NCBI RefSeq assembly: GCF_001275675.1
Contig: NZ_LITM01000005.1
Span: 539,863-574,133 of the forward strand
From: Lysinibacillus sp. FJAT-14745
GTDB lineage: Bacteria > Bacillota > Bacilli > Bacillales_A > Planococcaceae
Direction of reading: 5' to 3'
Length of the DNA: 34,271 nt
Part shown: piece by piece, positions 1 through 34,271 of the stretch
How positions within the stretch are numbered: position 1 is the stretch's first letter
How the letters are laid out: each line of letters starts with the position of its first letter
Program-made: the position numbers and the translations under genes
The notes under the pieces: model-generated
What the model saw: the letters and a program-made list of their open reading frames with translations, nothing else
The model's database searches: none
Told to the model about the DNA's origin: nothing

Positions 1-122
1 CAAATGTTTTATCTGTGCGAAAGCGCAGCGTCAGCAACAAATGTTTTATCTGTGCGAAAGCGCAGCGTCAGCAACAACAAAGCGCCCAGTCGGAACGGAA
101 ATCAACCTCACGTTATGGTGAT
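1..122 (+). repeat. Two 37-bp tandem units plus shared tail module
   Basis: Two identical 37-bp units (1-37 and 38-74) contain CAAATGTTTT and GCGAAAGCGCAGCGTCAGC. They are followed at about 79-122 by a unique tail with GCGCCCAGTCGGAACGGAAA. The same unit-plus-tail organisation recurs at 5901-6210, and the tail alone recurs inverted at 31236-31277. The array may extend left of the window. The short open frame crossing it looks like a by-product of the repeat, not a gene. Confidence 0.85.
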
Positions 123-218
123 GATCCAAGAAAAACCTCAAATTACTATTCTACTGTGGAATGAAAATGGTACATTAATTATTAAAAGTACTACTAGAAA
201 GATATTGAGGTGCAATAA

Positions 219-941
219 ATGATACATAATATTCCGGATCTTCATACAAAGAAAATTCTTATAGTAGATGATGAAGAAGAAATTTTGAATTTGCTGGAGG
301 ATGTTTTAAAGAAAGAGGGATTTCAACATATTTATACGTATATAACAGGAGAAGATGGCGTACGTATGTGTAGGCAAATACAGCCTGATATTATCCTATT
401 AGATATTATGCTTCCAGATATAGATGGATATACTGTTTGTCAGCAAATTCGACAGTTCACATTCGTTCCAATATTTTTCTTATCGGCGAAAAACGAAGAT
501 TTAGATAAAATACTTGGATTAAGTATAGGAGGCGATGATTATATTACAAAACCTTTTAGTCCAAAAGAAGTAGCCTATAAGATGAAAGCATTTTTTAGAC
601 GGAATCAATATCAAGAAAAGGTTCAGTCTATCTATCAGTTTGGAGACGTTACGATTGATGAAGCACAAGGGACAGTGTTGAAGGTGGATACATTACTAAC
701 TTTAACAGCAAAAGAATTTAACATCTTACTATTTTTAGTAAAGAATCCAAATCAGATTTTCAGTAAAGCCCGATTATACGAAGCTATTTGGGGAGAATCA
801 TACTTAGGCAATGATAATATTCTAATGGTACATATGAGGCATTTAAGAGAAAAAATTGAAGATAATCCTTCCAAACCACAGTATCTTGTAACAGTAAGAG
901 GACTAGGATATAAACTTCAGACAAAAGGTGAACTTAGATGA
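219..941 (+). CDS. OmpR-family response regulator
   Basis: DNA-binding response regulator of 240 aa, the usual OmpR/PhoB length. The receiver domain spans about residues 12-125, with the acidic pair D17/D18, phosphoacceptor Asp62 in LLDIMLPD and the conserved Lys111 in YITKPF. The C-terminal winged helix (about 140-236) ends in the typical VRGLGYKL. A GAGGTG ribosome site precedes ATG 219. The stop overlaps the start of the sensor kinase by 4 bases, so the two are translationally coupled. The ABC exporter follows within about 80 bases of the kinase. By analogy with lantibiotic-responsive systems (SpaRK, CprRK), it probably activates the downstream transporter operon in response to a cationic peptide; the actual signal cannot be read from the sequence. 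Confidence 0.93.
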   Translation: MIHNIPDLHTKKILIVDDEEEILNLLEDVLKKEGFQHIYTYITGEDGVRMCRQIQPDIILLDIMLPDIDGYTVCQQIRQFTFVPIFFLSAKNEDLDKILGLSIGGDDYITKPFSPKEVAYKMKAFFRRNQYQEKVQSIYQFGDVTIDEAQGTVLKVDTLLTLTAKEFNILLFLVKNPNQIFSKARLYEAIWGESYLGNDNILMVHMRHLREKIEDNPSKPQYLVTVRGLGYKLQTKGELR

Positions 942-2332
942 AGTGGAAGGTTACAGGGCTCTATATCGCATCATTAATTGGATTAACTATATTTATCCTA
1001 ATCGCTCTATTTTTTGCTTTTAGTTATTTAGTTTTTTCTTATAACTCTGAAGGAATGGACGATCCAGAAGGCTTAGTAGTTGATTTTCAAAAAGAAATTA
1101 TTGTAGACAATGAAAATGTTTCTATAACGAATAAAGGTAAAGAGTTTTTACAAGAGCATGGCGCATGGTTACAAGTATTAAATCATAATAGCGATGAAGT
1201 ATTTCAAATGTATAAACCAGAAAATACACCTACCCACTATTCCCCTAGTGAGCTGATTTTCCGTTATAAATACGCTGTTGGAGATTATACAACGTTTGTG
1301 GCTAAATTAGATAACAGTACACACGTTGAAAGTTATATTGTCGCTTTTCCAGCAAAACAAGCATTGCGAAAATCTGTCTATTTGAACTTCAGTAATTTAT
1401 CTAGCCTCTATCCATTTGGGATTTTAATGTTACTAGGAGTAACATTCCTTTGTATTTTATTATTTGCTTATATTGTGGCGAGGTATATGTCAAATCCTGT
1501 TGTTACGATCATTGACCATATTAATAGACTAAAACAAGGTCACTATAAACAAGTATCCGCAAAAAAAGGAATATATGCAGAGGTATATGCAAATTTGAAT
1601 CAGTTATCACATCAATTAGAGGATATTAATGTCCAAAGAAAAAAGCTAGATACGATGCGAGAAGAATGGATTGTCAACATCTCTCATGATTTAAAGACGC
1701 CACTTTCCTCTATTAAAGGTTATAGTGAAGTTATAGCGAATCAAGACTATAAAATAACGGCACAAGAAATGTATAAATATGCAGATGTAATTCAAAATAA
1801 AGCCATTTATATTGAAAAACTAGTTAATGATTTAAAACTTACGTATCAATTAAAGAATGCGTTGTTGCCTATCGACAAAACCACAGTAGATATTGTAGAT
1901 CTTACTCGAGAAACGATTATTGAATTTATGAATATGCCTTATTATAAAAATCAGCTCATTGAGTTTGAATGCTCTCTGGAACAGCTACTTATTAAAGCAG
2001 ATCAAGGGTTAATTCATCGTGTACTAGTAAACTTATTGAATAATGCACTCATTCACACTGATAATGACACATTCATACAAGTTCATATAAAACAAACATC
2101 CACACACGCCGTAGTGACAATTGAGGACAATGGTGACGGAATAAATAAAAATGATTTACCACATATTTTCGATCGATATTACCGTGGTACAAATACTGAT
2201 CAAAAAAATAGTTCAGGTTTAGGAATGGCGATTGTAAAGGAAATCATTCTAGCTCACAGTGGAGAAATTGTAGTTGAAAGCAGCAAAGGAGACGGTACTA
2301 AAATTACATTTAAGCTTCCATTAGAAAATTAA
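938..2332 (+). CDS. Sensor histidine kinase
   Basis: Membrane histidine kinase of 464 aa and partner of the preceding regulator (4-base ATGA overlap). Transmembrane segments lie at about 7-33 and 159-182, flanking an extracytoplasmic domain of about 125 residues. A HAMP-like linker follows. The phosphorylated histidine is His250 in NISHDLKTPLSS. The ATPase domain shows an N-box (NLLNNALIHT), G1 (EDNGDGI) and G2 (GLGMAIVKEI). The extracellular sensor is long, unlike the short BceS-type sensors, and more like the SpaK/CprK-type kinases that sense lantibiotics; the ligand assignment is inference from the neighbouring exporter. Confidence 0.92.
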   Translation: MKWKVTGLYIASLIGLTIFILIALFFAFSYLVFSYNSEGMDDPEGLVVDFQKEIIVDNENVSITNKGKEFLQEHGAWLQVLNHNSDEVFQMYKPENTPTHYSPSELIFRYKYAVGDYTTFVAKLDNSTHVESYIVAFPAKQALRKSVYLNFSNLSSLYPFGILMLLGVTFLCILLFAYIVARYMSNPVVTIIDHINRLKQGHYKQVSAKKGIYAEVYANLNQLSHQLEDINVQRKKLDTMREEWIVNISHDLKTPLSSIKGYSEVIANQDYKITAQEMYKYADVIQNKAIYIEKLVNDLKLTYQLKNALLPIDKTTVDIVDLTRETIIEFMNMPYYKNQLIEFECSLEQLLIKADQGLIHRVLVNLLNNALIHTDNDTFIQVHIKQTSTHAVVTIEDNGDGINKNDLPHIFDRYYRGTNTDQKNSSGLGMAIVKEIILAHSGEIVVESSKGDGTKITFKLPLEN

Positions 2333-2416
2333 GCGAAACTTAAGGTCATCTCAATTCGAGATTAAGCAAGAACTTTCATAATAATTGATAGCTTAATCAA
2401 AAAAGAGGTGCCAACA

Positions 2417-3331
2417 ATGGGAACTTATATCGTTGAAACAGAAAATCTAACAAAGTCATATGGAGCTGTAAATAGTGTGAGTCAGCTACAAATGAAAGTC
2501 GGTGAAGGAGAAATTTATGGATTTCTAGGACCAAATGGGGCTGGAAAAACGACGACAATTAGAATGTTACTAGGATTAGTAAAGCCGACTACTGGTAATA
2601 TTAAAATATTCAATAAAGACCTGAAAACAAATCGATTAGATATATTAAGAGAAGTTGGATCTCTTGTTGAATCACCATCTTATTATGGGCATTTAACAGG
2701 TTATGAAAACCTAGAAGTAATTCGGCAAATGTTACAAGTACCGAAAAAGAATATTGACGAGGTATTGCGTATCGTCCGATTAGAGAAACAAAAAGATAAA
2801 CTAGTTAAACAGTACTCACTTGGCATGAAGCAACGCCTTGGTATAGCGATGGCACTACTTGGAAATCCAAAATTATTAATTTTAGATGAGCCTACAAATG
2901 GGTTAGACCCTGCCGGAATTCAAGAAATCCGTGAGCTCATCAAACAACTGCCAAAACAATATGGTATGAGTGTTATTATTTCTAGTCATTTGTTAAATGA
3001 AATGGATCAAATTGCAACGCAAGTAGGCATTATTAACAGTGGTCAGCTTATCTTTCAAGATGAAATTGAAATGTTACGCAAAAAAAGTCAAGCATCCATA
3101 AAAATGCGTGTAAACGATGTAGTAAGGGCACATCAAATTTTAGAACAGCATCAAATTCATCTTAGAATAGACGGTGATTATCTTGTTACGCATCAACAAG
3201 AAGACCACCTTATTTCTCACATAAATCATTTATTAGTACAGCAGAATTTATCAGTGTTTCGAATTGAAGAAGAAAAGCATACGCTGGAAGAAATATTTCT
3301 AAGTTTAACGGAAAAAGGTGGTGTTCTATAA
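2417..3331 (+). CDS. ABC transporter ATPase, lantibiotic-protection type (LanF/CprA-like)
   Basis: ATP-binding subunit of an ABC-2 type exporter, 304 aa from ATG 2417. This start is preferred over GTG 2408 because the AGAGGTG ribosome site overlaps the GTG and is correctly spaced for the ATG. Walker A is GPNGAGKTT (38-46), the signature is SLGMKQR (134-140) and Walker B is LLILDEP (153-159), followed by the D-loop NGLDP. The family (BcrA/SpaF/CprA) drives export or membrane clearance of lantibiotics and bacitracin-like peptides. The stop overlaps the start of the first permease, so the three transporter genes form one operon behind the two-component genes. Confidence 0.9.
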   Translation: MGTYIVETENLTKSYGAVNSVSQLQMKVGEGEIYGFLGPNGAGKTTTIRMLLGLVKPTTGNIKIFNKDLKTNRLDILREVGSLVESPSYYGHLTGYENLEVIRQMLQVPKKNIDEVLRIVRLEKQKDKLVKQYSLGMKQRLGIAMALLGNPKLLILDEPTNGLDPAGIQEIRELIKQLPKQYGMSVIISSHLLNEMDQIATQVGIINSGQLIFQDEIEMLRKKSQASIKMRVNDVVRAHQILEQHQIHLRIDGDYLVTHQQEDHLISHINHLLVQQNLSVFRIEEEKHTLEEIFLSLTEKGGVL

Positions 3332-4071
3332 TGATCGCTGCCTTAAGAAGTGAATTAATGAAATATAAAAGGAAGAAATTATTTTTAGTAGTTTTTTTAA
3401 TACAGTCTTTGGCTTTACTTTGGTTATTTGCAATTGTGTCACAAGAAAAAAAGGAATTTCTAAATTGGGAGTCGCTTCTTTCAAGAGTGAGTATGATCAA
3501 TGCTTTATTTTTACCTATAATGATTGCGATCATTACTTCTCGATTAATTGATTTTGAAAATAAGGGGAATACATGGAAGCTATTGTGTGCAATCCCCACA
3601 TCTAAGCAGCTAGTATATATGTCTAAAATTATTTATAGTATCGTTTTTCTTATCTATGCAGGTATAATTTCTATTTCCGCAATTATAGTAATAGGAAAAA
3701 TCTTCAATTTCGAAAGTGGAGTCCCAGTGATTTTATTGCTGAAGTACGGTCTTTTTACCATTATAGGATGTATTCCTATGGTCATTTTGCAACTCTGGAT
3801 ATCTTTAGTAGTGAAAAATCAAGTATTTGCATTAACAGCAGGCGTAATAGGCTCATTTCTTGGATATTTTGGGCAAATGTTCCCTTGGAAAGAATGGATA
3901 ATTTGCACTTATCCATCTTTGACAAACCCTATTTCTTGGGCATTTTCCAATGGAAAAATAGTATATTTCCCAAACGAAGAAGTCATGATGTATCTTTTGT
4001 TAAGTTTAGGAGTTAGTCTATTATTTAGCGTTCTTAGCACTATTCATTTTTCACATAAAGATATTCATTAG
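3331..4071 (+). CDS. ABC-2 permease, lantibiotic-protection type (LanE-like)
   Basis: Integral membrane protein of 246 aa with about six predicted hydrophobic segments, beginning after a short basic N-terminus (SELMKYKRKK) typical of the LanE/MutE group of ABC-2 permeases. Its start overlaps the ATPase stop by one base and it is followed 12 bases later by a second, related permease. The pair resembles the LanE-LanG heterodimer that works with LanF in immunity to lantibiotics. No lantibiotic precursor or modification gene is visible in the window, which favours a resistance rather than a self-immunity role. Confidence 0.85.
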   Translation: MIAALRSELMKYKRKKLFLVVFLIQSLALLWLFAIVSQEKKEFLNWESLLSRVSMINALFLPIMIAIITSRLIDFENKGNTWKLLCAIPTSKQLVYMSKIIYSIVFLIYAGIISISAIIVIGKIFNFESGVPVILLLKYGLFTIIGCIPMVILQLWISLVVKNQVFALTAGVIGSFLGYFGQMFPWKEWIICTYPSLTNPISWAFSNGKIVYFPNEEVMMYLLLSLGVSLLFSVLSTIHFSHKDIH

Positions 4072-4083
4072 GAGGATGCAAAT

Positions 4084-4830
4084 ATGTTATTAAGCTCATT
4101 TCGATGTGAATTATTAAAATTAAAACGTTCAAAAGTATGGATTGTTATGACACTCCTTCCGCTTTTTTGTATTACGCTTGGACTCATAAACTTCCGAGTA
4201 AACTATGATGTCGTAATGGAAAGCTCAACAAATGAGTGGGAGAAAGCTTGGACACAAGTTGGTTTAATCTATGGATTATTTTTAATTCCTGTCATCGTAA
4301 GCATTTATTGTGCATTTGTATGCCGCTTTGAACATAGTGAGGGGAATTGGAAAAAAATCATCTCTTTACCTGTTCCATTTCGAAACATCTATCTTGCAAA
4401 GTTATTCGTCATTTTTTTGTTAACTTTCTTGACTCAAATATTTTTTTTAATTGCTTATATTGTAATTGGTAAGCTACTAGGTATTACAAGCCCTATCCCT
4501 TGGATGTCATTATTAAATTGGTCATTTAATGGATGGATCGGTACATTTTCAATTGCTGCTCTACAATTATCTCTCTCGTCTTCTATAAAAAGTTTTGCTG
4601 TTCCAGTTGGAATGAGTTTTGGTTTTACGTGTATAGGAATGATATTCCATTACTTAAATATTCCATATGTATGGCCATTCGCACAACCAGGATTTGCAAT
4701 GGATCCAATTCATCTGGAAGGCTTGCAAACTTTCCTTCAATTTAGTGGCTTTTATATGTTAAGTTTCATATTTGTTATCACCTTTACTTTTATTGGAGTT
4801 CGAAGATTTACTATAAAAGATATTATATAA
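4084..4830 (+). CDS. ABC-2 permease, lantibiotic-protection type (LanG-like)
   Basis: Second permease of the exporter, 248 aa with six hydrophobic segments. It shares the N-terminal pattern (FRCELLKLKRSKVWI) and topology with the preceding permease, suggesting an ancient duplication. A strong GGAGG ribosome site at 4070-4074 precedes ATG 4084. It is the last gene of the operon, which ends at the bidirectional terminator at 4924-4962. By family it should pair with the LanE-like subunit and the LanF-like ATPase to remove cationic antimicrobial peptides from the membrane. The substrate is unknown. Confidence 0.85.
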   Translation: MLLSSFRCELLKLKRSKVWIVMTLLPLFCITLGLINFRVNYDVVMESSTNEWEKAWTQVGLIYGLFLIPVIVSIYCAFVCRFEHSEGNWKKIISLPVPFRNIYLAKLFVIFLLTFLTQIFFLIAYIVIGKLLGITSPIPWMSLLNWSFNGWIGTFSIAALQLSLSSSIKSFAVPVGMSFGFTCIGMIFHYLNIPYVWPFAQPGFAMDPIHLEGLQTFLQFSGFYMLSFIFVITFTFIGVRRFTIKDII

Positions 4831-4923
4831 TTACGAGAGTACATGAATAAAAAAAGCCGATTTTACTTTTGATTGGTCAAATTAAGCTCTTGTCGCTTAC
4901 TGAACTTGATTAATGTCTACGCT

Positions 4924-4962
4924 AAAAAACCATTTACTAATTAAAACAGTAAATGGTTTTTT
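4924..4962. terminator. Bidirectional intrinsic terminator
   Basis: Perfect 15-bp inverted repeat (AAAAAACCATTTACT and its complement) around a 9-base loop, A-rich on the left and T-rich on the right. It lies between the convergent exporter operon and the nuclease gene and can serve both. Confidence 0.9.
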
Positions 4963-4967
4963 GATGT

Positions 4968-5585
4968 TTATTTTAATACTTCCGGATGGAAACCATCTTT
5001 TTGGAAGTAATTTTTATGTGACCAAATATTTAACTTTTCTTTTTCTGCACCTTGTTGGATTTCTCTAAACTCATCTTCAAATGTATTGTTTGGTTTATGG
5101 ATAAAACGAACTGCCGCAAGCCCTTCATTCAATAAAGATTCCTGCAATAATACATCATCCACGAAGACATAGGCTAATAGTCGATCATAATTATCTGTTT
5201 CTGGCCCTACATCGTAAACCGCTTCAATCTTTTTAGCGTTCTTTAACAATTTAATCGTATACTCTCTCGCATCTTTAGCATAAGGCTGTGCTTCACCTTT
5301 GTTATAATTCATCTCTGGTGTATCTACCATCAATAGGCGAATTTTTTGTTTCTTGCCATTGATTGTCGCCTGAATTGTATCACCATCATATGCTTTAATA
5401 TAATCTACATCAAAGCGTTTATTTCCTGTTTTTCCTTCGACTTGTTCAATCGAAATAGTACCATGCTGGTTAGTCGATGTTGTATCTTTTTCTTGGGCTG
5501 GTGATCTGCCAAAAATCATATACAATGCAACAGCAAGAATGATTGTACCACTCGTAATTAACGTTTTTATATCTTGCATTTTCAT
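4968..5585 (-). CDS. Membrane-anchored thermonuclease (SNase family)
   Basis: Staphylococcal-nuclease-like protein of 205 aa. An N-terminal hydrophobic segment (about 7-25) acts as a signal anchor, followed by a linker and the SNase fold. Conserved parts are YDGDTIQ (metal site), IRLLMVDTPE (catalytic Arg and acidic residues), DRLLAYVF (second catalytic Arg) and NEGLAAV. The family cleaves DNA and RNA with Ca2+ outside the cytoplasm. Start ATG 5585 has an AGGGA ribosome site. The gene is alone on the minus strand and shares the terminator at 4924-4962. Its role could be nutrient scavenging or processing of DNA; nothing nearby decides this. Confidence 0.9.
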   Translation of the reverse strand: MKMQDIKTLITSGTIILAVALYMIFGRSPAQEKDTTSTNQHGTISIEQVEGKTGNKRFDVDYIKAYDGDTIQATINGKKQKIRLLMVDTPEMNYNKGEAQPYAKDAREYTIKLLKNAKKIEAVYDVGPETDNYDRLLAYVFVDDVLLQESLLNEGLAAVRFIHKPNNTFEDEFREIQQGAEKEKLNIWSHKNYFQKDGFHPEVLK

Positions 5586-5900
5586 GTAGTAGGTCCCTCA
5601 CAACTATTCATCTTTATTACACTTTAAGGAAGCTTCTAAAAGAATCCTTTACTCATCAAAAGTCCTTAAAGTTTTCACGATGTTTCTATTGTAAAATATC
5701 AGGCTACTACATTCAAGTTATGTAGTTACAATGGCAACCCAATGATTTGGGGAATACTTCAACAAGCTGACTATTTTCTATCTCATAGCGTGTTTGTATG
5801 TCCTATTTTATACATCAGTATGAGTATACAAAACAATCGGCTAAGCATACTAAATTATTGAAGATGCTCTGTTCACAGTGGTCTGATGATCTGCTTTGTC
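5586..5900. other. Intergenic region without a recognised gene
   Basis: AT-rich spacer between the nuclease gene and the repeat island. It should hold the nuclease promoter on the minus strand, but I see no convincing -35/-10 pair. No supported open frame or RNA gene was found. Confidence 0.5.
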
Positions 5901-6058
5901 CAACAAATGTTTTTTGTGCGAAAGCGAAGCGGCAGCAACAAATGTTTTTTGTGCGAAAGCGAAGCGGCAGCAACAAATGTTTTTTGTGCGAAAGCGAAGT
6001 GGCAGCAACAAATGTTTTTTGTGCGAAAGCGAAGTGTCAACGTAGCGGCAGCAACAAC
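5901..6058 (+). repeat. 35-bp tandem array, four units plus a partial
   Basis: Four head-to-tail units of exactly 35 bp (5901-5935, 5936-5970, 5971-6005, 6006-6040), each containing CAACAAATG, TTTTTTGTGCG and AAAGCGAAGCGGCAG, with a few substitutions in units 3 and 4. A partial unit follows to 6058. There are no spacers between units. 35 is not a multiple of 3, so the open frames that cross the array read the same peptide in several frames and are artefacts. The unit is related to the 37-bp unit at 1-74. Confidence 0.9.
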
Positions 6059-6088
6059 AAAAGCGGAGGAAACGCACGATGAATGCCG

Positions 6089-6172
6089 ATCGCTGATAAC
6101 ATCACGAAAATCGCTGATAAAATGCTGATAATCGCTGATAACATCATGAAAATCGCTGATAAAATCCAAGAA
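6089..6172 (+). repeat. 21-bp tandem array, four units
   Basis: Four 21-bp units beginning ATCGCTGATAA at 6089, 6110, 6131 and 6152. Units 1 and 3 are near identical and units 2 and 4 resemble each other, giving a 42-bp higher-order repeat. The period equals two helical turns. A different 21-bp array lies at 25731-25844. Confidence 0.85.
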
Positions 6173-6210
6173 TCGCACCCAGTCGGAACGAAAATCAACC
6201 CTCGTATTGC
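6172..6210 (+). repeat. Second copy of the array tail module
   Basis: Contains CGCACCCAGTCGGAACGAAA followed by ATCAACC, matching the tail after the first array (about 79-122) with few changes. Here the 21-bp array is interposed between the 35-bp array and the tail. Confidence 0.75.
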
Positions 6211-6232
6211 CGGAGGGCCATATTACAACTTA

Positions 6233-6271
6233 AACAGAGCCTCCTCAAATTATTATTGAGAAGGCTCTGTT
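6233..6271 (-). terminator. Intrinsic terminator of the PgpA-like gene
   Basis: Inverted repeat with arms AACAGAGCC and GGCTCTGTT plus an inner CTCAA/TTGAG pairing, directly downstream of the minus-strand gene ending at 6290. Confidence 0.75.
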
Positions 6272-6289
6272 ATATATAGTAATACTCTA

Positions 6290-6871
6290 TTAAATCTCAT
6301 TATGTGATTTTGGTTTTGGTCCTAGCTCTTCTGGCTCAATATCTGCAAATGTCTCGCCCTCTTCTTCCAAGTCACGCATACGATGTGCAATACGGGACGC
6401 GGCAGAAGCTGCAATACTGCCAACTAAATCATCTAAAAACGTATTTACATGATGGCCAGGCTCTGTATCCAACTTCTTAATAATACCGATTTTTTGCTTA
6501 TCTAAGTGTCCGAAAGTCGTTACCGCTATGCTACCATATGTAAATACAGCTCCAAGTGCGATTGTTTCATCCACACCAAATAAACCCTCATCGGATTCTA
6601 TTATTTGCTGTAATGGTGCCGATAATAACTTTTTCTCTGCAAGTTCATCTAATTCAATCCCTACTAATAAAGCATGTTGAACTTCACGCTTACGTAATAC
6701 ACGCTCGACAGAATGAACACAGTGGTCTAATGTTAAACCTTTATTATAGGATTTTTGCATTTCATAAACAATTTCAGCAATATCCTCTAGCGATACACCG
6801 CGACGAATAAGTGCAGCTTGGGCTGCTTTCGCTACTTCATCAGAGTGTATACGAGTACTTTTATCATGCAT
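6290..6871 (-). CDS. PgpA-domain protein (YutG/YpjQ-like phosphatidylglycerophosphatase A)
   Basis: 193-aa soluble protein of the Firmicute YutG/YpjQ type, carrying the PgpA domain. Visible family hallmarks are the N-terminal RRGVSLEDIAEIVY region, LLVGIELDELAE, and the acidic DEGLFGVDET and DTEPGHHVNTFLDDLVGS segments; the latter provides Asp residues probably used in catalysis. Some members dephosphorylate phosphatidylglycerophosphate in phospholipid synthesis, but the soluble Bacillus paralogues are poorly characterised, so the substrate is tentative. Start ATG 6871 follows a GAGGGA ribosome site. It is a single-gene unit with its own terminator. Confidence 0.82.
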   Translation of the reverse strand: MHDKSTRIHSDEVAKAAQAALIRRGVSLEDIAEIVYEMQKSYNKGLTLDHCVHSVERVLRKREVQHALLVGIELDELAEKKLLSAPLQQIIESDEGLFGVDETIALGAVFTYGSIAVTTFGHLDKQKIGIIKKLDTEPGHHVNTFLDDLVGSIAASAASRIAHRMRDLEEEGETFADIEPEELGPKPKSHNEI

Positions 6872-6983
6872 AACTATCCCTCACTTCGATTTTATTACTA
6901 GAATAGTGCTAGCCCACCCTATTATACCTTTACTTTGGCTATATGGTACAATTTTGTTACAAACATGAGAAGGAGTGTCATCA

Positions 6984-7703
6984 TTGGATAAGGGAACTGT
7001 ACAGGATTTAAAGTTCTATAGTGAAGCATTACAGGAGGAATTACAGCTCTATATTTATGTTCCTGCAAATTATTCTCCACTATATAAATATAATATTTTA
7101 ATTGCATCAGATGGCAAAGATTATTTTCAGCTTGGAGGTATTACAAAACTTGCTGATGAACTTATCGATGACTATGAAATCGAAAATTTAATCATTGCAT
7201 TCGTTCCTTATAAGGACATTAAGGATCGACGTCATAAATATATTCCAAGTGGAGAGCAACATGAAGCATACCTTCGTTTTTTAGCCCATGAGCTTGTGCC
7301 ATATTTAGACGCTGAATACGCAACCTATCAAATGGGAATGAGTCGTGGGGTTATTGGTGACTCAATGGCTGCAACCGCTTCCTTAATGGCTGCATTAAAA
7401 TACCCAAGTATTTTCGGCAAGGTTATTTTACAATCACCGTATGTTGACGAAAATGTTCTGCAAGCTGTAGAGAGTTTTAAAGATCCAGGCGCAATTTCCA
7501 TTTACCATATTGTCGGGAAAGAGGAAGATAAAGTGGTCACGATGGATAAAACCATTAAAGATTTTTTAACGCCAAATCGTCAGCTGCATAATCTCATGTT
7601 AAACAAAGGATTTTCTACATTTTATGAAGAATTCGATGGCAATCATACATGGAAATATTGGAAACCTGATTTACGTCGCGCATTAATTGAAAATTTCAAT
7701 TAA
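6984..7703 (+). CDS. yjcH: Putative alpha/beta-hydrolase esterase, YjcH-like
   Basis: 239-aa protein of the enterochelin-esterase-like alpha/beta-hydrolase group. The nucleophile elbow is GDSMAA, with an acid/His pair expected in the C-terminal half (FDGNHTWKYW supplies the His). I start it at TTG 6984, since AAGGAG at 6970-6975 is 8 bases upstream; the GTG at 6975 overlaps that ribosome site. It precedes yjcG and yjcF in the same order as in Bacillus (there reversed), with about 80 bases before yjcG. Substrate unknown. Confidence 0.82.
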   Translation: MDKGTVQDLKFYSEALQEELQLYIYVPANYSPLYKYNILIASDGKDYFQLGGITKLADELIDDYEIENLIIAFVPYKDIKDRRHKYIPSGEQHEAYLRFLAHELVPYLDAEYATYQMGMSRGVIGDSMAATASLMAALKYPSIFGKVILQSPYVDENVLQAVESFKDPGAISIYHIVGKEEDKVVTMDKTIKDFLTPNRQLHNLMLNKGFSTFYEEFDGNHTWKYWKPDLRRALIENFN

Positions 7704-7784
7704 TATGGACGATTCAAATTACGAAATCGGAAATTTCTGTTATACTTAAATAAAAAATTGTTTATTTTCGGGAGGTAATGGTCT

Positions 7785-8300
7785 ATGAAGTACGGCATTG
7801 TGGCATTTCCATCAAAAAAATTACAAGATTTAGCGAATACTTATCGCAAACGTTACGATCCTCATTATGCGAAAATTACTCCGCATATAACATTAAAGGA
7901 CAGTTTCGATGCAACGGAAGAAGATATTCAATCTGTCGTAAAACAATTAGATGAGCTTGCTGCCAAATATGCACCTTTAAATATTCATGCATTACGCATA
8001 AGTTCATTTTTCCCAACAACAAATGCGATTTATTTCCGTATTGAACCAACTGAACAATTAACAACATTACACCAAGCTCTAGAAGAAAAAGTACCTTTTG
8101 GTGAGTCAAAACACGTATTTGTACCACATATTACTATTGCTCAAAAAATGACAGATTCCGAGCACGATGATATCTTTGGGCAATTACGTATGACAGGCGT
8201 TGACGAAAAAGATACAATTGATCGCATTCATCTTTTATATCAATTGGAAGACGGCTCGTGGACAACATATGAAACATTCAGATTGACTGGGGCTGAGTAA
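7785..8300 (+). CDS. yjcG: 2H phosphoesterase superfamily protein YjcG
   Basis: 171-aa protein with the two HxT/H-phi-T motifs that define 2'-5' RNA ligase-like 2H phosphoesterases: HITL at 34-37 and HITI at 115-118. The length equals that of B. subtilis YjcG. The family acts on 2',3'-cyclic or 2'-5' phosphodiester bonds, but the physiological substrate of YjcG is not established. A GGGAGG ribosome site precedes ATG 7785. It is followed directly by the acetyltransferase gene, whose likely start lies just past this stop. Confidence 0.9.
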   Translation: MKYGIVAFPSKKLQDLANTYRKRYDPHYAKITPHITLKDSFDATEEDIQSVVKQLDELAAKYAPLNIHALRISSFFPTTNAIYFRIEPTEQLTTLHQALEEKVPFGESKHVFVPHITIAQKMTDSEHDDIFGQLRMTGVDEKDTIDRIHLLYQLEDGSWTTYETFRLTGAE

Positions 8301-8301
8301 T

Positions 8302-8730
8302 CTGTATAACGTAAAGATTGTTGAAACAGCAAAAGAACATGAGGATGCGTTTGCAGTCCGCAAGCAAGTTTTTGTTGAAGAGCAAGGTGTGCCGCTTCAT
8401 CTAGAATGTGATGCTGAGGATGCATCTGCAACGCATTTCATTATGTATGAAGACAATGACCCTGTAGGTGCTGCACGTTTACGAAGTATCGAGGACGATG
8501 CTGCAAAAATTGAACGCGTTTGTATTTTACAAGATCAACGTGGCAAAAAACTAGGTGCTTTAATGATGAAGGAAATGGAGAAGCACGCCATTTCAATGAA
8601 TAAGAAAAAACTAAAACTTCATGCACAAAGCTATGCTATTCCGTTTTATGAAAAGCTTGGCTATACGGTAACATCTCCTGAATTTATGGATGCAGGTATT
8701 CCACATCGTGCTATGGAAAAAATAATTTAA
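8302..8730 (+). CDS. yjcF: GNAT acetyltransferase YjcF
   Basis: About 142-aa acetyltransferase of the GNAT fold. Visible are the N-terminal VRKQVFVEEQGVP motif typical of the YjcF/ElaA subgroup and the acetyl-CoA loop QDQRGKKLGALMM, then FYEKLGYTV near the end. The conserved N-terminal strand (VKIVETAKEHEDAFAVRKQVF) is encoded upstream of the first GTG, at 8389. The frame has no ATG, GTG or TTG upstream of that region, so CTG 8302, two bases after the yjcG stop and with GGGG at 8289-8292 as ribosome site, is the probable start. Acceptor substrate unknown. Confidence 0.82.
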   Translation: MYNVKIVETAKEHEDAFAVRKQVFVEEQGVPLHLECDAEDASATHFIMYEDNDPVGAARLRSIEDDAAKIERVCILQDQRGKKLGALMMKEMEKHAISMNKKKLKLHAQSYAIPFYEKLGYTVTSPEFMDAGIPHRAMEKII

Positions 8731-8735
8731 CAAAT

Positions 8736-8777
8736 AGGTGTTACGAAAATGCTAATGCATATCGTAACACCTTTTTT
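8736..8777 (+). terminator. Intrinsic terminator of yjcHGF
   Basis: Inverted repeat AGGTGTTACG/CGTAACACCT around a 17-base loop, followed by T6. Confidence 0.9.
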
Positions 8778-8794
8778 CTCTACAATGCTTTAAA

Positions 8795-8834
8795 GGTTGA
8801 TTTATAAATGAAAATCCATTTAAATCAACCTTTT
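8795..8834. terminator. Hairpin between yjcF and spoVIF, likely spoVIF terminator
   Basis: Arms GGTTGATTTA and TAAATCAACC, preceded by AAA and followed by TTTT. It lies downstream of the minus-strand spoVIF gene. Confidence 0.65.
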
Positions 8835-8864
8835 AGATATATTGCTTTGCATAGTAGATTCATG

Positions 8865-9113
8865 TTATTTCATCATTTTAGTAATTTTATCTAAATCTAG
8901 TGAACTACCATCTTGAATAATAGATTGTACTAATTTATCTTCAAGCTCTTGCGTTATTTGTCTCTTGGACATTTTACTTACGCGTCGTACGATTTTTCTT
9001 ACTTGTTTTTCATTTGTAAAATCAGCATGTTGAATTTCATTTGCTAATGCGAAGATTTCATCCATTGATACTCCAGTTTTTTGTTCAATAGAGTTAAAGA
9101 GTCCGCGATTCAT
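8865..9113 (-). CDS. spoVIF: Stage VI sporulation protein F (SpoVIF-like)
   Basis: 82-aa protein matching the small SpoVIF/YjcC family: KTGVSMDEIF near the N-terminus, NEKQVRKIVRRVSK in the middle and a C-terminal ITQELEDKLVQSII. In B. subtilis this regulator is made in the mother cell and is needed for the GerE-dependent late coat programme. The family places it among sporulation genes, and here it opens a sporulation block that runs to 12.9 kb. Start ATG 9113 follows a GGAGGGGG ribosome site. A mother-cell promoter is expected upstream but not clearly seen. Confidence 0.85.
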   Translation of the reverse strand: MNRGLFNSIEQKTGVSMDEIFALANEIQHADFTNEKQVRKIVRRVSKMSKRQITQELEDKLVQSIIQDGSSLDLDKITKMMK

Positions 9114-9247
9114 GTTCCCCCTCCTATCAGTTAAAATTAAATTCTCCCACTTTCATTTCGTCTACTAAGACTATGTCAACTAGTGAAGGCTTTAAACTTA
9201 ATTCAGAAAATGGAGCACTCTGAAGAAAAGCTAAAGCAGAGACTTCT

Positions 9248-9278
9248 GTTCCTGTCGCTTCGCTCTCGGTACAAAAGA
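9248..9278 (-). repeat. Degenerate single copy of the array unit
   Basis: On the minus strand it reads GAGAGCGAAGCGACAGGAAC, close to the core of the 35/37-bp unit. It is a lone diverged copy in the spoVIF-yjcZ spacer. Confidence 0.45.
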
Positions 9279-9303
9279 GATATGTTGAAAGAAGTTAATC
9301 AAA

Positions 9304-9507
9304 TTATATGCAAGCAGCGCCAACAATGATCAGAAGAATGAAAAGGACAACAATTAAGATAAAAGTTGAGCTATGCCCATGTCCGTAGCCATAGTAACCT
9401 CCATGGCCACCGTCATGGTGACCACCATAGTAACCTCCATAATTTCCTCCGTAACAACCATCAGCATATCCTCCATACGAATGTGCACCCCAGCCTTGAT
9501 ATCCCAT
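9304..9507 (-). CDS. YjcZ-family small sporulation membrane protein
   Basis: 67-aa protein with a Gly/Tyr/His-rich N-terminal half (repeated GGYYGG, GHGGYYGYGHGH) and a C-terminal membrane segment FILIVVLFILLIIVGAA, the hallmark of the YjcZ/SscA family of small spore proteins. Its N-terminus is longer than in the shortest family members. Start ATG 9507 is preceded by GGGAGGGG. Upstream sits a SigmaK-like -10 (9533-9541), pointing to late mother-cell expression. The exact role is unknown; SscA, a relative, affects spore coat assembly and germination. Confidence 0.85.
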   Translation of the reverse strand: MGYQGWGAHSYGGYADGCYGGNYGGYYGGHHDGGHGGYYGYGHGHSSTFILIVVLFILLIIVGAACI

Positions 9508-9532
9508 AAAAATACCCCTCCCTTCTACAACC

Positions 9533-9562
9533 TATAATATGTTAGGGTTGTAAAAATGGGTG
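9533..9562 (-). promoter_or_regulatory. Probable SigmaK promoter of the yjcZ-like gene
   Basis: On the minus strand CATATTATA (9541-9533) fits the SigmaK -10 consensus CATANNNTA. An ACCC about 16-18 bases upstream fits the loose -35. The distance to ATG 9507 is plausible. Confidence 0.5.
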
Positions 9563-9572
9563 GGGTATTCGT

Positions 9573-9938
9573 CTAATCAACATTTCCTTTAGGTTTAAAT
9601 ATTAATGCTCCGATAAAGCCAAAAACAACGGCAGCACTGATTCCTGAGCTTGTCACCTCGAACATCCCAGTTAACACACCTACTAGCCCATGTTTTTCCG
9701 CTTCAACAATTGCACCATGCGTCAAAGAATTTCCAAAAGATGTAATAGGAACAGTTGCACCGGCACCAGCAAAATTAATGAGCGGTTCATACAAACCCAT
9801 TCCAGCAAGAATTGCACCCGCTACGACTAGAGTACTCAATGTATGTCCAGGTGTTAATTTACCAAAATCCATTAATAATTGACCTATGGCGCAAATAATG
9901 CCTCCTACAAAAAATGCAAACACAAATGTCATAACCAT
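9573..9938 (-). CDS. spoVAE: SpoVAE (SpoVAEb-type) spore DPA channel protein
   Basis: 121-aa membrane protein of the SpoVAC/SpoVAE family, with several hydrophobic segments and the conserved GGIICAIGQLLMDF and TSFGNSL patterns. SpoVA proteins form the inner-membrane channel that moves Ca-dipicolinate into the forespore and releases it on germination. ATG 9938 has a GAGG ribosome site and lies 10 bases after spoVAD. It is the last gene of a yhcN-like/spoVAC/spoVAD/spoVAE operon. Confidence 0.9.
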   Translation of the reverse strand: MVMTFVFAFFVGGIICAIGQLLMDFGKLTPGHTLSTLVVAGAILAGMGLYEPLINFAGAGATVPITSFGNSLTHGAIVEAEKHGLVGVLTGMFEVTSSGISAAVVFGFIGALIFKPKGNVD

Positions 9939-9948
9939 AGATTTTGCC

Positions 9949-10944
9949 TCATTTCATTGTAATTTCAATCGCATGTGCCGTACATGGAATTGTCTCGCCC
10001 TGTTGAAATGAAAGCGGAGACAATAATGCTCCTGTCGCCACAAGAAGTACTCGTTTATAAGTACCTGCTCGCATCTGTTGGATCACATAACTAAAAAAAA
10101 CTGCTGCCGAACAGCCTGCACCACTTGCACCAGATTGGAACGTTTCATCCTGTCCATAAAACTCAGCACCTGCATCACGTAAAGGTTTTAATTCTTCGCT
10201 CTTTATGCCACTTTCAACAAACATTCCTTTTAGAAGTTTTATGCCAAGTTGGCCTAAATCACCTGTTAAAATTAAATCATAATGGTAAATTTTTTGATTG
10301 CGCTGCTCTAAATGTGATTGAATTGTTTGAAAAGCTGCTGGTGCCATCGCTGCACCCATGTGAAAAGGGTCATCCATACCATAATCAACCGATTTTCCAA
10401 TAGTTGCTGCTTCAATAGAAGGGTATTCCTCATGATGTTTACCAACAAGAGCATAACCAGCAGCCGTTACCGTCCATTGAGCAGTTTGAGGCTTTTGTGA
10501 GCCATAATTGATTGGATAGCGGAATTGTCGTTCAACCGCATTGTGTTGACTAGATGCACCAGCTAGCGCTAAATTGGAAGCACCTACTTCTGTTAACAGG
10601 CTCGCAACAATTACGGAAGATATAGAGGTAGCACACGCTGAGAATAATCCGATAAAAGGAATGTCTAAGTCTCTGGCCGCAAAATTGGTTGGTGTCATTT
10701 GGTTAACCAAATCGCCGCCCATAAAGTAATCAATGTCCTTATTTTTCACGCCCGCTTTTTTCATAGCAAATTCACAGGCCTCTTCAACCATTTTTCGATG
10801 ACCTTGTTCATTCGTTTTCATTTGCCAACGTTCATCATCATAGGTCGCATCAAAATGTTGACTAAATATACTACGTTTCTCTAGTGGGCCTGCTACCACA
10901 CCACCTGCTATTAAGGACGGCTTCGATTGAAAGACAATTACCAT
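9949..10944 (-). CDS. spoVAD: SpoVAD, dipicolinic-acid-binding spore protein
   Basis: 331-aa protein with a thiolase-like (beta-ketoacyl-synthase) fold. Family landmarks are the N-terminal SKPSLIAGGVVAGPLEKRS, the VNQMTPTNFAAR segment, the Cys in GLFSACATS and the C-terminal SGASGAGCSAAV. SpoVAD binds dipicolinic acid on the outer face of the spore inner membrane and feeds the SpoVA channel. ATG 10944 overlaps the spoVAC stop by 7 bases and has an AGGAG ribosome site within spoVAC, so the genes are coupled. Confidence 0.93.
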   Translation of the reverse strand: MVIVFQSKPSLIAGGVVAGPLEKRSIFSQHFDATYDDERWQMKTNEQGHRKMVEEACEFAMKKAGVKNKDIDYFMGGDLVNQMTPTNFAARDLDIPFIGLFSACATSISSVIVASLLTEVGASNLALAGASSQHNAVERQFRYPINYGSQKPQTAQWTVTAAGYALVGKHHEEYPSIEAATIGKSVDYGMDDPFHMGAAMAPAAFQTIQSHLEQRNQKIYHYDLILTGDLGQLGIKLLKGMFVESGIKSEELKPLRDAGAEFYGQDETFQSGASGAGCSAAVFFSYVIQQMRAGTYKRVLLVATGALLSPLSFQQGETIPCTAHAIEITMK

Positions 10945-11393
10945 GAAACCACTCCTAGTGTTACAAGAATGAATTTAATAAGTGCAATAAAAAAGGCGGA
11001 GACAACGCCAAATAATACAACTGACCCTGCTAATTTAAATAAATTTCCTCCAACACCGAGTACTAATCCTTCAGATCTATGCTCAATGGCAGCAGAAATT
11101 ACAGCATTACCAAACCCTGTAACAGGGACAGCTGATCCAGCTCCAGCAAATTGACCAATTTTTTTATATAAGCCAAACCCAGTTAAAATCATGGCGAAAA
11201 ATATCATTGTTGCAACTGTTGGATTTCCGACTGTCGCTTCGGTAAAATCAAAGAAAGTCATATAAAAAAGGGATACGGCCTGCCCAATTGTACAAATAAG
11301 TCCACCTACTAGAAATGCCTTAGCAACATTCTTAAAATAGGGCGGATTAGGCGTGACATTTTGTTCTAATTGTTTGTATTGTTCTTTTTCCAC
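10938..11393 (-). CDS. spoVAC: SpoVAC, mechanosensitive DPA channel protein
   Basis: 151-aa membrane protein with FLVGGLICTIGQ, ILTGFGLYKKIGQFAGAGSAVPVTGFGN and a hydrophobic C-terminus, all typical of SpoVAC. In B. subtilis SpoVAC behaves as a mechanosensitive channel for dipicolinate. It is homologous to SpoVAE, two genes downstream. It starts at GTG 11393, overlapping the upstream lipoprotein stop by one base. The operon lacks spoVAA, spoVAB, spoVAEa and spoVAF, as in accessory SpoVA operons; whether a full copy exists elsewhere cannot be seen here. Confidence 0.92.
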   Translation of the reverse strand: MEKEQYKQLEQNVTPNPPYFKNVAKAFLVGGLICTIGQAVSLFYMTFFDFTEATVGNPTVATMIFFAMILTGFGLYKKIGQFAGAGSAVPVTGFGNAVISAAIEHRSEGLVLGVGGNLFKLAGSVVLFGVVSAFFIALIKFILVTLGVVSW

Positions 11394-11797
11394 TACGTTT
11401 CCTCCTTTGCAAGCTTTTTCAATTTCTTAATTTTATCTTTCAGTTTATTATCTTCAACTTGTTCCTTTTTTATTTTATTGGCTTCATAAAATATTTTATA
11501 ATCAGCTGAGACAAAAACATCTTTGTTTGGATATTTTTCATCAAATTTCTTTTGCAACTTTTTCTCTAATTTAGCCTTTTTCCACTTATCCCATTGTTTA
11601 ATTTGCACTGCCACAAGCATACTATTGTCATATTGAATAACCGTTGTTTTGTCTACAAAGTCCTGTTCTTTTAAAATGGCTTCAACTTCCTTTTCATTTT
11701 CCGGTGAACCGTAGACAATAAATTTTTCTTTTTCACCGCAACCACTTAAGAGCGATAAACTGACTAATAGAGGTAACATCATTCCTAATAGCTTCAA
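11393..11797 (-). CDS. YhcN/YlaJ-family sporulation lipoprotein
   Basis: 134-aa lipoprotein with signal peptide and lipobox LLSGC (Cys at about 20), then a small mixed domain and a very Lys-rich, probably helical C-terminus. This fits the YhcN/YlaJ family of spore inner-membrane lipoproteins, which often accompany spoVA genes. It starts at TTG 11797 behind an AAGGAGGG ribosome site and is the first gene of the spoVA operon. A forespore SigmaG promoter is expected upstream, but I could not find a convincing pair of boxes. Confidence 0.75.
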   Translation of the reverse strand: MKLLGMMLPLLVSLSLLSGCGEKEKFIVYGSPENEKEVEAILKEQDFVDKTTVIQYDNSMLVAVQIKQWDKWKKAKLEKKLQKKFDEKYPNKDVFVSADYKIFYEANKIKKEQVEDNKLKDKIKKLKKLAKEET

Positions 11798-11892
11798 GCT
11801 TTTACCCTCCTTTTCTTTAAAGTTTCTCCATACATAAAAAAACTATTCATTTAACTATATATACGAAAGCCCGAGTCCATTTTTCATAAGCA

Positions 11893-11901
11893 CATATTGT
11901 A
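11893..11901 (+). promoter_or_regulatory. SigmaK-like -10 of cotZ
   Basis: CATATTGTA matches CATANNNTA and lies 31 bases before the cotZ start. The same nine bases occur upstream of cotO on the other strand. The -35 element is weak. Confidence 0.5.
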
Positions 11902-11931
11902 GAAGTAGTAACAAGGAAAGGAGGTGACAAT

Positions 11932-12456
11932 ATGGGTTGTGGCAAGCCAACAAATCCTATTGGACCAATCCATTCAGCAGGCTGCGTTTGTGACGTAGTA
12001 CGCGCCATCTTAGACATTCAGAATCAAGCGGTGAGAGATGAATGTCAACCATGTACAGCTAACTGTTTCTTAGAACCACTTGGAGGCATTGTAAGTCCTT
12101 CACGCTCTTATGCAGATACACGTGTATTCATGTTGATTACAAAAGACGGTACTCCTTTTAAAGCATTTTTCAGTTCACCAACAGCAGATCCATGTATATG
12201 TACATCAGTATTTTTCCGTGTAGAAGATATGTTCGATGAGTGCTGCGCTACTTTGCGTGTTTTAGAGCCTTTATGTTCATTTGACTCCAGTGAAAGTACA
12301 GTCGATCTATTAAGTCGAGATGGCTGCTGTGTCAACATGAAAAAAATATGTAAAGTTGATGATTGGAATTCAACTGAAAGCTGTATCACTGTAGATTTAT
12401 CATGCTTCTGCGCTGTACAATGTATTGCTGATGTTGACTTAGGGATTTGTGAATAA
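11932..12456 (+). CDS. cotZ: CotZ/CotY/ExsY-family spore crust protein
   Basis: 174-aa cysteine-rich protein with about 20 Cys, including CVCDVV, CQPCTANC, PCICTS, ECCATL and FCAVQC. This is the CotY/CotZ/ExsY family, which self-assembles into disulfide-crosslinked two-dimensional sheets forming the crust or basal exosporium layer. A strong AAAGGAGGTGA ribosome site precedes ATG 11932, with a SigmaK-type -10 upstream, consistent with late mother-cell synthesis. It is convergent with cotO, sharing the terminator at 12485-12521. Confidence 0.92.
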   Translation: MGCGKPTNPIGPIHSAGCVCDVVRAILDIQNQAVRDECQPCTANCFLEPLGGIVSPSRSYADTRVFMLITKDGTPFKAFFSSPTADPCICTSVFFRVEDMFDECCATLRVLEPLCSFDSSESTVDLLSRDGCCVNMKKICKVDDWNSTESCITVDLSCFCAVQCIADVDLGICE

Positions 12457-12484
12457 TCTTTTCTCCTTTGACACACTACACATA

Positions 12485-12521
12485 AAAAAAGTGTACAGCA
12501 TCCTCTGCTGTACACTTTTTT
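12485..12521. terminator. Bidirectional terminator between cotZ and cotO
   Basis: Perfect 16-bp inverted repeat (AAAAAAGTGTACAGCA and its complement) around TCCTC, serving both convergent genes. Confidence 0.93.
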
Positions 12522-12922
12522 CATAAGGTAGGTAATTGGTTACCTCGCCATAATATTTGTTCTATGTCTTCAAAATAGATAATCTCTTGTGTCTTCAATT
12601 CGAAAGAAGTAAGCATCAATGAATCGGTCTGTACATCAGATGCACTACCGCGTAATTTTCTACCATCCTTCAAACATATAACTAATGGTTGATAGGCTTT
12701 TTGCCGAAACGGCTTTTCTAAAAATTGAAGTTGCTTTAGTAAATACGGATCTATTTGTACCTTTTCAACCACTTCTTCGTTTTCTTCAATAGTTTGTTCA
12801 TTAAAATAGCCGTTCTTACTATACACTGACGTACTTTCATCCAAATCAAGTTCATGTAGCACCTTAGAAATATTTAGAAAATATGATGGTGACTTTATAA
12901 ACAAGCGTGGCTCTTGACCCAA
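12521..12922 (-). CDS. cotO: CotO-like spore coat protein
   Basis: About 133 aa. The C-terminal part (PLVICLKDGRKLRG ... IIYFEDIEQILW) resembles the CotO family, and its position beside cotZ matches B. subtilis, where CotO acts in late assembly of the outer coat. The acidic middle region (EENEEVVEK) is variable. An upstream ATG at 12946 opens the frame but has no ribosome site and overlaps a SigmaK-type -10 (CATATTGTA). I therefore prefer TTG 12922, behind GGGAAGTGAG. Family assignment is moderate and rests partly on synteny. Confidence 0.65.
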   Translation of the reverse strand: MGQEPRLFIKSPSYFLNISKVLHELDLDESTSVYSKNGYFNEQTIEENEEVVEKVQIDPYLLKQLQFLEKPFRQKAYQPLVICLKDGRKLRGSASDVQTDSLMLTSFELKTQEIIYFEDIEQILWRGNQLPTL

Positions 12923-12942
12923 ATTACTCACTTCCCTTTTTT

Positions 12943-12972
12943 TCATACAATATGCAAAAGGAAGAAATTTGG
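12943..12972 (-). promoter_or_regulatory. Probable SigmaK promoter of cotO
   Basis: On the minus strand CATATTGTA (-10, 12951-12943) with an ACC element about 16-19 bases upstream. The -10 is identical to that of cotZ. Confidence 0.5.
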
Positions 12973-12975
12973 TTC

Positions 12976-14352
12976 TCAGGCTATTTGACTTAAGAACACT
13001 GTCGCCAAACCTAAGTAAATTAAAATACTTGTAATATCATTTAATGTTGTAATAAATGGACCTGAAGCGACAGCTGGATCAATTTTCATGCGATGCATAA
13101 GCAGTGGAATAAAAGAACCTGCAAGTGTTGCTACTAAAATCGAACCGCAAAGTGCTGCTCCTACTAACATTCCAAGAATAAGCTCTTGTTTCCAAATATA
13201 GATGATGCCAATCACAATCATTCCACAAACAAGTCCAGACATTAAACCTGTACCTGCTTCGCGTAGTAGTAATTTTAGCTTGCTATGGTCTTCGACATCG
13301 CCTGTCGCAATTCCTCGAATTGCTACCGCTAGTGCCTGTGTTCCACTATTTCCAGAAGTACCTGAAATGAGAGGAATAAACACTGCTAGTAACGCAACAT
13401 GTTGTAAAGTTGCCTCAAAATGTCCTATCAAATTTGCTGTCAACATCCCTAAAAATAATAATATGACAAGCCAAGGTAAACGCTTTTTAGCCGCTTGGAA
13501 TGAAGTTGTATCAAATTTATCCATATCGGAAATACCCGCTAATTTAGAGTAATCCTCCGAGGCTTCCTCATCAATAACGTCGATAATATCGTCGACTGTA
13601 ATAATCCCTAGTAATTCTCCCTTATCGTCAATAACTGGTGTCGCTAAGAAGTTGTAGTCCTTCATAATTTGAGCAACCTCTTCTTGGTCATCCCCTACGT
13701 GCACCATCACAACACGTTCATTCATAATCGAACGTATAAGGGTATCTTCATCAGCAATAATTAAATCACGAAGCGTAATAACGCCTGTTAATCGATGTGC
13801 TTCATCAACGACAAAAATATAATAAATGGTTTCGGCATCTGGAGCTTCTTTCCGTAAAATCGCCATTGCTGAACGCACAGTAGAATTTTCTGGTATCGCT
13901 ACATATTCAGTCGTCATGATAGAACCAGCTGTACCTTCGTCATAGCTTAATAACTCATTAATCTCTTCAGCTGCTTCCTCATCCATCATGCCTAAATAGC
14001 TTTCACGTTGTTTCGTATCTAACTCATTTAAAACGTCTGCTGCATCATCTGCATACATATGAGAAAGCATTTCTGCACCATATGACGGATCCATCTCAGC
14101 TAGATACGCTGTGTATTCATCATCATCTATTTCGATTGCCTCAAAAATATCAGCCATTTCCGTCGGAGACAAGAACGAATAGATGATCTTCCTTATATCA
14201 GGCTCCACCTTCTCATAAAACGTTGCCTGATCATATGGATGAAGCTCTAAAAACTCATCGCGGAATGCGTTAATATCATGTGCTTCGAGCATTTCTCGCA
14301 AACGTGCTTCGTCGAATTGCACATCATTCTTTTCATTTCTTTCCTCTATCAT
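12976..14352 (-). CDS. mgtE: Magnesium transporter MgtE
   Basis: 458-aa MgtE-family Mg2+ channel. It has the N-terminal helical Mg-sensor domain (LHPYDQATFY, LSPTEMADIFEAI), two CBS domains (about 130-250) ending in VDDIIDVIDEEASEDYSKL, then five membrane segments. The pore signature ISGTSGNSGTQALAVAIRG is intact, as is the C-terminal PFITTLNDITSILIY. The start is ATG 14352, behind GGAAGGAGGGG; an in-frame ATG 27 bases upstream lacks this site. No M-box riboswitch is recognisable upstream, so regulation is probably through the cytoplasmic Mg-sensing domain. It ends 30 bases before the cotO promoter. Confidence 0.95.
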   Translation of the reverse strand: MIEERNEKNDVQFDEARLREMLEAHDINAFRDEFLELHPYDQATFYEKVEPDIRKIIYSFLSPTEMADIFEAIEIDDDEYTAYLAEMDPSYGAEMLSHMYADDAADVLNELDTKQRESYLGMMDEEAAEEINELLSYDEGTAGSIMTTEYVAIPENSTVRSAMAILRKEAPDAETIYYIFVVDEAHRLTGVITLRDLIIADEDTLIRSIMNERVVMVHVGDDQEEVAQIMKDYNFLATPVIDDKGELLGIITVDDIIDVIDEEASEDYSKLAGISDMDKFDTTSFQAAKKRLPWLVILLFLGMLTANLIGHFEATLQHVALLAVFIPLISGTSGNSGTQALAVAIRGIATGDVEDHSKLKLLLREAGTGLMSGLVCGMIVIGIIYIWKQELILGMLVGAALCGSILVATLAGSFIPLLMHRMKIDPAVASGPFITTLNDITSILIYLGLATVFLSQIA

Positions 14353-14373
14353 GCTTGTCCCCTCCTTCCGAGC

Positions 14374-14421
14374 AATCAATTATGCCTCGGCATAATTGCG
14401 TCCGGAATCAGCTTTGTGCTT
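14374..14421 (+). repeat. Dispersed palindrome-headed repeat, copy A
   Basis: A block starting with the perfect hairpin AATTATGCCTCGGCATAATT (14378-14397) and ending in CTTTGTGCTT. A second copy lies at 18061-18108, and a half copy (TCAATTATGCCTCGGC) at 31751-31766. Confidence 0.75.
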
Positions 14422-14430
14422 AGGCCTGCA

Positions 14431-14545
14431 CGAGGGCCAACACGATGTCGGTCATTTCGGTAATGCCACAGGACGTGGCGTTTTTTACCGAGGGCCAACA
14501 CGATGTAGGTCATTTCGGTAATGCCACAGGACGTGGCGCTTTTAC
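14431..14545 (+). repeat. 58-bp direct repeat, two copies
   Basis: Copies at 14431-14488 and 14489-14545 differ at a few positions. Each contains CGAGGGCCAACACGATGT and the hairpin GCCACAGGACGTGGC nested within GGTAA/TTACC. A partial third copy (CGATGCAGGTCAGTT) follows. There is no open frame of gene quality, and 58 is not a multiple of 3. Confidence 0.85.
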
Positions 14546-15054
14546 CGATGCAGGTCAGTTAGCCGTTATCGCATGGATGCGATGATTTTAGGCTAACATC
14601 CTCTAAGCACTCCTTGCCGATTCAGTGACACTCGCCGGAGGCTTTAAATTATTTCAGCGGGTGTTTGACCAACCGCCAAAAAGTAAATTCATTTGTACCT
14701 GTCGCTTTGCTTTCTGTACAGAAAACATTTGCCTGAAATAAGTTAAATCATTGATACGGGCAATGCCGTAAATCTACCTTATATATAATAGTGTGTATTG
14801 TGCCTTTTCTGCAAACCCTTTTTTTACTACTTAGAAACCTACATCATTACCACTATCTAATTGGATAAATCTGCAGATGAATATTTCTATTTTCCACCTT
14901 TGCTGAATAAAAATGGCTCATCAACAAAAGTTGGAAATGAAATTTATTATACGCCTAAAAAAACCGCTACTTTACTATACCCTACAATCACTTTCTTTTC
15001 TGTTAACATGCTGTTAAGAAAAACTTATTACTTTACATAGAAAATAAAATGATA
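14546..15054. other. Long intergenic region without a recognised gene
   Basis: Part of the roughly 800-base gap between mgtE and yjbO. Apart from the 58-bp repeats and a diverged array-unit copy at 14690-14731, I see no gene, tRNA or riboswitch. It should contain the mgtE promoter (minus strand). Confidence 0.5.
14690..14731 (-). repeat. Diverged single copy of the array unit, inverted
   Basis: On the minus strand it reads CAAATGTTTTCTGTACAGAA then AGCAAAGCGACAGGTACAAATG. It aligns over its length with the 37-bp unit at 1-37, including the flanking CAAATG at each end. Confidence 0.6.
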
Positions 15055-15087
15055 AAGAGATGCCCGTTTGTGCGAACATCTCCTTAA
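15055..15087 (-). terminator. Probable terminator of the yjbL-yjbO cluster
   Basis: GAGATG/CATCTC arms with an inner CG pairing, then a T-rich tract on the minus strand, about 70 bases past the yjbO stop. Confidence 0.5.
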
Positions 15088-15156
15088 ATTTATAACATGA
15101 TTCAGTAATAGTTTTCACTCTTAGTGAACTAATGACTGTTTAAATAGTCTCGAACT

Positions 15157-16065
15157 TCAAACTAAGGAGTCATTCAATAATCGTTGCATATCTATGTTTA
15201 AGTTACTTGTGAATTGTAAACTCTCACCTGTCAAAGGATGAAGCATCTTTAAGGACACACAGTGTAAGGCTTGTCTATTTATATGCTCGCGACTTCCACC
15301 ATAAAGTTCATCTCCAACAAGTGGATGTCCCACATAGGCCATATGCACACGGATTTGATGTGTACGCCCTGTGTGTAACTTTAGTTGTATATGTGTCATC
15401 GGTTCATCATGTAAATAAAAGCGCCTTAAAATTGTCACATCTGTATGCGCAAATTGACCATCCTCACGCACCTCTCGCTCAATGATACTCGTCTCCTTGC
15501 GTCCAATAGGAGCTATGATTGATTGTACTTCTTGTGCCACATGTCCATGTACAATTGCTTCATATTGTCGAGAAATCTCTCCACTGCGCTGTGCAAGTCC
15601 CGTTAAATGATGAATATGAGCATGTTTGGCAATGCATAGCAAGCCAGAAGTATCACGGTCAAGTCTCGTTACGATATGAGCAGTTGATGCTAGACCTTGC
15701 TGCTGAAAATGACCACAAACTAGATTAGCTACGCTATGCGTTGGATGCTCACGCGAAGGAATCGTACTCTGATGTGCAGGCTTCTTAAGCACTAAAATAG
15801 CTTCGTCTTCATAAATAATAGAAAGTTCACCATGTTCAACAGCGAGGCCTTCACTTTTTTCTTCAGGAGGGAATTTAACTTCAACTCGATCCCCAACGTG
15901 AAGAGGATGTCGAACATTGCGTTCAACATCATTCACTGTTAGTAATCCTCCATCAAATTTAATGGCTGTTAAAGCTCGCTTGGAGATGCGCCATTCAGTT
16001 AAGGCCTCCCTTAGTAGTTGGCCTTCCTTTTCCGCTATAAAATGCAGTGTAAACCTTGTATCCAT
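15157..16065 (-). CDS. yjbO: RluD-family rRNA/tRNA pseudouridine synthase, YjbO-like
   Basis: About 302 aa. An N-terminal S4-like RNA-binding domain (ISKRALTAIKFDGGLLTVN) is followed by the RluA/RluD catalytic domain, with the active-site motif HIVTRLDRDTSGLL (catalytic Asp in RLDRD) and the LHTGRTHQIRVHMAYVGHPLVGD signature. It converts uridine to pseudouridine in structured RNA; the target site is not deducible. I start it at ATG 16065, two bases beyond the ppnK stop, by analogy with YjbO and translational coupling. The upstream in-frame ATGs would overlap ppnK. Confidence 0.88.
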   Translation of the reverse strand: MDTRFTLHFIAEKEGQLLREALTEWRISKRALTAIKFDGGLLTVNDVERNVRHPLHVGDRVEVKFPPEEKSEGLAVEHGELSIIYEDEAILVLKKPAHQSTIPSREHPTHSVANLVCGHFQQQGLASTAHIVTRLDRDTSGLLCIAKHAHIHHLTGLAQRSGEISRQYEAIVHGHVAQEVQSIIAPIGRKETSIIEREVREDGQFAHTDVTILRRFYLHDEPMTHIQLKLHTGRTHQIRVHMAYVGHPLVGDELYGGSREHINRQALHCVSLKMLHPLTGESLQFTSNLNIDMQRLLNDSLV

Positions 16066-16066
16066 T

Positions 16067-16861
16067 TTACTCATTTGCCACGAATGATTCATGTACTCGT
16101 TCCCAGAATGGGAATGGACGGAAACGTGCAAAACGGACTCTTTCAGTTGCTACATTAAAAGCAATCGACTTCACATCGCCTTGCGTGACTTGTAAATGAT
16201 CAACTGTCATATTAAAGTTTTGCTCATTTACTGGACGTAATACACAGTGATGGTGTGCTGGTAAAATGAGTGGTGAACCAACTGTACGGAAGACACGGTT
16301 ATTGATAGATGCTATCTCAGTGATTTGGAGTGCTGCTAAAGTCGGGTGAATAATTGCTCCACCGAGGGCTTTATTATAAGCTGTACTACCAGAAGGAGTT
16401 GACACACAAAGACCGTCTCCACGGAAACGTTCAAACTGATTACCATTTAACTCTACATCCATAACAAGCGTGACATCTGGTGATTTCACAGTTGCTTCAT
16501 TTAACGCTAAATACGTATTGGATTCCGCATTATGATGCTCCACTTTTACCGATAGTAGTGGATACTCCACAACGTTAAAGTCCTTTTTAGCAATGGACAA
16601 AACAAGCTTTTCTAATTCAGATGGTTTCCAATCCGCATAAAATCCTAAATGTCCCGTATGGATACCTACGAAAGCAACCTGATCTAGCAAATGAGAATAT
16701 CGATGAAAGGCATGTAGTAAAGTGCCATCTCCTCCAATAGAGATTACGATTTCAGGAGCCTCTTCATCATAAGTTAATCCAAAATCTTGCAAATACGTTC
16801 TAGCTAGCTCCATTAATTCGTTCGACTGTGCATCTCTACGTGATTGAATGGAAAATTTCAT
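16067..16861 (-). CDS. ppnK: NAD kinase
   Basis: 264-aa ATP-NAD kinase making NADP. It shows the GGDG motif (43-46, [13 protein letters not shown]), the substrate-binding ALNEATVKS, and the Gly-rich [21 protein letters not shown]. The length is standard for the short Bacillus enzymes. Its ATG overlaps the yjbM stop by 4 bases (ATGA), placing it in one operon with the alarmone synthetase upstream and the pseudouridine synthase downstream, an arrangement conserved in Bacillus. Confidence 0.95.
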
Positions 16862-17529
16862 TGTGTGTCACGCTCCTTCTCCGATAATAAATTAGGATTC
16901 GATGCTTCTTTATATTCACTAAAATAGGCCTGTGCTTCTTGAATCTCACTACGAATGGACGACATTTCCTCATCCAATCGGAAGGCGGCCTCCGCGGCAC
17001 TTTGAAGGCGATTTTTTATTTCTTCGGGAAACATGCCTTTATATTTATAATTTAAAGAATGCTCAATTGATGCCCAGAAATTCATGGCTAGTGTTCTTAT
17101 TTGAATTTCAGCTAATACCACTTTTTTCCCCTGTATCGTCTCTACAGGATATTCGACAATCATATGATACGAGCGGTATCCACTTGGCTTATTATGTGTA
17201 ATATAATCACGCTCTTCCACTACACGCATATCTTTACGTTGACGTATTAGCTCCGTAACTGTGGAAATATCATCTACAAATTGACACATAATACGTAAGC
17301 CTGCGATATCTCCTAGCTCATCACCTAGTCGTTTAGAAGGCTCAAAGGCAAGCCCTTTTTCTAATGATTTATCGTATATACTTGCTAAAGGCTTTACACG
17401 TCCAGTCACAAATTCAATTGGCGAATTTGCATTAACAATACCAAACTGTGAACGCATACCTTTTAATTTTACTTTTAACTCATCTACTGCTTGTTTATAA
17501 GGACTTAAAAATATTTCCCATTGTCCCAT
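16858..17529 (-). CDS. yjbM: Small alarmone synthetase YjbM (RelQ, SAS1)
   Basis: 223-aa RelA/SpoT synthetase-domain protein without hydrolase or regulatory domains. The conserved core includes [47 protein letters not shown] (G-loop Tyr) and [24 protein letters not shown]. It makes (p)ppGpp/pGpp from GTP or GDP and ATP, typically as a tetramer. The start is ATG 17529, with a GGGAGG ribosome site; the frame is open 42 bases further upstream without such support. It is coupled to ppnK. Confidence 0.94.
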
Positions 17530-17591
17530 CGCAAAAACCTCCCGACATTCGGTATCGAACAAAACCAACACCGTCTGTTCGTTTTGTCTTT

Positions 17592-17975
17592 TTATTCAGC
17601 AAGAATTGCCTTGAAGTGTTGTTCCACCATTTGGACAAATTCCGCCCCATAATTGTAATTTCCTTCAATATTATACACGAGCATTTCCAGTTCATCGTAA
17701 AAATTTGTAAGCTCAATAACTTCTTCACCTAGTTGTAGCTTTGGATTTTGCTTTTTTTGTAAAATATGTACAAGTTGCTCCCAACTACTCGGTGGAAAAC
17801 GCAAGTAATGATAATTGTCTCCTGCATCAAGTAAATAAATAAACGCAAAGTCATCAGAATCTGCAATTAATTGTGCAGCAGGTTTTAACTGTAAATTTAC
17901 TTCAATGTCGTTTAAACTAAAATGAAGTTGCTCGTTTTCAAAATTCAATGTTTCTATTGTATAAATTTTACGCAC
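17592..17975 (-). CDS. yjbL: UPF0738 family protein YjbL
   Basis: 127-aa soluble acidic protein of unknown function, matching the UPF0738/YjbL family in length and in its fixed place between yjbK and yjbM. It starts at GTG 17975 behind AAGGGGAA. No catalytic motif is evident; the aromatic, acidic sequence (FAFIYLLDAGDNYHYLRFP) suggests a small alpha/beta fold. Confidence 0.8.
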   Translation of the reverse strand: MRKIYTIETLNFENEQLHFSLNDIEVNLQLKPAAQLIADSDDFAFIYLLDAGDNYHYLRFPPSSWEQLVHILQKKQNPKLQLGEEVIELTNFYDELEMLVYNIEGNYNYGAEFVQMVEQHFKAILAE

Positions 17976-18060
17976 ATGCGGTTCCCCTTTTCGTCTTACT
18001 CTTCCTCTTATTTTATCATAGAGGGTAAATAGTTGCAGTGTGTAAATACTAAATCGACGA

Positions 18061-18108
18061 AATCAATTATGCCTCTGCATAATTGCGTCTGTATTCGGCT
18101 TTGTGCTT
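18061..18108 (+). repeat. Dispersed palindrome-headed repeat, copy B
   Basis: Hairpin AATTATGCCTCTGCATAATT at 18065-18084, followed by the same context as copy A (14374-14421), including CTTTGTGCTT. It sits in the yjbL-yjbK divergent spacer. Confidence 0.75.
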
Positions 18109-18244
18109 GCGTCAAAGAACTCCTTTTGCTGCACGATGTAACACATTTTTGGTGACACAGACATTATCTAAGATTAAATATTCGGAAATAACAACCTAAT
18201 TTCCCATCTAAAGCGTAAAAAAATTAAAACAAACAGGTGAGTAT

Positions 18245-18829
18245 ATGGCACAACAACTTGAAATAGAATTTAAAAATCTCTTAACAAAACAACAATACGA
18301 ACATTTATTGCAAGAATTCAATATTCCCGAAAATGCTATTCATCGTCAAACAAATCATTATTTCGACACACCTTCTCAAGCTATTCGGAAACGACAAAGT
18401 GGGCTTCGTATTAGACAAATCGACAAATATTTTGAATGTACTTTAAAAGAAAAAAATGCAGAGCATGCTCATTTAGAGACAACTGACGAATTAACTGCTG
18501 AGCAAGCTAAGAAAATGCTTGCTGGAGAAGGATTCTATGCCCAAGAAGTAGCAAAAAGACTAGCTCTCTTCAACATTCCTTTTAAAAAATTAGCAGTATT
18601 TGGTTCACTTACAACTGATCGTGTCGAAATTCCTTATAGGGATGGCCTTCTAGTATTCGATCATTCTTTCTATTTGCAGTGCGACGATTATGAGGTAGAA
18701 TATGAATCAAAAGATGCAATAAAAGGAAATGCAATCTTCGACGAATTTCTACAGCAATATGGTATTGAAAAACGGGCTACAGATAAAAAGATCGCACGTT
18801 TCATGAAAGCATTACAAATGAATAATTAA
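18245..18829 (+). CDS. yjbK: CYTH-domain protein YjbK
   Basis: 194-aa CYTH (triphosphate tunnel) protein. The defining ExExK-type motif is near the N-terminus (LEIEFKNLL), followed by basic and acidic strands lining the tunnel (RKRQSGLRIRQ, FECTLKEK, YDDYEVEYE-like segment near 155). The fold binds triphosphates; Bacillus YjbK has no settled role, though its position next to an alarmone synthetase is conserved. An AGGTGA ribosome site precedes ATG 18245. Confidence 0.88.
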   Translation: MAQQLEIEFKNLLTKQQYEHLLQEFNIPENAIHRQTNHYFDTPSQAIRKRQSGLRIRQIDKYFECTLKEKNAEHAHLETTDELTAEQAKKMLAGEGFYAQEVAKRLALFNIPFKKLAVFGSLTTDRVEIPYRDGLLVFDHSFYLQCDDYEVEYESKDAIKGNAIFDEFLQQYGIEKRATDKKIARFMKALQMNN

Positions 18830-18868
18830 CAGTAGCTTAACTAGTATACAAGAAAGGGTGACAACTCC

Positions 18869-19657
18869 TTGGATATCCAATCACTTAGAACTTTACTTGA
18901 CATTCAAGCATTACAAACACTAGGATCTTCAGAAAATTCATCGTCAAACAATCTTACAGACAGCAATTCTATGTTTTCGGATATGATTAGCGAATTGCTT
19001 GGCGACTCAACTACTACTAACAATGCAAAATTATCTAGTTTACTCGGGGGTGTATCAAGCGCTTCGTCATTGATGAACCAGTTTAGTAGTTTAAATGGGT
19101 TATCTGAAAACATGCAAAATAGTGCGTATCAATCATTACTTTATAATGGTTCTAACGGCGTCTTTATACCTTCTGCTGTACAGGCGGCATTAGCAAATAC
19201 ACAATCTAGTACAAAACTCGACTCCTATGTTTCGGATAATGTAATTGGTTCAACAGCGTATGCCAATTCATTAGCAGGTGCGAACCAATACGCTTCGATT
19301 ATTCAAAAGGCAGCATCTACATATAATGTACCTGAGAAACTCATCGCTGCAGTGATTAAGCAAGAGTCTAATTTTAATTCAACTGTGGTAAGTCATGCAG
19401 GAGCACAAGGATTAATGCAATTAATGCCAAAAACAGCGCAACATTTAGGGGTTACAAACGCCTTTGATCCTGAGCAAAATATTATGGCAGGGGCTAAATA
19501 TTTGCGCCAATTGCTAGATAAATTTGATAATGATCCTACATTAGCGTTAGCTGCTTATAACGCAGGATCTTCACGCGTTACAAAGTATGGTGGCATTCCT
19601 CCTTTTAAAGAAACACAGAACTATGTCAAAAAAGTGATGAATTACTACACAGTTTAA
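18869..19657 (+). CDS. yjbJ: Lytic transglycosylase, SLT domain (YjbJ/CwlQ-like)
   Basis: 262-aa protein. The first about 135 residues are Ser/Asn-rich and low-complexity with no signal peptide. The C-terminal soluble lytic transglycosylase domain contains catalytic Glu166 (IKQESNFNS), GLMQLMPKTA, NIMAGAKYLRQLL and LALAAYNAG. It cleaves the MurNAc-GlcNAc bond of peptidoglycan. The B. subtilis orthologue CwlQ has both muramidase and transglycosylase activity. Lack of a classical signal suggests export by another route. The start is TTG 18869 with AAAGGGTG 10 bases upstream. Confidence 0.88.
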   Translation: MDIQSLRTLLDIQALQTLGSSENSSSNNLTDSNSMFSDMISELLGDSTTTNNAKLSSLLGGVSSASSLMNQFSSLNGLSENMQNSAYQSLLYNGSNGVFIPSAVQAALANTQSSTKLDSYVSDNVIGSTAYANSLAGANQYASIIQKAASTYNVPEKLIAAVIKQESNFNSTVVSHAGAQGLMQLMPKTAQHLGVTNAFDPEQNIMAGAKYLRQLLDKFDNDPTLALAAYNAGSSRVTKYGGIPPFKETQNYVKKVMNYYTV

Positions 19658-19666
19658 CTTCTTTCG

Positions 19667-19702
19667 GCAAATTTCACCCACGTGGTGAAATTTGTGCTTT
19701 TT
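19667..19702 (+). terminator. Terminator of yjbJ
   Basis: Arms CAAATTTCACC and GGTGAAATTTG around CACGT, followed by a T-rich tract. Confidence 0.85.
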
Positions 19703-19852
19703 TAGCGAAAAACATTTCGGAAGAGCGGTTTATTTGTGTTAACGAAAAGACGTTGATAGAATAAAGGTAGTCACAAGAAATTCACATTTGTAAAGATGAC
19801 CAAGTATAAAAATATACTTTACGATATAAAGAATTAAAGGGGCATTTAACTT

Positions 19853-20260
19853 ATGAGTCGAAAATACACTGTTCCTTATGAGGAGCTGGGAGCTGAAAAG
19901 CTTTCAGAGCTAATCCATGCGTTCTATAATAGAGTTGCTCAGCATCCTGATCTTATTCCAATCTTTCCGAAAGATTTGACAGAAACAGCCCGCAAGCAAA
20001 TTCAATTTCAAACACAGTATTTAGGTGGACCAAATCTTTTTACTGAAGAGCATGGACATCCAATGATGCGTGCACGCCATATGAATTTTCCGATTACACC
20101 TGATCGTGCTCAAGCTTGGCTTGAATGTATGTCTGAAGCGATGGATGAAGTTGGGTTAGAAGGAAAGTTCCGCGAAACTTATTATCAACGTTTAGTATTA
20201 ACAGCTCATCACATGATTAATACACCAAATGACGATGAGGGGGAATTGTTACGTGAATAA
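19853..20260 (+). CDS. yjbI: Group II truncated hemoglobin YjbI
   Basis: 135-aa truncated globin. The proximal heme ligand is probably His76 in MMRARHMNFPI; the distal pocket includes FYNRV with Tyr25, and the family Trp lies in AQAWLECM. Orthologues bind O2 and have peroxidase-like activity. The gene overlaps yjbH by 8 bases, the same pairing as in Bacillus and Staphylococcus, where YjbI has been linked to YjbH. An AAAGGGG ribosome site precedes ATG 19853. Confidence 0.93.
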   Translation: MSRKYTVPYEELGAEKLSELIHAFYNRVAQHPDLIPIFPKDLTETARKQIQFQTQYLGGPNLFTEEHGHPMMRARHMNFPITPDRAQAWLECMSEAMDEVGLEGKFRETYYQRLVLTAHHMINTPNDDEGELLRE

Positions 20261-21062
20261 TATTCAACTGTTACAAGAGCCAACTCTTGAGTTTTCTACT
20301 GTTAATAAGCCTATTGAATTGTATATTTTCGTAGATCCACTTTGTCCAGAAGCTTTGAATATGCAAGCCATTCTTCGTAGGTTACAGCTAGAGTACAACC
20401 ATTACTTTACATGGCGCCTTGTACTAAGCACGGAGCTTGCCTCTTTGAATTGTTTAAGTAAGCGTGTAAAGGGTTGTGTATCAGGTATTGAGCTCGACAT
20501 TAATCACCCTGTTTTACCATCTATCGCTATTAAAGCAGCAGAGTTACAGGGCAAACGTGCAGGAGCACGCTATTTGTTGAAACTACAAGAATATGTATTA
20601 TTAAACAGGCAAGATGTCAATTCTTATGCTACGCTGTTAAAAATTGCTGAAGATGTTCAATTAGACATGAATGAATTTTCTGCAGACTTTGGTTCAAAGG
20701 AAGCAGCACGCGCCTTCCAAAGCGATTTATATATTAAACATGAAATGGAAGTTGATGAAGTACCTAGTATTGTATTTTTCAATGAATGTATTGAAGATGA
20801 GGGTCTTAAAGTTAGTGGTAGTTATTCCTATGAAGTTTATGAACATATTTTACAAGAGATGATGGATGAGCAGCTTGTGCGCCAACCACTACCAACAATG
20901 GAAGAGTTATTCACGAGATTCCATACACTTTCAACAAATGAAGTAGCTTTTATCTACTCATTATCAGAACAAACAGCTGAACGCGAATTAAAGAAGCGTA
21001 TGCTACAACAAAAGATTGAACGAATTCAGACAAATCACGTTACACTGTGGCGTATTAAATAA
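20253..21062 (+). CDS. yjbH: YjbH, ClpXP adaptor for Spx (DsbA-like)
   Basis: 269-aa thioredoxin/DsbA-fold protein, recognised by the IYIFVDPLCPE-type N-terminal strand-helix, the conserved middle and synteny with yjbI. In B. subtilis it delivers Spx to ClpXP. I start it at GTG 20253, with GAGGGGG nine bases upstream; the open frame extends to ATG 20229 inside yjbI. The usual CxxC is CPEA here, so the second Cys is missing, and the His/Cys-rich N-terminal extension described for the B. subtilis protein is absent. Spx itself is encoded in this window at 30.5 kb. Confidence 0.88.
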   Translation: MNNIQLLQEPTLEFSTVNKPIELYIFVDPLCPEALNMQAILRRLQLEYNHYFTWRLVLSTELASLNCLSKRVKGCVSGIELDINHPVLPSIAIKAAELQGKRAGARYLLKLQEYVLLNRQDVNSYATLLKIAEDVQLDMNEFSADFGSKEAARAFQSDLYIKHEMEVDEVPSIVFFNECIEDEGLKVSGSYSYEVYEHILQEMMDEQLVRQPLPTMEELFTRFHTLSTNEVAFIYSLSEQTAERELKKRMLQQKIERIQTNHVTLWRIK

Positions 21063-21116
21063 TGCAATTATACTATTATTCTATAGAATAGGGACTTGTC
21101 CAAGTTGCCCCTAAAA

Positions 21117-21158
21117 ACAAAAGCAAGTGAAGAAAACTTCACTTGCTTTTGTTTGTCT
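21117..21158. terminator. Bidirectional terminator between yjbH and tetR
   Basis: Perfect 16-bp arms (ACAAAAGCAAGTGAAG and complement) around AAAA, A-rich and T-rich on either side. It can end both the yjbIH transcript and the minus-strand MFS-tetR transcript. Confidence 0.93.
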
Positions 21159-21172
21159 TTTTAGCCCCATCG

Positions 21173-21468
21173 TTAACTTTCTCTCGGATTAAACAAACTT
21201 ACTGTAAATAAATGCACAACCTCATCTATCATCTCATCAATATCCGGATTAATTTGCTCATTTAAATATGGTAATGTCAATTGGAAAACTAAAATTGACG
21301 ACAGCAAAGAATAGAAAAAATTAGCTGTATATTTAAAGTTCCCTTTTGGAATTTTTCCTTGCTCATGTAACTTAATTAAATAATTCTCTAAATGGTGCAA
21401 TAACTTATTTGGGTATTCAAAAAACATTTTTTCAAATTCTTTATCTTGTTGAATCTCACGCATAAGCA
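21173..21468 (-). CDS. TetR-family repressor, 3' exon (C-terminal ligand-binding half)
   Basis: Encodes the C-terminal part of the TetR regulator whose N-terminal half is at 23553-23853. Removing 21469-23552 as an intron gives 301+296=597 bases, i.e. 198 codons plus stop, with ETI followed by LLMREIQQDKEFEKMFFEYP, a plausible continuous helix. The exon alone has no ribosome site; an in-frame stop inside the element lies two codons before its first ATG. The sequence is undecayed up to the stop at 21173, with the terminator at 21117-21158 beyond. In a simple reading it is a gene fragment cut off by an insertion; the intron features make functional splicing more likely. Confidence 0.85.
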
Positions 21469-21680
21469 CCGATACGAAAAACATATACATTTCTTAAAAA
21501 ATGTAGACATCTCTACTGTGACACAACTTATATCTTCCGACTTTCGTATTTGTGTCTTCCTTATTCTCCGAGTCTGGTTTCGCAAAAAGCTACTGCCATT
21601 TTGTATGACTCTCCAAAGGCTTAAATTCCGCAGTATCGTTGCGTACACATCTAAGGTTTAGTGTCAGTTAAATTCCTTAG
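21469..21680 (-). ncRNA. Predicted omega RNA scaffold of TnpB at the element right end
   Basis: The non-coding right end downstream of the tnpB stop (plus the end of tnpB) is where TnpB guide RNAs (omega/reRNA) are encoded. It contains several short hairpins, including TACATTT/AAATGTA near 21480-21500. The guide would be the flank just beyond the element, here tetR from 21468 downward. This assignment is by position and family, not by sequence match. Confidence 0.5.
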
Positions 21681-22828
21681 ATTGAATAATTTGCCAAATT
21701 AATGCTTGCGTTCAAATCTCTATCCAACTTTAATCCGCAAGAGCAGATAAATAATCTGTCTTTCAGTTTCAAATTGGATTTGATTTGTCCACAACTAGAA
21801 CAAGTTTTTGATGATGGAAACCATCTGTCGGCTTCAATAAATTCAATTCCGTATTTTTGACATTTGTATTGTATTTGCCGTTTAAATTCATATAGCTTTT
21901 GCCCAGCTACCGCCTTCGCCAGATGTTTATTTTTCATCATACCTTTTACATGTAAATGTTCCATTACAATACGAGATGGTTTGGTTTTCACAATCTCATT
22001 AGAACACTGATGTAAATGATTTGTTCGGATGTCGTTAAGTCGCTTATATAAATTACGGATTGCAGTGTTTTGTTTTTGAATATTTTTCATATTCTTTAAA
22101 GGTGTTTTATAGATTGGCTTTCGGTTTTTAGTATACTCTTTCGTGTTGGCTTCGAGCTTACGAGCTTGTTTTCGTTGTTCTCGTTTCAACTTTTGCTCTA
22201 ATCGTTTGACTTCTTTTGTTTTGTTGATGTTCTTTTTGAACTTGCCATCAGAACAAACTGCCAATTTATTGATACCTACATCAATTCCTAAACTTTCGCC
22301 TGTCAAATCATATTGCTCAAATTCTTGCTCATATCCGATTGATAAGAACCAATTTCGTCCGTCAAATGAAATGCGTGGATTTGAATATTTCTGACCTTTT
22401 TTAAGCTTAGGAAGCGCTTTGCATGTTTTTACACTGCCAATCTTTTCACCTCTAAAACCTTCATTTGTTCGTTTTAAACTTTCGTAATTTACATAAAAAC
22501 TAACTTTACTTCTTCGTCTGCTTTTGAATCTTGGCTTTTCAGTCAAGCCTTCGAACCAACGCTTTCTAGCAATATCGGCATCTTTCACCGCCTGTTTCAT
22601 CACATTGCTTCCGACTTCCTTTAGCCATTTATGCGTCGTTGGTTTCAGTTCATTATTGATTTTCTTACGAATTTCGCTCTCTTTGACTGTACGCTTCTCG
22701 ACGTTATAAATACGTTCGCTTTCAGCCAAGAAATAATTGTAAGCCCATCTCGCAGTCCCCGCAGACTTCCAAAACAAAACCACTTGTTCTTTAGTTGGTT
22801 TTAGTCTTATCTTTATCGCCAGGATCAT
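21677..22828 (-). CDS. tnpB: TnpB RNA-guided nuclease (transposon-encoded)
   Basis: 383-aa TnpB (Cas12 ancestor). RuvC acidic residues are present: Asp183 (SLGIDVGINKLAV), Glu290 (IVMEHLHVKGM) and Asp371 (LDRDLNASINLA). The zinc finger shows C343/C346 and C362/C364. The N-terminal OrfB helix-turn-helix and the central Lys/Arg-rich helix are complete, so it looks functional. TnpB uses an RNA from the element's right end to cleave the element-free locus and so promotes retention. The ATG lies 38 bases inside the tnpA remnant, as in IS607 elements, with a GAGGTG ribosome site. Confidence 0.93.
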   Translation of the reverse strand: MILAIKIRLKPTKEQVVLFWKSAGTARWAYNYFLAESERIYNVEKRTVKESEIRKKINNELKPTTHKWLKEVGSNVMKQAVKDADIARKRWFEGLTEKPRFKSRRRSKVSFYVNYESLKRTNEGFRGEKIGSVKTCKALPKLKKGQKYSNPRISFDGRNWFLSIGYEQEFEQYDLTGESLGIDVGINKLAVCSDGKFKKNINKTKEVKRLEQKLKREQRKQARKLEANTKEYTKNRKPIYKTPLKNMKNIQKQNTAIRNLYKRLNDIRTNHLHQCSNEIVKTKPSRIVMEHLHVKGMMKNKHLAKAVAGQKLYEFKRQIQYKCQKYGIEFIEADRWFPSSKTCSSCGQIKSNLKLKDRLFICSCGLKLDRDLNASINLANYSI

Positions 22829-22965
22829 TGTTTTTCACCTCGTCAATCAATCGTTTAATTTTCTTTGACCGTTGACCGTAAAATCTATTGGCAAAAACCG
22901 TGACAATAAGTTACAACATTTACACCAACACGTTTAGCAAATTCCCCAATGGACATTAATTCCAT
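22791..22965 (-). pseudogene. Internally deleted IS607-type tnpA (serine recombinase) remnant
   Basis: The N-terminus MELMSIGEFAKRVGVN, from ATG 22965 behind AGAGAGGTGG, is the MerR-like DNA-binding start of IS607 TnpA; it reaches a stop after 26 codons. In the next frame the sequence resumes with VTVFANRFYGQRSKKIKRLI and ends at 22791, matching the C-terminal end of the family and overlapping the tnpB start. About 150 residues, including the catalytic serine domain, are missing. The element is therefore non-autonomous for DNA movement. Confidence 0.82.
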
Positions 22966-22972
22966 GCGTACC

Positions 22973-23018
22973 ACCTCTCTGTCACTATGATAAATTACAT
23001 TACCCTATTCAGAGAGGT
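22973..23018 (-). promoter_or_regulatory. Hairpin masking the tnpA ribosome binding site
   Basis: Perfect 9-bp pairing ACCTCTCTG/CAGAGAGGT around a 28-base loop. The 3' arm on the RNA contains the AGAGAGGT Shine-Dalgarno of tnpA. Read-through RNA from tetR would have this site sequestered. Confidence 0.65.
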
Positions 23019-23040
23019 TGTTAACATTTTTATAGTTGTA

Positions 23041-23552
23041 TATATTTTTCTTGTTCACACGAAGGCGCAACCCTTCATGCAGTCTTTCTCTCACGAGTAG
23101 ACCTCTTATGCTTTCACATAAGCGCAGACTATATCTTCATCTTATCTTTTAATAAGAGCCACATTTTTCTTCCGCCATTCGCTTGCGGTTTTACTCTCCC
23201 TCAAGGAGATAGTCGTTGAACGTCTTCCTTGTCTCATTAAGAGATTTAGGAGTTCGCTGCTAAACATCCATTGCCAAAGCACTTAGCGCTACCGTTTTCC
23301 GTTGTCACGATTACCTTTACGGACACTGAGTAATTTTTTTCAGCTTATGCCATCCTTGTTGTTTTTTCTGCTTTCGCACCGTTACGTCTGCCGTTTCCAG
23401 CTCCGCTTTGGTCACAAGGCTTTAGGAGTTAAAAGCAATTAACGCGGAGTTCGCACCAATCGCTTGATACGAAGGGTATTCTGTTATAAATTTATGCTTC
23501 TATACAGTTTTGTATAGTTTTGTCTAAATTTGTTGTAACAGTTTAGTTACCC
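23041..23552 (-). ncRNA. Group I intron ribozyme core of the IStron
   Basis: Minus-strand RNA. The R element GTTCAACGACTAT (23221-23209) and S element AAGATATAGTC (23137-23127) are the most conserved group I sequences and pair GACTAT/ATAGTC as P7. CTCC/GGGAG follows R as a P8-region hairpin; CTTATG/CATAAG (23122-23105) fits P9. P1: exon TATTT (23557-23553) pairs with GAATA (23481-23477), with U.G at the splice site. It is extended by nested TGTTA/TAACA, AAATTTA/TAAATTT and CTATAC/GTATAG stems. The 3' splice site lies 1.6 kb downstream after the tnpB gene, at G 21469. P3-P6 were not fully resolved by eye. Confidence 0.85.
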
Positions 23553-23853
23553 AAATAGTTTCCTTGACAGGAATGTTTTCTTCAAAATAAGCTTGCGCCA
23601 AGATTTTAAGATCATGCTCTATATCACCTGTAAACGCCTTTTCTATTTTAGGAAAATAATCTCTGTCTGTTTTATGTGAAATAACACTCTCACGAAACAA
23701 ATTCTCTTTATTTCCAAAGTGTCTAAAAAGTGTAATGTGATTCACACCTGCACGTTCAGCGATTTCGCGTGTCGAAGTTCCAGCAAAACCCTTTTCACCA
23801 AAAAGCGTCAAAGCAGCATTAAGAATTTTTTCTCTTGTCTTCAATTTTGCCAT
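23553..23853 (-). CDS. TetR-family repressor, 5' exon (DNA-binding half)
   Basis: Encodes residues 1-100 of a TetR regulator: the HTH region TREKILNAALTLFGEKGFAGTSTREIAERAGVNHITLFRHFGNKENLF is complete. It follows the MFS pump gene by about 80 bases and has its own promoter with an operator-like site and a GGAGGAGAGAGGG ribosome site before ATG 23853. Without splicing, translation runs nine codons into the intron and stops (109 aa), giving a DNA-binding domain without dimerisation core. With splicing it joins 21173-21468 to give 198 aa, a normal family length. It probably represses the pump and itself; the ligand is unknown. Confidence 0.88.
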
Positions 23854-23891
23854 TATGCCCTCTCTCCTCCTCCGAACATAATTTGCTCAAT

Positions 23892-23920
23892 ATTATATCG
23901 GAATTAGAAAGTGATAGCAA
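23892..23920 (-). promoter_or_regulatory. tetR promoter
   Basis: On the minus strand TTGCTA (-35, 23920-23915), a 17-base spacer and TATAAT (-10, 23897-23892), between the pump stop and the tetR start. The -35 overlaps the operator-like site at 23917-23933. Confidence 0.65.
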
Positions 23921-23933
23921 TCAGTTGCATTCA
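23917..23933. promoter_or_regulatory. TetR operator-like site at tetR
   Basis: GCAATCAGTTGCATTCA matches 16 of 17 bases of the palindrome upstream of the pump (25688-25704, GCAACCAGTTGCATTCA) and overlaps the tetR -35. Confidence 0.65.
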
Positions 23934-23934
23934 A

Positions 23935-25623
23935 TTAACGTTCCACTTCAAAGTTTCGTTCTCTTATATATTTCTTCATTCTTCTTGCATTTATGCCATT
24001 CAAATATGCAAAAACAGCACCAATTAACATGACAATTGCTCCAAACCTAAAAACTGCTTTATATGCTAAGGAAATATGGTCCTTAATTATTTTTTCTATA
24101 GCTGGATAAAGACTTATTATTTCCTCTCTTTCAATGGCAAAGCTCTTCTTAATTTCAGCATGTGCGTTATCTGGTGAAGATTTTAATAGTTTTTCCTCTT
24201 CGTCAGTTAGCTTATGTAAAACATCCTGTAGTGACGATTTATTTGCTGTTAACTCATTTTTCTCTTTATAATTTTCAAATTGAAGCTTTAGCTTTTCCTT
24301 CGTATTATCACTAAGTTTACTTATCTCAATCTTTTCGATCATTTCCTTTTTTGCCGTTATCATTTCGTTCTGCATCATATGCTGTAGCATCACTACTAAA
24401 ATTGCCACGCCAACCGCAGCACCAATTACTCGGCTTACTTGAAATAACCCTGATGCAATCCCAGCCTTTTCTTCTGGAACCTGCAAAATAAGCGCTATTG
24501 ATAATGGGCTAAAAATTAAACCAGATCCTAAACCGACAATCATTAAAACTCCGACAATAGCCCAAACCGACTGATCTGGTGAAATAAAACCTAACAAGTA
24601 AGTTCCTATACTAAATAGTACATAACCAATGACACCAAACCATAATGTCCCCCATTTATTCGCTTTAGCTGCAAGAGGTGTAATGAGCATTGTCGCTATA
24701 GAAGATGAGCTAAGAATTAACCCCGCCTGTATCTGAGAAATTCCTTTTACTGTTGTTAAATAAAATGCCATTAAAAAGTAGACACACATCATACCGATCC
24801 CTAAACATAACAATGCGATATTCCCACTTGCAAATTGATAGTTTTTAAACAACTGAACTGGAAGCATTGGGTCTTTATTTTTTGATTCAATCATTACAAA
24901 AAATAGTAAGCCTATTACACTGCAAATTAGACAACTAAGAACAAGTGGTGATGACCATCCAACTTCCTTCACTTGTAAAAGCCCATATATGAGTGCAAAC
25001 AATGAAATACTAATTGTAATCATACCCATCCAGTCGATCTTCTTAGAAGCAGTAGGATCATACGATTCATGTACAAAAGTATAAATTAAGGTTACTGCTA
25101 TAATCCCTATTGGTAAATTAATATAAAATATCCACTGCCATGCAAAATACTCTGAGATTACTCCTCCAATTGTCGGTCCCAATGCTGTCGATATCCCTGC
25201 CATAATTCCAAATAGCGCCGTTACAATACCAACCTTTTCATTCGGAGTATGAACAAGTACTAAAGGAACACATACTGGAACAATCATTGCTGCAGCCAAA
25301 CCTTGAATCGCACGAAATAAGATTAATAATTCAATAGATTGCGATATTCCACAAAGAACTGACGCAACTACAAACAAAATAAGCCCTATTTGAAATATTT
25401 TCTTCCTACCAAATTGATCTGCAAATCTAACCGCCGTTAACAAAACAACACCAAATGCAATGTTGTAGCTATCGACAACCCATGATATTTGATCAATTGT
25501 AGATTCATAGTATGCCGTAATTTTTGGCAAAGATACATTCACAATTGTAGTATCCAATAAAGCCATAAAAAAACCTAGAGCCGCAGCAATTACCGGCATC
25601 ATATAACTTTGTTTACCTTTCAT
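23935..25623 (-). CDS. DHA2-family MFS multidrug efflux pump (14 TM)
   Basis: 562-aa drug:H+ antiporter of the EmrB/QacA type. Motif D1 (LDTTIVNVSLPKI) is in TM1, motif A (RFADQFGRKKIF) between TM2 and TM3, and motif C (GPTIGGVISEYF) in TM5. The length and hydrophobic pattern fit 14 TM helices. A hydrophilic, Lys/Glu-rich, probably coiled loop of about 90 residues (about 425-515) precedes the last helix. It exports amphipathic or cationic drugs across the membrane; the substrate is unknown. The promoter carries the 40-bp palindrome, and tetR follows on the same strand. A GAGG ribosome site precedes ATG 25623. Confidence 0.93.
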   Translation of the reverse strand: MKGKQSYMMPVIAAALGFFMALLDTTIVNVSLPKITAYYESTIDQISWVVDSYNIAFGVVLLTAVRFADQFGRKKIFQIGLILFVVASVLCGISQSIELLILFRAIQGLAAAMIVPVCVPLVLVHTPNEKVGIVTALFGIMAGISTALGPTIGGVISEYFAWQWIFYINLPIGIIAVTLIYTFVHESYDPTASKKIDWMGMITISISLFALIYGLLQVKEVGWSSPLVLSCLICSVIGLLFFVMIESKNKDPMLPVQLFKNYQFASGNIALLCLGIGMMCVYFLMAFYLTTVKGISQIQAGLILSSSSIATMLITPLAAKANKWGTLWFGVIGYVLFSIGTYLLGFISPDQSVWAIVGVLMIVGLGSGLIFSPLSIALILQVPEEKAGIASGLFQVSRVIGAAVGVAILVVMLQHMMQNEMITAKKEMIEKIEISKLSDNTKEKLKLQFENYKEKNELTANKSSLQDVLHKLTDEEEKLLKSSPDNAHAEIKKSFAIEREEIISLYPAIEKIIKDHISLAYKAVFRFGAIVMLIGAVFAYLNGINARRMKKYIRERNFEVER

Positions 25624-25643
25624 TTTCTAGCCTCTTTTCATAA

Positions 25644-25665
25644 AATGTAATCGTTTGATTGCATT
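25644..25665. promoter_or_regulatory. Second operator-like inverted repeat at the pump promoter
   Basis: AATGTAATC and GATTGCATT around GTTT, arms matching at 8 of 9 positions. It overlaps the -10 and the transcript start. Weaker similarity to the main operator (GCAAT core). Confidence 0.5.
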
Positions 25666-25691
25666 ATAAAGAAAAAATAAAATGAATGCAA
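25663..25691 (-). promoter_or_regulatory. Promoter of the MFS pump
   Basis: On the minus strand TTGCAT (-35, 25691-25686), a 17-base spacer and TATAAT (-10, 25668-25663). The -35 lies within the large palindrome. Confidence 0.7.
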
Positions 25692-25713
25692 CCAGTTGCA
25701 TTCATTTTATTTT
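25674..25713. promoter_or_regulatory. Main TetR operator: perfect 40-bp palindrome
   Basis: Two perfect 19-bp arms (AAAATAAAATGAATGCAAC and complement) around CA. It covers the -35 of the pump promoter and shares its core GCAACCAGTTGCATTCA with the site at tetR. It resembles a terminator in shape, but its position over the promoter and the repeated core favour an operator. Confidence 0.7.
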
Positions 25714-25730
25714 AGATTAGGCTCTATATA

Positions 25731-25844
25731 TTTATCGGAATGTTCTAGTGATTTATCGGAACATATTAGTAATTTGTCGGAACGTTTCAGCGATTTATCG
25801 GAACGTTTTTAAGTTTTATCGGAATACTTCGTTGTTTGATCGAG
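25731..25844 (+). repeat. 21-bp tandem array, five to six units
   Basis: TTTATCGGAA recurs at 25731, 25752, 25773 (TTTGTCGGAA), 25794 and 25815, exactly 21 bases apart, with a decayed unit near 25835. It lies upstream of the pump promoter. Confidence 0.85.
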
Positions 25845-25861
25845 ATTTATGACAAAATAAA

Positions 25862-25900
25862 AGAAGCGCCACTATCCTCGACAGATAGTGACGCCTCTTT
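25862..25900. terminator. Strong intrinsic terminator without an adjacent gene
   Basis: Arms AGAAGCGCCACTATC and GATAGTGACGCCTCT (nearly perfect) around CTCGACA, with A-rich and T-rich flanks. The pepF terminator is about 250 bases away and no gene lies between. Confidence 0.75.
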
Positions 25901-26146
25901 TTCACAAAGGGGATGGGAGAAATGTTCACGTTCAAACAAAGGGGTGTATGTTTGTTTTGTGATTTATTTCACATGAATCACTTTATCATGGAATAGTAAA
26001 TATAGCAATAAACCCAATGGTAGATTCACAAATTTGTCAAATAGAAAGCGATTACAAACAGTATTTTTTCAAGATACCCACTTTTAAACATTTAGAAATC
26101 AAAAAAAATCATTATTCTTTAAATTTTATCATTCAACTCATCATAG
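25901..26146. other. Intergenic region without a recognised gene
   Basis: Spacer between the orphan terminator and the pepF terminator. A small inverted repeat GTGATT/AATCAC occurs near 25960-25982. No supported open frame; an unannotated small RNA ending at 25862-25900 is possible. Confidence 0.4.
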
Positions 26147-26178
26147 AAAAAAGGCTGTAGTGACATCCCTACAGCCCT
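26147..26178 (-). terminator. Terminator of pepF
   Basis: GGCTGTAG/CTACAGCC around TGACATCC, with T6 on the minus strand, just after the pepF stop. Confidence 0.85.
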
Positions 26179-26183
26179 CCGAA

Positions 26184-27995
26184 TTAATTATTCAACAATA
26201 ATTTTTCTAACTCATTTAAACGTTCTTCAAATACTTTACATGCATCATCAATCGGTTTAGCAACGTTCATATCAACACCTGCTGACTTTAATACCTCAAT
26301 TGGGAAATCAGAACAACCTGCTTTTAAGAAGTTATTAATATAACGTTCTACAGCTGGTGTACCCTCTTCTAAAATCTGTTTACTTAATGCTGTTGCAGCT
26401 GATTTACCTGTAGCATATTGATACACATAGTAATTATAGTAGAAGTGTGGAATACGAGCCCACTCTAAGCCGATTTCCTCATCTACAACAATATCCTCAC
26501 CGAAGTATTGTTTATTTAAATTATAGTAAACCTCTGTTAAACGATCTGCTGTTAAAGATTCACCATTCTTATCCATTTGGTGGATTAGGTGCTCAAATTC
26601 AGCAAACATTGTTTGTCTGAACACAGTACTTCTGAAACCGTCTAGCCAATGATTTAATAAATAAATTTTCTGTTGTGGGTCTTCAATTGTTTTCAGTAAA
26701 TAATCATTTAACAGTTCTTCATTACATGTCGAAGCTACTTCAGCCACAAAAATAGAATAATCACCATAAACAAACGGCTGATTTTTACGTGAATAATAAC
26801 TGTGTACACTATGACCAAATTCATGAGCTAGAGTAAACAGATTATTAACATTGTCCTGCCAGTTCATTAAAATGTATGGATTTGTTCCATAAGCGCCTGA
26901 AGAGTACGCACCACTGCGTTTTCCTTTGTTTTCTAAGACATCGACCCAACGGTTATCCAGACCACTTTGAACAATACCTTGATATTCCTCACCTAGTGGC
27001 GCTAAAGCCTTTACTAAAATATCCTTCGCTTCGTCGTAAGTGATTTTCATATCGACTTCCTTAACAAGTGGGGCAAATAAATCCCACATATGCAGTTCGT
27101 CCACACCTAAAAGTTTCTTACGTAATGCAATATAGCGCTGCATAGCTGGTAAATGCTTATGGATTGTTTCTACCAATTGATCATAAACACTTTCTGGAAT
27201 GAAGTTGTTAGACATTGCTGCATGGCGTGCGGAATCATAATTACGGATACGTGCGCTGACATTATGCTTTTTAACATTGCCAGTTAATGTAGACGAAAAC
27301 GTATTTTTAAAGTTACCGTAAGATTCATACATCGCTTTAAAGGCATTTTCACGAACAGTGCGATCTTTACTTTCTAAAAACTTAATATAGTTACCGTGTG
27401 TTAGTTGCACTTCTTCTCCGTCTTCATTTTTCACTTTAGGGAAGACCATATCAGCGTTGTTTAACATACTAAATGTATTGGAAGCGGTACCTGTAACTTC
27501 AGACATTTGTGCAAGCAATGCTTCCTGTTCTGCTGGTAATACGTGCGGACGTGCCATTGTTATTTCTTTTAAAGATTGCTTATACAGTTGTAAGTCTTTG
27601 TTTTCTGCTAAGTAACCTTCTATTGTTTCTTCACTCAATGATAAAATCTCTGGTGTTAAAAACGATAGGGCAGCTGAGATACTAGTCGCTAATGTTTGAA
27701 TACGACTATTCATATCCTGGTAGAAGCTATTTGTCGTGTCTTGGTCATAACGCATATGAGCATACGTGTAAAGCTTCATTGTACGTTGATAAATATCATC
27801 GTGATAAGTTAGAACTGCTACTAACGCATCTGCACCATTTGTTACAGTACCTGCATAGCTAGACGCCTTTTTAGCAATTTCTGCAACTTCTTTATACTCT
27901 TCTTCCCATAGGGCGTCAGTTGCAAATATATCCTCCAAACGCCAAGTTAACTCTTCTGGAACTTCATTTCTTACTAAAACTTGATTACTAGCCAT
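26184..27995 (-). CDS. pepF: Oligoendopeptidase F (M3 peptidase)
   Basis: 603-aa cytosolic zinc metallopeptidase of family M3B, cleaving oligopeptides of roughly 7-17 residues. The zinc motif is HEFGH (391-395) in TLAHEFGHSVHSYYS, with the downstream Glu ligand in VAEVASTCNEELL. Length and both domains are normal. It is the yjbG equivalent and lies between yjbH and coiA, as in Bacillus, apart from the inserted efflux module. An AAAGGGGG ribosome site precedes ATG 27995. Confidence 0.95.
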   Translation of the reverse strand: MASNQVLVRNEVPEELTWRLEDIFATDALWEEEYKEVAEIAKKASSYAGTVTNGADALVAVLTYHDDIYQRTMKLYTYAHMRYDQDTTNSFYQDMNSRIQTLATSISAALSFLTPEILSLSEETIEGYLAENKDLQLYKQSLKEITMARPHVLPAEQEALLAQMSEVTGTASNTFSMLNNADMVFPKVKNEDGEEVQLTHGNYIKFLESKDRTVRENAFKAMYESYGNFKNTFSSTLTGNVKKHNVSARIRNYDSARHAAMSNNFIPESVYDQLVETIHKHLPAMQRYIALRKKLLGVDELHMWDLFAPLVKEVDMKITYDEAKDILVKALAPLGEEYQGIVQSGLDNRWVDVLENKGKRSGAYSSGAYGTNPYILMNWQDNVNNLFTLAHEFGHSVHSYYSRKNQPFVYGDYSIFVAEVASTCNEELLNDYLLKTIEDPQQKIYLLNHWLDGFRSTVFRQTMFAEFEHLIHQMDKNGESLTADRLTEVYYNLNKQYFGEDIVVDEEIGLEWARIPHFYYNYYVYQYATGKSAATALSKQILEEGTPAVERYINNFLKAGCSDFPIEVLKSAGVDMNVAKPIDDACKVFEERLNELEKLLLNN

Positions 27996-28043
27996 GTGCC
28001 AGCCCCCTTTATATGTGAGTTTTTCCTATACTCTCATATTTTC

Positions 28044-29162
28044 TCAGTATATTGTGGCAATTGCAAATAAATGTGCGTACACCTGCTCACAAATATCCAG
28101 AAAACAATCATTCTGATAACTTTTCTCCAGCACCATTCCATAATTTTTGATAGCCTGTACTGCTTGATTTGTAACCTCTACATTTTGTTGGATTAAAAAC
28201 GATCGAATAGTTCTCTCGTCTAGTTCATGAGGTGATAATTGTAAACGATGGCAAAAATGATGTAAAATCGTTTGCCATTCAATAGAAAACATCGGTATCG
28301 CTTCCGCATCTTTTACCGGAACACCTACGTAATCAGGCATAGCGGTTAAAGCAAAACGTAATTCATAACAACTTCGTAAAAATGCATCTTGTACCCCATT
28401 TTTACTATGTAATAAACGTTGGTATACGAATTGCTTACAATGCTTTTTATAAAACTGCCAATAAAGATGAAATTCCTCTTTCGTAATTGACTTAGGCTCA
28501 TAAAAGGGAAAATGTTGCTTGTGAATAGTTAGTTCTTGTACTTTACCTATAAAAGTATGCCCATGAACATGAAGAAGATTCGTCCAATAAATAAATCTCG
28601 ATGTGTTTGCATCATAGGTCACTAAATAAGCCAAGCCTTGTGCTGTGGCAATTATCACCTTTTGCATAATTGGAGATATAGAAATTTTTTGAATACCTTG
28701 TGTAGATTGTTTTTGAGGTGTTTGAAAAAGCCACAATGGCTGTATAGAATTTTTCTCATATCCAGCTGTGCGCATTAGCCACTTTTCATGAGAAATTGTA
28801 CTACATTGAAATTCAATGGCGATTTGCTTTCGTTCCTTTATCAGAAGCATATCAGGCCGTTGTGAAAGCTTCCGTAAATAAGGCTCCAGCTTTACTGTAT
28901 GCCCGAGTTTTCTCAGCCATTCAAATAATTGGACTTTCCCTTGTAAATGAAGTTTTGATTCACCCTCTGCAAATAACTGTACACAGCTATCATTAGCAAT
29001 ATGAGCGAAATGAGGAATATTATATTTACCTATCTTTAATTGGACAGGCTGTTGGCATTGAGGACAATAAAATTTCATCTGCCGTCTATATCGTTGTAAA
29101 GCTTCCCTTGAATATTGGTATGGGAGAAAAATCTGTTGCTGCTCGTTATAAGCCGTAAGCAT
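28044..29162 (-). CDS. coiA: Competence protein CoiA
   Basis: 372-aa CoiA-family protein. The N-terminal zinc-binding region has CPQCQQPVQLK, followed by a nuclease-like core with IAIEFQCSTISHEKWLMRTAGY, which matches a restriction-endonuclease-like fold. CoiA acts during natural transformation, after DNA uptake, on incoming single strands together with DprA and RecA. It is followed 48 bases later by pepF, the conserved pair. An AAAGGAGA ribosome site precedes ATG 29162. Competence in this organism is not demonstrated by this alone. Confidence 0.92.
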   Translation of the reverse strand: MLTAYNEQQQIFLPYQYSREALQRYRRQMKFYCPQCQQPVQLKIGKYNIPHFAHIANDSCVQLFAEGESKLHLQGKVQLFEWLRKLGHTVKLEPYLRKLSQRPDMLLIKERKQIAIEFQCSTISHEKWLMRTAGYEKNSIQPLWLFQTPQKQSTQGIQKISISPIMQKVIIATAQGLAYLVTYDANTSRFIYWTNLLHVHGHTFIGKVQELTIHKQHFPFYEPKSITKEEFHLYWQFYKKHCKQFVYQRLLHSKNGVQDAFLRSCYELRFALTAMPDYVGVPVKDAEAIPMFSIEWQTILHHFCHRLQLSPHELDERTIRSFLIQQNVEVTNQAVQAIKNYGMVLEKSYQNDCFLDICEQVYAHLFAIATIY

Positions 29163-29290
29163 AAAATCATCTCCTTTTTGACTAATTGTAAAGGAGTGTT
29201 TTTAGAGCAACAAATAAAGAACGGTTTTTTCTTGAAATTTAAAAATTGCTATCTTTTAGATTTTCACTTTCAATCTAGATCCTTTAAATA

Positions 29291-29337
29291 AAAAGACTGT
29301 AAATAAACTTGTTAATCCCCAAGTTTGTCTACAGTCT
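29291..29337 (-). terminator. Terminator of mecA
   Basis: Long hairpin with GACTGTA/TACAGTC and inner AAACTTG/CAAGTTT arms; T-rich tract on the minus strand. Confidence 0.85.
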
Positions 29338-29364
29338 AAGTCACTGAATCAAGTACTTATTACT

Positions 29365-30033
29365 TTAAATAAAATATTTTCGTACTGTTTCAAAGCAATT
29401 AAATTCCATAATTATTTCGCCATATTCCTCTAAGCGATGGATTGTGAAATTCGATGGTATTAAAAATTCTTTGATAACGGCATTTCTATCGTGATGATTT
29501 AGTTCTTCATCTGCGTTCGCGAAGTCAACTACCAAATAGTACCAATTTTCATATTTAAATAATGAGGAATCCACTAATTCATCTGTTATGCGTTTCGCTA
29601 CAGGGATTATCTCATCAATATCTTTAAATTTATAAACATAAATGTCTGTATCCATAAATAACTCTGACTCATCTAAGTCACCAAATTGAGTTAGTTGACT
29701 GAGAAGATCTTCTCCAACGTCCTCGAATGGGGCAAACATTTCTTTGTGTTCATCAAATTGCGAAGAACCATCTAAGGTTTCACCGTCTTTTAAAATATGT
29801 GCACGTGTGACAATGATTTCTAAGCCTACTTCAGACGCATTGATATGAATCCAAATAGGACCTTCTACATCAAAGTAATCCTCCGTGTTTACTTCATCAA
29901 TCATATCCCAAAAAAGTTGTTCACCCTTTGCTCGATTGTACCAAATTTCTTCACGACTATAGCCGCGATCCTCTATATCATTGTACGTAATAAAGAGCTT
30001 GAGTGTATTTTCGTTTACACGTTCGATGTCCAC
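29365..30033 (-). CDS. mecA: MecA, ClpC adaptor protein
   Basis: 222-aa adaptor. The N-terminal substrate-binding domain begins MDIERVNENTLKLFITYNDIEDRGYSREEIW, and the C-terminal ClpC-binding domain ends with the aromatic-acidic sequence typical of the family. MecA activates ClpCP and targets ComK and other proteins, limiting competence. It starts at GTG 30033 behind GAGG. Its neighbours CoiA, Spx and YjbH link this region to regulated proteolysis and competence. Confidence 0.95.
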   Translation of the reverse strand: MDIERVNENTLKLFITYNDIEDRGYSREEIWYNRAKGEQLFWDMIDEVNTEDYFDVEGPIWIHINASEVGLEIIVTRAHILKDGETLDGSSQFDEHKEMFAPFEDVGEDLLSQLTQFGDLDESELFMDTDIYVYKFKDIDEIIPVAKRITDELVDSSLFKYENWYYLVVDFANADEELNHHDRNAVIKEFLIPSNFTIHRLEEYGEIIMEFNCFETVRKYFI

Positions 30034-30400
30034 TAGACCTCATCTCCCTTCACTGCCATTTGTCGAAAAACAGTTTTGTTTCATTAGTATGCTTTTATTC
30101 ATTGTTTTTAACCTCATACTCCATTTTTGTTTTTCAACCTTTGACCACACTACAGTAAAACCGTCGAGCAACCGAATCAAAAAATAATTGTCCACAGTTG
30201 TCTCTACTTATATTGTATGCTGTTCTGTCATAAAATGAAAAGGATATACACCGTTTCACAGAAGATATTTGAATTATTGAAATTGTAGTAAACTATTAAG
30301 TTAAAATCAAGTTTAACATACTTTACGGAAATATATGACTTTTCACTCTTATTTATTATACTTCATATAGAAGGTTTTACTTAAGTAAAACACAAAAAAA
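30034..30400. other. mecA-spx intergenic region with an 18-bp palindrome
   Basis: Should hold the mecA promoter (minus strand). The perfect palindrome GTTTTACTTAAGTAAAAC is at 30374-30391. No gene seen. Confidence 0.5.
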
Positions 30401-30438
30401 TAGATGTCACAATATGCTTGTTGCATATGTAACATCTA
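30401..30438 (-). terminator. Terminator of spx
   Basis: TAGATGT and ACATCTA outer arms with inner ATATGC/GCATAT, followed by T7 on the minus strand. Confidence 0.9.
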
Positions 30439-30467
30439 ATACTTATTCTATGCAAAATACGGAGATA

Positions 30468-30866
30468 TTAGTTCACCATGCGCTGTGCTTCTTGTAATTG
30501 ATAAGCACGAACCTTACGAGGTAGGAAACGACGAATTTCATCCTCGTTGTAGCCAACTTGTAAACGTTTCTCATCTAAAATGATTGGACGACGTAATAAG
30601 CCTGGATACTCTTGAATTAACTCATATAAACGTTGTAATGGTAAGCTTTCAACATCAACATTTAATTTCTGGAAAATCTTTGATCGAGTTGAAATAATTT
30701 CATCCGTACCATCCTCTGTCATACGCAAAATTTCTTTAATTTCACTAATGCTTAATGGTTCGGAAAATATATTACGTTCTGTATATGGGATTTCATGCTC
30801 CTCTAACCATGCTTTCGCTTTTCGGCAAGACGTACAACTTGGTGATGTAAATAAAGTTACTATCAT
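30468..30866 (-). CDS. spx: Transcriptional regulator Spx
   Basis: 132-aa Spx of the ArsC-like fold. The redox switch C11-T-S-C14 is in [15 protein letters not shown]; the family [28 protein letters not shown] is intact. Spx binds the RNA polymerase alpha C-terminal domain and activates thiol-stress genes. The frame is open nine codons upstream, but ATG 30866 with AAGGAT is the start that matches the family. Its degradation factor YjbH is encoded in the same window. Confidence 0.96.
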
Positions 30867-31479
30867 ACTGACACATCCTTTCCATTTAATCATTATCTAT
30901 AAACCAGTGTGTGTGTTAAATTAGAATTAATGTAATGTAATCTACATACCATTATACAGTACTCTGTGATGTTTGAATATAGTTCCAATAAAAAAAAGAA
31001 TAACCCTATCACACGAAATTTTCTGTCTATTTATATAACTTTTCAAAGTAGTTACTTCTTGGCTTTTCTAATGAACTACTAATAATATTCCCATTCGTAG
31101 TGCATTTTAAACACTCATTTCTTAATTGTTCTTGTTCTCATTTAAAAAATTTAAACGAGAATATTGTCAGTTCAGTGTGTACAATATAGACGTATATTTA
31201 CTAATATTGGTTGCATTTTCAAATAAATAACTCAGCACCATAACGTGTGGTTAATTTCCGTTCCAGCTGGGCGCTTTCCTGACGTGCTGAATGGAGAAAA
31301 AAAGCAGCAAAATCAGCATATAATTTTTTTTCGAGAAAGAACACCGCCAAAAGTCTGACTTTACGCACTTGCTTTTCACCGAGCCTTTATAATATAATTT
31401 TTTGCAATCAATCAATTATGTCTTTGGTGAGTTCACCTCATCTATACAGATGGAAGACAATTATTGAACTAAAAAAAAA
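30867..31479. other. spx-trpS divergent intergenic region
   Basis: About 600 bases without a supported gene. It should hold the divergent promoters; a TATAAT at 31388-31393 on the plus strand could serve the trpS leader, though without a good -35. It contains the inverted tail-module copy at 31236-31277. Confidence 0.45.
31236..31277 (-). repeat. Third copy of the array tail module, inverted
   Basis: On the minus strand it reads AAAGCGCCCAGCTGGAACGG then AAATTAACCACACGTTATGGTG, matching the tail at about 79-122 at most positions. No tandem array accompanies it. Confidence 0.75.
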
Positions 31480-31741
31480 CGCTGACGAAGAGTAGTACTT
31501 ATGCACTTTACACGTTTAGAGAGTCTGTGGTTGCTGCAAACAGATCGTGTAAGCATTTGGAATGGACTTCCGAGTTAGCTTTGTGAACGTCTTAGTTTCC
31601 TTACTGGAGTCTATTAGCAAAGCTCGTCCCTTCACGTTACGAAGCAAAGTGGCCTTTTTAGGCAAGCTGGGTGGTACCGCGGATTCAAACATCATTCGTC
31701 CCTTCATTAGAAAAACTAATGAGGACGCATGATGTTTTTTA
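31480..31741 (+). promoter_or_regulatory. Tryptophan T-box riboswitch leader of trpS
   Basis: Classical T-box leader. Stem I starts with the AGAGAGTCTG motif (31519 on); the specifier codon is TGG (Trp) at 31563-31565 in GGAATGGAC. The T-box sequence GGGTGGTACCGCGG is at 31669-31682, and the terminator is at 31687-31741 (AAACATCAT ... ATGATGTTT with inner CATTAG/CTAATG, then T6). Uncharged tRNA-Trp binding would form the antiterminator and allow trpS transcription. Confidence 0.95.
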
Positions 31742-31750
31742 TTTTGAATA

Positions 31751-31766
31751 TCAATTATGCCTCGGC
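31751..31766 (+). repeat. Half copy of the dispersed palindrome repeat
   Basis: TCAATTATGCCTCGGC is identical to the start of copy A at 14376-14391; the second palindrome arm is replaced. It lies between the T-box terminator and trpS. Confidence 0.5.
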
Positions 31767-31802
31767 TAGTTACTTATGTAACAGACAAACGACTTCTACT
31801 GA

Positions 31803-32819
<1,017 letters not shown>

Positions 32820-32888
32820 AAAGAAAAATTTATCGTAGAGATGATTGGAAGAGCTTGGCCAAAAAGAGAGTAATTTAAAAGTTACATC

Positions 32889-33113
32889 TTAATCTTTGTC
32901 ATTTAAAGTTTTATCATAACCAAGATCAAGCACAACAGCGCATAACACAACGAATGATCCAATGGCCAGATAAAATGCTGATGTATGTGCCATGAACTTA
33001 AAAACCACTAGCCAGGAATATCCGAGTGTCCGATAATTCAAATACAAGATGAGATTCCCTACGGAGAGAATCAACAAGCCGTAGCTCATTAAAAATAAAA
33101 AGAGTCGGAACAA
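32889..33113 (-). CDS. Small two-TM membrane protein, function unknown
   Basis: 74-aa protein with hydrophobic segments at about 3-25 and 43-64 and a charged C-terminus (DLGYDKTLNDKD). It starts at TTG 33113, with AAAGGAT nine bases upstream. The good ribosome site and clean hydrophobic pattern support a real gene. I do not recognise the family. Confidence 0.6.
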   Translation of the reverse strand: MFRLFLFLMSYGLLILSVGNLILYLNYRTLGYSWLVVFKFMAHTSAFYLAIGSFVVLCAVVLDLGYDKTLNDKD

Positions 33114-33277
33114 GATTAGGGCATCCTTTCTATTTCTTCTTAATTATCATCTATTCACAAAACTATAAAAAAAGACGTCAGCCACGTAAATTTTTATTAA
33201 AAGTCAAGTTATAAGCTGAAACTATTTTAAATAGTGAATTCTTATTTAATGTCACACTTTATATGTATAGAAATTAA

Positions 33278-33328
33278 AAGGATAGAAGAGCTTAAATAAA
33301 TTCGCTCTATCTATCCTCTTTTTTACCA
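33278..33328 (+). terminator. Plus-strand intrinsic terminator
   Basis: AGGATAGA and TCTATCCT with inner GAGC/GCTC pairing, followed by CTTTTTT. It could end a long trpS transcript or an unannotated RNA. Confidence 0.75.
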
Positions 33329-33350
33329 CGAGTCATTCTATTCAACAATC

Positions 33351-33387
33351 GGGCGCAATTCTAGGGTATAAATTGCGCCCTTTCTTT
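33351..33387 (+). terminator. Second plus-strand terminator
   Basis: Perfect 10-bp arms GGGCGCAATT/AATTGCGCCC around CTAGGGTATA, then TTTCTTT. Confidence 0.75.
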
Positions 33388-33616
33388 ATAGAGCCATTTA
33401 AGGAGTGATGACTTCACCTAAACACTCTTCAATTCCCATTAATTTTTAAATTCACTGGAACTTGTGAAAAAATAAAATGTGTTTAGTTGAATAATAAGGA
33501 GTAGAAGGTTATTTTAAATAGATATACAAAAGTGGGATTTTAAATTTCATCACTATATTGAATGAATATCTGAAAGCTAATGTTCAGCTTTACGTATAGG
33601 AAGGAGGAGCATAGTT

Positions 33617-33721
33617 TTGAAATTGATAGGATTAATCATTCTAGGTGGCTTATTTCTTCTTTTATTAAGTTTCATTTACATAATTATTAGTGTAGTGTTG
33701 CGAAATAAAAAAGAAAAGTAA
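33617..33721 (+). CDS. 34-aa small membrane protein
   Basis: TTG start 33617 behind an unusually strong AAGGAGGAG site. The product begins MKLIGLIILGGLFLLLLSF, followed by YIIISVVL as the rest of one membrane helix, and ends with a basic tail (RNKKEK). The pattern, one TM helix with positive inside end, is typical of small regulatory or stress membrane peptides. No family is recognised. Confidence 0.6.
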   Translation: MKLIGLIILGGLFLLLLSFIYIIISVVLRNKKEK

Positions 33722-33983
33722 TTCTGGTTATTTTAATAGATTTGAATTATTTAATGGCTTCGCAAATATTGTGTTTTAAATGTTATGTTGGTTTATGTAA
33801 ACAGAATTTTACTGCACAATATGAGGAAATTAATAAGTAGGATTATCAACTACTTACTGCGAATACCAAAGAATTTGTGAAGAATCATACTTTAACTCCC
33901 ATGAAAGAACGTAATAATCTTTCATTTTCTGTGGTGTAGCGATGATATTACGCTACATGGATGGCTAACGGTGCAGGTTAGCT
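33722..33983. other. Intergenic region with stacked hairpins before the group II intron
   Basis: Three inverted repeats: ATGAAAG/CTTTCAT (33901-33925), TGTAGCG/CGCTACA (33935-33957, perfect) and GCTAAC/GTTAGC (33964-33982). The last abuts the intron start. No gene seen. Confidence 0.5.
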
Positions 33984-34271
33984 GTGCGAAATGTTCCTAG
34001 TTTAAATAGAGGATGGTTACATCTCTCTGGTAAAGGCTAGGCAATTCCTTTTGGAACTGAAGGATTATATCGAAGAAGCAAATGAAGAGGTAACGCTCGG
34101 AAGGGTTCTCTCTTAGTCGAATAGCACTTGATTTAGTAAGAATGATGGTGTTATAAGCTCGGCGAAAAGGTGTGAGAAATTACCGTACCAGTTTGGCTGA
34201 CGAAAGCCTACCTGCGGGGGTGGTGTAAATCATGATGCTTGAGTTGAATGAATATGGTGAGAATGCGAATG
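33984..34271 (+). other. Probable 5' end of a group II intron (truncated by the window)
   Basis: Begins GTGCGAAATG, matching the group II 5' consensus GTGCG/GTGYG directly after a hairpin. The remaining 290 bases are structured, purine-rich and without a long frame, with domain-I-like segments (GGTAAAGGCTAGGCAATTCC, GGAACTGAAGGATTATATCG, GAAGAGGTAACGCTCGGAAG). No reverse transcriptase is visible; it would lie to the right of the window. Confidence 0.6.

Follow-up and report, generated by a model that had tools for sequence, protein, structure and literature searches.

A group B IStron in the tetR gene beside a DHA2 efflux pump of Lysinibacillus and its very probable removal from the repressor RNA

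Group B IStrons, as characterized in a 2014 survey (PMC4227781), insert after a target ending in GG without target duplication, begin with U, end in CGG and carry an IS607 ORF A together with an IS605-like ORF B. In the survey's account, the ORFs follow a GAACAA-type motif, the element ends are joined by an AU-rich stem of 15–34 bp, and the IA2-like core contains P7.1, P7.2 and P9 to P9.2, with a P1 in which a U-G pair precedes an internal loop. ORF A is often degenerate in these elements, and copies of one IStron are generally >93% identical. Insertion was intragenic at 118 of the 202 surveyed sites, and the interrupted genes include a drug or metal transporter and a transcriptional regulator. 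RT-PCR on one member, BcISt1, showed that splicing takes place in vivo and follows a G (PMC4227781). RNA-guided cleavage has been described for an IS607 TnpB (ISFba1), the guide RNAs of such proteins being built on a RAGATH-18 scaffold (PMC11061315); neither IStron nor group I intron turned up in a term search of that paper.

The window analyzed here is a 34,271-nt stretch of the genome of Lysinibacillus sp. FJAT-14745, in which a tetR gene downstream of an efflux pump gene is interrupted by an element of this kind. The relevant features are as follows:
21173..21468, minus strand: tetR 3´ exon, from the remainder of codon 102 through the stop; TetR_C_7
21469..23549, minus strand: group B IStron, TAAC...CGG, 2,081 nt; delimited by the empty sites L017 and L018 and by identical ends in 14/14 readable copies
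21557..21619, minus strand: RAGATH-18 RNA, 67.8 bits (gathering score 44.9)
21677..22828, minus strand: tnpB, open, 383 aa; NF040570 guided_TnpB, 277.4 bits (cut-off 100)
22828..22965, minus strand: TnpA remnants, an N-terminal piece (MELMSIGEFAKRVGVNVVTYCHGFCQ, then a stop) and a C-terminal piece in another frame; three-frame translation
23050..23549, minus strand: group I intron with P1 through P9.2 and the GAACAA motif (23055–23050) at its end; Intron_gpI, paired-base changes and fold
23550..23853, minus strand: tetR 5´ exon including the target GGG, codons 1–101 and the first base of codon 102 (split Val)
23913..23932, minus strand: imperfect copy of the palindrome core before tetR, 2 mismatches; 0 expected in shuffles
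23935..25623, minus strand: DHA2 (EmrB-type) MFS efflux transporter, located upstream of tetR in the tetR orientation; TIGR00711, 318.6 bits (cut-off 230.2)
25674..25713, no strand assigned: long palindrome before the pump, core 25684–25703 GAATGCAACTGGTTGCATTC; operator candidate

The element shares with group B the TTTGGG| target without duplication, the TAAC...CGG ends, the GAACAA motif and an AU-rich stem that links its ends by consecutive runs of 14, 2 and 8 pairs (-30.7 kcal/mol). Its intron has the IA2-like features P7.1, P7.2 and P9 to P9.2, with the ORFs after the GAACAA-type motif. In contrast to the U-G pair of the survey (PMC4227781), the first intron U pairs with A in the predicted P1, and of the two group B ORFs only the IS605-like TnpB is present, with ORF A reduced to remnants. 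BcISt1 of the Bacillus cereus group resembles the element in its GG-ending target, U start, CGG end, IA2-type intron and degenerate ORF A beside an intact ORF B, but differs in host genes and sequence, as judged from its published description (PMC4227781). LsISt1 of Lysinibacillus sphaericus is of the same genus, group and size class (PMC4227781, Table 1). A locus of L. sphaericus 2362 (L101) has a layout like that of the window, with RAGATH-18, and from species and layout we infer that it is LsISt1 itself. The TnpB proteins of L101 and the window are 45% identical, which speaks against the window element being LsISt1, and the introns match over only 123 nt at 71%; the element thus appears distinct from LsISt1.

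The initial annotation described a tetR gene cut in two by a 2,084-nt element (21469–23552) in the orientation of tetR, whose removal would leave a 597-base frame. Profile searches place both gene halves on the minus strand, with TetR_N in the upstream part (68.4 bits within 23524–23853) and TetR_C_7 in the downstream part (27.0 bits within 21173–21490), and the element indeed lies in the tetR sense. The insertion stands, but its 5´ boundary does not. Matches to the tetR 3´ exon occur in 6 of 32 genus genomes, the window's own counted. The gene is uninterrupted in two, G030 and G022 (sequences L017 and L018); G023 and G031 hold broken pieces only, and the match in G029 is weak (34%). The 5´ exon with its flank is identical to the two uninterrupted orthologues at 334/351 and 335/351 bases, and the 3´ exon is 91–93% identical to both. 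The empty site of both orthologues, ACTATTTGGG|TACTTATGCG (ATTTGGG|TACTTATG; protein ETIWVLMREI), keeps the GGG that the junction first proposed would remove, and the window reads ACTATTTGGG|TAAC...CGTATCGG|TGCTTATGCG. Because the orthologues retain GGG, positions 23550–23552 are exon and the insert is 21469–23549, 2,081 nt; the earlier boundary, three bases off, is contradicted by both empty sites. The 198-aa product is accordingly replaced by one of 199 aa that contains the Trp and is as long as the L018 orthologue. At its second base, the 3´ exon has G in the window and A in both orthologues; Val is encoded in either case.

The R and S core strings on which the group I assignment was based are present, and the GACTAT/ATAGTC halves are able to pair as P7. 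The covariance model Intron_gpI (RF00028) matches 23105–23476 on the minus strand (E=3.3e-10), although its 47.0 bits fall below the gathering score of 50, so the intron is absent from a default Rfam scan. Among relatives, the score is 50.1–52.0 bits, at or above gathering, in the near-copies L012, L024, L026, L138 and L139 and in L144, and 43.7–48.4 bits in L025, L028 and L101. L137 and L140–L143 fell short of the gathering score, as did L013 and L014, which are masked, and L044 and L080 gave no Intron_gpI match at E<=1e-3.

Base pairing was assessed in an alignment of 18 intron cores, 17 of them distinct, over 34 pairs in P3, P4, P6, P7, P7.1, P7.2 and P9. Of 578 cells, 98.3% are paired, and sliding the partner by 1–3 columns reduces pairing to 36–55%. 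Both sides change at 12 of the 34 pairs, compared with 5.3 ± 1.4 in shuffled alignments (0/500 as high); the count of further pair types is no higher than in shuffles (115/500). Double changes affect four of the six P3 pairs, and P7 is invariant across all 18 cores. Because twelve cores are near-copies of the window's element, most of the signal is contributed by the six divergent ones (L144, L044, L101, L028, L038 and L080). L032, L033, L036, L042, L043 and L052 were excluded because the search pattern missed the 5´ strand of P3, and L013 and L014 are absent because of masked bases; the window row is one base out of register on the 5´ side of P6 and loses pairs at that place as a result. P8, whose register shifts between relatives, was for that reason left out of the column-wise count and checked in each sequence: it forms 5–8 bp in 18/18 cores, with differing sequences. 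P1, P2, P9.1 and P9.2 appear in the predicted fold, in which P1 (GGGUA/UACCC) has a U-A pair followed by an internal loop.

A search of the 32 genus genomes with the intron core matched 16. The window's element is present in seven of these (G000, G001, G013, G019, G024, G030 and G031), in 15 copies altogether; the remaining nine contain short matches only, of 36–37 nt in seven and of 123 nt at 71% in G016 and G025. Both ends are readable in 14 copies, the G013 copy running off its contig; L144 (3´ end beyond the contig) and L044 stand outside this set, and L013 and L014 are counted in it for ends and phase. All 14 follow TGGG, start with TAAC, end with CGTATCGG and keep UACCC. The ends of L012, L013, L014, L024, L025 and L026 are also supported by BLAST, and those of L137–L143 were found with a pattern of the expected ends.

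Every readable copy lies in the sense orientation with agreeing exon phases, in 14 different genes of six genomes. If insertion after TGGG were random, this would occur at about 3e-4, given that 53 of the 95 such sites in the window (56%) are sense-genic by an analyst-chosen list of genes from its open reading frames. In L014, the 5´ exon is just ATGGG behind a likely ribosome-binding site. Host families were determined by searching the exons apart (20 of 26 exon pieces, 17 with a match); the L142 3´, L024 5´ and L012 5´ pieces gave none, and these genes are named by the other exon. Besides tetR, the families are LplA-B_cat, LuxS (both exons), DUF1294, Lactamase_B, FAD_binding_4 with ALO, amidohydrolase, Aminotran_5, DUF1292, PEP_hydrolase (both exons), Peptidase_M14 with LysM, Aconitase, Peptidase_M20 and Peptidase_M32. 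A full-length tnpB frame is present in four copies, absent from nine and masked in one, and copies without tnpB keep the ribozyme core wherever it is unmasked. Together, the base-pair changes, the sense in-phase position of all 14 copies and the retention of the ribozyme without tnpB argue strongly, though indirectly, that the intron is functional in this lineage.

The transposition genes are less complete than first described. tnpB is open, but tnpA consists of short remnants in two frames that gave no Pfam match, and an intact, working tnpA is ruled out; eleven PF00239 serine recombinase matches occur elsewhere in the genome. TnpB also matches OrfB_IS605 and Cas12f1-like_TNB, carries a RuvC-type D/E/D set (D183, E290 and D371, placed by motif rather than alignment) and has its nearest relatives in L. 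xylanilyticus (91–93%). The RAGATH-18 RNA downstream of it, overlooked in the initial annotation, scores above gathering in 14/14 copies, and the four element copies of the window's genome carry its only RAGATH-18s among the matches listed. A TnpB of ~385 aa followed by RAGATH-18, with RuvC D/E/D, is also the arrangement of the ISFba1 type; the reported TAM is AGGAG or GAGGG, compared with the TTGGG flank here (PMC11061315). The first ~20 nt of the 3´ exon (21449–21468) would be the TnpB guide, with TGGG as the adjacent motif. A guide taken from the second tetR exon would make an uninterrupted tetR the target, which TnpB could cut, and such cutting would keep the element in place.

TetR domains are encoded here beside an EmrB-type pump, and the two genes have a palindrome in common. 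The pump palindrome directly precedes a TATAAT; a scan lists it as terminator-like, and the tetR copy lacks such a T run. At <=2 mismatches, the core occurs in 3 of 32 genus genomes and nowhere else in them; exactly these three have the pump (E<=1e-120). In G030, it occurs by this threshold at the pump only, the tetR copy having 3 mismatches. Allowing 3 mismatches adds one unrelated place each in G000 and G022, and the reversed control pattern has zero occurrences. The L105 row of the palindrome alignment is not meaningful, owing to an insertion there. G023 and G031, which hold the tetR remnants, have neither the pump (E<=1e-120) nor the core. Thus, where the pump is kept, tetR and the core are kept as well, in the window genome as an interrupted tetR. 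This co-retention in three genomes is suggestive, and the palindrome may be the operator of TetR. The orthologue TetR attained no NCBIfam equivalog cut-off. A promoter-like site precedes tetR (TTGCTA-17-TATAAT, 23920–23892), but it counts for little, since the scan returned 16 such sites compared with 17.6 expected.

These features are probably best explained together by an IS607-type IStron that would have entered tetR within codon 102, directly behind TTTGGG. Once tetR is transcribed, the intron would fold and its internal guide UACCC would pair with the exon GGG and the intron UA. Guanosine-initiated splicing is predicted after the last G (GGG|UAAC...CGG|UGCUU), and ligation would yield ...ATTTGGG/TGCTTATG... 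and hence a normal 199-aa TetR. This protein probably represses both the DHA2 pump and itself via the shared palindrome, and the start of the 3´ exon would guide TnpB. The restoration of tetR by splicing proposed in the initial annotation is therefore well supported as a prediction once the splice site is shifted by three bases. Self-splicing very probably takes the element out of the tetR transcript, and the repressor would still be produced.

An unlikely alternative is a recent insertion that splices poorly or not at all, by which tetR would be effectively lost and the pump always on. Unspliced tetR has a predicted stop after 109 residues, which keeps the DNA-binding part and omits the C-terminal part. 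The Intron_gpI score slightly under the cut-off and the mere tetR remnants of G023 and G031 fit such a loss; those two genomes, however, have lost the pump along with tetR, and the window retains both palindromes. The intron core is likewise intact, its one private P3 change (A-U to G-U) preserving the pair, and among the genes that house sister copies are luxS and one of the aconitase family. The tetR exons are open and mostly conserved: the changes private to the window are 10 synonymous and 6 replacement, with no stop or frameshift, compared with 23 silent and 6 replacement changes between the two orthologues. This ratio points to weaker constraint in the window. The changes show constraint without dating the insertion, which may be too recent for decay to be visible.

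Two readings turn on the fate of the transcript. According to one, which is very unlikely, each tetR RNA either would splice and give TetR or would become a TnpB guide and give none; pump expression could then depend on growth state, on the amount of TnpB and on the supply of guanosine or magnesium, while the guide would cleave uninterrupted alleles and fix the arrangement. The other, highly improbable, is a regulatory switch in which variable splicing, perhaps contested by guide-RNA formation, sets TetR level and hence efflux. RAGATH-18 and the 3´ splice site do lie in the same 3´ end, with a common downstream exon, and a 2024 Science paper reportedly describes conflict between such introns and guide RNAs, which counts for the switch. 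Against it, the copies occupy 14 unrelated genes of six genomes, as for a merely tolerated element. Ordinary group I introns splice after U, the 5´ exon ending in U, and splicing before the GGG would leave an exon ending in ATTT and keep the frame as well. That site, with its 198-aa protein without Trp, is nevertheless barely credible, because both orthologues have GGG at their empty sites, 14/14 copies have it at their targets, and BcISt1 splices after a G (PMC4227781). Splicing one base later, after U, would shift the tetR frame.

The IStron in tetR, predicted to splice after GGG, is a well-supported new copy of a known kind: its identity is borne out by the Intron_gpI match, the paired-base changes, the empty sites and the sister copies. 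A pump repressor dependent on ribozyme splicing had been put forward as undescribed. No IStron in tetR appears among the titles and abstract openings listed, a scope that stops before most subscription papers and the insertion sites of the survey's Supplementary Table S1, and the tetR copy itself is new; insertions in drug-transporter and transcriptional-regulator genes were, however, already named in 2014 (PMC4227781), which places the window's IStron in a known kind. If splicing varies, the level of drug efflux would be set by a selfish intron. The locus offers a clean natural test site: a ribozyme interrupts the gene of a repressor that has a candidate operator, and promoter activity could serve as a readout of splicing. 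The other copies in the same genome lie in lipoate-ligase, luxS and DUF1294 genes, so that one element can be compared across contexts.

Beyond the window, the genome of Lysinibacillus sp. FJAT-14745 (G000) carries further copies of the IStron that interrupts tetR, in three other genes.

Additional IStron copies in the same genome
Contig C25, about 45,511-46,893: copy L013 in luxS, with LuxS matches in both exons
Contig C28: copy L012, hosted by a lipoate-ligase gene
Contig C29: copy L014, hosted by a DUF1294 gene and inserted directly 3´ of the start codon

The copy in luxS, which separates SPMG from CQTGFY of the encoded protein, lacks a full tnpB. Synthesis of the quorum-sensing signal would hinge on its predicted splicing.

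Five small tnpB-less copies (L137, L138, L139, L140 and L142), three of which (L137, L139 and L140) measure about 700-715 nt, retain both the ribozyme and RAGATH-18, the scaffold of the IS607 TnpB guide RNA. Retention of the scaffold in these elements may reflect TnpB supplied in trans or, alternatively, a contribution of the scaffold to splicing.

Further group I intron matches were found on three contigs of the G000 genome, with a top score of 85.5 bits.

Further group I intron matches in the same genome
Contig C21, 65066-65365
Contig C9, 111179-111402
Contig C26, 32601-33751

The 3´ end of the window's IStron contains ATG codons that share a frame with the tetR 3´ exon (MYMFFVSVLMREI...; together 21173-21490, minus strand), and similar readings were obtained for the copies L012 and L024. 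No ribosome-binding site is evident for these ATGs.

Upstream of the pump gene, at about 25,715-25,850, GTTCCGATAAAT... is imperfectly repeated several times with a spacing of about 22 nt. At the corresponding locus of another Lysinibacillus genome (L105 in G030), the distance from the palindrome/TATAAT to the pump start is longer than in the window by about 270 nt. One of the other RNAs predicted in the window, RsaE/RoxS, also lies upstream of the pump and on its strand.

Other RNAs in the window
14437-14607, minus: two Bacillaceae-1 RNAs
25863-25972, minus: RsaE/RoxS sRNA (84.5 bits)
31473-31706, plus: T-box leader (129.5 bits)
34057-34251, plus, bordering the end of the window: group II intron D1-D4-5 (95.3 bits)

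In addition, 5798-6178 is repetitive, with several frames open on both strands and FCAKAK / MFFVRKRS recurring in translation.
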